This document shows positions 1 to 48,161 of a DNA stretch of 48,161 nucleotides, in pieces; position 1 is the first letter of the stretch; the number at the start of each line of letters is the position of its first letter. Under the pieces are notes generated by a model. It made no database searches, was not told the origin of the DNA, and saw nothing but the letters and a program-made list of their open reading frames with translations. Source of the DNA: an uncultured bacterium. GTDB taxonomy: Bacteria; Planctomycetota; Phycisphaerae; Phycisphaerales; SM1A02. A program made the position numbers and the translations under genes. The stretch spans positions 38,329-86,489 of the forward strand of contig CAITDI010000057.1 of assembly GCA_903891095.1 (NCBI GenBank), given 5' to 3'.

Positions 1-509
1 TCGCGTTTGCCAGCGGCATCGCTGGACGCTGCGACGAGGCGCTGCTCGCGCGGGCATTCCGCGAGGTTGCGTGCGATCTCTCGCGGATGATCGTGTGCGA
101 CGGCGAGGGCTTCGAGCGCTCGCTTGCGGTCCGCGTGACCGGCGCGGCGACGAAGGCTGATGCGCTGAAGGTCGCGGAGACGGTCGCGTCGAGCCTGCTC
201 GTGCGCACGGCGATCACGGGCGGCGATCCGAACTGGGGACGCATCGTCGCGGCCGCGGGCCGCGCGGGTGTGGATTTCCGCGCGAACGACCTTGAACTGC
301 GCGTCGGCGGGATTCTGATCTTCGCCAACGGCGAGCCGGTCGGTGCCGACAAGCACGATGTGCGCGCGGCGTTCAACGGCTCGCACGTCGCGATCGAGAT
401 CTCGCTGGGTGCGACCGAAGGCTCGGTCGCGGAGACGAACTCGGATGAGTTCCTGTCCTGCGGCCTGACGACCGAGTACGTGCGTCTCAACGCCGACTAC
501 ACAACCTGA
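1..509 (+). CDS. argJ: ArgJ glutamate N-acetyltransferase / amino-acid acetyltransferase, 3' part
   Basis: This is the last ~168 residues of ArgJ, which moves the acetyl group from N-acetylornithine to glutamate in the cyclic arginine pathway. The reading frame is open from base 3 to the TGA at 507-509. The conserved GGDPNWGRIVAAAGRAG segment and the family C-terminus EYVRLNADYTT are visible. The alpha/beta autocleavage site (Thr) lies upstream of the window, so catalytic completeness cannot be judged. It is cut only by the window edge; nothing suggests a broken gene. Confidence 0.93.
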   Translation, partial: AFASGIAGRCDEALLARAFREVACDLSRMIVCDGEGFERSLAVRVTGAATKADALKVAETVASSLLVRTAITGGDPNWGRIVAAAGRAGVDFRANDLELRVGGILIFANGEPVGADKHDVRAAFNGSHVAIEISLGATEGSVAETNSDEFLSCGLTTEYVRLNADYTT

Positions 510-511
510 TG

Positions 512-663
512 TGCACGGCACGTGCCGCGCAGTGCCAGGCACTCAACGGCACGTGTCAGGCACGCTGGACGCGCACCAATTCGAGCGCGTCCTGCCGCCC
601 CATCTCCGCGCCAGGACTCTGCACGGCACGTGCCAGGCAGTGCCAGGCACTCGGCGGCACGTG
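512..663. repeat. Palindromic GTGCC/GGCAC repeat cluster between argJ and the chemoreceptor
   Basis: Two imperfect 44-bp direct copies (512-555 and 620-663) each contain the perfect palindromes GGCACGTGCC and AGTGCCAGGCACT. They are separated by 64 bp. Related palindromes recur after the chemoreceptor gene (3048-3233). The region 510-789 otherwise shows no plausible gene; small reading frames through it only follow the repeats. The palindromes could fold as hairpins and may act as the argJ transcript end or be remnants of a REP-like element, but no transposase is nearby. Confidence 0.75.
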
Positions 664-789
664 CCGTGCACCTCAGGCGGGAACCCCATTCACGCCGTGA
701 ATTGAGTTCGTTGCCACCTGCGTCTCGTCCGGACTCGCTCGCTGACCGACCACTGTTTCACGCCCAGCGCGCTGCAACAGGACATCGAC

Positions 790-3030
790 ATGCCGACCAC
801 GACGCCGACGACAACCGACCGCTCGACCAATTCTTCGACCATCGCTCCGTTGCAACCCGTCGCCCACGCGCCGCGCACTCCGTTGTCACGGCGCACCGAC
901 TCGATCGGCGTGCGCACCTTCGCGGGCAGCGTGGCTGCGATCATCGCAACGAGCATCGCCATCGGCTACCCCGCGACACGGCTCGCGAAGAGCGCGCTGC
1001 TTGAACAACAGCAGACGACCTTCGAAGCGACGCTCGCCTCTCGCGCGACAAGCATCGAGCAGACGCTGGCGACCATGCGAGGGCAGGTCGCGACGCTGGC
1101 GGCGGATCCCTCGACGCACGCTGCGCTGACGGCGTTTTCCGCCGGATTCGCCACAGCCGCCGACGACGCGCGCAAAGCCGGACACGATCCCGACCACGCG
1201 CTCGAGCACATCACCGAACACCACGACCGCGAGCTCGCCAAGCGGTTCCGCGAGGGCGGACTCAACTGGAGCGGCGGCGCCACGATCGCGCCCGAAGGCG
1301 CCAACGCGCGCGCGCTGCAAGAGCTCTACATCGTGTCGAACCCCAACGCCGTCGGATCCAAGCACACGCTCGACCGCGCCGGGCTCGATACGCCGTACGA
1401 CCGCGCGCACGCCGAGCACCATCCGCGCATCCGCGCGATGCTCGAGACCTTCGGCTTCTACGATGTCTTCCTCTTCAACGCGCAGGGCGACGCGGTGTAC
1501 ACCGTGTTCAAGGAGACGGATTTCGCGAGTTCCGCCACGCGCGGCTGCTACGCGGATTCGAATCTCTCCAAGCTCGTGCGCACCACGCTCGCAAAGGACG
1601 CAGGCACTCCCGATGCCGCGGGCGCGCTCGCGTGCGACTTCGCGGGATACACCGCCAGCTACGGGGCGCAGGCAGGGTTCATCGCTGCGCCGATCATCGA
1701 GAACGGCAAGCCGATCGGCGTCGTTGCCGTCCAGGTACCGATCGATCGGCTCGACGCGATGTGCGGACTCGCTGCGGGCCTGGGCGAATCCGGCGAGGTC
1801 TTCCTGGTTGGACCCGACGGGCGAAACCGCACGAACCTGCGCCTCGTGAAGTCCCCCACCGTCGGCACGCCAAGCCCGGCTGCAGCCCTCGCGACCATGG
1901 CCATGAAGGGCGAATCGGGCTTCGCGAACACCGTCATCAACGACCGCGAGTCGATGGCCGCCTACCAACCCTTCGATTTCCTCGGCCAGAAGTGGGCGAT
2001 CCTCGGAACGATCGACACCGCCGAAGTGCTCGCGCCCGTCCGCGAGTTGACCTGGTGGATCATCGGCGCCTCCTCCGCCGCCGTGCTGGTGCTTTCCGCC
2101 CTCGCCCTGCCGCTTGCGCGCTCGATTGGTCGGCGCGCTCGGCAAACGGTCGTCGCACTCGCGCAGTTCGCGCAAGGCGACCTCACGGCCCGAATCCAGG
2201 ACGACGGGACAGACGAGTTCGGCGCGATTGGCGTCGCCGTCAACCAACTTGGCGAGCAGCTCTCGACTTCGATTTCCGGCGTGCGCCAGAGCGCGAGCGA
2301 GCTCGCGGGCGAGACTTCGACACTCGCCAGCGCGAGCGAGTCGCTCTCGAGCGTCGCCAGCGGTCAGGCCGCGAGCATCGAAGAGATGTCCGCCGCGGTA
2401 ACGGAGCTGCGCGAGCAGACCGCCCGAACCAGCGAGGAATCGCTCGGCGCGCGGAAGCGCACGGAGCAAGGCACGCAGGATGCGGCCTCGGCGCAGAAGG
2501 CCGTCGACGGGCTCGAGCACTCCATGGGCGAGATCGACCGCGCGGCCCGCGAGATCGGCCAGATCGTGCGCGTGATCGACGAGATCGCGTTCCAGACCAA
2601 CCTGCTCGCGCTCAACGCCGCCGTGGAGGCAGCGCGTGCCGGCGATGCGGGGCGGGGATTCGCGGTGGTTGCTCAAGAGGTCCGCGCGCTCGCGACTCGC
2701 TCAGGCGAAGCCGCACGCAAGACGACGGAGCTCGTCGGATCGGCCAGCGAACGCGTGGGCCGTGGCGTTGAGTTCTCGAAGACCGTGCGAAGCTCGCTCG
2801 AACAGATCATCGCGGGATCCGCCGAAGTCGCGCGCGCGGTCGAATCGATCGCGCAGGCGCAGACAGAGCAGCTGTCGGGAATCACCCAGCTCGATCAGGG
2901 CATCGCGGAGATCTCGCGTACGACGCAGGAAGCCGCAGGGCAAAGCGAACAAGTTGCGGCGACCGCGCGACAGTCGGCCGACGAGGTCGCGACGCTCAAG
3001 CAGACCGTCGAACGCTTCAGCATTGCGTGA
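790..3030 (+). CDS. Methyl-accepting chemotaxis protein with periplasmic Cache-type sensor
   Basis: A 746-residue chemoreceptor. A first membrane helix lies near residues 45-63, a ~350-residue extracytoplasmic region resembling a double-Cache ligand sensor follows, then a second helix (~417-444), a HAMP linker and a long coiled-coil signalling domain. The hallmark hairpin tip [21 protein letters not shown] begins near residue 597 and is followed by [18 protein letters not shown], the CheA/CheW contact and adaptation region. The ATG at 790 has AGGA 7 nt upstream. No che genes are adjacent, so it probably feeds arrays encoded elsewhere. The ligand cannot be predicted. Repeat clusters flank the gene on both sides. 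Confidence 0.93.
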
Positions 3031-3047
3031 ACGCGCGCCCAACCGTC

Positions 3048-3233
3048 GGTGCCTGGCACCAACCGCGCACCTTCCGTGCACCAACCTGGAACGCACGTCA
3101 CCTGCGCGGCACCACGCTCTCTCCCCGCACTGCAAACTGCTCTGCATGCTCCGGCGTGAGCACGGCCGCTGCCCGGCACGTGCCGCGCACGCCTGGCAAG
3201 TGCCAGGTTGGTGCCAGGTTGGTGCCAGGCACC
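3048..3233. repeat. GGTGCCTGGCACC-type palindromic repeats between chemoreceptor and pheS
   Basis: The convergent spacer contains GGTGCCTGGCACC (3048-3060), GGCACGTGCC (3175-3184) and a run of overlapping units ending in GGTGCCAGGCACC (3221-3233), which sits three bases from the pheS stop codon. The motifs match those at 512-663. Because the neighbouring genes are convergent, the hairpins may serve as a bidirectional terminator; this is inference. No gene was recognised in 3031-3235. Confidence 0.75.
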
Positions 3234-3235
3234 AA

Positions 3236-4240
3236 TCAGAATTGGCGGAGGAACCGCGCGTCGTTCTCGAACAGCAACCGAATGTCGCCGATGCCGTACT
3301 TGCGCATCGCCACGCGCTCGATGCCAAGGCCGAACGCGAAGCCCGTCCACTCCTCGGGATCGATGCCGACCGACTTGAACACGTTCGGGTCGACCATGCC
3401 GCAGCCGCCGAGCTCGATCCAGCGCCACTCAGGCACGCCGTTGCGCATCACGCGCATCTTCATGTCGAGCTCCGCGCTCGGCTCGGTGAACGGGAAGAAG
3501 CTCGGCCGCAGACGGATCTCCGCCTCGGGCCCGAAGAACGCCTTCGCGAACTGCACGAGCGTCGACTTGAGATCCACCATCGAAACCTTGCGATCGACGT
3601 ACAAGCCCTCGACCTGGTGGAACATCGAGTAGTGCGTCGCGTCGTGCGCATCGGGGCGATACACGCGGCCGATCGCGCAGATCTTCAGCGGCGGCTTCAT
3701 CGTCTCCATCGCGCGGATCTGCACCGTCGACGTCTGCGTGCGGAGCAACAGCTTGCCCGCGACCTCGCCGCCGAGGAAGAAGTTGTCGGCAGGCCCGCGC
3801 GCAGGATGGCTATCAGGAATGTTCAGCGCGTTGAAGTTGTGCCACTCGTCCTCGAGCTCGGGTCCGTCTGCGACAGAGAAACCCATGCGACCGAGCACAT
3901 CGACGATCTCGTCGATCGTCTTGGTCAGCACATGGCGCGCGCCCTCGCCCATCGCGATGCCAGGCTCGGTGACGTCGACGGCTGGTCCCTTCGGCGCAGC
4001 GGCCGTCGTGTCCTTCTTGCCATTGAACGCGCCTTCGATCGCGGCCTTGACCTCGTTCATGCGCTTGCCGACCGCGGGCTTCTGCTCCTTCGGCACGGTC
4101 TTGAGCGCGTCCATCGCGGCGCGCAGGCGGCCGTTGGTTCCGAGCCAGCGCACGCGGAAAGCCTCGAGCGCGGAGGCATCCACCACGGCGTTGAGTTCGG
4201 CCAGCGCTTCGCGTTCCATCGCGTCGAGATCAGAGAGCAT
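3236..4240 (-). CDS. pheS: Phenylalanine--tRNA ligase alpha subunit
   Basis: A 334-residue class II synthetase alpha chain, which forms the catalytic half of the alpha2beta2 enzyme. The N-terminal coiled coil is followed by motif 2 around GRVYRPDAHDATHYSMFHQ and motif 3 in GLGIERVAMRKYGIGDIR, with the usual C-terminal DIRLLFENDARFL. Length matches the family (~330-350). pheT is not adjacent, which differs from the common pheST operon. The gene lies 90 nt downstream of rplQ behind a clear terminator, so it probably has its own promoter or depends on readthrough. Confidence 0.96.
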   Translation of the reverse strand: MLSDLDAMEREALAELNAVVDASALEAFRVRWLGTNGRLRAAMDALKTVPKEQKPAVGKRMNEVKAAIEGAFNGKKDTTAAAPKGPAVDVTEPGIAMGEGARHVLTKTIDEIVDVLGRMGFSVADGPELEDEWHNFNALNIPDSHPARGPADNFFLGGEVAGKLLLRTQTSTVQIRAMETMKPPLKICAIGRVYRPDAHDATHYSMFHQVEGLYVDRKVSMVDLKSTLVQFAKAFFGPEAEIRLRPSFFPFTEPSAELDMKMRVMRNGVPEWRWIELGGCGMVDPNVFKSVGIDPEEWTGFAFGLGIERVAMRKYGIGDIRLLFENDARFLRQF

Positions 4241-4256
4241 CGAATCAGTCTAACCC

Positions 4257-4291
4257 AAAAACAACGCCGCCCCGAGTGACTCGGGGCGGCG
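4257..4291 (-). terminator. Intrinsic terminator after rplQ
   Basis: A perfect 12-bp stem (CGCCGCCCCGAG at 4265-4276 with its complement at 4280-4291) has a 3-nt loop. In the minus-strand RNA it is followed directly by UUGUUUUU, the classic shape of a Rho-independent terminator. It closes the ribosomal cluster and separates it from pheS. Confidence 0.9.
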
Positions 4292-4330
4292 GTGAAAGCA
4301 GTCGTGTTCGCGAGCGTCGCGTGGCCGAGA

Positions 4331-4930
4331 TCACTCAGCCTTCGCAGCCTCGGCGCCCGCCTTGCGCGTGCCCGCGGCGTACGCGGTGCGCTTGTCGGCG
4401 GTGCGGCGACGGTTCGAGCGACGGCCCGAGACCTGCGCGCCGTCTTCCTTACCGACGAGCTGCAGGATGCAGAGGTCGGTCTGGTCGCCAACGCGGCGCT
4501 TGTCCAGCTTGACGATGCGGGTGTAACCGCCGGCGCGATCCGCATAGAGCGGAGCGACGCGCGTCATCAGGTGCTGAACCAGGCGCGGAGCCTTGCGGAT
4601 CTCGCCGTAGCGGTTCTTCTCGATCGCATCCTCAGCCGGGAGATCCCAGAGCTGGTGCATGTTCTTCTTCTCGTCCTTCGTGTTCGGGTCGGCGACCCAG
4701 GCGAAGACGGCGCGATCGTTGATGCGCGCGGAGATCTCGCGGCGGGCCGTGAGGCCGCTGCGCTTCGCCATCGTGATCAACTTCTCGACGAAGGGCTGAA
4801 CAGCCTTCGCCTTGGGGATCGTGGTCTCGATCTGGCCGTGCTCAAAGAGACCAGCCGCGAGGTTGCGGAGCATCGCGCGACGGTGATCTTCCTTCACGCA
4901 CAGTTGCTTGCCAAATACACGGTGACGCAT
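4331..4930 (-). CDS. rplQ: 50S ribosomal protein L17
   Basis: A 199-residue L17. The family opening MRHRVFGKQL is followed by the HRRAMLRNLAAGL and TTIPKAKAVQPFVEKLITMAK segments. The conserved core ends near residue 165 (GGYTRIVKLDKRRVGDQTDLC). The remaining ~35 residues are a basic/alanine-rich tail longer than in E. coli L17 (127 residues). It is the last gene of the alpha operon, 117 nt after rpoA and followed by an intrinsic terminator. Confidence 0.97.
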   Translation of the reverse strand: MRHRVFGKQLCVKEDHRRAMLRNLAAGLFEHGQIETTIPKAKAVQPFVEKLITMAKRSGLTARREISARINDRAVFAWVADPNTKDEKKNMHQLWDLPAEDAIEKNRYGEIRKAPRLVQHLMTRVAPLYADRAGGYTRIVKLDKRRVGDQTDLCILQLVGKEDGAQVSGRRSNRRRTADKRTAYAAGTRKAGAEAAKAE

Positions 4931-5047
4931 GACTCGTTCCTATCTGGGCTCGACGCTCTCGGTCGTGCCCGGGTGTTCAATTTCTGATCCACGCCTCTGC
5001 GCGGATCACATTCGCTGACTTCACACTCGACTCAATCTCTCGCTCAC

Positions 5048-6046
5048 TCAGCTCGTCGCGATGCTGTCCGGCACCGGGTAGCCCAGGTGCAGGCCGAGCT
5101 TCTCGAGCTCTTCCTTGACCTCGCGGAGCGAGGTCTTGCCGAAGCTGCGGACAGCCAGGAGGTCGTCCTCGCTGCGCTGCACGAGCTCGCCAACGGTACG
5201 GATCTTGGCGGTCTCGAGGCAGTTCGATGCGCGGACGCTGAGCTCGAGCTCAGTGACCGGCATGCGGAGCTTGCGGATGATCTCGTCGTCCTGCGCGTTC
5301 GCGTCGGCGACTTCGTCGGAGACGAGGGTGTCGCCGAGCTCGTCGAACTGAACGAACGGATTCAGGTGCTTGCGGAGGATCTTCGCGGCTTCAACGAGCG
5401 CCATCTCGGGCGTCACGGTGCCGTTGGTCCACACGTCCAGCATGAGCTTCTGGTAGTTGGTCTGCTGACCGACGCGGGTGTCCTCGGTGGCGAAGCGCAC
5501 GCGCTGCACCGGCGAGAAGATCGCGTCGATCGGAATCTCGCCGATGACCTGGTCGCCGCCGCGAGCGATCTGCTCGGTGGCCGGCATGTAGCCGCGACCC
5601 TTCTCAACGGTGAACTCGATGTCGAAGTCGATCTTGTCGGTCAGGGTCGCGATGACCTTGTCCGGGTTGATGATCTCGATCGAAGCGTCGCACTCGATGA
5701 GTTCGGCAGTGACGTCGCCAGGACCTTCGGCCGAGAGGCGCATGGTCTTGGGACCGTCGCCGTCCATCGCGACAACGATGCCCTTGATGTTCAGGATGAT
5801 GTCGACGACGTCCTCGAGCACGCCCGGGATCGTCGAGAACTCATGGGTCACGCCCTTGATCTTGACCTTGGTGATCGCAGCGCCCTCGATCGAGGAGAGC
5901 AGCACGCGACGGAGGCTGTTGCCGATGGTCGTACCGAAACCCGGCTCGAACGGCTCAGCCGTGAAACGGGCAAAGGTCGCCGAACGGCTCTTGGGATCGG
6001 GCTGAACGTTTGCAGGAAGATCGAGGCCGCGCCAACGAAGATGCAT
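5048..6046 (-). CDS. rpoA: DNA-directed RNA polymerase alpha subunit
   Basis: A 332-residue alpha subunit. The N-terminal domain contains the dimerisation signature FGTTIGNSLRRVLLSS; the C-terminal domain (ELSVRASNCLETAKIRTVGEL...FGKTSLREVKEELEKLG) is the UP-element and activator contact. The start at 6046 (MHLRWRGL) is preferred because GGAG sits 6 nt upstream. An in-frame ATG at 6058 would add four residues but its best ribosome site is only 2 nt away. rpsD, normally just upstream, is absent; a structured spacer occupies that place. Confidence 0.97.
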   Translation of the reverse strand: MHLRWRGLDLPANVQPDPKSRSATFARFTAEPFEPGFGTTIGNSLRRVLLSSIEGAAITKVKIKGVTHEFSTIPGVLEDVVDIILNIKGIVVAMDGDGPKTMRLSAEGPGDVTAELIECDASIEIINPDKVIATLTDKIDFDIEFTVEKGRGYMPATEQIARGGDQVIGEIPIDAIFSPVQRVRFATEDTRVGQQTNYQKLMLDVWTNGTVTPEMALVEAAKILRKHLNPFVQFDELGDTLVSDEVADANAQDDEIIRKLRMPVTELELSVRASNCLETAKIRTVGELVQRSEDDLLAVRSFGKTSLREVKEELEKLGLHLGYPVPDSIATS

Positions 6047-6059
6047 CAGAAACTCCATT

Positions 6060-6204
6060 GCCCCTCAGGGGCGTCCGACAGGTTTGGGCAGTTGCCCGGT
6101 TCGACACCAACGCAGCTCGGATGACCACCCCTGTCGGCGGGTGGGTGCCTTCTGTGCATTGGATCCAATGAAAGCCAGCGCCTCCGCTTTCGCGGAGCCG
6201 CTGG
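6060..6204 (-). promoter_or_regulatory. Structured rpsK-rpoA spacer with three inverted repeats
   Basis: In the minus-strand RNA a hairpin with two 6-bp stems around a single G/G mismatch and a GAAA tetraloop (6175-6204) begins 12 nt after the rpsK stop. A perfect 14-bp palindrome, CATTGGATCCAATG, follows at 6157-6170. A 5-bp GCCCC/GGGGC hairpin (6060-6072) lies just upstream of the rpoA ribosome site. No U-run follows the large hairpin, so it is not an obvious intrinsic terminator; RNA processing or translational control is possible but unproven. Confidence 0.6.
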
Positions 6205-6215
6205 GGATGTGTGTA

Positions 6216-6614
6216 TTAGACGCGGCGCTTCTTCGGCGGACGGCATCCGTTGAACGGGATGGCCGTGTGGTCTTCGACCGCGGTGACGCGGAGACCGTTC
6301 GCCTGGAGAGCCGTGATCGCGCTCTCGCGACCCGGGCCCGGACCCTTCACGCGCACTTCGACCTCCTTGAGGCCGACGCGCTTCGCCTTGCCCACGGCCT
6401 TCTCCGAGGCGCGGCTGGCCGCGAACGGAGTCGACTTGCGGGCGCCCTTGAAACCGACCGTACCGGCCGAGTCCCAAGCGATGGTCTCGCCGTTCACATC
6501 GGTGATGGTGACGAGCGTGTTGTTGAAGGTCGCGTTGACATGCACGATTCCGCGCAGGACGTTCTTGCGAAGCTTCTTCTTCGGTGATGCTGATGCCGGG
6601 GTGGGCGTATTCAT
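6216..6614 (-). CDS. rpsK: 30S ribosomal protein S11
   Basis: A 132-residue S11, close to the family norm (~129). Conserved [18 protein letters not shown], the [18 protein letters not shown] stretch and the C-terminus [16 protein letters not shown] are all present. S11 forms the small-subunit platform and contacts S18 and 16S rRNA. It sits 89 nt after rpsM in the alpha operon. Confidence 0.97.
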
Positions 6615-6703
6615 TGGTGTATCTCGTGATCTGTCGGTTCAGGCGGCGACCATTCGCGTGCCAGCAATAGGAGAACGAGTCTCGCAATCGCTGAGCGCGT
6701 GAA

Positions 6704-7081
6704 TTAGCCCTTCACGCCCTTCTTGCCGGCGACGGTCTTCTTCTTGCCCTTGCGGGTACGCGAGTTCGAGCGCGTGCGCTGACCGTGCACGGGCAGGCTG
6801 CGACGATGGCGATCGCCGCGGTAGCTCTTGATGTCCTTCAGGCGCTGGATGTCCTGCTGGATCTGACGGCGGAGCGCACCTTCGACGACGATCTTCGCGT
6901 CGATGATGCCCGCGATCGCGGCGACTTCCTGTTCCTTGAGGTCGTTGGTACGACGCTCCGGGTCGATGCCGACCTCGCGGAGGATGTCGAGCGCAACCTT
7001 CGGCCCAATGCCGTAGACGTAACGCAGGGAGACGCCAATCTTCTTCTTCTCAGGAATGTCGATACCAGCGATACGCGGCAT
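6704..7081 (-). CDS. rpsM: 30S ribosomal protein S13
   Basis: A 125-residue S13 opening MPRIAGIDIPEKKKIGVSLR with the helix-two-turn-helix core and the basic tail around GQRTRSNSRTRKGKKK that reaches the P site. Length is normal. It is the first gene of the alpha operon here and follows a predicted promoter and leader hairpin (7190-7253). Confidence 0.97.
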   Translation of the reverse strand: MPRIAGIDIPEKKKIGVSLRYVYGIGPKVALDILREVGIDPERRTNDLKEQEVAAIAGIIDAKIVVEGALRRQIQQDIQRLKDIKSYRGDRHRRSLPVHGQRTRSNSRTRKGKKKTVAGKKGVKG

Positions 7082-7189
7082 GTCAGGCTCCGGTCAGCCT
7101 TCGCAGGAACGCTGCGAGGGCTTGTCTGTCTTGTTGCACCGAGCGGTTTACGACACTCGATGCGTTTGAATTCCGATGTATCCACCTCA

Positions 7190-7208
7190 GCTGATCGAGA
7201 CGATCAGC
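7190..7208 (-). promoter_or_regulatory. Leader hairpin of the alpha (rpsM) operon
   Basis: A perfect 8-bp inverted repeat (GCTGATCG / CGATCAGC) with a 3-nt loop lies in the ~138-nt leader between the predicted start site near 7219 and rpsM. In E. coli the alpha-operon leader is where S4 represses translation. Here S4 is not encoded in the operon, so any regulator is unknown. Confidence 0.55.
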
Positions 7209-7225
7209 ATTTGGGGGAAGGGACG

Positions 7226-7253
7226 ATTGTACCCAAATTCCCGCCCAAGTCAG
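7226..7253 (-). promoter_or_regulatory. Predicted sigma70-type promoter for rpsM-rpsK-rpoA-rplQ
   Basis: On the minus strand CTGACT (7248-7253) and TACAAT (7226-7231) are separated by 16 bp. The -35 overlaps the rpmJ stop codon. Placement at the head of a 168-nt spacer, the longest in this half of the cluster, fits an internal operon start. Confidence 0.6.
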
Positions 7254-7366
7254 CCTTGACGCTGCTTGAGGCGAGGATTCTTCTTGTTGATGACCAGGCG
7301 CTTGCCCTTGCGGACAACGATCTGGCAGTCACGGGTACGGCGCTTGATGCTTGAACGAACCTTCAT
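7250..7366 (-). CDS. rpmJ: 50S ribosomal protein L36, zinc-ligand-poor form
   Basis: A 38-residue L36: it opens [10 protein letters not shown] and ends [15 protein letters not shown] lies 6 nt upstream of the ATG at 7366. Of the usual Cys-Cys-Cys-His zinc ligands only the second Cys (residue 14) remains; residues 11, 27 and 33 are Thr, Asn and Leu. It is therefore a C-minus type that should not bind zinc. It sits between infA and the alpha operon, the normal place. Confidence 0.95.
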
Positions 7367-7462
7367 GGTGAGTTCTCCTGTCTTTGGTCTGGCGTGCTCC
7401 ATCGCGGTGGTGCGATGGAGGGTTGTGTTCTCGGTCGTGCTTCCTTCAGTCGTCTGCCGCAA

Positions 7463-7678
7463 TCAGTAACGGTAGATGATGCGGCCCTTGGTCATGTCGT
7501 AGGGGCTCATCTCGACGGTCACGCGGTCGCCGGGCAGGATGCGGATGAAGAACTTCCGCATTTTGCCGCTGACGTACGCGATGATCACCTGATCATTCTG
7601 GAGACGCACTTTGAACATTGCGTCTGGCAGAGCCTCGGTGACCTCGGCGTCGAGCGTGATCTTGTCTTCCTTCGCCAT
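7463..7678 (-). CDS. infA: Translation initiation factor IF-1
   Basis: A 71-residue single OB-fold protein, the usual IF-1 length, opening [20 protein letters not shown] with [26 protein letters not shown] in the core. It binds the 30S A site during initiation. It lies between map and rpmJ, the order seen in many bacteria; the closest purine-rich ribosome site is weak. Confidence 0.97.
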
Positions 7679-7735
7679 CTGTGATTCGGACCTGTATTCG
7701 GGGTTGGATTCTCTTGTCGGTTCTGGAGGAAGTGT

Positions 7736-8731
7736 TCAGCCGACGAGGGCCGGTGTGGCCCGCGCGACGGCAGAGGGTTGAGCGAAGTTCTGGACGACGG
7801 CGCGCGCAGTGAGCACCTCGGCTCCGTCGCGGGTGACCGCGATCGTGTGCTCGACGTGGCAGCTGCAAGCGCCGGAGTTGACGGTCACCGTCCATGCGTC
7901 GGAACGCAGCGTGACGGCTGGATTGATCTGCTCGCCACGGTCGTTGCGCGCCGGGCGCTCAAGCACGACCATCGGCTCGATCGCGAGGACCATGCCCGGG
8001 CGCAGCGTGAAGTCGCCGCGCTCGAGATACGACTCGTAGATGCTGCACGGAACCTGCGGCGGCTCATGAAGGTCGCGGCCGATGCCATGACCAACGAAGT
8101 CCACAGCGACTGCGAAGCCCGCGTCGGTTGCGATGCGCTCGATGCCTCGCGCGATGTCGCTCCAGCGCAGGCCCGGACGAATCGCGGTGACCGCGTACGC
8201 CAGCATGCGCTCAGCGCAGTCGACGAGCACGCGACGCTCCGCAGCGACGTCGCCCACACACACGGTGATCGCACTGTCCGCGCACCAGCCGTCGAGGCGC
8301 GCGCCGGTGTCGATCGCCACCACGTCACCCGAGCGGATGACGCGATCGCCAGGAACACCATGCACGAGCTCCTCGTTCACCGAGATGCAGGACGCCGCGG
8401 GGAACGCGGGACGCATCGTCGACGAATCCGAGCCACAGAGATTGGAGCCACGATAGCCCATGAACACAGGGCTTCCGCCTGCGGAGGTGATCGTCTCGCG
8501 AATGACCGCATCGATCTCCGCCGTCGTCGCGCCGACGACGCATGCGGCTCGCGCGGCCTCGAGAGCCTGCGCCACCAACTGCCCTGCCGCACGAATGCCT
8601 GCGATGTCATCCGCCGAGCGGAGCATCATGGCAGCGCGAGGAGAAACCGCGGTCCCTCCTGTTGCACTTCGGGAGGCACCGCGGTGGTTGCGCGTGCTGC
8701 GCTGTGGGGCGATGGTCGCGCCGGCGTTCAT
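7736..8731 (-). CDS. map: Methionine aminopeptidase, type I
   Basis: A 331-residue enzyme that removes initiator methionine. Metal ligands are visible: two Asp in AIDTGARLDGWCADS, His in GHGIGRDLHEPPQVP, Glu in AIEPMVV and Glu in CHVEHTIAV. The ATG at 8731 is one base after the secY stop, so translation is probably coupled. This start adds ~34 poorly conserved residues; an internal MMLRSADDI start (about residue 35) would give the usual ~250-300-residue size, but no ribosome site is well placed there. adk, often between secY and map, is missing. Confidence 0.95.
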   Translation of the reverse strand: MNAGATIAPQRSTRNHRGASRSATGGTAVSPRAAMMLRSADDIAGIRAAGQLVAQALEAARAACVVGATTAEIDAVIRETITSAGGSPVFMGYRGSNLCGSDSSTMRPAFPAASCISVNEELVHGVPGDRVIRSGDVVAIDTGARLDGWCADSAITVCVGDVAAERRVLVDCAERMLAYAVTAIRPGLRWSDIARGIERIATDAGFAVAVDFVGHGIGRDLHEPPQVPCSIYESYLERGDFTLRPGMVLAIEPMVVLERPARNDRGEQINPAVTLRSDAWTVTVNSGACSCHVEHTIAVTRDGAEVLTARAVVQNFAQPSAVARATPALVG

Positions 8732-8732
8732 G

Positions 8733-10148
8733 TCAGCCGGTTCGACTCTTGATGCGGGGCGCCTTCGAGTCGTTCGCGCCCTGCGCGAGGAAGCCCGAAT
8801 AGTTCCGCATGAGGAGGTTCGCCTCGATGCGCTGGATGAGGTCGAGGCCGACGCTCACGACGATGAGCAGACCAGTGCCGCCGAGGAACTGCGACACGAA
8901 CTGCGGGATACCCATGCTGGCCGAGACGACGGTCGGGATCACGGCGATCGCGGACAGGAAGCCTGCACCGACGTAGGTGATGCGCTCCATGACCGTCTCG
9001 AGGTAATCCGCGGTCCGCGGACCCGGACGGTAGCCTGGGATAAACGAACCGCTCTGCTTCAGCTGCTTCGACATGTCCTCGGGGCTGAACTGCACCGTGG
9101 TCCAGAAGTAGCTGAAGAAGAAGATCATCACGATCTCAGCGAAGATGTACGGGAACTTGCCCGACTGGAAGTTGATCGCGAGGAAGCTCGCGGTCGTCTG
9201 CCACCAGTCGGCGCTGTTGTCCTGGATCGCACGCGTCTGGAGCCACGCAAAGAGGCTCGACGGGAAGATCATCAGCGAGCTTGCGAACACGATCGGCATG
9301 ACGCCGGCGTGATTGAGGCGCAGCGGCAGATACTGGCGCTGACCGCCGTAGACGCGGCGCCCACGGGTGTGCTTGGCCTGCTGGATCGGGATTCGCCGCT
9401 GCGCGACGGTGATGATGATCGCACCGGCGACGACGAAGATGAAGCCGCCAAGGAGCAGGATCAGTCCAATCGGGCTGAGCTTGCCAGCCTCCGCATTGAT
9501 GGACGCATCGAAGTTGCTGAACACCCAACCCACGGCCTGAGGCATGCGGGCAAGAATGCCGCAGGTCAGGATGAGGGAGATGCCGTTGCCGATGCCGTAC
9601 TTGTCGATCTGCTCGCCAAGCCACATCAGGAACAGGCTGCCTGCGGTGAGACCCGCAATGCCAGCCGCGTAGAACACGACCAGATTGCCGCCGGACTGGA
9701 AGCCCGACTGGACAAGATTCGACTGGCGGAGGTAGCCGAGCCACATCATGCCCTGCATGAAGCAAAGCGCGACGCACGCGTAGCGCGTGTACTCGTTGAG
9801 CTTGGTCTGGCCGGACGTGCCGTCCTTCTTGAGTTCCTGGAGCGGCTTCCACACCGTTCCGAGGAGCTGGAAGATGATGGACGCCGTGATGTACGGCATG
9901 ATGCCGAGACCGAAGATCGTCGACTGCTGAAGGCTGCCGCCCGAGAAGATCGACGCGTAGTCGAGGATTCGACCGAAGCCCGATCCACCCTCGCTGGCCT
10001 TCTCAGCGGCCTGCTTGAGAGCGCTCTGGTCGACACCGATCAGCGGAATGACAAAGCCGATGCGGTAGATGGCGAGCAAGCCGAGCGTGAAGAACACGCG
10101 ACGGCGCAGCTCGGGGATCTTGAAGATGTTCGCGAAGGCATTCAGCAT
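8733..10148 (-). CDS. secY: Protein translocase subunit SecY
   Basis: A 471-residue integral membrane channel of the Sec translocon. The N-terminus FKIPELRRRVFFTLGLLAIYRIG and repeated hydrophobic helices fit the ten-helix family. The region GRRVYGGQRQYLPLRLNHAGVMPIVFAS matches the conserved cytoplasmic loop. It is in its usual place after rplO. Confidence 0.97.
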   Translation of the reverse strand: MLNAFANIFKIPELRRRVFFTLGLLAIYRIGFVIPLIGVDQSALKQAAEKASEGGSGFGRILDYASIFSGGSLQQSTIFGLGIMPYITASIIFQLLGTVWKPLQELKKDGTSGQTKLNEYTRYACVALCFMQGMMWLGYLRQSNLVQSGFQSGGNLVVFYAAGIAGLTAGSLFLMWLGEQIDKYGIGNGISLILTCGILARMPQAVGWVFSNFDASINAEAGKLSPIGLILLLGGFIFVVAGAIIITVAQRRIPIQQAKHTRGRRVYGGQRQYLPLRLNHAGVMPIVFASSLMIFPSSLFAWLQTRAIQDNSADWWQTTASFLAINFQSGKFPYIFAEIVMIFFFSYFWTTVQFSPEDMSKQLKQSGSFIPGYRPGPRTADYLETVMERITYVGAGFLSAIAVIPTVVSASMGIPQFVSQFLGGTGLLIVVSVGLDLIQRIEANLLMRNYSGFLAQGANDSKAPRIKSRTG

Positions 10149-10276
10149 CTAGGACTCGGATCTTCAGGTTCGGAGTGAAGCCGTGGGCAACGTACGTCTC
10201 GTACTCCGGCGGGCGCTGTCAGATCTCGTGAGAAGTCTTCGTGTCGGTACTACAGGATCGTCAATCGCATCGTCAA

Positions 10277-10729
10277 TTACTTGGCGAGCTCGGTGCACGA
10301 ACCACCGGCGGCCTCGATCTTCGCCTTCGCGCTCGCGCTGAACGCGGCGGCGGTGACGGAGAGCTTCTTCTTGATGTCGCCGGTGCCGAGGACCTTGAGA
10401 CCGATCTTGGTATTCGGGATCAGACCGAGCTTGACGAGCGCGTCGATGTCGACGTGAGCGCCAGCCTCGAACACCTTGTCGAGGTCACGCACGTTGATCA
10501 CGTAGTACTCGACGCGGAAGCCGTGGTTGGAGAAGCCGCGCTTGGGGAAGCGACGGGCGAACGGCGTGGCGCCGCCCGCGTAAGCCGGACGGCTCACCCA
10601 GCCAGCGCGGCTCTTCGCGCCCTTGTGACCGCGACCCGAGGTGCCGCCCTTGCCGCTGCCTTCGCCGCGACCGAGACGCTTGCTCCTCTTGTGCGGACCA
10701 ACCTTGGCAGTGATGTCGTGGATCATCAT
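10277..10729 (-). CDS. rplO: 50S ribosomal protein L15
   Basis: A 150-residue L15 with the glycine/arginine-rich extension (RLGRGEGSGKGGTSGRGHKG) that enters 23S rRNA and the globular C-terminal domain ending in GGSCTELAK. Two adjacent ATG codons make the first residue uncertain. rpmD (L30), normally between rpsE and rplO, is absent; only 120 nt separate those genes. Confidence 0.97.
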   Translation of the reverse strand: MMIHDITAKVGPHKRSKRLGRGEGSGKGGTSGRGHKGAKSRAGWVSRPAYAGGATPFARRFPKRGFSNHGFRVEYYVINVRDLDKVFEAGAHVDIDALVKLGLIPNTKIGLKVLGTGDIKKKLSVTAAAFSASAKAKIEAAGGSCTELAK

Positions 10730-10849
10730 GACTAGAGCTCTCCAGAACGGCGGCCGTTGCCACCGAATATCGCTTTGCTTGTTCGATCAGCGGATCCGCG
10801 CTTCATGCGCTGGTTCCGCACTGACTTGTTTCGTTACGCCTCTGCTCGA

Positions 10850-11560
10850 TCAGGCCGACGGAGCGGAAGGAGCGGGCGCGGCTGCCGGAGCGCCGCCATC
10901 GCCACCACCCTCGGGACCACGACGACCGCGGAATCCGCCGCCGCGAGGACCGCCGCGACCACCACGGCGATTCTCCTCGCCAACGGTGTTCTTCGGGGCA
11001 GCCATCTTCTCGCCGGCCTTGGTCTGCGGCATGAACGCCATTCCGCGCTTGATCGCCTCTTCGACGCCCGTCTCGGGGAGCGAGACGCCGCGAAGCATCT
11101 CGACCTGCTGACGGCTACGGAGCGTCTCGAGGGCGCTCATCGTCGCCTTGACGACGTTCTTCGGATTGCTGGAGCCGTACACCTTGGTGAGGCAGTCCTG
11201 CACGCCGATCATGTCGAGCACCGCGCGCACCGCAGCGCCGGCGATGACGCCGGTACCGGGAGCAGCCGGCATGAGCTTGACGGTCGTCGCGCCGAAGCGG
11301 CCGACCACCATGTGCGGGATCGTCTTGGCCTGCAGCTGGAACGAGCTCATCTTGCGACGGCCTTCCTTCTGCGCCTTCTCGATGCTCTGCGGCACCTGGT
11401 TCGACTTGGCGTAGCCGACACCAGCGCGTCCGCGACGGTCGCCAACGACGACCATTGCCGAGAAGCTGAAACGGCGACCGCCTGCGACGGTCGACGAGGT
11501 GCGGTACACGCCGACGGTCGTCGACTCGATGGATGAAGTTTCGTCGATGATCTCTGCCAT
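10850..11560 (-). CDS. rpsE: 30S ribosomal protein S5 with Gly/Arg-rich tail
   Basis: A 236-residue S5. The double-stranded RNA-binding domain (GGRRFSFSAMVVVGDRRGRAG) and the second domain (AAPGTGVIAGAAVRAVLDMIGV) are conserved to about residue 190. Beyond that is a ~45-residue extension rich in RGG-like steps (ENRRGGRGGPRGGG) and Gly/Ala/Pro, absent from E. coli S5 (167 residues). S5 stabilises the decoding region and the mRNA entry site. Confidence 0.96.
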   Translation of the reverse strand: MAEIIDETSSIESTTVGVYRTSSTVAGGRRFSFSAMVVVGDRRGRAGVGYAKSNQVPQSIEKAQKEGRRKMSSFQLQAKTIPHMVVGRFGATTVKLMPAAPGTGVIAGAAVRAVLDMIGVQDCLTKVYGSSNPKNVVKATMSALETLRSRQQVEMLRGVSLPETGVEEAIKRGMAFMPQTKAGEKMAAPKNTVGEENRRGGRGGPRGGGFRGRRGPEGGGDGGAPAAAPAPSAPSA

Positions 11561-11620
11561 AGGTAGAACCAGTCTTCAAACTCCTCGCGCCATCGCGGCG
11601 GCGAGGATTGTTTCAATCGA

Positions 11621-11992
11621 TCAGAACTGCAGGCCGCCCTCACGCGCGCCGTCGGCGAGCGCCTTGACGCGACCGTGGTACAGGTAGCCGTTGCGGTCGA
11701 AGACAACCTTCGAGACGCCCTTCTCCTTCGCGCGCTGCGCGACGAGCTTGCCGACGGCCGTAGCCTCCGACATCTTGGCGCCACTGCCAGCGGCGCTGGC
11801 CTTGAAGCCCTTGTCCATCGTGCTGGCCGACGCGAGCGTCTTGCCGGTCAGGTCGTCAATGACCTGCGCGTACACGTGGTTGAGCGAGCGGAACACCGAG
11901 AGACGCGGACGATCGGGCAGGCCGAGGATTTCCTTGCGGATTCCCTGCTTGCGGCGGGATCGGCGGACGCGCTTGATGGACATTCGGTTCAT
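11621..11992 (-). CDS. rplR: 50S ribosomal protein L18
   Basis: A 123-residue L18, which binds 5S rRNA. The basic N-terminus ([15 protein letters not shown]), [20 protein letters not shown] and the C-terminus [26 protein letters not shown] match the family. It lies between rplF and rpsE as in the spc operon. Confidence 0.97.
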
Positions 11993-12081
11993 GGTTTGCT
12001 GCCTTCTGTCTGGTGGGGTCGGGGGGACTTCGTGGCGCCTCGGGATCCGACGAGAACTTCGTCGGAGCCGCGATGCCTCAC

Positions 12082-12651
12082 TTAGCCGCCGGTCGCCTTG
12101 CCCTGCTTACGGATGATGGTCTCGTTGACGTACTTGATGCCCTTGCCGTTGTACGGCTCCGGCTTGCGCTGCGAGCGGATGGCCGCGGCGAACTCGCCGA
12201 CGCGCTGACGGTCCGCGCCACTGATCGTGACGAAGATGCCGCCTTCGGTGGCGATGTCGACCTTCACGCCAGCGGGAATCGCCAGCGAGATGACGTTGGC
12301 GTAGCCGAGCTTGAGGTCGACGTTCTTGCCGACCACCTTCACGGAGTAGCCGACGCCGATGACCTCGAGCTTCTCCGAGTAGCCGTCGGTGACGCCCTTG
12401 ATGCAGTTGTTGATGTTGGCGCGGGTGGTACCCCAGAACGCCTTGCGGTTGCCTTCGTCGAGCTTCGCCATGTCCGTGGTGCACACGATGTGGCGATCCT
12501 TCTCGTTCCAGGCGACGGTGATCTCAGGTCGGTACATGACCTTGAGGGTTTCACCCTTGGGGCCAGTGATGGCGACCTCGCGGGTGTTGGCGTTCACAGC
12601 GACCTTGCAGTTGCCGGGGACGATGATGGGCTTCTTTCCGATGCGCGACAT
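12082..12651 (-). CDS. rplF: 50S ribosomal protein L6
   Basis: A 189-residue L6 with two repeated alpha/beta domains. The opening [20 protein letters not shown] and the C-terminal rRNA-binding motif [22 protein letters not shown] are conserved. Length is slightly above the usual ~178. Spacing of 45 nt from rpsH fits the spc operon. Confidence 0.97.
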
Positions 12652-12696
12652 GACTTGCTCCTGTCGGTCAATTCAATCTTGAAGGCACGACGCTGC

Positions 12697-13095
12697 TCAG
12701 CAGACCGTCGCGACGACCTCGCCGCCGACGCGCATTTCGCGCGCCTTGCGGTCGGACATGATTCCACGGCTCGTCGAGACGATCGAGATACCGAGGCCCT
12801 GCAGCGGGCGGGGAAGTTCACCCACCGGCGAGTAGGTGCGGCAACCCGTCTTCGACACGCGACGGATCTCGTTGATGATGTTCTCGCCGCGGGCTCCGTA
12901 CTTCAGGTTGATGCGGATGATGCCCTGGCGGCCATCGGTCACGCAATCGAAGTCGGAGATGTAGCCCTCGTCCTTGAGGACGCCGGCAACGCCGCGATTG
13001 AGCTTGTTGCTGATCACGACGACGGACTTCTCGCGGTTCCGCACGGCGTTGCGGATTCGGGTGAGCATGTCGGCGGTGAGGTCTTGAACGGACAT
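12697..13095 (-). CDS. rpsH: 30S ribosomal protein S8
   Basis: A 132-residue S8. The start at 13095 (MSVQDLTADMLTRIRNA) has AGGAG 7 nt upstream and fits the family; an upstream in-frame start would add nine unconserved residues. The C-terminus SRGIMSDRKAREMRVGGEVVA is typical. S8 binds the central domain of 16S rRNA and in E. coli represses the spc operon. Confidence 0.97.
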   Translation of the reverse strand: MSVQDLTADMLTRIRNAVRNREKSVVVISNKLNRGVAGVLKDEGYISDFDCVTDGRQGIIRINLKYGARGENIINEIRRVSKTGCRTYSPVGELPRPLQGLGISIVSTSRGIMSDRKAREMRVGGEVVATVC

Positions 13096-13163
13096 TTCTT
13101 TAGCTCCTGTCCCCTGCGCCACGCGCGGGGAGGGTGGATCGAATCAGTTGCTTGGAATTGGGA

Positions 13164-13349
13164 TCACCAGCTGGCCTTGCGCATGCCAGGGATCATTCCC
13201 TGGAGCGCCAGCTCGCGGAGCTGGTGGCGGCAGATGCGGAACTTGCGATACACACCGCGCTTGCGGCCGGTGATCTCGCAACGGACCTCTGCTCGGCTGC
13301 TGAACTTCGGCTTGCGCTTCATCTTGTTGAAGGTACGCGTGCTGGCCAT
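13164..13349 (-). CDS. rpsN: 30S ribosomal protein S14, short form with degraded zinc site
   Basis: A 61-residue S14 of the short (type Z) length ending MIPGMRKASW. The zinc ribbon normally reads C-x2-C...C-x2-C, but here the two pairs are CEIT and CRHQ, so only two of four cysteines remain. A zinc-free short S14 is implied, in keeping with the Cys-poor L36 of the same cluster. S14 is needed for assembly of the 30S head. Confidence 0.95.
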   Translation of the reverse strand: MASTRTFNKMKRKPKFSSRAEVRCEITGRKRGVYRKFRICRHQLRELALQGMIPGMRKASW

Positions 13350-13419
13350 GTGGTTTGATCCGTCTTTCGTTTTCAGTCAGGTGCCCGGCCATGACTAGGC
13401 CGGACCGAGTGGTTGGTGA

Positions 13420-14019
13420 TTACGCCTTCTTCGCCTTGCGCTCTTCGGGCTTGACGAACGGCATTCCGAGTTCAGCAAGGATGAAGCGGCTCAGCTTCGG
13501 ATTCGAGTTCTCGAACACGAAGGTGATGTGCATGCCGTGCGTGATCGTGGCGTTCGCCATGTTGATCTCAGGCCACACGGCCTGTTCGGTGAGACCGAAG
13601 GAGTACGAGCCGCCCTTGTCGAACGACTTGTCCTTCACGCCGCGGAAGTCCTTGATACGGGGGATCGCGAGGTTGATCAGACGATCCATGAAGTGCCACA
13701 TGTGGTCGCGGCGGAGCGTCACCATGAACGCGGAGGGCATGCCCTCGCGGACGCGGAACTGCGCGACGGCCTTCTTGGCCTTCAGCATGATGGGCTTCTG
13801 ACCAGTGATCGTCGAGAAATTCTTGATGAACTGGTCGCGCACCTCAGGCTTGAGCTTCGCATTGTCGAGGTACTTGCCGATGCCGGCATTGACCACGATC
13901 TTGGTGAGCTTCGGGAGCTGGTGCTTGTTGGCGAGGCCGAACTCCGCGAGCGCCTTCGGACCGACGGAGTCGATGAAGGCCTGCTGGAGGCGGGGATAGT
14001 TGCGCTTGACGTGTGCCAT
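13420..14019 (-). CDS. rplE: 50S ribosomal protein L5
   Basis: A 199-residue L5, the 5S rRNA-binding protein of the central protuberance. The start MAHVKRNYPRLQQ at 14019 fits the family better than an upstream ATG at 14070, which would add 17 residues of basic, unconserved sequence. The core TKIVVNAGIGKYLDN and QKPIMLKAKKAVAQFRVREG match. Length is slightly above the usual ~180. The ribosome site is weak. Confidence 0.96.
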   Translation of the reverse strand: MAHVKRNYPRLQQAFIDSVGPKALAEFGLANKHQLPKLTKIVVNAGIGKYLDNAKLKPEVRDQFIKNFSTITGQKPIMLKAKKAVAQFRVREGMPSAFMVTLRRDHMWHFMDRLINLAIPRIKDFRGVKDKSFDKGGSYSFGLTEQAVWPEINMANATITHGMHITFVFENSNPKLSRFILAELGMPFVKPEERKAKKA

Positions 14020-14116
14020 GGATCGTTCTTTCTGCTGTGTCGCGCGGCTGCGCGACCTTGGCGATCTCACTCGTTGTCGCGGTCGGCATCGCCTACCGCG
14101 GATGAATCAGGATCAA

Positions 14117-14464
14117 TCACTTCTTCTTCGCTGCGCCGCGCGGACCATGGAGCTGGTGAAGCTCCTTGCCGCCACGGGCTGCAACGCGCGACTTCGAACC
14201 ATCCGGCTTCGTCACGAAGCGGACGCGGGTCGGCTTGCCGTCGACGACGGGGCTGACGTTCGAGGCGCTGATCGGGCCCTCTTCCTTGAGGATGGTGCCC
14301 TGCGGACGAGCCTGGGTCGGCTTGACGTGCTTGGTGCGGATGTTCGCACCCTTCACGATGACGCGGCTGCCGTCGTCGACGACCTGCAGGATCTCGCCCA
14401 CGACGCCCTTGGAGGCGCCGCTGGTGACCATGACTGTGTCGCCCTTGCGAATGTGGCGTGGCAT
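14117..14464 (-). CDS. rplX: 50S ribosomal protein L24
   Basis: A 115-residue L24 opening PRHIRKGDTVMVTSGASKG, a KOW motif, followed by GEILQVVDDGSRVIVKGANI. It initiates 50S assembly. It starts 3 nt after the rplN stop; the likely ribosome site GGAGGT lies inside the rplN end, suggesting coupling. Confidence 0.97.
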   Translation of the reverse strand: MPRHIRKGDTVMVTSGASKGVVGEILQVVDDGSRVIVKGANIRTKHVKPTQARPQGTILKEEGPISASNVSPVVDGKPTRVRFVTKPDGSKSRVAARGGKELHQLHGPRGAAKKK

Positions 14465-14467
14465 GAT

Positions 14468-14854
14468 TTAGATGACCTCCGTCGCGAGCGACACGATCTT
14501 CATGAAGTTCTTCTCGCGGAGCTCGCGAGCGACGGCGCCGAAGATGCGGGTGCCCTTCGGATTGCCGTCCTTGTCGACGAGAACGCACGCGTTCGAGTCG
14601 AAGCGGACATACGAGCCGTCGTCGCGGCGCGTCGGGTACTTGCAGCGCACGATCACGGCCTGGACCTTGTCGCCGGCCTTGACGTCGCCGTTCGGCAGCG
14701 CCTTCTTGACCGAGCACACAACGCGGTCGCCGATGCCCATGGTGAGGCGGGTGAAGCGGCCCGTGGCCGTCGAGGATCCGAGGACGCCGATGACCATGGC
14801 TTCCTTCGCGCCAGAGTTGTCGGTGACCTCGAGTCGTGATTCCTTCTGGATCAT
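14468..14854 (-). CDS. rplN: 50S ribosomal protein L14
   Basis: A 128-residue L14 (family ~122), opening [20 protein letters not shown], with the conserved [30 protein letters not shown] segment. GGAG lies 7 nt upstream. It sits at the 30S-50S interface and contacts L19. Confidence 0.97.
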
Positions 14855-14905
14855 TGCTTGGCTCCATCGCCGGACACAGCCGGCGTCAATTTCAGTTCAA
14901 CTAGC

Positions 14906-15214
14906 TCAGGCGCCTTCGGTGAAGTTGAGTGCGCCACCCTCGGGAGCGCGCTCGACAACGCGAATGAGCACCCAGGACTTGGTCTTCGAGATCGGGCGGC
15001 ACTCGGCCACCTCGACGCGGTCGCCGAGATGCGACTCGTTGTTCTCGTCGTGCACCTGGAGGACAGTGCGCTTGCGCATGTACTTGCCGTACTTGGCGTG
15101 CTTGCCGGAATAGGCAATCACGACCTTGCGGGACTTGTTGCGCTTGTCGCTCTGCACGACGCCGATACGGCGGGGAGAGGTCTCGGGAATGACGAGTTCA
15201 GTGTTCGTCGGCAT
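14906..15214 (-). CDS. rpsQ: 30S ribosomal protein S17
   Basis: A 102-residue OB-fold protein with [20 protein letters not shown] and the H[10 protein letters not shown]..[28 protein letters not shown] pattern of S17. It is slightly longer than E. coli S17 (84) at both ends. It begins 8 nt after rpmC, with a weak ribosome site, so coupling is likely. Confidence 0.96.
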
Positions 15215-15222
15215 GGTTCAGC

Positions 15223-15420
15223 TCAGTTCTTCTTTGCCTTCCGGGCGGTCTGCTCGGTCAGGACGCGCGCAAGATCCTTGCGTGCCTTGCCGATGCGGGA
15301 GTTGTCAGCAACCTTTTCAGTGGTCGTCTGGCAACGGAGATCGAAGAGCTCACGGCGGAGGCGCGTTGCCTCACCCTTGAGGTCGTCGGAGGAAAGCTTT
15401 CGTACTTCGGCGGGCTTCAT
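15223..15420 (-). CDS. rpmC: 50S ribosomal protein L29
   Basis: A 65-residue helical-hairpin protein (MKPAEVRKLSSDDLKGEATR...LFDLRCQT...NSRIGKARKDLARVLTE), normal in length. L29 lies at the exit of the peptide tunnel beside L23. It is tightly packed with rpsQ. Confidence 0.96.
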   Translation of the reverse strand: MKPAEVRKLSSDDLKGEATRLRRELFDLRCQTTTEKVADNSRIGKARKDLARVLTEQTARKAKKN

Positions 15421-15471
15421 GTGTAGCTCGTTGTTTTCAGCTCGGTTCTGCTGGTCAGTTCTGCTTCAGAC

Positions 15472-15894
15472 TTACACGGCGATGCGGCGGCCGACGAAGC
15501 GGCACTTGACCGGCATCTTGTGGGCGATGCGGGCCATCGCCTGCTTCGCAAGATCCTCGGGCACGCCGGCGATCTCGAAGAGAATCGTGCCCGGCTTGAT
15601 GCGTGCCGCCCAGTAGTCAACGTCGGCCTTACCGGTACCCATTCGGGTTTCCAGCGGCTTCTTGGAGATCGGCTTGTCGGGGAAGACCCGGATGAAGATC
15701 TTGCCCTGACGGCGGAGGAAGTGCTGCGCCGCGATACGACCCGCGTCGATCTGGCGACCGGTGAGCCAGTGCGGCTCGAGGGTCTGCAGACCGTAGTCGC
15801 CGAAGGCGACGTAATTGCCGCGCGTGGCATTGCCCTTCAGCTTGCCGCGCTGCTCTTTGCGGAACTTGACTCGCTTTGGCATCAGGTTGGACAT
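15472..15894 (-). CDS. rplP: 50S ribosomal protein L16
   Basis: A 140-residue L16. [20 protein letters not shown] and the core [20 protein letters not shown] with [23 protein letters not shown] are conserved. It organises the A site and peptidyl-transferase region. The start at 15894 has AGGA 6 nt upstream; an ATG four codons later is possible. Confidence 0.97.
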
Positions 15895-15968
15895 AATGAG
15901 TCCTCAATCGCTGTCTAGGTTTGCTCGAGTCCGGAGTGGTCCGGGCCTCGTGAGAAATCGAATCTGAC

Positions 15969-16673
15969 TTAGCGCCTACCGCGCGCGCGGGCGCGGCCAC
16001 CGGCTGCGCTCGAGTGCGTCTGATCTTCGTCGTGCTCGGTGTAGAGGCCCTTGAAGACCCACACCTTGACACCGATCGAACCGGTCGTGGTGAAGCTCTG
16101 CGCCACCGCGTAGTCGACGTTCGCCTGGATCGTCGACAGCGGGATGGAGCCGAGGCGCGTATCGAGCGTGCGGCTCATTTCCGCGCCACCGAGACGGCCG
16201 GCGAGGAGGATGCGGATGCCCTTGGCACCGTTCTGCATCGAGCTCTCGGCGCGCATCTTGAGAACACGGCGGAAGTTCGCGCGCTTCTTGAGCTGCTCGG
16301 CGATGCTCTCGGCGATGAGCTTGGCATCGAGGTCGGGGTTCTTGATCTCGACGACCTTCAGCACGACCTTGCGGCCGGTGAGAGCCTGGAGATCCTTCGT
16401 GAGCTGCTCGATGCCGGCGCCGCGGAGACCCACGACCTGACCCGGACGGGCAGTCTTCACGATGACCGTGAGCTCGTCACGCGTACGCTCGATGAGCACA
16501 TCGCTCACAGCCGCGAAGGGCGGCGTGCGGTTGAGGCGCTTGTCGACGTACTTGCGGATCTTGTAGTCCTCGACGAGGAGCGCGCCGAAGAGAGCCTTCG
16601 GTGCGAACCAGCGAGAACGGTGAGCCTCGGTGATGCCGACGCGGAAACCGAACGGATGGACCTTCTGTCCCAT
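15969..16673 (-). CDS. rpsC: 30S ribosomal protein S3
   Basis: A 234-residue S3 opening MGQKVHPFGFRVGITEAHRS, with the KH domain (IVKTARPGQVVGLRGAGIEQL) and the C-terminal domain (GRLGGAEMSRT, TIQANVDYAVAQS, GVKVWVFKG). S3 lines the mRNA entry tunnel. A short basic tail follows. It starts 18 nt after rplV. Confidence 0.97.
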   Translation of the reverse strand: MGQKVHPFGFRVGITEAHRSRWFAPKALFGALLVEDYKIRKYVDKRLNRTPPFAAVSDVLIERTRDELTVIVKTARPGQVVGLRGAGIEQLTKDLQALTGRKVVLKVVEIKNPDLDAKLIAESIAEQLKKRANFRRVLKMRAESSMQNGAKGIRILLAGRLGGAEMSRTLDTRLGSIPLSTIQANVDYAVAQSFTTTGSIGVKVWVFKGLYTEHDEDQTHSSAAGGRARARGRR

Positions 16674-16691
16674 AGTGAATCTCCGGAGCGG

Positions 16692-17027
16692 TTAGGCTCC
16701 GCGCTCCTCGACGGCAATGTGAATGTGGCTGGTGCGCTTGCGAATCGGGTGCGCGCGGCCGCGGTCCTTGGGCTGGAAACGATCGAGGGTCGGACCCTCG
16801 TCGATACGGGACTCGCTCACGACGAGCTTGGTCGGATCGGCATTCTTCTCCTCAGCGTTGGCAATCGCGCTCTTGAGCACGACGGAGATGAAGGCAGATC
16901 CGCGCTTCTTCGAGAAGTCGAGCGCGGTGAGGGCCTCGTCGACGCGCTTGCCGCGGATCATGTCCGCGACGAGGCGCGCCTTGCGGGGCGCGATACGAGC
17001 AAATCGGTGGCTGGCCTGGTACGCCAT
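16692..17027 (-). CDS. rplV: 50S ribosomal protein L22
   Basis: A 111-residue L22: APRKARLVADMIRGKRVDEALTAL and the beta-hairpin end GRAHPIRKRTSHIHIAVEE, which reaches the exit tunnel near the macrolide site. Length is typical. Confidence 0.97.
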   Translation of the reverse strand: MAYQASHRFARIAPRKARLVADMIRGKRVDEALTALDFSKKRGSAFISVVLKSAIANAEEKNADPTKLVVSESRIDEGPTLDRFQPKDRGRAHPIRKRTSHIHIAVEERGA

Positions 17028-17062
17028 GGGTGGTTACCTCGTGAGGTCAGGACGCTCGCGCG

Positions 17063-17341
17063 TCAGACCTTGAGTTCTTCCTTCTTGTTGGTGTGGCCGC
17101 GGAACGTGCAGGTGTGAGAGAACTCGCCGAGCTTGTGGCCGACCATGTCCTCGGTGCAGTAGACGTCAACGAACTGACGGCCGTTGTGCACCTGGAAGGT
17201 GAAGCCGATGAACTCGGGGACGATCGTGCAGGCGCGCGCCCAGGTCTTGATGGGAGTGCGCTTGGTGCTCGCCTCTTGCTTCTGCACCTTGCGGTACAGG
17301 CTCTCGACGACGTATGGACCCTTCTTGAGCGAACGAGACAT
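17063..17341 (-). CDS. rpsS: 30S ribosomal protein S19
   Basis: A 92-residue S19: [19 protein letters not shown] and [20 protein letters not shown] are family hallmarks. It lies in the 30S head with S13. The 95-bp repeat unit ends immediately upstream of its ATG, so the duplicated DNA forms its ribosome-binding region, which has only a weak purine run (AGAGAA). Confidence 0.97.
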
Positions 17342-17344
17342 AGT

Positions 17345-17534
17345 GTGTTCTCTGCTGGTTCTCGCCGCACTTGCGGCGCTGGGTTCTAACTTCGTGTCCG
17401 AGGATCCGGCGGGTACTCCGCCGAATCCGGCTCAAACACGTGTTCTCTGCTGGTTCTCGCCGCACTTGCGGCGCTGGGTTCTGACTTCGTGTCTGGGGGT
17501 TCGGCGGGTACTCCGCCGAATCCGGCTCAAACAC
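17345..17534 (-). repeat. Tandem 95-bp duplication carrying two RNA hairpins, between rplB and rpsS
   Basis: Copy 1 (17345-17439) and copy 2 (17440-17534) differ at five positions, all transitions. Each copy encodes CGCCGC/GCGGCG with a 4-nt loop (17363-17378 and 17458-17473) and a longer stem of up to 11 bp (17402-17428 and 17497-17523). A further 7-bp hairpin lies at 17572-17590. The whole 256-nt spacer has no coding sign. It is the second-longest spacer inside the S10 cluster. Confidence 0.9.
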
Positions 17535-17597
17535 GTGGATCTGTCTGACTTTGCAATCTCACTCGGAGCCTCCGGACAGGTCTTGCCCGGACGCGAA

Positions 17598-18449
17598 TCA
17601 AAGCTTGAGCTGGCCGTAGCGCTTGCTGCGGCGACGACGGATGATGCGCGAGTCGCTGGACTTGCCGTAGCGACGCGTGCGTCCACCCTTGGCGAACGTA
17701 CCGGACGAGTTCGAAGGCTCGCGGCCGCCCTTGGACACCGAACCACCGCCGTGCGGGTGGGTGTGGTGGCTCATGGCGATACCACGGGTCGTCGGACGAC
17801 GGCCCTTCCAACGGTTACGACCGGCCTTGCCGAGCACGACGTTGGCATGATCGGCGTTGCCGACTTCACCGACGGTCGCGCGGCATTCCATCGACACCTG
17901 GCGGATTTCGCCCGACGGGAGGACGAGGGTGGCCCAGCGGCCTTCCTTGTTGGTGAGTCGAGCGTACATGCCCGCGCCACGGCAGAGACGGCCGCCGGCT
18001 CCGGCTTCCATCTCCACGTTGTGGAGCGGCATGCCGGTCGGGATGTGCTTGATCGGCATGCTGTTGCCGGGCTTCGGATCGACCTGATCCGGGGAGCTGA
18101 TGATGGTGTCGCCAGCCTTCAGGCCCTTGGGCGAGAGGATGTAGCGAAGCTCACCGTCGGCGTACTTGAGCAGCGCGATGTGCGAGCTGCGGTTGGGGTC
18201 GTACTCGATGCCCACGACCGTCGCAGCGATGCCGTCCTTGTTGCGACGGAAGTCGATCTTGCGGTAGCGGCGCTTGTGACCGCCGCCGCGGCCGAGGATC
18301 GTGATCTTGCCCTGCACGTTGCGGCCGGAACCACGGACGAGCGGCGCGAGGAGCGACTTCTCGGGGGTCTTCTTGGTGACCTCGGAATGGAGGTTCACCG
18401 ACGCGTTGCGGCGGCCGTTGGTGGTTCGCTTGTAGACTCGAATTGCCAT
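17598..18449 (-). CDS. rplB: 50S ribosomal protein L2
   Basis: A 283-residue L2 opening MAIRVYKRTTNGRRNASV with GRGGGHKRRYRKIDFRR and the C-terminal THPHGGG motif near the peptidyl-transferase centre. The residues just before HPHGGG (AMSHHT) differ from the common AMNPVD. Length matches the family (~275). It follows rplW by 18 nt. Confidence 0.97.
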   Translation of the reverse strand: MAIRVYKRTTNGRRNASVNLHSEVTKKTPEKSLLAPLVRGSGRNVQGKITILGRGGGHKRRYRKIDFRRNKDGIAATVVGIEYDPNRSSHIALLKYADGELRYILSPKGLKAGDTIISSPDQVDPKPGNSMPIKHIPTGMPLHNVEMEAGAGGRLCRGAGMYARLTNKEGRWATLVLPSGEIRQVSMECRATVGEVGNADHANVVLGKAGRNRWKGRRPTTRGIAMSHHTHPHGGGSVSKGGREPSNSSGTFAKGGRTRRYGKSSDSRIIRRRRSKRYGQLKL

Positions 18450-18467
18450 TGGAGTATCACCTCAGGC

Positions 18468-18746
18468 TCAGAAGAGCTCGATCTTGTCTTCGGGGTGGAT
18501 CTTGACGACGGCGCGCTTCCAGGTCTTGCCTGCGACGAAGCCGTACGAGTAGGCGCGGTTGCGGAGCTGGCGAACTTGCGTTGCCACGCCCAGGACGCGC
18601 ACCTTGTAGAGGGATTCAACGGCGTTCTTGATGTCGGTCTTCGAAGCGAGCTTCGAGACTTCGAACGAGAAGCGGTTGTAGTTGCCCGATGCCCAAGTGG
18701 CCTTTTCGGTCACGAGCGGACGAACGATGACGTGAATCGGGTCCAT
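18468..18746 (-). CDS. rplW: 50S ribosomal protein L23
   Basis: A 92-residue L23 beginning MDPIHVIVRPLVTEKATW, then SFEVSKLASKTDIKNAVESLYKV, the family core. It is the trigger-factor and SRP docking site at the tunnel exit. Its start codon shares one base with the rplD stop (TGATG), indicating coupling. Confidence 0.96.
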   Translation of the reverse strand: MDPIHVIVRPLVTEKATWASGNYNRFSFEVSKLASKTDIKNAVESLYKVRVLGVATQVRQLRNRAYSYGFVAGKTWKRAVVKIHPEDKIELF

Positions 18747-19483
18747 CAGACGGCCTCCTTCTTAGCCTTGGGAGCCTTCGGGGTCTTGGCAGTGGTCGCG
18801 GCGGCCGTCTTTGCGGGAGCGGCAGCCGGCGCATCATCACCCTCGGAGCCCGCGTAGCAGGTCTCGTCGAGGAACGACATCAGCGCAGCCTTGTCAACCA
18901 CCAGGTAGCGGTGGTTGAGCATGGAGAACACGTTGAGCTGGTCGATGCGGCAGACATCGACGCCTGCGACGTTGCGCGCCGAGAGCATCGCGTTCTGGTT
19001 GGACTTGTTGGTGGCGACGAGGCAGGTGCGGTCGATGCCGACCGACGCCATCATCTTCGCGAACTCGGAGGTCTTCGGCGCCTTGAAATCAAGGGCTGCG
19101 AAGCACTTCACCTCGTTGTCGACGAGCTTGGCGAGAAGCGCGTTGCGGTTCGCCAGGCGGCGCATCTTCTTGGGGAGGTCGTGGCGGAAGTCCTCGCGGG
19201 TGCGGGTCTTCTTGAACGCCGCACCACCACCCTTACGGATGGGGGTACGAACGGCGCCGGCGCGCGCGTTGCCGGTGCCCTTCTGCTTGAACAGCTTGCG
19301 GGTGGAACCTTCGATGTCGCCACGGCTCTTGCTGCGAGCAGAGCCCTGACGCTGGTTGCCGTGGGTGATGACGTACGCCTGCTTGAGGAGCGCGTGACGG
19401 ATTTCGCCGCCGAGCGTCTGCTCGTCAATCTTCAGGGAGTCAATCTTCTTGCCGCTGGAATCGTAAATCGGCAGATCAATCAT
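18746..19483 (-). CDS. rplD: 50S ribosomal protein L4
   Basis: A 245-residue L4. The start MIDLPIYDSSGKKID at 19483 is chosen because GAAGG lies about 7 nt upstream; an ATG at 19552 would add 23 residues with no family match. The tunnel loop KQKGTGNARAGAVRTPIRKG is clear. The last ~30 residues are Ala/Pro/Lys-rich and exceed the usual length. In E. coli L4 represses the S10 operon through its leader. Confidence 0.96.
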   Translation of the reverse strand: MIDLPIYDSSGKKIDSLKIDEQTLGGEIRHALLKQAYVITHGNQRQGSARSKSRGDIEGSTRKLFKQKGTGNARAGAVRTPIRKGGGAAFKKTRTREDFRHDLPKKMRRLANRNALLAKLVDNEVKCFAALDFKAPKTSEFAKMMASVGIDRTCLVATNKSNQNAMLSARNVAGVDVCRIDQLNVFSMLNHRYLVVDKAALMSFLDETCYAGSEGDDAPAAAPAKTAAATTAKTPKAPKAKKEAV

Positions 19484-19750
19484 TGTTTCGCCTTCCGCGG
19501 GCTTCTGCCCGCGTCTTCGCCTCATCCTCTGCGTGCCTGTTGTTGGTGGCACGGAGCAGGAATCGACTTGGTGAATTCTTCAGGATGACCGGAGTGTTCC
19601 GGTCAGCCGTGAAATCTTGTTGTCGCCAGCCGGTTCCGAATCTCGGCCTTGCTGGCTCTCGAGCACCCCTGCGGGCCTCGAGACATGGAACTGTTTCACC
19701 TCACACTCCCTACGGCTCCCGCGCCGCAGGGTCAACTGACATTCACACAA
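19484..19750 (-). other. Spacer between rplC and rplD
   Basis: 267 nt without a plausible gene, the longest spacer in the S10 cluster. It includes a GACCGGA/TCCGGTC hairpin with a GTGT loop near 19588-19605 and a CTCGAG-based inverted repeat near 19657-19682. No clear promoter hexamers were found. Confidence 0.4.
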
Positions 19751-20452
19751 TCACTTCTTCGCGAGCTTCTTCGACTTCCTCTTGAAGAGGCGCGTCGCAG
19801 CGCGGATGAAGAGGTAACCATCGTTTGCGCCGGGAACCGGGCCCTTGACGAGCAGCAGGTTCTTCTCGGCATCGATCTTGACGACATCCAGGCTGCGCAC
19901 GGTGACGCGCTCGTTACCGAGCTGACCGGACATGCGCTTGCCCTTCTTGATCTTGGCGCCGTGACCACGGTCGGTGCCGTGGGAGCCGATGCTACCGCCG
20001 GTGCGGTGCTTGCGCTCGGTGCCGTGCGTGGCCGACATGCCCTTGAAGTTGTTGCGCTTCATGTTGCCGGCGAAGCCCTTACCCTTGCTCGTGCCGATGA
20101 CGTCGACATACGCGGTGCCCTCGAGGGCGGTCACGTCGAGCGTCTGGCCAAGCTGGAAGGCATTCGCGGCGGCGTCGTCGGTGACGCGCATCTCGCGGTG
20201 GACGCGCTTCGGAGCCGAACCCGCCTTGGCATCGTGGCCAATCATCGGGATCGTCGAGTTGCGCGCCTTCATGTCGTCGAAGGCAATCTGAACGGCGGCG
20301 TATCCGTTGCGATCGGAGGTCTTGACCTGCGTGACGACGCAGGGACCGGCTTCGATCACAGTGACGGGGATGTTCTTGCCGTCTTCGAGGAAGTATCGCG
20401 TCATACCGATCTTGCGACCGAGGATGGCGATCTTGCAGGGCTTGTTGCTCAT
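19751..20452 (-). CDS. rplC: 50S ribosomal protein L3
   Basis: A 233-residue L3: KIAILGRKIGMTRYF at the start and VIGTSKGKGFAGNMKRNNFKG, then HRTGGSIG and KGKRMSGQLGNERVT, the segment that reaches the peptidyl-transferase centre. The basic tail (FKRKSKKLAKK) is slightly longer than usual. It lies 123 nt after rpsJ; that spacer has a 15-nt near-palindrome (20531-20545) and a GCCCC/GGGGC hairpin (20554-20569). Confidence 0.97.
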   Translation of the reverse strand: MSNKPCKIAILGRKIGMTRYFLEDGKNIPVTVIEAGPCVVTQVKTSDRNGYAAVQIAFDDMKARNSTIPMIGHDAKAGSAPKRVHREMRVTDDAAANAFQLGQTLDVTALEGTAYVDVIGTSKGKGFAGNMKRNNFKGMSATHGTERKHRTGGSIGSHGTDRGHGAKIKKGKRMSGQLGNERVTVRSLDVVKIDAEKNLLLVKGPVPGANDGYLFIRAATRLFKRKSKKLAKK

Positions 20453-20575
20453 GATTGGCTTCGTTTCTAGTGGTTTCTGTCAGGGGTCCGACGCAGGGCG
20501 CCGTACATGACACTCGTGGTTGGATCGCTTGAAGGACCGTCCTTCGCGCGGTTGCCCCGATGAAGGGGCGATGGT

Positions 20576-20884
<309 letters not shown>

Positions 20885-21074
20885 TGAGTGTCGCCTCGTG
20901 GTTCTTGGTTGAGGTTCTTGGGTGAGCTTCGTGATCGAACTTCGAATTCTGCCGGTCTTCGTGTCGTGCGGCGCTTGGCCGAATGACGCGGAAACCGCTG
21001 TGAATCACACTGTTTTCGCTGACTTGCCAACTCGGCGTTGCCCGCACCACTGCTGTGCGATGCACCGACGATCA

Positions 21075-21103
21075 CACCTCTCGGCAGCAACGCCGAAGAG
21101 GTG
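21075..21103 (-). promoter_or_regulatory. 5'-terminal hairpin of the S10-operon leader
   Basis: CACCTC and GAGGTG (6 bp) enclose TCGGC/GCCGA (5 bp) with one bulged base and a 6-nt loop. The stem begins within ~5 nt of the start site predicted from the promoter (near 21107), so it would cap the mRNA. This could stabilise the message or take part in autogenous control. Confidence 0.6.
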
Positions 21104-21113
21104 CGAATCGGCG

Positions 21114-21141
21114 AAGATAGCAAATCTGCCAATCCTGTCAA
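21114..21141 (-). promoter_or_regulatory. Consensus promoter of the S10 ribosomal cluster
   Basis: On the minus strand TTGACA (21136-21141) and TATCTT (21114-21119) are 16 bp apart. The -10 is preceded by GC, giving GCTATCTT, the same octamer as at atpD. It is the best promoter match in the window, as expected for a highly expressed operon. Confidence 0.8.
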
Positions 21142-21294
21142 TGCGACAAGAGCGTGCGACACCGATGGTTCGGTCAGTTGATCGTTATGGGGCACGCTCC
21201 GAAACTCAGATTCAAGGTGCGCGGGCTCGACGCGCTCCGACATTGAGACAACCGTCCTTCGACCTGCGCGCAGCGACCCCGTAGTATCCGCGCC

Positions 21295-22821
21295 GTGAAC
21301 AACAAGCACGTGATCGCAGCGCTTCTGTCCCACGCAAGCATCGTGGCCGCCCTCGGGCACGCAACGCTCGCGGAAGGGTCCCCGCTGCCGCAATTGCTGG
21401 CGGCGCAGACCGCAGGCGAGTTCTCGGTCGTGCTCGCCCCGCCGGCGGTCGCGGCGGGCAAGTCCGCACCGCCGAAAGCCGCGCCCGCGCCGCAAAAGGC
21501 TGTGCCCGCGGCGGCAGACGCGCTCGCCGAAGCCCCGCTCGAGGCGGATCTGCTGGCCTTCAGGATGCGCGTGCCCGTGGGAACAAAGGTGCGCGTCGAG
21601 AAGCTGCCGGTCGCCAACTACCTGCTGACGGACGGCGCCGACGAAGCCGCGTGGCGCGCCAGGGCCTCGGCGCTGCGCGCATCCCGCGCAGGCACGACGG
21701 CAAAGAGCCAGTGCGAGGACTACCTCGCTGACCTTCGCAAGCGCGACCAGAAGTTCGACGAGCTCGTCAACCAGCCGCTGAAGATTGCCGGCAGCGACGC
21801 GCACCTCGTGTACATCGGCGTGCCGCTCGAAGGCGGCACCCGGGGCATCATGGGAAACCTTGTGATTTCCCGCGGCCCGGACGACTTTCTCGTGTTCTCG
21901 ATCATCATGCTCGACGCGGAGTTCGACAAGTCGCGCGCGCTGCTCGAGCAGAGCTTCGCCACGCTCGAGTTCCAGGATCGCGCCAAGGCCGTGGCCGAGA
22001 GCAATGAGCTGCTGCTCAAGGGATCCGACCTGCTCGCGAAGATCACGCCCGACGTCCTGCGCGCGACGATCGACCCGCAGCCGCGCGTGTTCCGCATGTG
22101 GCGACCCGACGAAAGCGGCGCGAAGAAGGACTTCGGCTACCTCATCATCCGCGTGCGCGAAGGCCGCCGCGGCGAGGTCGACGCCTCGAAGGACCCGAAG
22201 AAGCTCAAGGGCGAGGACGAGGAGCTCGGCATCCTCGCGTCGGCCGACGCACGCGTGATCGCGAACGACGACCCGACGCACACGATCGACGTGCAGAGCC
22301 GCTATTTCATGCGGTGGGACCGCGCGAGCGAGTCGTGGTCGATCCGCACGACCGAGCGCCAGAAGCGCGCGTCGCGTTCGAGCGCGCAGACGGGAATCCG
22401 CCTTGCGCCGACGGCCGGCGCGCCGCGTTCGGTGCTGCAGGTGATCACCGCGAGCCGCGACGGAATGACGCGCGAGCCGCTGGAATGGCCGCTGCCGCCC
22501 GTGTACCTGTCGCAGGCGGAGCTGCTCGTGCTCGGCGAACTGCTGCCGCGCGACCCCACGCAGCCGACGATCGAGTTCAAGGACTACGCGTTCGACCAGC
22601 GCGACCAGAAGCTCCCGCAGCGGCGCGAGACATGGTCGCGCATCGAGAACGGCTGGCGGCTCGAGACCCAGCAGGGTTCGTCGCCCGCGAAGATCGTGCA
22701 GGAGTTCGACGCGCGCGGCAAGCGCGTGCGACGCACCGACGCGGACGGCTCCGTCACGGAACTGATCGCGCTCGAGGACCTGCGCACCCTGTGGAAGTCG
22801 AAGGGATTGCCCGTCGAATGA
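21295..22821 (+). CDS. Secreted protein of unknown function
   Basis: 508 residues from a GTG start. The N-terminus (MNNKHVIAALLSHASIVAAL to about residue 26) looks like a signal peptide, followed by an Ala/Pro-rich linker (~45-80) and a mixed alpha/beta region with no motif I recognise. The ribosome site is absent; TAGTAT 7 nt upstream suggests a leaderless start, and a GTG at 21310 is an alternative. The stop overlaps the next gene's ATG (ATGA), opening a four-gene coupled operon. An envelope role is inferred from the export signal and the lipoprotein neighbour. Confidence 0.75.
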   Translation: MNNKHVIAALLSHASIVAALGHATLAEGSPLPQLLAAQTAGEFSVVLAPPAVAAGKSAPPKAAPAPQKAVPAAADALAEAPLEADLLAFRMRVPVGTKVRVEKLPVANYLLTDGADEAAWRARASALRASRAGTTAKSQCEDYLADLRKRDQKFDELVNQPLKIAGSDAHLVYIGVPLEGGTRGIMGNLVISRGPDDFLVFSIIMLDAEFDKSRALLEQSFATLEFQDRAKAVAESNELLLKGSDLLAKITPDVLRATIDPQPRVFRMWRPDESGAKKDFGYLIIRVREGRRGEVDASKDPKKLKGEDEELGILASADARVIANDDPTHTIDVQSRYFMRWDRASESWSIRTTERQKRASRSSAQTGIRLAPTAGAPRSVLQVITASRDGMTREPLEWPLPPVYLSQAELLVLGELLPRDPTQPTIEFKDYAFDQRDQKLPQRRETWSRIENGWRLETQQGSSPAKIVQEFDARGKRVRRTDADGSVTELIALEDLRTLWKSKGLPVE

Positions 22822-23642
22822 CGCGCGCGCTCGCAGCCGCCCTCCTGCTCGTCACTTCGCTCTGCGCCGGCGGTTGCGCCGACGCGCGCACCGCGACGGG
22901 CGCGCAGCCTGACGCGACCATCATGCCCGCGTTTCGCGCGGGACCGGTGCGCCCCACCAGGAAGACCGTGCCCGCGAGCGAACTCCTACGGTCACCTGGA
23001 TCGCTCGCGCGCTACCGCGTGATCGGCGGCAGCGATGTCGGCAGCGTCCTGGAGGAGCGCGTGACGCGCGAAGCCGACGGAAGGCTCGCGCTCGCAAAGT
23101 CGCTGATTTCATCGGGAAAGCCTGCGAAAGCGATCGAGCGGCTGCTGCTCGTCGAGGAGCCGGACGGCGCACGCACGCTCCGCGAGGTCGAGACGTTCTC
23201 GGAGGATTCGCGCAGCCTGTTCGACTCGGGACTCGCGTTTGCCGCAGCCGTGCTCGCGCCGGGCACGCCGCTTGAGGGTCGTTCGCCGATGCGGGTGCGC
23301 ACGCTCGGGTCGAACACCGCGCGCGCCAAGGGCGACGCCACGCGATCGCTGCGCATCACCGGCGAATCCGACATCGAGATCGACAACGCGAAGTGGACCG
23401 CGATCGTGATCGACTTCGAGTTCGTCGCGTCGCTCGACTCCGCGAAGGCGCGCGTCACATCGACGATCTACGTCGTGCCCGGCCGCGGCGTGGTCGCGGA
23501 GTCGCGCGAGGAGAAACTGCTCATCATGGGAATCTTCCCGCGCAACTCGAGCGAACGCACCGTGCTGGAGACCGTCGAGCTTCAAGGTCTCGCGCCAGCA
23601 CCCGCAACTGAGCCCGCGAAAGCAACGGCGTCGAACTCATGA
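22818..23642 (+). CDS. Putative lipoprotein of unknown function
   Basis: 274 residues. The N-terminus MTRALAAALLLVTSLCAGGC carries a lipobox with Cys20 as the lipidation site. The mature part is rich in alternating beta-like stretches (YRVIGGSDVGSVLEERV, RVTSTIYVVPGRGVVAESRE), reminiscent of lipid-handling or DUF3108-like envelope proteins, but I cannot assign a family. The ATG overlaps the upstream stop by 4 nt and its own stop overlaps the next ATG. Confidence 0.75.
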   Translation: MTRALAAALLLVTSLCAGGCADARTATGAQPDATIMPAFRAGPVRPTRKTVPASELLRSPGSLARYRVIGGSDVGSVLEERVTREADGRLALAKSLISSGKPAKAIERLLLVEEPDGARTLREVETFSEDSRSLFDSGLAFAAAVLAPGTPLEGRSPMRVRTLGSNTARAKGDATRSLRITGESDIEIDNAKWTAIVIDFEFVASLDSAKARVTSTIYVVPGRGVVAESREEKLLIMGIFPRNSSERTVLETVELQGLAPAPATEPAKATASNS

Positions 23643-24409
23643 ACCGCAGCCCGAACAGCACCCTGCCCCGCATCCTGATCGCGATCCCCGTCTTTAACGA
23701 GGAGAAGTCGGTCGATCGCGTGCTGACCGAGGTCACCCGCCACGCGGCGGCGTTCGGCGGCGAGATCCTCGTGATCGACGACGGCTCGACCGACTCGACG
23801 CCGGCGATGCTCGCCCAGCATCCCGTCGAGGTCATCCGCCATGGCAAGAACCGCGGCTACGGCCGCGCGATGCAGGACATGCTGGAATGGGCTGATTTCC
23901 GCGGCTACGACTGGGTGATCTCGATGGACTGCGACGAGCAGCACGAGCCCGCGAGCCTGCCCGACTTCGTCGCGGCGATCGTGCGCGGCAACTCCGATGT
24001 CATCTCGGGCTCGCGGTACATGGACGAATCGCTGCCGGGCGATCCCGCTCCCGAGGACCGCCGCCGCATCAACGCGCTGCTCACGCGCGAGCTCAACGAG
24101 CGCCTGTCGCTCGGGATTTCCGATGCGTTCTGCGGCTACAAGGCGTATCGCGCGCATGTCTGCGCGAACCTCAGACTTGGTGTCACGGGCTACGACTTCC
24201 CGATGCAGTTCTGGGTGCAGGCGTGCGCCGCGGGCCTGCGGGTCGAGGAAATGGCGGTGCGCCGGATCTACGTCGACATGACGCGCACGTTTGGCAACGG
24301 ACTCGACGAGCCCAACCGGCGACTCGCGACGTACCGCGCGACGATGCACGAGGAGATCCGGCGCTGCGCGAGCAGGCTGCCCGTGCGCGCGATGGAAGGG
24401 ATCGCATGA
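23639..24409 (+). CDS. Glycosyltransferase family 2 (dolichol-phosphate-mannose-synthase-like)
   Basis: A 256-residue GT-A enzyme. The N-terminus ILIAIPVFNEEKSVDRVL and IDDGSTDSTPAML bind the nucleotide; SMDCDEQHEP holds the metal-binding DxD; GSRYMDESLPGD and a Cys-Gly-Tyr-Lys step follow. There are no C-terminal membrane helices, so it is the short soluble DPM1 type, likely transferring sugar to a polyprenyl phosphate or a similar acceptor at the inner membrane. It overlaps both neighbours by 4 nt. Donor and acceptor are unknown. Confidence 0.88.
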   Translation: MNRSPNSTLPRILIAIPVFNEEKSVDRVLTEVTRHAAAFGGEILVIDDGSTDSTPAMLAQHPVEVIRHGKNRGYGRAMQDMLEWADFRGYDWVISMDCDEQHEPASLPDFVAAIVRGNSDVISGSRYMDESLPGDPAPEDRRRINALLTRELNERLSLGISDAFCGYKAYRAHVCANLRLGVTGYDFPMQFWVQACAAGLRVEEMAVRRIYVDMTRTFGNGLDEPNRRLATYRATMHEEIRRCASRLPVRAMEGIA

Positions 24410-25593
24410 GCTGCGGAGCGCGCGTGTTCGGCCGCGACCTGGCGGTGTGGCGCAACGAATCACGCGCGGCGCTCGGACTGCCCATCGACCGCTTCGTCGT
24501 GATGACGGGGCACCAGGCGGGAATCTGGCACGCCGGAATCGCCGAGAAATTCGTCGTTGGCGCGCAGCTCGCGGCCACGCACGGCGGCGTGCTCGTGCAT
24601 GTGGTGGTCGACCATGATCTCAACGACGCCTCGCTGGTGGCCTTCCCCGCGCTCGTCGATGGAGCGCTTGCGCGCCTCGCGTTCGAGCGTTCGCCGCGTG
24701 CAGGAACGGGTGCGCCGAATGCGCTACGCAAGCCGGTACGCACCATGCGCCCTGAACGCGCGCACGAGGTGCCGAGCGAGATCGAACCCGCGCTGGCAGC
24801 CATCGAGCGCGCGATCGCGGCCGAGCGCGGTCGTGAGAATCTCGCGATGCAGATGGCGCACGCGGCGAACGCGTTGCTGACGCCGCGCGCGCGCGTCGAT
24901 CTCACGATCTCCGCCACCGCGATCGCGGCGACGGAGTTCGCCCGCGCGATGCGGGCGAACTTCGCGCCCATGCGCGACGCGTACAACGCGTCGATCGCGG
25001 GCGAGCGGATCGCGCCGCTCGCGGCGACCGAACTCCCGTTCTGGAGGCTTGATCGCGCGGACGGATCGCGCGCAACGCTTTCCGCGGGCGAAACAGCCGA
25101 TCTCGTCGCGCCGCGCGCGCTGACACTCACCGCGATCGCGCGGCTCCTGCTCTGCGATGTCTTCATTCACGGCACGGGCGGCGCGCGCTACGACCTCGCG
25201 ATGGAACGCTGGATCGGCGCCGCCCTCGGCGACGAGGCGCGCGCGGCGCTCGCGCCCATGATTGTCGCCACGGCCACCAAGCACGCGCCGATCGCGCGCT
25301 TCGTGCCGCCATTCGACGCAGGCGCGACCCCCGCCGCGCTGCGCGCGCTCGAGCAGGATCCATTCGGCGACGCTGGCGCGACGAAGCGCGCGATGCTCGC
25401 AGCGATCACCGGCTTGCGCGCGGAGAAACGGGCCGCCTTCCTCGCGATGCGGCGCCGGATCGTCGAAGCGCGCGCCGCGCGCGGACCGGAGCTCGCCGAG
25501 CTCCGAAGCCGCATCGCCGCCAATCGCGGGGCGCTCGCTGCGCACGCGCTGGCAAGCGATCGGAACTGGCCGTTTCCGATGGCGCGATCCTGA
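24406..25593 (+). CDS. BshC-like Rossmann-fold protein
   Basis: 395 residues, starting at the ATGA overlap with the glycosyltransferase. The N-terminal half has VVMTGHQAGIWHAGIAEKFV followed by VVVDHDLNDAS, the spacing and style of the putative cysteine ligase BshC (TGQQxGL...EDHD), and FIHGTGGARYDLAMERWI further on. Similarity is partial, so bacillithiol synthesis should not be assumed; no bshA or bshB is visible. The last 165 bp are repeated at 26080-26244, where the copy ends FPMSLG instead of FPMARS. Confidence 0.55.
   Translation: MSCGARVFGRDLAVWRNESRAALGLPIDRFVVMTGHQAGIWHAGIAEKFVVGAQLAATHGGVLVHVVVDHDLNDASLVAFPALVDGALARLAFERSPRAGTGAPNALRKPVRTMRPERAHEVPSEIEPALAAIERAIAAERGRENLAMQMAHAANALLTPRARVDLTISATAIAATEFARAMRANFAPMRDAYNASIAGERIAPLAATELPFWRLDRADGSRATLSAGETADLVAPRALTLTAIARLLLCDVFIHGTGGARYDLAMERWIGAALGDEARAALAPMIVATATKHAPIARFVPPFDAGATPAALRALEQDPFGDAGATKRAMLAAITGLRAEKRAAFLAMRRRIVEARAARGPELAELRSRIAANRGALAAHALASDRNWPFPMARS
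25417..25581 (+). repeat. 165-bp duplicated segment, copy 1 (inside BshC-like gene)
   Basis: Matches 26080-26244 with a single difference (G at 25484, C at 26147). The offset is 663 bp. The 498 bp between the copies hold the true end of the BshC-like gene and the DUF4242 gene. Confidence 0.95.
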
Positions 25594-25797
25594 CGACCCT
25601 CGAGGCCGAAGGCGATCGACGCCCGAATTCCTCGCGAACGCGCAAGGCCCTCTCGCCGCGGCGACCGAACCGGCGTCCCAACGCGATGCATGCGCATCGA
25701 TGCCGCCGGACGCACGGAGCGCGGGCTTCTGATAGCGTGACCCAGCCGCGGTCGGTGATTCGCGGCTGAACCAGCAAACCCACGGAGGTCGCGAATC

Positions 25798-26073
25798 ATG
25801 CCGAAGTTCGTCATCGAGAGAGACATCCCCGGCGCCGGCAAGCTTTCGCCCGCCGACCTGCAGGCGATCTCGCAGAAGTCCTGCAGCGTGCTGCGCGGCA
25901 TGGGTCCGCAGATCCAGTGGGTGCACAGTTTCGTGACCGACGACAAGGTCTACTGCGTGTACATCGCGCCAGACGAGGCGGCCGTGCGCGAGCACGCGAG
26001 CCAGGGCGGATTCCCCGCGAACAGGATCTCGCGCGTCGTCACCATGATCGATCCGACGACCGCAGACAAGTAG
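25798..26073 (+). CDS. DUF4242 domain protein
   Basis: 91 residues, with GGAGGT 8 nt before the ATG. The sequence MPKFVIERDIPGAGKLSPAD, then KSCSVLRGMGPQIQWVHSFV and CVYIAPDEAAVREHA, matches the small ferredoxin-like DUF4242 family, which is found near metal or redox genes in many bacteria; its biochemical role is not settled. It lies in the interval between two copies of the BshC-like gene's end, suggesting arrival or rearrangement by duplication. The 204 nt upstream show no other gene. Confidence 0.82.
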   Translation: MPKFVIERDIPGAGKLSPADLQAISQKSCSVLRGMGPQIQWVHSFVTDDKVYCVYIAPDEAAVREHASQGGFPANRISRVVTMIDPTTADK

Positions 26074-26079
26074 CGTGCC

Positions 26080-26256
26080 CGCGCGGAGAAACGGGCCGCC
26101 TTCCTCGCGATGCGGCGCCGGATCGTCGAAGCGCGCGCCGCGCGCGCACCGGAGCTCGCCGAGCTCCGAAGCCGCATCGCCGCCAATCGCGGGGCGCTCG
26201 CTGCGCACGCGCTGGCAAGCGATCGGAACTGGCCGTTTCCGATGAGCCTCGGCTGA
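26080..26256 (+). pseudogene. Duplicated 3' fragment of the BshC-like gene
   Basis: A second copy of the last ~55 codons of the BshC-like gene, begun 6 nt after the DUF4242 stop and running in the same frame to its own TGA (26254-26256). It has no start codon or upstream half. The different final residues (SLG versus RS) show that the two copies join unlike DNA at the right edge. Confidence 0.88.
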
Positions 26257-26439
26257 GCGCGACGGGGCCGTCCATTCCGCCCCGTGCATCGGCGTGGCCG
26301 GGATCGAGGCGCGTGCTTGCCTTTCCGCGCCCATTTTTGGCCTGCAGGTGTGGCGGCCGCATGGGCTCACGCCTAGCGTCCGCCTCCCTGCCCCAGGGGA
26401 ACCACGCAAATCGGATTGGAAAGAAGAGAAGTTTTTGCC

Positions 26440-26901
26440 ATGCATCTCCTCATTCGGTCCATCTATTCCGACTCCGGCCCGGCCCTGCTGCTCGGGGTCT
26501 TTCGCACCAAGGAACTCGCCGAGACCGCCCGGCGCGAGTATCTCGCGAGCGTCATGCACGGCGGCGCGGACCCGTGGGAAGATGGAGATCCGGACAACCC
26601 GAGATCGTCGGATGCCGACGTGATCGTGCGATCGAACCTCGAACTGATCGGCTGCGATGCGGCCATCGACCGTGTGTTCGTCGTGGGGGCCTCCTTCTAC
26701 GGGCAAGGCGAGATCATTCGGGCGTTCCTCGCGATCGTTGGCTCGAGGGCCGCAGCCGCGGAGCACGCAGCCAAGGTGGCGGCGGAGAACGCCGGCGATG
26801 ACTTCTTCACCGGTACCGAGATTGTCGCCGTTCCGATCGACACGCTTTCCATCAATCCGAACGGCTATCAAGGCGAACGCGTCCGAAGCAAGAATCCATG
26901 A
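26440..26901 (+). CDS. Hypothetical protein, unrecognised family
   Basis: 153 residues from the ATG at 26440, with AGAAGAGAAG about 9 nt upstream; a TTG at 26416 would add eight residues. The protein is acidic, with a possible ferredoxin-like opening (MHLLIRSIYSDSGPALLLGV), a Gly/Asp/Pro loop (HGGADPWEDGDPDNP) and a later VFVVGASFYGQGEIIRAFLAIVG segment. No membrane helix or catalytic motif is evident. It precedes the NADAR-like gene by 50 nt on the same strand, so they may be cotranscribed. Confidence 0.65.
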   Translation: MHLLIRSIYSDSGPALLLGVFRTKELAETARREYLASVMHGGADPWEDGDPDNPRSSDADVIVRSNLELIGCDAAIDRVFVVGASFYGQGEIIRAFLAIVGSRAAAAEHAAKVAAENAGDDFFTGTEIVAVPIDTLSINPNGYQGERVRSKNP

Positions 26902-26951
26902 AGCAAGAATCAATGGCTTCCTGATTCCAAGTCCAGTAGACGCCGCCACCG

Positions 26952-27389
26952 ATGAACATCAGCTACCGATCCAGCGACTGGCGCGAGCGAATCCTCTCGA
27001 ATCTCGCCGAGACGCCGTTCACCATCACGATCAACGGAGAGTCGTTCCGCTGCGCGTCGGTCGAAGGCTTCTGGCAGGGCCTGAAGTCGAAGGATGAGCG
27101 GCGCGAGTATGTCTTCGGCCTCTCGGGCCTCGCTGCGAAGAATGCGGGCCGAGGCAAGCAGTCTGCGTCATTCCAGATCGCGGGGCTCACGATCCGCGTC
27201 GGTGGCAGCCAGCACGAGGAACTCATCAAGGAAGCGATTCGGCAGAAAGTCCTGCAAAACGAACGGGTCGCCGAGGCGCTCAAAAGCAGCACCGGCGGCA
27301 TCACCCACCGCGTGCCCGCGCGAACCAAGCCCATCTTCAAGATGGAGAAGCTGGTCCTCGCGGTTCGGCGGGAGCTCTTCGGCCACTGA
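26952..27389 (+). CDS. NADAR-like protein (YbiA/ADP-ribose-related fold), atypical
   Basis: 145 residues. ILSNLAETPFTITINGESF followed by SVEGFWQGLKSKDERR resembles the NADAR motif 'SNF...P...G..F.S.E...Q..K', whose Glu is catalytic in N-glycosidases that act on ADP-ribosyl groups or riboflavin intermediates. The C-terminal YWG-type motif of YbiA is not apparent, so activity may differ. Its stop is 15 nt from that of a macro-like gene facing it, and the two activities are often linked in NAD/ADP-ribose metabolism. The ribosome site is weak. Confidence 0.55.
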   Translation: MNISYRSSDWRERILSNLAETPFTITINGESFRCASVEGFWQGLKSKDERREYVFGLSGLAAKNAGRGKQSASFQIAGLTIRVGGSQHEELIKEAIRQKVLQNERVAEALKSSTGGITHRVPARTKPIFKMEKLVLAVRRELFGH

Positions 27390-27403
27390 GCTCGCGCTCG
27401 CGG

Positions 27404-27802
27404 TCAGGGCAGCTCATCGAGAAACGCTTGCGGTAGCGCGACATTCTCCGGGATCTCGTGCGCCAGGAAGAGCGGCGCGATGTCCTTCGGCTGGTAGCCC
27501 GCGAGTCCACAGCCGATCTGCGTCACCAGGAAAGTGAGTTGCGGGTTCTTCTCGGCAAATCGCAGGAACTTCCCGATCTGGCTCTCGATTGCCGTCAGCG
27601 GCAGCGTGCGGAGATTCCTGTCCTTCGTCGGGATCCCGTACGAGCGCCCCATGAGCCCATCCGCCTGCCCGATCCTGGCGCCGAACTTCCGGAACGCGAG
27701 CAGCGCAGCGCCCTTCGAATGGCGACCTGCGCGGTTCGAGCCAAATACGAAGACCTCGTCTTCTCCGAGTTGCTTGATGTTGTCTGGCGTGACCTTCCGC
27801 AT
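27404..27802 (-). CDS. Macro-like phage-associated protein (A1S_2505-type)
   Basis: 132 residues: VFVFGSNRAGRHSKGAALLA, then GLMGRSYGIPTKDRNLRTLPL and TQIGCGLAGYQPKDIAPLF. This pattern is that of a small family often called phage non-structural/A1S_2505 and resembling macro domains that bind ADP-ribose or related nucleotides. The ATG at 27802 has AGGGGA 7 nt upstream. It is convergent with the NADAR-like gene and 92 nt upstream (in genome order) of the yhaM-like gene's end. Confidence 0.7.
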   Translation of the reverse strand: MRKVTPDNIKQLGEDEVFVFGSNRAGRHSKGAALLAFRKFGARIGQADGLMGRSYGIPTKDRNLRTLPLTAIESQIGKFLRFAEKNPQLTFLVTQIGCGLAGYQPKDIAPLFLAHEIPENVALPQAFLDELP

Positions 27803-27894
27803 CGTCGTTTCCCCTGAAGGCGGCGACGGTAGGCATCATTCGACAACGGTTCTACCCGACATGCGCAAATCGAGTCGAACGATGGCGCGATCAC

Positions 27895-28866
27895 TCACGC
27901 CAGCGGATCCGGCCGGTAGATCTTCGTATCCAGCGCCCAGACCTTGTCGGTCCACTCGCCGCCGCCCGCGAACTCGCGCTTGGCCGCGGTGAGCGACGCC
28001 TGCGTCTTGGCGTCGAGGTTGTCGAGCATCGCCACGAACACCGCCTCGGGCGTCGCGGGGACCTTCGCGGCGCCGAACTCGGGCAGCGCGTGGTGCGACA
28101 CGATGATGTGCTGGAGCACGCGCATCGTCTCGCCAGGGAGCTTCTCGACCTTGGAGGCGTGCGCCGCCTTGATCTGCAGCCACACGGCGCCGCGCACGAC
28201 ATGGCCGATGAGCTGGCCTTCGGTCGTGTAGCTGAAGCCGCGCTCCCAGTCGAGCTCGACCGTCTTGCCGAGATCGTGCGCGAACAGCGAGAACAGCACG
28301 ATGTCGCGATTGAGGCCCGGATACAGCGGAATCATCCGCTCCGCGAGCTCCATCATCTGGTGGGTGTGCTCGAGCAGGCCGCCGATCCACGCGTGGTGCA
28401 CGCTCATCGCGGCGGGCGCGCGGCGGAAGTCTTCCATGAGCCGCTCGTCGCCGAGGTACTGCTCGGCGAGGGCGCGCATGGCCGAGTGCTCCATCGATCG
28501 CAGCAGCTCGCTCACGCGCGCGAACATCGCGCCGATGTCCTTGCTGGTCGAGGGAAGCAGCGCGAGCATCTCCTCTGCCGTCACGTCGCGCGGCTCGAGC
28601 GTCTCGAGAATGAGCTGGATCTGCCCCTGGTACGCCTGCGTCGAACCGCGCAGGAAGACGAAGCCCGCGTTCGCGATCTGCTCGAACTGCGCCTCCTCGA
28701 AGCTCCACGCGCGCGCGGAAATCTCGCCGCTCGCGTCGCGGATCATGCACTTGAGGTAGGGCTTGTTGGTGCGCGTCTGCGCGAGCTGGGGGTTGACGAT
28801 CGAGTACACGCCCTCGACGTAGGTTCGGTCGGTGAGTGTCGCGATGCGCTGGTGGTCAGGAGCCAT
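27895..28866 (-). CDS. YhaM-like 3'-5' exoribonuclease (OB-fold plus HD domain)
   Basis: 323 residues. An N-terminal OB-like nucleic-acid-binding region (NKPYLKCMIRDASGEISARAW, residues ~25-95) is followed by an HD hydrolase domain with HHAWIGGLLEHTHQM, LFAHDLGK and HHALPEFG, supplying the metal-binding His and Asp residues. The start MAPDHQRIATL at 28866 is preferred over 28944; TACAGT lies only 6 nt upstream, suggesting a leaderless mRNA. Function by family: trimming of RNA or DNA 3' ends. Confidence 0.85.
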   Translation of the reverse strand: MAPDHQRIATLTDRTYVEGVYSIVNPQLAQTRTNKPYLKCMIRDASGEISARAWSFEEAQFEQIANAGFVFLRGSTQAYQGQIQLILETLEPRDVTAEEMLALLPSTSKDIGAMFARVSELLRSMEHSAMRALAEQYLGDERLMEDFRRAPAAMSVHHAWIGGLLEHTHQMMELAERMIPLYPGLNRDIVLFSLFAHDLGKTVELDWERGFSYTTEGQLIGHVVRGAVWLQIKAAHASKVEKLPGETMRVLQHIIVSHHALPEFGAAKVPATPEAVFVAMLDNLDAKTQASLTAAKREFAGGGEWTDKVWALDTKIYRPDPLA

Positions 28867-28920
28867 CGGCGCACTGTAGCGGAGCCGACGCCGCGCGAAC
28901 GCGCGTCGACAGGCACGCGT

Positions 28921-28962
28921 CAACCACCACGCATGAACCACCACGCATCAACCACCACGCAT
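28921..28962. repeat. Three 14-bp tandem repeats across the nnrD stop codon
   Basis: The unit AACCACCACGCAT plus one variable leading base occurs three times in a row. The third copy encodes the last residues of NnrD (MRGG) on the minus strand and the second begins at its stop, so the repeat expansion straddles the gene end. Confidence 0.85.
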
Positions 28963-29862
28963 GGCATGCATCGCGTCGGGCACGAGGTCGGCGATCTCGT
29001 GCGCGAGCGCGCCCGAATCGCCGTGGGCGTTGCGCCAGAGGTCGCCCGCGCGCGCGTGCGCCTCGACGGCGAGGGCGACGAGCCCACCGGCGGAGATGCC
29101 TGATTTACCCGCAGAAAACTGCGCGAACAGCGCGCCGACCACGCCGGAAAGCACGTCGCCGCTGCCGCCCGTGGCGAGCGCCGCGTTGCCGGCGTCGCAG
29201 CGCCACGCGCGAAGGCCGTCGCTCGTGACCGTTCCCGCGCCCTTGAGCGCGATCACGGCGCCGAGCCGCTGCGCGAGCGCCATCGCGGCGCCCGGGCGCG
29301 TCGCACGCTCGACGCAATCGACATCGAGCGCGAGCGAATCCGCGAGATCCGCGGCTTCGCCAGGATGCGGCGTAAAGACCACCGTGCCGCGCAGGTCGCG
29401 CGCGGCGTCGAGATGCGAGGCGAAGAGCCGAATCGCGTCGGCGTCGATCACCAGCGGTTTGTCGCCCATCGCGACGAGCCGCATGACGATCTTGCCCGCG
29501 TCGAGGCTTCGGCCGAGCGCGGGACCGATGACGACGCACGACGCTTCAGCCATCGCGGCGTCGATGCGCTCGGCGCATTCCGCGGCGCGCAGCACGCCTT
29601 CTGCGTCGGTCGGGAGCGCGACGACGGTCGCTTCAGGCAGGATCACCAGCGCTTCGTCGGCGAGCGGCTCGGGCACCGCGACGATCGCGCGACCCGCGCC
29701 CGCGCGCAACGCACCGCGCGCCGCGAGCATCGCGCCGCCGAGCATCCTGCGCGGCTCGTGCGCACATCCACCGATCACCAGTACCGAACCGAATGTCCCC
29801 TTGTGTCCCGCCGGCGCGCGCAACGGAAGCTGCGGCAGCGGCTCGAACGCGAGGGAACTCAC
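28948..29862 (-). CDS. nnrD: ADP-dependent (S)-NAD(P)H-hydrate dehydratase
   Basis: 304 residues from a GTG that overlaps the upstream stop by 4 nt (GTGA). Ribokinase-like repair enzyme that restores hydrated NAD(P)H. Visible motifs are HKGTFGSVLVIGG, TPHPGEAADLADS, KGAGTVTSDG and the catalytic NAALATGGSGDVLSG. The epimerase half (NnrE) is not fused, unlike the bifunctional E. coli protein. It is the third gene in the lysS-transglutaminase-nnrD unit. Confidence 0.92.
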   Translation of the reverse strand: MSSLAFEPLPQLPLRAPAGHKGTFGSVLVIGGCAHEPRRMLGGAMLAARGALRAGAGRAIVAVPEPLADEALVILPEATVVALPTDAEGVLRAAECAERIDAAMAEASCVVIGPALGRSLDAGKIVMRLVAMGDKPLVIDADAIRLFASHLDAARDLRGTVVFTPHPGEAADLADSLALDVDCVERATRPGAAMALAQRLGAVIALKGAGTVTSDGLRAWRCDAGNAALATGGSGDVLSGVVGALFAQFSAGKSGISAGGLVALAVEAHARAGDLWRNAHGDSGALAHEIADLVPDAMHAMRGG

Positions 29863-31417
29863 TTCGCGGCTCCAGCGGGCTTGCTGCCCGTGCTCGGCGC
29901 GTGCTCGACCGCAGCCTCGCTGATGCGCACCGCGCCGATCAGCGAAAGCGCGCGTGAAAACGCGGGATCCGACGCTCCTCCAGCGAGATCGCTCGTGGCG
30001 ATCAGGATGTGCGCGGGGTGGTATCCGCGCCCGCCGCCCGACACGGTCGCATCGAAATCGACCCATGCGAGGCCAAATCCACCTGCGATGACCGGTTGCT
30101 CCGTGAGCGCCTGCGTCCAGAGATGCCATCCCCAGCCCGCGCCGTCGGCGCCGAGCGAAGGCACGTAGACGAGCCCGCTCGCGACGCGCGAAGGAATGCC
30201 CGCCGCGCGCAGCAGCGCCGCGAGAAGCACCGCGTGCTCCGTGCAATCGCCGCTGCGGGTCTTCGCCGCCTCGCTCGCGGAGCCGAATGCGGTGGCAAGG
30301 TTCTTCGCGCGAAGGTGCTGCGAAACAAGCTGGCGCAACACCTCCGCCTTCTGGAACGCCGTCGCGCCGTCGCGGAACTTTGCCTTCGCGAGCAGCTCGA
30401 TGACGGCCGCGTTGTCGGCATCGATCAGTTCGTTCGGCTTGAGCCAGCGCGGGTCCGACCGTTCGCCAGGCGCCTCGCTGCTGCCGCGACGAACGTCGAC
30501 GGTCACGCGCGCGGACTTACCGTCCGCAGCCGCGACCACGCGCTGCGCGCCGTCGTTCGGCAGCGCGGGGAGCGCGCCACCCGTCGCCTCGACGACAAGC
30601 GTGAGTTCCTCGCGCTCGAGATAGCGGTCGATCGGCTTGGTCGCGACGAAAGTTCCCGCGATGAGGTCGAACGATGCGCGGGCGTACGACTCATCCGCAG
30701 CGACCTTGGTCGCGAGCTCGGAAACGAGATCCCCGAGTCCGATCGGCGTCGTGCTGCGCACGAGAAGGCCGCGCGCGTCGTACAGCTCGACCGCAACGAT
30801 CGGCTGCAGGCTGTTGACCACCTCGTAGCGCGTGAGCTTTACGGGGCGACCGCCGACGGTGCGTTCTTCCTCGCCAACGCGCTTCATCGCGATGTCGCAG
30901 GCGGCGAAGCCCGACTGCACGTCGATGGTGCGGAACTTGATCTCCGCCGCGTGCGCGGCATCGCGCGCCGCGACGAACTCGCCGACTTGCCGCGGCGTGA
31001 GCCAGCCGCCGCCGGCGATCTCGCGGCTCTCGCGGACGGTTCCGCGCTCGAGCCGCGCCTTGGTGCGCGACTCGAACACCAGGCGCACGGGCTCCGCGCC
31101 CTTCTGCTTGCTCACGGCCTCGACCGGCTCGCCGCGCGAGGTCTCGACGAACTCGCTCGCCATGTCGATCGCCGTCTCCTGGCCGAGCCGCATGAACCGC
31201 ATCTCGATGTGGCTCAGCGTGCGGAACTTGTCGCCATCGCGCTCGACGCGCTCGCTCGAACGGCCACAAGGATGGCCGCCAAGCGCCAGCGTGTAGAAGT
31301 GCTCCTCGACGAGCGACCACTCCGCGTGCGCCGCGACGGGCGCGACATATGGCGCGACGAACGGCACCACGAACGGCACGACCGCGACGAGCGTGAACAC
31401 GTTCGCCGCGGCGCGCA

Positions 31418-31418
<1 letters not shown>
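29859..31418 (-). CDS. Secreted transglutaminase-like protein
   Basis: 519 residues. A hydrophobic N-terminus (~1-32, MRAAANVFTLVAVVPFVVPF) looks like a signal peptide. The middle is a beta-rich domain of unknown role. The C-terminal transglutaminase core has the Cys-His-Asp triad: SGDCTEHAV (Cys near 390), WGWHLW (His near 431) and WVDFDAT (Asp near 453). Such bacterial enzymes are usually proteases or amidases rather than cross-linkers. Its ATG shares a base with the lysS stop (TGATG) and its stop overlaps nnrD, so expression is tied to two cytoplasmic housekeeping genes. Confidence 0.87.
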
Positions 31419-33073
<1,655 letters not shown>

Positions 33074-33160
33074 AGAGGTCCGAATCCTAGCAAGACGCGG
33101 AAAGCGCTTCGTTGGGACGGTGATTTCCGCTACCCTGCTTCGCTTTCCTCGGAACCCCTC

Positions 33161-34303
33161 ATGGCCATCTCAACCAAGCGACTCGGCATCCTCACTGGCG
33201 GCGGCGACTGCCCCGGCCTCAACGCGGTCATCCGCGCGGTCGCAAAGACCGCGATCCTCCAGCATGGCATCGAGGTCGTCGGCATCGAGGACGGCTTTCA
33301 GGGCCTGATCGAGCACCGCGTCCGACCGCTGTCCCTCAAGGATGTCTCCGGCATCCTGACGCGCGGCGGCACGATCCTCGGCTCGAACAACAAGTGCAAT
33401 CCTGCCCGCTACTGCACGGGCCGAAAGGCCGACGGAACCCCGATCTGGGAGGACGTCACCGAGAAGTGCAACGTCACCATCAAGCGCGAGCGCCTCGATG
33501 CGCTCATCGTGATCGGCGGCGACGGAACCATGGCCTGCGCGGCCCCGATGGCGGCAGCGGGCGTCAATGTGATCGGCGTCCCCAAGACGATCGACAACGA
33601 CCTCGTCGGCACCGAGATCACCTTCGGCTTCCTCACCGCGGTTTCGACGGCGACCGAGGCGCTCGACCGCCTGCACTCGACCGCCGACAGCCATCACCGC
33701 GTCATGGTCTGCGAGGTCATGGGCCGCAACGCGGGCTGGATCGCGCTCACCGCGGGCGTCGCCAGCGGATCCGATGTGATCCTGCTGCCTGAGATTCCCT
33801 TCGATATCCGCAAGGTCGCCGACGACATCGAGCGCCGCATGCGCGGCCCCGGTTTCGCGATCGTGGTGGTCGCCGAAGGCGCGCGCCCTGCCAACGGCGC
33901 GCAGGTGATCGGCCGCTACGACCCGACGAGCCCCGACCCGATTCGCTTCGGCGGCATCGGCAACCTGGTGGCGACGGAGATCTCCGACCTCACCGGCATC
34001 GAGACGCGCACCACCGTGCTCGGCCACACGCAACGCGGCGGCGCGCCGATCGCGGCGGACCGCATCCTTGCGACGAACTTCGGCTTCCACGCGATGGCCG
34101 TGCTCGCGAGCGGCAAGCGAAACCGCATGGTTGTCCGCGAAAACAACCTGTTCTCCGACATCGACATCTTCGAGACCGTGGGCAAGCAGCGCCTGGTCTC
34201 GACGGACCACCCGCTCATCGCGGCCGCGCGCGCCATCGGCACGAGCTTCGGCGACGGCGCGGGGTCGATCGTCGCGAAGCAGATTCCGTCGGCGGTTGTC
34301 TGA
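33161..34303 (+). CDS. pfkA: 6-phosphofructokinase
   Basis: 380 residues. LTGGGDCPGLNAVIRA binds the nucleotide or pyrophosphate, PKTIDNDL holds the catalytic Asp, and MGRNAGWIAL and GHTQRGGAP bind fructose 6-phosphate. GGDGT carries Gly at the E. coli 104 position (ATP type) while PKTIDND has Lys at position 124 (pyrophosphate type), so the donor is uncertain; the Gly favours ATP. A GCTACCCT -10-like element lies at 33129-33136. The gene catalyses the committed step of glycolysis. Confidence 0.95.
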   Translation: MAISTKRLGILTGGGDCPGLNAVIRAVAKTAILQHGIEVVGIEDGFQGLIEHRVRPLSLKDVSGILTRGGTILGSNNKCNPARYCTGRKADGTPIWEDVTEKCNVTIKRERLDALIVIGGDGTMACAAPMAAAGVNVIGVPKTIDNDLVGTEITFGFLTAVSTATEALDRLHSTADSHHRVMVCEVMGRNAGWIALTAGVASGSDVILLPEIPFDIRKVADDIERRMRGPGFAIVVVAEGARPANGAQVIGRYDPTSPDPIRFGGIGNLVATEISDLTGIETRTTVLGHTQRGGAPIAADRILATNFGFHAMAVLASGKRNRMVVRENNLFSDIDIFETVGKQRLVSTDHPLIAAARAIGTSFGDGAGSIVAKQIPSAVV

Positions 34304-34327
34304 AGTCGTGATTTGAGCGGTCGTATC

Positions 34328-34461
34328 TGAGCGGTCGCAGCTGCGGCTGCTTCCTCTGGTGGGTGCGATCGCTGATTGCGGCGGCTTCCTCGTAGTTTGA
34401 GCGGTCGCAGCTGCGGCTGCTTCCTCGTGGTCTGAGCGGTCGCAGCTGCGGCTGCTTCCTC
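34328..34461. repeat. Three 29-bp hairpin repeats downstream of pfkA
   Basis: The unit TGAGCGGTCGCAGCTGCGGC followed by TGCTTCCTC is identical at 34328-34356, 34398-34426 and 34433-34461. Each contains GCAGC/GCTGC with a 4-nt loop. Copies 1 and 3 continue into the same TGGTGGGTGCGA. Spacers differ (41 and 6 bp), so it is not a CRISPR. The 248-nt spacer 34304-34551 otherwise holds only the next gene's -10-like element (34522-34529). Confidence 0.9.
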
Positions 34462-34551
34462 TGGTGGGTGCGACGCTACGTGGTGGTTCGCGTGCATGCG
34501 TGATGAGGGCGTGCGGTTTCCGCTAGGATTCGCGCCTTCCTCGGACGAAAG

Positions 34552-35430
34552 ATGGACCCAGCGATTTTCCTCGATCGTGACGGCACGCTTGTGCCAGATG
34601 ACGCGAATGCCGGCATTCCGGCGCGCGTGACGCTCTGCGACGGTGCGGCGGCTTCGCTGCGCAGGCTGCGTGATGCGGGCTTCAGGCTCGTCGTCGCCAC
34701 CAACCAGGGCGGCGTCGCGCGCGGGCGTTTCACCGAGTCGGACGTCGACGCGGTCCACGCCAAGCTCTCCGAGCTCATCGACCAGCAGACCGGGCTCAAG
34801 CGCACCATCGAGCGCTACTACTACTGCCCGTTCCATCCGAAGGGCATCATTCCCGAGTACACGCGCGAGCATCCGTGGCGCAAGCCGCGCGCGGGCATGC
34901 TCACGCAGGCCGCGCAGGACATGGAGCTCGACCTCGAGCGCTCGTGGCTGATCGGCGATTCGCCGCGCGATGTCGCCGCTGGCCGCACGGCGGGATTGCG
35001 CACGATCCTCGTGTCGCGCGACCGCACGCGCATCGCGGACGCCGCGGCCGACTACTCGGCTGCGACGCTGGCCGAAGCCGTCGAGATCGTGCTGCGCCAT
35101 CGCGATGAAACCACCGCGTCGCTCGCGGGAGCGCGCGCCATCGCGACCAAGCCGCGCACGACCACGCGTCGCGTGCGGCAGGAGCGCGACAGCGAGCGCA
35201 TGCGCCGCGCGTTCAAAGAACTCACCGAGGAAATCCGCGCGCTCCGCCTCCGTCGCTCCGAATCGAGCGCGATGCGCCTGACCGCGATGGGACTGCAGTT
35301 GGTCGCGATCTTCGTGTTCGCGGTCGCGCTGCTGAATCTCGGCGATATCCAGGCATTCGAGCGCTGGACGCTCGCCGCCGCAATGATCCAGCTGGTGACG
35401 ATCACCATGCTGCTGTTCGACCGCCAGTAG
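34552..35430 (+). CDS. HAD-family phosphatase (GmhB/HisB-N-like) with C-terminal membrane anchor
   Basis: 292 residues. HAD motifs are FLDRDGTLV (two catalytic Asp), VVATNQGG, RKPRAGM (Lys) and IGDSPRDVAAG. This is the HAD-IIIA group that includes D-glycero-heptose bisphosphate phosphatase and histidinol phosphatase. The zinc loop keeps CPFHP but lacks the second Cys pair. Residues ~195-240 form a charged coiled coil, followed by two hydrophobic helices (~244-288), an unusual addition implying membrane attachment. A -10-like GCTAGGAT lies 22 nt upstream. The substrate is unknown. Confidence 0.83.
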   Translation: MDPAIFLDRDGTLVPDDANAGIPARVTLCDGAAASLRRLRDAGFRLVVATNQGGVARGRFTESDVDAVHAKLSELIDQQTGLKRTIERYYYCPFHPKGIIPEYTREHPWRKPRAGMLTQAAQDMELDLERSWLIGDSPRDVAAGRTAGLRTILVSRDRTRIADAAADYSAATLAEAVEIVLRHRDETTASLAGARAIATKPRTTTRRVRQERDSERMRRAFKELTEEIRALRLRRSESSAMRLTAMGLQLVAIFVFAVALLNLGDIQAFERWTLAAAMIQLVTITMLLFDRQ

Positions 35431-35462
35431 CGGTCGCACGCAGCGCAGCCGAATCCACGCGC

Positions 35463-35723
35463 ATGAACCTCGTCACGCTGCACGCCGCGCATCCGACCTC
35501 GCTCGACGACCCGGCCCTCGCGGCGCTCGTGAAGGCGTGCGCGCAGGAAACCGCGGAACACCACGGGATCGCTGCGCCGGAGGTCACGCTCCTCGCCGAC
35601 AGGATCGAGCTCCGCGCCAACGTCGCGATGCCGCTGCTGCTCGCCATCGCCGCCGAGGTCCGACGCTCGACAGGCCGCTGGCACACCGCGAAGCACGGCG
35701 CCCAGCTCTGGCGCGGCGAGTGA
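35463..35723 (+). CDS. Small hypothetical protein
   Basis: 86 residues between the HAD gene and plsY, 32 nt after the former. It has GC3-rich codon use like its neighbours, no signal peptide and no known motif; a two-helix or ferredoxin-like fold is possible (EVTLLADRIELRANVAMPLLLAIAAEVRRS). No strong ribosome site is seen. Confidence 0.55.
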   Translation: MNLVTLHAAHPTSLDDPALAALVKACAQETAEHHGIAAPEVTLLADRIELRANVAMPLLLAIAAEVRRSTGRWHTAKHGAQLWRGE

Positions 35724-35774
35724 AGTCGCGCGCGGTCGCTTTCCGTATCATCGCCGCCCTTATCATCGCCTCCT

Positions 35775-36509
35775 ATGGATCCGACGACCGCAGCAACCGC
35801 CAGCGACCCAAGCCCGCTCCTCTGGGCGGTGCTTCCCGTGGGCGCGTACCTCGTCGGGAGCTTTCCGACGGCGCACCTGCTTGCGCGCACGCGCGGCGTC
35901 GACCTCGGCACGGTCGGCAGCAAGAACTACGGCGCGACCAACCTTGGCCGCACGCTGGGAAAGCCGTGGGGAATCACGTGCTTTGTGATCGACGCAGCCA
36001 AGGGCGCGCTCCCCGTGATCGCATCGGGCATGCTGCTCGGCTCGTTCGGCGCCAGCGCCGGCAGCGTGAGCACCGCGACCGCGTGGTGCTGGCTCGCGAC
36101 CGCCGCCGCGGGAATCGTCGGACACACGCTTTCGCCGTGGATCGGCTTCAAGGGCGGCAAGGGCGTGGCGACGGGCTTTGGCGCACTCGCCGCGATGTAT
36201 CCCGTGCTCACGCTGCCCGCGCTGCTTGCGCTCGTGATCTGGATCGTGCTCGTGCTGATCTTCCGCATGATCAGCCTTGCGTCGATGGTGGCGGCGATCG
36301 CCGTGCCGTGCGCAGTGCTGGTCGCGGCGATCTCGGCGAACGGCCTCGAAGGCGCGCGCGCGGCGGTGCCCTTCCTCATCGCGAGCACGCTGATCGCCGC
36401 GTTCGTGGTCTTCAAGCATCGCTCGAACATCGCGCGCATCCGCGCCGGCACCGAGAGCAAGGTCCTGCAGACAAAAAGGTCCGCTGATTCCGCGGAGAAA
36501 ACGACATGA
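35775..36509 (+). CDS. plsY: Acyl-phosphate:glycerol-3-phosphate acyltransferase PlsY
   Basis: A 244-residue multi-pass membrane enzyme that starts phospholipid synthesis from acyl-phosphate. Family motifs are LVGSFPTAHLLARTRGVDL, GSKNYGATNLGRTLGKPWG and GHTLSPWIGFKGGKGVATGFG. The C-terminus is more polar and ~30 residues longer than usual. TATCAT 8 nt before the ATG, itself a repeat of TATCATCGCC at 35746, suggests a near-leaderless start. Its stop overlaps purB by 4 nt. Confidence 0.94.
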   Translation: MDPTTAATASDPSPLLWAVLPVGAYLVGSFPTAHLLARTRGVDLGTVGSKNYGATNLGRTLGKPWGITCFVIDAAKGALPVIASGMLLGSFGASAGSVSTATAWCWLATAAAGIVGHTLSPWIGFKGGKGVATGFGALAAMYPVLTLPALLALVIWIVLVLIFRMISLASMVAAIAVPCAVLVAAISANGLEGARAAVPFLIASTLIAAFVVFKHRSNIARIRAGTESKVLQTKRSADSAEKTT

Positions 36510-37951
36510 CGACCGACAACGCACACGCCGGCTACCGCTCGCCGCTCGAATCGCGCAACGCGAGCAAGGAGATGCGCGCGCTCTGGAGCGAGCAGCGCAA
36601 GTTCTCCACGTGGCGCCGCATCTGGCTCGCGCTCGCGGAGAGCCAGCACGAGCTCGGCATGCCGGTCACGCGCGCTCAGGTCGACGCGATCCGCGCGCAT
36701 CTCGACGACATCGACTTCAAGGCCGCGGCCGAGCACGAGTCGCGCCTCCGCCACGACGTGATGGCGCATGTCCACACGCTCGGCGACGCAGCGCCCGAGG
36801 CGCGCGCGATCATCCACTTCGGCGCGACCAGCCAGGACGTCGTGTGCAACGCGGACATCCTCGTGCTGCGCGACGCGCTCGCGGTGATCGCGGGCAAGCT
36901 CGCGCGCGTCGTCGATCGCCTCGGCGGCTTTGCCAGCAGGCACCGCGCGCTGCCGACGCTGGGATTCACGCATTTCCAGCCCGCGCAGCCGACGACCGTC
37001 GGCAAGCGCGCGACGCTGTGGGCGCAGGATTTCGCCATCTCGCTCGAGCAGGTCGAGTTCGCCGCGCAATCGCTGCGCCTCCGCGGGCTGCGCGGAGCGA
37101 CGGGCACGCAGGCGTCGTACCTCGGGCTCTTCGACCGCGATCCATCGAAGGTCGACGCGCTCGAAGCGAAGTTCGCCGAGAAGCTCGCGTGGCCGAAGGA
37201 CCGCATGCTCGCCGTGTGCGGGCAGACCTATCCGCGCATCGTCGACGCGCAGATCATCTCCGCGCTCGCGATCGCGGCGAGCGCCGTGCACAAGTGCGCG
37301 ACCGACATCCGCCTTCTTGCGAACAAGAAGGAGATCGAGGAGCCCTTCGAGAAGGACCAGATCGGCTCGTCCGCGATGGCCTACAAGCGCAACCCGATGC
37401 GCTGCGAGCGCGCGTGCGGACTTTCGCGCTTCGTGATGGGCCTCGTGAACGACCCGCTGCAGACGCACGCCACGCAATGGCTCGAGCGCACGCTCGACGA
37501 TTCGTCCAACCGCCGACTCGTGCTGCCTGAGGCGTTCCTCGCGCTCGATGGCGCGCTCGACATCATGTCGAACGTCGCCGAGGGCCTCGTGGTGTGGGAT
37601 GCCACCGTCGCCGCGAATCTCGCGGCGGAACTGCCCTTCATGGCCAGCGAGAACATCATGCTCGCGGCGACCAAGGCCGGCGCCGACCGCCAGGAGGCGC
37701 ACGAGGTGATCCGCGTGCACTCGATGGCCGCCGCCGAGGAAGTCAAGCGTTTCGGCCGCGCGAACGACCTCATGGCGCGCCTCAAGCGCGATCCGTTCTT
37801 CGCCAAGGTCGACCTCGATGGCGCGCTCGATCCCGCGAGCTTCGTCGGCCGCGCTCCCGAGCAGACCGACCGCTTCATCGCGACGGTCGTCGATCCGATC
37901 CGCAAGCGCTACGCGAGCTCGCTGTCCACCAAAGTTGAGCTTCGCGTCTGA
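36506..37951 (+). CDS. purB: Adenylosuccinate lyase
   Basis: 481 residues of the fumarase/aspartase superfamily, cleaving SAICAR and adenylosuccinate in purine synthesis. The signature SSAMAYKRNPMRCERACG (near residue 290), GFTHFQPAQPTTVGKR (catalytic His) and GATSQDVVCNAD are present. Length and the KRNPMRCE variant resemble the longer, eukaryote-like ADSL group. It is coupled to plsY by an ATGA overlap. Confidence 0.96.
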   Translation: MTTDNAHAGYRSPLESRNASKEMRALWSEQRKFSTWRRIWLALAESQHELGMPVTRAQVDAIRAHLDDIDFKAAAEHESRLRHDVMAHVHTLGDAAPEARAIIHFGATSQDVVCNADILVLRDALAVIAGKLARVVDRLGGFASRHRALPTLGFTHFQPAQPTTVGKRATLWAQDFAISLEQVEFAAQSLRLRGLRGATGTQASYLGLFDRDPSKVDALEAKFAEKLAWPKDRMLAVCGQTYPRIVDAQIISALAIAASAVHKCATDIRLLANKKEIEEPFEKDQIGSSAMAYKRNPMRCERACGLSRFVMGLVNDPLQTHATQWLERTLDDSSNRRLVLPEAFLALDGALDIMSNVAEGLVVWDATVAANLAAELPFMASENIMLAATKAGADRQEAHEVIRVHSMAAAEEVKRFGRANDLMARLKRDPFFAKVDLDGALDPASFVGRAPEQTDRFIATVVDPIRKRYASSLSTKVELRV

Positions 37952-37982
37952 GGCCGAGCTCCGCGTCCAAGGAACCGCCACC

Positions 37983-38561
37983 ATGCCGATCCCCCGCCTC
38001 TCGCTTGAACGGACCGCGCTGCTCGTGATCGACGTGCAGGAGAAGCTGCTGCCGACGATCTTCGACGCCGACCGCGTGGTCGCGAACTGCGCCGCCGCGC
38101 TGCGGATCGCCGAGACGCTCGGCCTGCCCGCGATCGTGACCGAGCAGTACACGAAGGGCCTCGGCCACAGCACGCCGGCGATCCTCGAGGCCGCCGGATC
38201 GCACGCCAAGATCTTCGAAAAAACCCGCTTTAGCGCGCTGACTCCCGAGGTCGACGCGCTGCTTTCGGCGCGCCGCTGCGACGACGTGCTGATCTGCGGC
38301 GTCGAAGCGCACGTCTGTGTCCAGCAGACGGTTCTGGACCTGCTTGCGTCGGGCCGCCAGCCGTTCCTCCTGACCGACGCGATTTCGGCGGGGCGGGTCG
38401 ACCAGATCGCCCCCGCGTTCCGCCGGATGGAGCGCACCGGTGCCACCGCCTCGGGCGTCCTCGGCGCCGCCTACGAGATCCTCGGCGACGCGGCCCATCC
38501 GCAATTCCGCGCGGTCCTCGGGATCGTCAAGACACTTCGCGCCCCTTTGACGCTACCCTGA
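37983..38561 (+). CDS. Isochorismatase-family hydrolase
   Basis: 192 residues, with AGGA 9 nt before the ATG at 37983. The Asp-Lys-Cys catalytic set is seen in LLVIDVQEKLLP, EKTRFSAL and CGVEAHVCVQQTVLDLL. It resembles the YcaC/ISOC1 branch, whose substrates are mostly unknown; it may be a nicotinamidase-like amidase. It lies 31 nt after purB, so it may be in the same transcript. Confidence 0.9.
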   Translation: MPIPRLSLERTALLVIDVQEKLLPTIFDADRVVANCAAALRIAETLGLPAIVTEQYTKGLGHSTPAILEAAGSHAKIFEKTRFSALTPEVDALLSARRCDDVLICGVEAHVCVQQTVLDLLASGRQPFLLTDAISAGRVDQIAPAFRRMERTGATASGVLGAAYEILGDAAHPQFRAVLGIVKTLRAPLTLP

Positions 38562-38638
38562 CCGCCCAATGATCGGACCCTCGGCCGTTGCCGCGGGTCT
38601 CCGATGCAGACTCAACGCGAAACACTCTGGAGGTACCC

Positions 38639-38824
38639 ATGGATCTCTACGACACCCTCTGCCGTCTCGTCCGTGAGGTTGAGGAAGACATGAAGAAGGC
38701 CACCGGCGGCAACAAGGCTGCTGGCACCCGCGTCCGCAAGAGCATGCAGGAAATCAAGGATTGCGCGCAGCAGATCCGCGCGAAGGTCCTTGAGATGCGC
38801 GGCACGGAGGATGGCGAGGCCTAA
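38639..38824 (+). CDS. Histone H1-like protein (Hc1 family)
   Basis: 61 residues. The start MDLYDTLCRLVREVEEDM at 38639 has GGAGGT 4 nt upstream. The central ATGGNKAAGTRVRKSMQEIK matches the Hc1 pattern 'GNKAA..RVR', the conserved helical part of chlamydial and planctomycetal histone H1-like DNA-binding proteins. The long Lys/Ala-rich tail of Hc1 is missing and the protein is nearly neutral, so it may act through protein contacts rather than bulk DNA compaction. GCTACCCT at 38552-38559 may be its -10. Confidence 0.8.
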   Translation: MDLYDTLCRLVREVEEDMKKATGGNKAAGTRVRKSMQEIKDCAQQIRAKVLEMRGTEDGEA

Positions 38825-38839
38825 GCCCGCCGTTCACTC

Positions 38840-39313
38840 GTGGCAAGCGCACAACTCATTGATCTCTCCACGATCGATCTCTCCCAGACCATCTGCGACA
38901 GCAAGGGTCTGGACGAGTTCCTTCCCCAGACCGGGCCGATGCGCCAGTGCGACCGGATCGTCTGGGTCAGCGAAGACCTCAAGACCTGCGTCGGCGCCAA
39001 GCTGGTCCGCCCGGACGAGTTCTGGTGCGAGCACCACATCAAGGGGCGGCCGCTCTTTCCCGGCGTGCTCATGATCGAAGCCAGCGCGCAGTGCGCGAGC
39101 TGGCTGTTCCGCAGGCGATTCCCTGCGCTGGGATTCCTCGGATTCCTGCGCTGCGACGACACCTGCTTCCGCGGGCAAGTCGTGCCGGGCGACACCTTCG
39201 TGATCGTCGTCAACGAGATCGAGGCGAACTCGCGTCGCTTCATCTCGAACGTGCAGGGCATCGTGCGCGGCAAGCTCGTGTTCGAGGCCAAGATCACCGG
39301 CATGGCGATCTGA
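38840..39313 (+). CDS. FabZ-like hotdog-fold dehydratase
   Basis: 157 residues from a GTG. [22 protein letters not shown] matches the FabZ active site (His and Glu in [20 protein letters not shown]). FabZ dehydrates 3-hydroxyacyl-ACP; variants act on other acyl thioesters. The ~25-residue N-terminal extension and the divergent remainder suggest a FabZ paralogue rather than the core enzyme. It is 15 nt after the Hc1-like gene, with no good ribosome site. Confidence 0.83.
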   Translation: [157 protein letters not shown]

Positions 39314-39331
39314 CCCCGGCGACTGCACGCC

Positions 39332-40354
39332 ATGCTGCCCCCGCTTCGATTTGCTCCGATTGCCAAGGCCCGCTCGTGGGGCGCCGCGCGTCTTGCGCGG
39401 TTGGGCAAGCCCACGATTCCCGGCGCGCGCGTCGGCGAGACATGGGAACTCGCGGATCTCCCTGATTCCATCGCAGATGGCCAGTCGCGCGTCGACGGCG
39501 GACCGTTCGCGGGCCGCACGATGCGCGAGATGCGCGCTGCGCACCACAAGGACCTGCTCGGCATCGCGACTCCCGCGCCCGACGGCGCGTTCCCGCTGCT
39601 CGTGAAGTTCCTCGACGCGGCCGACAATCTCTCGATGCAGGTGCATCCCGATGCCGCGTATGTCGCGGCGCATCCGGAGACGCACCTCAAGACCGAGGCG
39701 TGGATCATCGTCGAGTGCGAGCCTGGCGCGCGCGTGTATCGCGGCATCAAGCCGTCGACGACCGCGGATGCGTTCTACGCCGCGCTCGCCGCGGGTCGCG
39801 CGCTCGAGCACATCGAGAGCTACGAGGTCGCGCCGGGCGACTGCATCTACCTGCCGAGCGGAACCTGCCACGCGCTCGGCGGCGGCATTCTCGCGGCCGA
39901 AGTGCAGACGCCGAGCGACACGACCTTCCGCGTGTGGGACTGGGACCGCAACGATCCCGCGCGCCCGCTGCATCTCGCCGAGGCGCGCGCGTGCGTCAAG
40001 TTCGGCGCCGCGCAGGACGACGGCGTCGCCGGCGTGGTGCGCGCTGCGACCGCGCCGCGGCTCGAGGCTGCGGGAATGACCACCAAGCGGCTGTGCAAGT
40101 CGAGCTTCTTCACGGTCGAGTCGATCGAGGCCGCGCGCGCGGGAGCGATTCCGATTTCCGCGACCGGCGTGCCCGAGGTGTGGATGACGCTGCGCGGACA
40201 CGCGCGCTGGAGCACACCGTCTGGCGCGGTGGACGCGCCGGCCGGAGCGACGGTCCTGCGCCCCGCGGCGGTCGAGACTGGCTCGGTCGCGCTCGATGAG
40301 GGAGCGCTCGTCCTGCGGTTCATCTGCGCGAGTCCGCTCGACCGCGCGATGTAG
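39332..40354 (+). CDS. manA: Mannose-6-phosphate isomerase, class I
   Basis: 340 residues, the short bacterial form. Zinc ligands appear in LSMQVHPDAAY (Gln, His), HLKTEAWIIVE (Glu) and LPSGTCHALGGG (His). It interconverts mannose 6-phosphate and fructose 6-phosphate, supplying GDP-mannose for surface glycans. It lies 18 nt after the FabZ-like gene. Confidence 0.92.
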   Translation: MLPPLRFAPIAKARSWGAARLARLGKPTIPGARVGETWELADLPDSIADGQSRVDGGPFAGRTMREMRAAHHKDLLGIATPAPDGAFPLLVKFLDAADNLSMQVHPDAAYVAAHPETHLKTEAWIIVECEPGARVYRGIKPSTTADAFYAALAAGRALEHIESYEVAPGDCIYLPSGTCHALGGGILAAEVQTPSDTTFRVWDWDRNDPARPLHLAEARACVKFGAAQDDGVAGVVRAATAPRLEAAGMTTKRLCKSSFFTVESIEAARAGAIPISATGVPEVWMTLRGHARWSTPSGAVDAPAGATVLRPAAVETGSVALDEGALVLRFICASPLDRAM

Positions 40355-40438
40355 GACGGCGGCGGTCTCGCTGAAAATGCGCTGATTTCGCGGGAACAGC
40401 GCGTCTTCGGATGGCGACCCGCTGCGTGGATTACAACA

Positions 40439-41764
40439 ATGTTCCGAATGCTCGACCGTCCACTCGCCATCCTCGCCGCCATCGCCGCGCTCGGCCTCTC
40501 GCCGACAGCGCGCGCGACCGTGTACGAGGTCAAGGCGGGCGACGACTGGGCCGCGCTCGCGCCGAAGCTCGTCGCGGGCGATGAAGTCGTGCTGCTCGAG
40601 GGCGTCCACCGCGAGGCTGCGTTCAACAAGCTTGCGGGCGCGCCTGGCAAGCCGATCGTGTTCCGCTCGCGCGACGCGAAGTCGCTCGCCGAGATCGCGC
40701 CGAGCCGCGAGGCGATCCGCCTCGTCGATTGCAGCCACATCCGCATCGAGCGCGTGCTGGTCAAGAACGCGCGCCGCGCCGCCATCCTGATCGAGGGCAC
40801 AGGCGAGGCGCCGAGCACCGACATCGTCATCAACGATCTGCTCGTGATGGGCGTCAAGGATCTCGTCGAGGAGTCCGGACTCGTCGTGCGCGATTCCGAT
40901 CACATCGAGATCGCGCGTTCGCGCTTCGAGAACTGCCACGGCTCGGGCATGCACATCGAGAACTCGAGCAGCGTCAGCGTCGATCGCGTGCAGATGCGCG
41001 TGAGCAAGTTCGCCAAGACGGGGATCGCGCTGCTCGGCGAAGTCGATCAGTCGAGCTTTCAGCACCTCTGGATCGCGGGCGGCATCGAGACCGCGCTTTC
41101 GATCGGGGCGACGGACGTCGCGCGGCATGCGCCGTCGGTGCCCGTCATCCACGAGATGCCGGAGCAGATCGATACGTCGCGGCTAAAGACCCCGCCGGCG
41201 AATGAGGCCAAGCCCGAAGCCAAGCCGGAAGCCAAGCCGGAGGCCAAGCCAGAAGCCAAGCCCGAACCAACGCCAGAAGCGCCGCCCCCGCCCGCAACCG
41301 AAACTCCAGCGGCCGCCGTCGCCCTCGTCCGCAACGTGAACTTCAGCGACGTGCTCGTCATCGGCGCGGACCGCGCCTTCGACTTTGGCAGCTGCGACCA
41401 GGTTTCGGTCGCGAACTCGACCCTCGTCGGCGCCCGTGAAGAGGTCTACCGCTTCACCAAGCCTGCCGACGGACGGACGACCGCGACGATCCGCTTTCGC
41501 AACAACATCATCACGTGGGAGCCCGGTGGGCTGCGCCGCATCGGCCACATCAACGAAGGCGCCAGCGTGAAGGGCTTCATCCTCGGACCGAACATCTGGT
41601 GGAGCAACGAGTTGCCCAGCGCCCTTCCCCTTCTGGGACCGGCAGGCGCCCCGTTCCTCGGCACGCTGGAATCGCCCCAGCGGATCGACCTCGACCCCGA
41701 TCTCGACGACCAGAACCGCCCCCGCGCGCAGGAAGCCAAGACCTACGGTCAGAGCGGCAACTGA
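40439..41764 (+). CDS. Secreted right-handed beta-helix protein
   Basis: 441 residues with a signal peptide (~1-26). Residues ~80-230 carry short beta-coil repeats (IRIERVLVKNARRAAILIEG, DSDHIEIARSRFENCHGSG, SSSVSVDRVQM) typical of parallel beta-helix proteins such as polysaccharide lyases. A Pro/Glu/Lys/Ala linker (~257-285) splits the helix; more beta-coil repeats follow (~300-400). No catalytic residues can be assigned. A structural or glycan-binding role is equally possible. Confidence 0.75.
   Translation: MFRMLDRPLAILAAIAALGLSPTARATVYEVKAGDDWAALAPKLVAGDEVVLLEGVHREAAFNKLAGAPGKPIVFRSRDAKSLAEIAPSREAIRLVDCSHIRIERVLVKNARRAAILIEGTGEAPSTDIVINDLLVMGVKDLVEESGLVVRDSDHIEIARSRFENCHGSGMHIENSSSVSVDRVQMRVSKFAKTGIALLGEVDQSSFQHLWIAGGIETALSIGATDVARHAPSVPVIHEMPEQIDTSRLKTPPANEAKPEAKPEAKPEAKPEAKPEPTPEAPPPPATETPAAAVALVRNVNFSDVLVIGADRAFDFGSCDQVSVANSTLVGAREEVYRFTKPADGRTTATIRFRNNIITWEPGGLRRIGHINEGASVKGFILGPNIWWSNELPSALPLLGPAGAPFLGTLESPQRIDLDPDLDDQNRPRAQEAKTYGQSGN
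41207..41266 (+). repeat. Five 12-bp tandem units encoding AKPE in the beta-helix protein
   Basis: GCCAAGCCSGAR repeats five times and decays into related Pro/Glu codons. It codes for an extended, charged linker and is likely to vary in copy number between strains. Confidence 0.9.
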
Positions 41765-41864
41765 ATCGCGCATCTCGGGTTGGAATCGTCGGTCGATCCA
41801 ACGCGTCCATCTGGCCTCGCCGCGCCCGCGGCGAACGCAAGCTTCTCAGCTCGGAGTCTCAAGC

Positions 41865-42434
41865 ATGGGCCAGCCCTTCTCGGAGCGCGTCCTCAAGCAC
41901 TGGATCGAACGGCTTACGCCGAGCCTGATCCAGGTGTCGTTCGGCATCTGCCACGACCGGCACAAGGCGGAGGAGATCGTGCAGGAGGCGTTCATCCGGC
42001 TGTGGAAGTCTCCGCCCGATGCCGGCGAGCCCGCGATCGGCAGCTGGATGCGCTCGACGGTCACCAACCTCTCGATCAGCGCAATCCGCCGCAAGCGCCG
42101 CACGTGGACCCTGATCGACGAGTCGGGCACCGCGCACGACGTACGCGCCGAACGCCCCGGCGCCGAGAGCGCCCGCCGCGAGGACGTCGCGCGCGTGACC
42201 GATGCGCTCGAGCGGCTCGATCCCGACAAGCGCGCGATGATCATGCTGCGCGTGAACGAAGGCCTCTCCTACGAGGCGATCGCCGCGCACCTCGGCGTGC
42301 CGATCGGAACGGTGATGAGCCGTCTCAACCGCGCGCGCCTCGCGCTGCTCGAGGAGCTCGGCGAGAACGACGCGGACGCGTCGCGCCGGCCGAGCGAATT
42401 CAACATCAACAGGTTCCGCGACGCATCGCGGTGA
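41865..42434 (+). CDS. ECF-type RNA polymerase sigma factor
   Basis: 189 residues. Region 2 (CHDRHKAEEIVQEAFIRLW, ~28-48) and region 4 (EGLSYEAIAAHLGVPIGTVM with SRLNRARLALLEE, ~128-165) are clear; region 3 is missing, as in extracytoplasmic-function sigma factors. GGAG lies 8 nt upstream of the ATG. The next gene, 10 nt away, encodes a membrane anti-sigma factor, so it is probably held inactive until an envelope signal arrives. Confidence 0.93.
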   Translation: MGQPFSERVLKHWIERLTPSLIQVSFGICHDRHKAEEIVQEAFIRLWKSPPDAGEPAIGSWMRSTVTNLSISAIRRKRRTWTLIDESGTAHDVRAERPGAESARREDVARVTDALERLDPDKRAMIMLRVNEGLSYEAIAAHLGVPIGTVMSRLNRARLALLEELGENDADASRRPSEFNINRFRDASR

Positions 42435-42444
42435 GGACACGACC

Positions 42445-43254
42445 ATGCCACTTCCATCCGAACCGAACCGACCGACGCCCGTGACCTGCAGCGACCTCAA
42501 GGCCGCGCTCTCGGCGTACCTCGACGACGAGCTCACCCGCGACGAGCGCCTGCACGCCGATGCGCACTTGATCGACTGCGGCAAGTGCCGCACGCTGGTC
42601 GAGCGCGCCGAGGCGCTCGACGACACGCTGCGCCGCAAGTTCGCCGAGGACCTCGACGCCGCCGCGCAGGAGATTCCCGCGGATTCCGTCGACACCGCCG
42701 CCATGCAGGCGCAGGTCTTCGCGTCGATCGGCGCGCGCGAACGCAAGCTCTGGCTGCCGCGCCTCGCGATCGCCGCGAGCATCGTCGCCGCGGTCGCCAC
42801 ATCGGTCGCGCTCTGGCGCGCGAGCAATGCGGTGCAGGGTGTCGGTCCGAGCGCGCCCGGCGAATTCGTGCGCGGCGACGATGCGCCTCGCGCCGTTCCG
42901 CCTGTCGCGGCGCCATCGCAGGGCGCGGTGCAGCTCGCCTCGCTCGATGCCGACGACCGCCAGCTGCTCTACTCGACCGGCGTCATCCTGCAGAACCTCC
43001 GCAAGTCGGGCTTCGACAACCCCGCGCAGCGCGAGGAACTGAGCGCGATCGCGCGCTACGACGAACTCGTCGACCGGCTCGACGCACTCGTCGCCCGCGT
43101 TGATCCCAAGGACCGCCCCGCCGTCACGCTCGCACGCGAGACGATCGAGGCCATGATCGAGACCTCGGCCGACCCGAAGCACTGGGACACCGTGCGCCGC
43201 GACATGGAGCGAAACGAACTCGACGTCAAGCTCGACCTCCTCAGCGAGGCGTAA
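42445..43254 (+). CDS. Transmembrane zinc-finger anti-sigma factor
   Basis: 269 residues. The N-terminal ZAS-type domain has CSDLKAALSAYLDDELTRDE and HLIDCGKC, the H-x3-C-x2-C zinc motif that binds the cognate sigma factor. One membrane helix lies near residues 108-127 (LAIAASIVAAVATSVALW). The ~140-residue extracytoplasmic part is helical and unrecognised. It is cotranscribed with the upstream sigma gene. Confidence 0.9.
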   Translation: MPLPSEPNRPTPVTCSDLKAALSAYLDDELTRDERLHADAHLIDCGKCRTLVERAEALDDTLRRKFAEDLDAAAQEIPADSVDTAAMQAQVFASIGARERKLWLPRLAIAASIVAAVATSVALWRASNAVQGVGPSAPGEFVRGDDAPRAVPPVAAPSQGAVQLASLDADDRQLLYSTGVILQNLRKSGFDNPAQREELSAIARYDELVDRLDALVARVDPKDRPAVTLARETIEAMIETSADPKHWDTVRRDMERNELDVKLDLLSEA

Positions 43255-43258
43255 GCGA

Positions 43259-43303
43259 TCGAGCACATCGCCTTCGAGCACATCGCCGTCGAGCACATCG
43301 CGA
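43259..43303. repeat. Three 15-bp tandem repeats after the anti-sigma gene
   Basis: TCGAGCACATCGC plus two variable bases occurs three times in a row, starting 5 nt after the anti-sigma stop. The spacer 43255-43512 has no other gene; TGTGTATAGT (43402-43411) is a possible extended -10. Confidence 0.85.
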
Positions 43304-43512
43304 TCGCGCGCGTCTGAGAACAGGCGACACAGGCAGTTCCTGCCAGCAACCTTGCGAGCTTTTGCCGAAGTGAGCGCGTGCGGCTTGGTCGGCGGGGTTC
43401 CTGTGTATAGTCCCCCGCTCAAGACAGCCCGCGCAAGGATGCCGGGCAAGGAAGCACAGCCGGAAGCCCAGCCGGAAGCACAGCCGGACGCCCGCGCTCA
43501 GAGCCCCCGCGA

Positions 43513-43857
43513 ATGGAATCCCGAGGCCCCATCCCCTTCAACGCCGCCGTCGCCTACGGCATCAAGCCGAACTCGGCGACGCGCACGACGCAGCCGCGGG
43601 CCGGCTCCACCATCAAGCCTCCGTTCTCTCGCGCCGCTGCCGGTGAGCAGCTCGCGGTGAGCCTTTCCAGTCTGGTTTCGGGCAAGGTCGACTCGCCCGT
43701 CTCGCGCGGCGAGGGATTTGACGCTCCGCGGACCACGGCGACCGGTCAACCGGCCAAGACCCCCGCTGGCTCGATGCAGATGTACAGCCGCGCCGCCGAC
43801 CGCATCGAGGTTGCGACCGCCGTAAGTCTCGGTCGCACGATCGACACCCGCGCCTGA
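43513..43857 (+). CDS. Small hypothetical protein
   Basis: 114 residues with GC3-rich codons, ATG at 43513 and no strong ribosome site. The frame is open back to 43411 but has no earlier start. The sequence (MESRGPIPFNAAVAYGIKPN, SLSSLVSGKVDSPVSRG, MQMYSRAADRIEVATAVSLG) looks like a soluble, partly disordered protein with a C-terminal helix; it recalls small flagellar-associated regulators but I cannot assign it. A TATAGT element lies at 43406-43411. Confidence 0.6.
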   Translation: MESRGPIPFNAAVAYGIKPNSATRTTQPRAGSTIKPPFSRAAAGEQLAVSLSSLVSGKVDSPVSRGEGFDAPRTTATGQPAKTPAGSMQMYSRAADRIEVATAVSLGRTIDTRA

Positions 43858-43912
43858 CCGCCGGCGCTCCGCTGCCACGCCCAAAAACCCACGGTGGAAG
43901 CCTGCAAGCCCT

Positions 43913-43941
43913 TTGCACGAGTTGCGTCGGGCGGCTATCTT
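43913..43941 (+). promoter_or_regulatory. Promoter of atpD
   Basis: TTGCAC (43913-43918) and TATCTT (43936-43941) are 17 bp apart, and the -10 is preceded by GC (GCTATCTT), the same octamer as in the S10 promoter. The predicted start near 43948 leaves a ~107-nt leader. Confidence 0.72.
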
Positions 43942-43955
43942 CTCCCCCTCTGTGA

Positions 43956-45497
<1,542 letters not shown>

Positions 45498-45531
45498 ACC
45501 ACGCGGTCAGCGCTGCTTCCTCAGCAAACTC

Positions 45532-45564
45532 ACGACCCCGGCCAACGCCGGGGTCGTTTTCTTT
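45532..45564 (+). terminator. Intrinsic terminator of atpD
   Basis: ACGACCCCGGC (45532-45542) pairs perfectly with GCCGGGGTCGT (45547-45557) around a CAAC loop, followed by TTTTCTTT. It confirms that atpD ends its own transcript. Confidence 0.92.
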
Positions 45565-45573
45565 GACTTTGGT

Positions 45574-45601
45574 TTGATTCTCGGGCTTCTTGGGCTACCT
45601 T
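45574..45601 (+). promoter_or_regulatory. Predicted promoter of the dockerin protease
   Basis: TTGATT (45574-45579) and TACCTT (45596-45601) are 16 bp apart, with GC before the -10 (GCTACCTT). It lies just beyond the atpD terminator and leaves a ~140-nt leader. Confidence 0.6.
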
Positions 45602-45749
45602 CGTCGGACTAGCGAGGGCCGCGCTGGTGCTGTCTTGTGCGTTCAACCAATCCTGCCCTCGTCTTTTCAAGGGTGGCGCGTCGACAAGCCCGTCGATTCA
45701 GCGTGTGAAGCTCGCGCCCGCCCATACGACCTAATTCAGAGGAGACCCC

Positions 45750-48095
45750 ATGCGTCGATTCCTTCTCGCCACGACTGTGCTTCTGCTCCCGGCCACCCTC
45801 GCGATGGCGGAGAGCAAGGGCAAGCCCAAGCCCCCCGTCGTCAGCGATGCGTTCCCGCTCATCGAGACCCCAGGCCATGCCCTGCACGGAGCCGCCTGGC
45901 AGAACTCGGAGAACCTCTCCCTGTCGGCGATGAACGGCATCGATGCGATTCCCGCGCCGGTGTTCATGGTTCCGCCGCAGGACAACGACTTCTACCTCGC
46001 TGAAGACGAAGTGGTCGGCAACGGCAGCGGTCCGAAGCCGCTGCGATTCGCCGTGCCGGTGCCAATCGCGCTCGACGTGGCGGATGGCGAGTGGATCAAC
46101 GTCGACGGCGGCCAGGTCTGGCGCCTCGTGATCGCCTCATCGAACGCGACCACCGCGCGACTCCACCTCACGGGACTCAATGTCCCGGCGGGTCAGGAAG
46201 TCCGCCTCTCGTCGCCGGGTTGGGAAGACACCACCATCGGCCCGATCGAGGGCGTCGGCGAGTTCGGCAACGGCGAGGCTTGGAGCATGTCGCTGCCGAC
46301 GAACGAAGTCCTGGTCGAATGGTTCGTGCCGCACGGCGCACGCATCAAGGCGCTGCCCTTCGCGGGCGTGGAGTACTACCACGGATACCGCCACATCTGG
46401 AAGTTCGATGCGCCGGGAGACGGCGGCGTCGCTGCGGCAGGCACCTGCCACCTCGATCCGATCTGCTTCCCCACGTGGGCGAACGAGTCGAACGGCACGG
46501 TCCGCCTGATCTTCAGCGGCTTCCTCTGCTCGGGCCAGCTGACCGCGACGACCGCCGCTGACGAGACCCCGTACGTCTCGACCGCGAACCACTGCATCTC
46601 GACGCAGGCCGACGCCAACGGCTGCCAGTTCAACTTCTTCTACCGACGCAACACGTGTGCGGCGACCGCGACGGCCTCGGCCGGCAGCAACGTCACCGGC
46701 AGCGATCTCGTCTCGACGTACCTCGCCAGCGACTGCACGCTGCTGATGGTCCGCCCGACGCTTCCCGCGACGGTGTTCTGGATCGGCTGGACCAACGCGA
46801 ACATCGCGGTGAACACCGCATCCACCGGCCTGCATCACCCCGCCGGCGACTACCAGCGCATCTCGTTCGGCGTCAAGAACGCCGCATCGTTCAACTGCGG
46901 CACGCCGGGCACGAACTGGTCTTCGCTGTCTTGGAATCCCGCCACGCAGTACGGCGTGACCACCACCGGCGTGACCGAGGGCGGCTCGTCGGGAAGCGCG
47001 ATCTACCGCACCAGCGACAAGCTGATGTACGGCGTCCTGACCTGCGGCGCCAGCGCGTGCAACAACACCGCCGGCGACGACGGCTACGGCCGCTGGGACA
47101 TTGCGGTCAACACGGGCGGCTTTGGCGCGCTGCTCGCGGCGGGCACCGACGACGCGCAGGAGCAGAACGACAGCTGCGCGACGGCGAAGGCCGTGGCTGC
47201 GGGCACCTCGCTGACCGGACTCATCGTCAAGCGCCTTGATGAGGACTGGTACTCGCTGACGGTTCCGGTGGGGTCGACGATGAGCCTGACCTCCACGTAC
47301 ACCAATGCCAACGGCGACGTCGACTTCGAGGTCTACTCGGGTTGCGGCACGACGCCGGTGCTCCAGCGCCTCACGAACGTCAACAACGAGTCGTTCACCT
47401 ACCTCAACGCCACGTCGTCGAACACGCTGCTGCTGCGCGTGTTCCTCGGCGCGGGTACGCGCAACACCTACTCGCTGCAGTACACCGTCGCCACGCCGCC
47501 GCCCACCAACGACGACTGCGTTTCGGCGACGCCCGTGATCGTCGGTACGTATGCGTTCGACACGACGGCCGCCACCAACAGCGCGCTCGCGATCGCCGCG
47601 AGCTGCACCGATGGCGCGGGCACGACCCTCAACAAGGACGTCTGGTACCGCTTCATTCCCGAGTGCGACGGCACGGCAACCGTCTCGACGTGCGGCACCG
47701 CGGCGTTCGATACGCGCATCGTGGTGTACACGAGTTCGTTCAACTGCCCGACGGTCGCCTCGAACGTCCTCGCCTGCAACGATGACGGCTCGGGCTGCTC
47801 GGCGCTGACCAGCACGGTTTCTTTCCCGTGCACCAGCATTGGCCAGTACTACGTGCGCATCGGCAGCAAGCTCAGCGTGGGCGGCGCCGGCACGGTCTCG
47901 ATGACCTGCACGCCGACCGCTCCGCCGTGCCCGGCCGACATCGACCACAGCGGCACTGTCGATGCGTCCGACCTCGCGACCCTGCTCAACGCCTGGGGCC
48001 CGTGCTCGGGCTGCGCGGCCGACATCGACGGCAACGGCACCGCCGATGCGTCTGACCTCGCGACCCTGCTCAACGCTTGGGGCGCCTGCCCGTAA
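45750..48095 (+). CDS. Secreted trypsin-like serine protease with C-terminal dockerin repeats
   Basis: 781 residues, GAGGAG 5 nt before the ATG. Signal peptide ~1-20 (MRRFLLATTVLLLPATLAMA). The protease domain has a His-Asp-Ser set in VSTANHC (~280), SDCTLLMV (~328) and TEGGSSGSAIY (~413), like lysyl endopeptidases. Two beta-sandwich regions (~475-580 and ~590-715) follow, then two dockerin-type calcium loops (DIDHSGTVDASDLATLLNAW and DIDGNGTADASDLATLLNAW, ~730-781). Such dockerins are common in Phycisphaerae without cellulosomes, so a sorting or anchoring role is possible. Confidence 0.9.
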   Translation: MRRFLLATTVLLLPATLAMAESKGKPKPPVVSDAFPLIETPGHALHGAAWQNSENLSLSAMNGIDAIPAPVFMVPPQDNDFYLAEDEVVGNGSGPKPLRFAVPVPIALDVADGEWINVDGGQVWRLVIASSNATTARLHLTGLNVPAGQEVRLSSPGWEDTTIGPIEGVGEFGNGEAWSMSLPTNEVLVEWFVPHGARIKALPFAGVEYYHGYRHIWKFDAPGDGGVAAAGTCHLDPICFPTWANESNGTVRLIFSGFLCSGQLTATTAADETPYVSTANHCISTQADANGCQFNFFYRRNTCAATATASAGSNVTGSDLVSTYLASDCTLLMVRPTLPATVFWIGWTNANIAVNTASTGLHHPAGDYQRISFGVKNAASFNCGTPGTNWSSLSWNPATQYGVTTTGVTEGGSSGSAIYRTSDKLMYGVLTCGASACNNTAGDDGYGRWDIAVNTGGFGALLAAGTDDAQEQNDSCATAKAVAAGTSLTGLIVKRLDEDWYSLTVPVGSTMSLTSTYTNANGDVDFEVYSGCGTTPVLQRLTNVNNESFTYLNATSSNTLLLRVFLGAGTRNTYSLQYTVATPPPTNDDCVSATPVIVGTYAFDTTAATNSALAIAASCTDGAGTTLNKDVWYRFIPECDGTATVSTCGTAAFDTRIVVYTSSFNCPTVASNVLACNDDGSGCSALTSTVSFPCTSIGQYYVRIGSKLSVGGAGTVSMTCTPTAPPCPADIDHSGTVDASDLATLLNAWGPCSGCAADIDGNGTADASDLATLLNAWGACP

Positions 48096-48132
48096 GCGAC
48101 CGAGTCTCTGGAACCGATCCCGCGCGCCCGCG

Positions 48133-48161
48133 TCGACACGACGGCCGCCACCAACAGCGCG
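48133..48161 (+). repeat. 29-bp exact copy of a protease segment at the window edge
   Basis: The last 29 bases are identical to 47557-47585 inside the protease gene. The preceding bases differ. It could start a second related gene or mark an assembly breakpoint at a repeat. The sequence 48096-48132 shows no feature. Confidence 0.9.

Follow-up and report, generated by a model that had tools for sequence, protein, structure and literature searches.

Why a structured element should be duplicated inside a ribosomal protein operon is the question raised by this locus. In the window (the whole stretch of DNA that was analysed, 48,161 nucleotides), the genes of the minus strand follow an S10/spc-type order; the RNA is therefore the reverse complement of the DNA shown. 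The two flanking genes were named from sequence. The upstream cistron is rplB (ribosomal protein L2; 17598-18449, minus strand), and the downstream cistron is rpsS (ribosomal protein S19; 17063-17341, minus strand). The spacer between them is 256 nt long and holds two head-to-tail copies of a 95-bp unit at 17345-17534. The rpsS-proximal copy 1 (17345-17439, minus strand) consists of hairpin A, hairpin B, and a segment of the rpsS leader; the rplB-proximal copy 2 (17440-17534, minus strand) is identical to it at 90/95 positions. The original prediction described an exact duplication between rplB and rpsS; the tandem arrangement and the location were confirmed, but the copies are not exact. Alignment of the copies agreed with its count of five differences, all of them transitions. 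These differences are confined to 19 of the 95 positions, a clustering with a probability of about 0.004 under random placement. The repeat ends have a CAC microhomology in common, and the copies join there.

The two RNA hairpins predicted for each copy were recovered by folding. Against 200 shuffles each, the copies gave z-scores of -5.1 and -5.2 with two hairpins per copy, and the RNA of the whole spacer gave -7.9. It had also been argued, from one favourable wobble change, that pairing was largely preserved between the copies. Two of the five differences do keep a pair (G.U versus A-U); two others replace an A-U pair by the mismatch A.C in copy 2, and the fifth falls in no stem. With two pairs kept and two broken, a comparison of the copies is by itself a weak argument for preserved pairing.

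The 95-bp duplication was seen by eye in one of the 14 readable rplB-rpsS spacers among 16 genomes of the genus, namely in this genome only; the duplication is hence not the functional unit. When the same genome was searched at the DNA level with the 190-bp stretch, no second place was found at E <= 0.001, and the phage records gave no match. Tandem A-type hairpins were present in the same spacer of two relatives (two in G009 and three in G008), without the 95-bp duplication. The spacer, stop codon included, is 92-259 nt in the genus versus 14-91 nt in 15 fetched loci from other genera. The 95-bp repeat is best explained as a compound segment of the spacer that was duplicated in tandem at this place. 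It seems to represent one local copy-multiplying event, with the leader hairpin carried along. The duplication itself is minor; it matters as a pointer to the hairpin A family.

Hairpin B lies at 17363-17378 in copy 1 and, as found by folding, at 17458-17473 in copy 2 (both minus strand). The rpsS-proximal one has the form CGCCGC-AAGU-GCGGCG, followed by GAGAACC..GAGAACAC before the rpsS start codon. Across 15 genus genomes (14 distinct rows), 86.9% of its cells are paired and 4/6 pairs have two-sided changes, compared with means of 80.1% and 1.1 pairs in shuffled controls. A control structure slid by +3 also had 4 pairs with two-sided changes, but only 59.2% of its cells were paired. Hairpin B occurs in the minimum-energy folds of 11/15 genus genomes, and the folds of G002, G003, G011, and G012 differ there. 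As judged from these alignments, hairpin B is a predicted rpsS leader element separate from hairpin A, with its own covariation.

In the repeat unit, hairpin A has an outer stem, a GCC bulge, an 11-bp stem, and the loop AGUAC. The window contains four A-type members, all on the minus strand. Hairpin A of copy 1 (17402-17428) has the complete 11-bp stem and that of copy 2 (17497-17523) has 10/11 pairs; both have the loop AGUAC and match the covariance model, which was built with them. A third member (17568-17594; 10/11 pairs, loop AGACC) starts 3 nt past the rplB stop, and is a weak match (E 7e-4) to a model that was likewise built with it. The fourth (12043-12069; 10/11 pairs, loop AGUUC) is located in the rplF-rplR spacer, 12 nt past the rplF stop. 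The two repeat-borne copies lie farther from the rplB stop, at 74 and 169 nt, and the third member (17568-17594) is the sole stop-proximal one in that spacer.

In a motif scan, further fetched loci showed the hairpin A architecture built from other stem sequences. The family has 11 pairs, a loop that is mostly A-G-N-A-C, and one to five tandem copies; neighbouring copies are spaced by 36-43 nt in 28/42 cases. The covariation check on related spacers suggested with the original prediction gave a positive answer, since hairpins A and B both covary across the genus. For hairpin A, 59 distinct members have two-sided changes in 10/11 pairs (shuffled mean 6.0, slid structures 3-8) and in 92 cells (shuffled 24, slid 8-27). 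The proportion of paired cells is 94.8% versus 78.2% in shuffled and at most 48.4% in slid structures, a percentage raised by the choice of members mostly having at least 9/11 pairs. The loop is AGNAC in 75/81 members, with U (33), G (18), C (15), or A (9) as the third base. The first scan required loops of the form [AG]G[ACT]AC, and the listing of 81 members, which includes six chance-like ones, required [AG]G..C; the constancy of loop positions 1, 2, and 5 is therefore partly chosen. Position 4 was free in that listing and is A in 77/81. Six chance- or coding-like members (L069, L087, one of L064, L052, L078, and L082) were dropped before the broader model was built and the stem lengths were counted. 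Among the 67 good members, the stem is longer than 11 pairs in six, while about 25 would be expected at 6/16 under independence.

The arrays lie behind the stops of eleven genes: iscS, rpsK, rpsC, a Glu/Leu-type dehydrogenase, tuf, rplF, rplB, pdhB, rpsJ, groEL, and a prepilin-like gene. Pfam matches back iscS (Aminotran_5, with NifU_N downstream), rpsK (with rpoA downstream), the dehydrogenase, tuf, rplF, the prepilin-like gene (N-methylation motif), and pdhB-pdhC (Transketolase_C then 2-oxoacid_dh); groEL-groES, rpsC, and rplB were named from sequence. Genes of these families are generally highly expressed. This gene list bears on the proposal that the element is a binding site for a ribosomal protein, or an autoregulatory site of the S10 operon. 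Its place inside that operon and the five ribosomal protein genes among the eleven sites are in keeping with such a site. The same hairpin, however, follows the unrelated tuf, groEL, iscS, pdhB, dehydrogenase, and prepilin-like genes, which makes this role, put forward in the original prediction, extremely improbable. The search for known Rfam families, ribosomal protein leaders included, gave no match at the gathering score in the window; the two matches at E <= 10 in 17000-17900 were far below the thresholds.

The position behind the stop is narrow. The first stem starts 3-14 nt past the stop in 35/41 arrays at the eleven gene sites, with distances measured from known C-termini. This count covers the model-found arrays that lie behind identifiable genes and passed the strict scan; L063 (rplF) and L264 (pdhB) failed that scan. 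A convergent-gene site in four genomes (L078, L082, L256, L260), seven weak places in or beside genes or unclear (L069, L087, L085, L052, L254, L261, L263), and the related iscS hairpins of G008 and G010 were left out. The six misses are at 20, 24, 29, 32, 74, and 112 nt; the one at 112 nt follows masked bases, and in the first four an apparent truncated copy was seen by eye nearer the stop. The position was also compared among loops in 764.5 kb (364.5 kb from this genome, 320 kb from G013, and 80 kb from G003; home-made gene calls), a sample picked to include known sites, which therefore measures position given the loop and not density. Hairpins starting within 15 nt of a stop numbered 9/31 with [AG]GNNC loops, 2/244 with other loops, and 0/28 with reverse-complement loops (Fisher 4e-8 for [AG]GNNC versus other loops). 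Within 300 nt past a stop, 20 loops were in the sense orientation versus one reverse complement. The places found only by the broader model form a held-out, weaker set (n = 12 in the genus). Seven of them are in spacers that follow a stop on the same strand, four of these within 15 nt; two more are at the convergent-gene site, and three are inside or beside genes.

Such proximity has a counterpart in E. coli: REPs no more than 15 nt from a stop reportedly stall ribosomes (PMC12306157). A termination brake is accordingly a main rival, in which the stem would be opened by the terminating ribosome, slowing termination, limiting re-initiation, and tuning the output of the upstream gene. The 3-14 nt distance of the first stem would suit it, whereas further copies of the arrays, about 40-170 nt from the stop, are outside the reach of the ribosome, and a brake would presumably be costly on heavily translated genes. 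We consider it unlikely as the main role. Partial transcription terminators or attenuators inside operons were considered as well, and strong GC-rich hairpins between cistrons might be read in that way. The U-tract of an intrinsic terminator is absent: a five-U run occurs in the 8 nt after 0/81 members (one has four U), and no terminator-like site was found in the rplB-rpsS spacer. This role is very unlikely. Several arrays at operon ends were seen by eye to precede an ordinary terminator-like hairpin.

Two sites show rearrangements of their own. In the convergent-gene region (L078 1339-1560, and L256), units of about 90 bp recur, each comprising an AGNAC-type hairpin and the end of a reading frame on the minus strand. 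At pdhB-pdhC (L253 1977-2087, contig C88 of this genome), the start region of pdhC occurs twice, with a hairpin (from 2003) between the copies; the pdhC start and the hairpin region look as if they were duplicated together.

Among the genomes searched, the family is restricted to this one genus of Planctomycetota. A first covariance model (R1) matched 14/16 genus genomes at E <= 0.01, G007 and G010 weakly. A broader model (R2, 59 distinct members) matched 13/16 at E <= 0.02, with E-values down to 5e-10 and no match at that threshold in G001, G010, and G015. Both models were built from these genus genomes, so that matches at the training sites are built in. Outside the genus, single weak matches were found in 4/78 genomes with R1 and in 5/39 with R2 (E 4e-4 to 0.013); the best of them, the only one inspected, falls in a gene call. 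Stricter filters were applied in the searches outside the genus than within it, and G000 (this genome) and G004 retained nearly all of their matches under them.

The iscS-iscU spacer was readable in 14/16 genomes. Ten of these have one to five copies of the hairpin, G008 and G010 have a degraded or related hairpin, and it is absent in G001 and G015. Most genomes have a GCGCG..CGCGC-type hairpin directly before iscU (by eye). The assembly of this genome breaks within the array, where contig C83 starts and C98 ends. In a short tree of rplB and rpsS, G005 and G004 lie closest to the root; both have the iscS hairpin, which is therefore probably ancestral to the genus. Sites other than iscS are patchy across the genus. 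The hairpins seem to be inherited in place, with copies multiplying locally.

This distribution may be set against that of REP-like DNA repeats without a host function, namely palindromes spread by a Y1 transposase, expanded by slippage, and kept in spacers because genes would not tolerate them. Hairpin A is palindromic, tandem, and mostly intergenic, and Y1_Tnp (PF01797) matches occur in 13/16 genus genomes. REPs, including the GTAG/CGTC type of E. coli and other bacteria, are likewise reported to be intergenic or in the 3' UTR, beside gene 3' ends (PMC3733652) and often close behind stops. GTAG/CGTC-tagged REPs are, however, usually reported at more than 100 per genome (PMC2817692), whereas R2 matches number 0-15 per genome at E <= 0.02 (16 genomes; up to 150 candidates scored per genome). 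In the flanks (6 nt before, 8 nt after), GTAG or its complement occurs in 0/81 members and CGTC or its complement in 4/81. The near-fixed loop with a free third base, the mostly mRNA-sense orientation, and the orthologous sites common to several species also distinguish hairpin A from these REPs. Spread by a RAYT was rejected despite the presence of transposases. In this genome, no Y1 gene flanked by the same palindrome was seen: of the two Y1_Tnp genes, one has a different palindrome on its flanks, and neither of their contigs (C117 and C38) has an R2 match. G012 and G013 have 13 and 6 matches, yet no Y1_Tnp was found in either (genomes 84% and 96% complete). A functionless REP-like origin is possible but rather unlikely.

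The different palindrome is an observation in its own right. On contig C117 (L188 6413-7205; Y1_Tnp at 6565-6897), both flanks of the gene carry GC[A/G]GTGCC[A/T]GGCACTGC, which recurs on C117 and on C20 (L193). This gene and its own palindrome are perhaps the real RAYT-REP system of the genome.

The reading that we prefer, at about even confidence, is that the A hairpins are a genus-specific, cis-acting family behind the stops of core, mostly operon-internal genes, which would mark and protect the ends of cistrons. The genes would be transcribed as a single RNA, and this polycistronic mRNA would be cut within the spacer. This would leave the stop-proximal A hairpins as the 3' end of the upstream cistron, where they would block 3'-to-5' exonucleases, and tandem copies might provide a stronger barrier. 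The leader hairpin (hairpin B before rpsS, the GCGCG..CGCGC-type before iscU) would form the 5' end of the downstream message. The suggestion that the structured element might take part in RNA processing gains indirect support from the genus-wide covariation of both hairpins and the recurrence of the A type at cistron ends.

Intergenic stem-loops at the 3' ends of highly transcribed genes are reported for selective RNA processing and stabilization (PMC4423207, PMC10311766). The 35/41 arrays within 15 nt of a stop likewise place a stem-loop just 3' of an operon cistron. A recurrent layout was observed at rplB-rpsS and iscS-iscU: upstream stop, AGNAC hairpins, linker, leader hairpin, and downstream start. 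Messages that are cleaved between cistrons and preserved through structures at their ends would be expected to have this layout; such messages are reported for the Clostridium (Ruminiclostridium) cellulolyticum cip-cel operon. In that operon, too, the stem-loops are intergenic and at the 3' ends of highly transcribed genes, often for subunits of a protein complex. The accounts cited do not describe them as one sequence family, whereas the hairpins described here make up a single family, with an 11-bp stem and a near-fixed loop, across many operons; processing is reported there and proposed here. In E. coli iscRSUA, a structure downstream of iscR is reported after RyhB binding (PMC3896431). It too lies between cistrons and shields the upstream gene within an isc operon, which is the role proposed here; the gene pair is different, and an sRNA takes part in the E. 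coli case. The hairpin A family, as intercistronic and REP-positioned hairpins, is a variant not previously described in the literature searched; no published description was found in the titles and abstracts of open-licence literature.

Several observations count against the end-marking role: the patchy sites, the hairpins at the convergent-gene site, which are antisense to the nearer gene in all four genomes, and the stop-distant copies in the window. A plain exonuclease barrier, moreover, does not require a near-fixed loop and an 11-pair stem. Both features point to a specific reader. The genus might have an RNA-binding protein or an RNase dedicated to the 11-bp AGNAC hairpin (one helical turn, near-fixed loop with a free third base), which it would recognize as a common cistron-end tag across the ribosomal, EF-Tu, GroEL, Fe-S, and PDH operons, with the tandem copy number setting the relative dose of neighbouring cistrons. 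This extension is speculative, and we regard it as possible at best. If true, it would amount to a genus-wide RNA code for operon stoichiometry. Cistron-end marking would provide a sequence-defined, countable tag in the core operons of a poorly studied phylum. The natural variation in copy number, from 0 to 5 at iscS-iscU, makes an effect of hairpin dose on operon stoichiometry testable.

Two further observations concern the window. In the rpsK-rpoA spacer (6059-6215), an unrelated strong hairpin, CCAGCGGCUCCGC-GAAA-GCGGAGGCGCUGG, was seen by eye 11 nt past the stop; relatives have AGNAC hairpins where this genome has the GAAA-loop hairpin. Two more tandem repeats are present at 34321-34473 and 47928-48083, with periods of 35/70 and 84, respectively.
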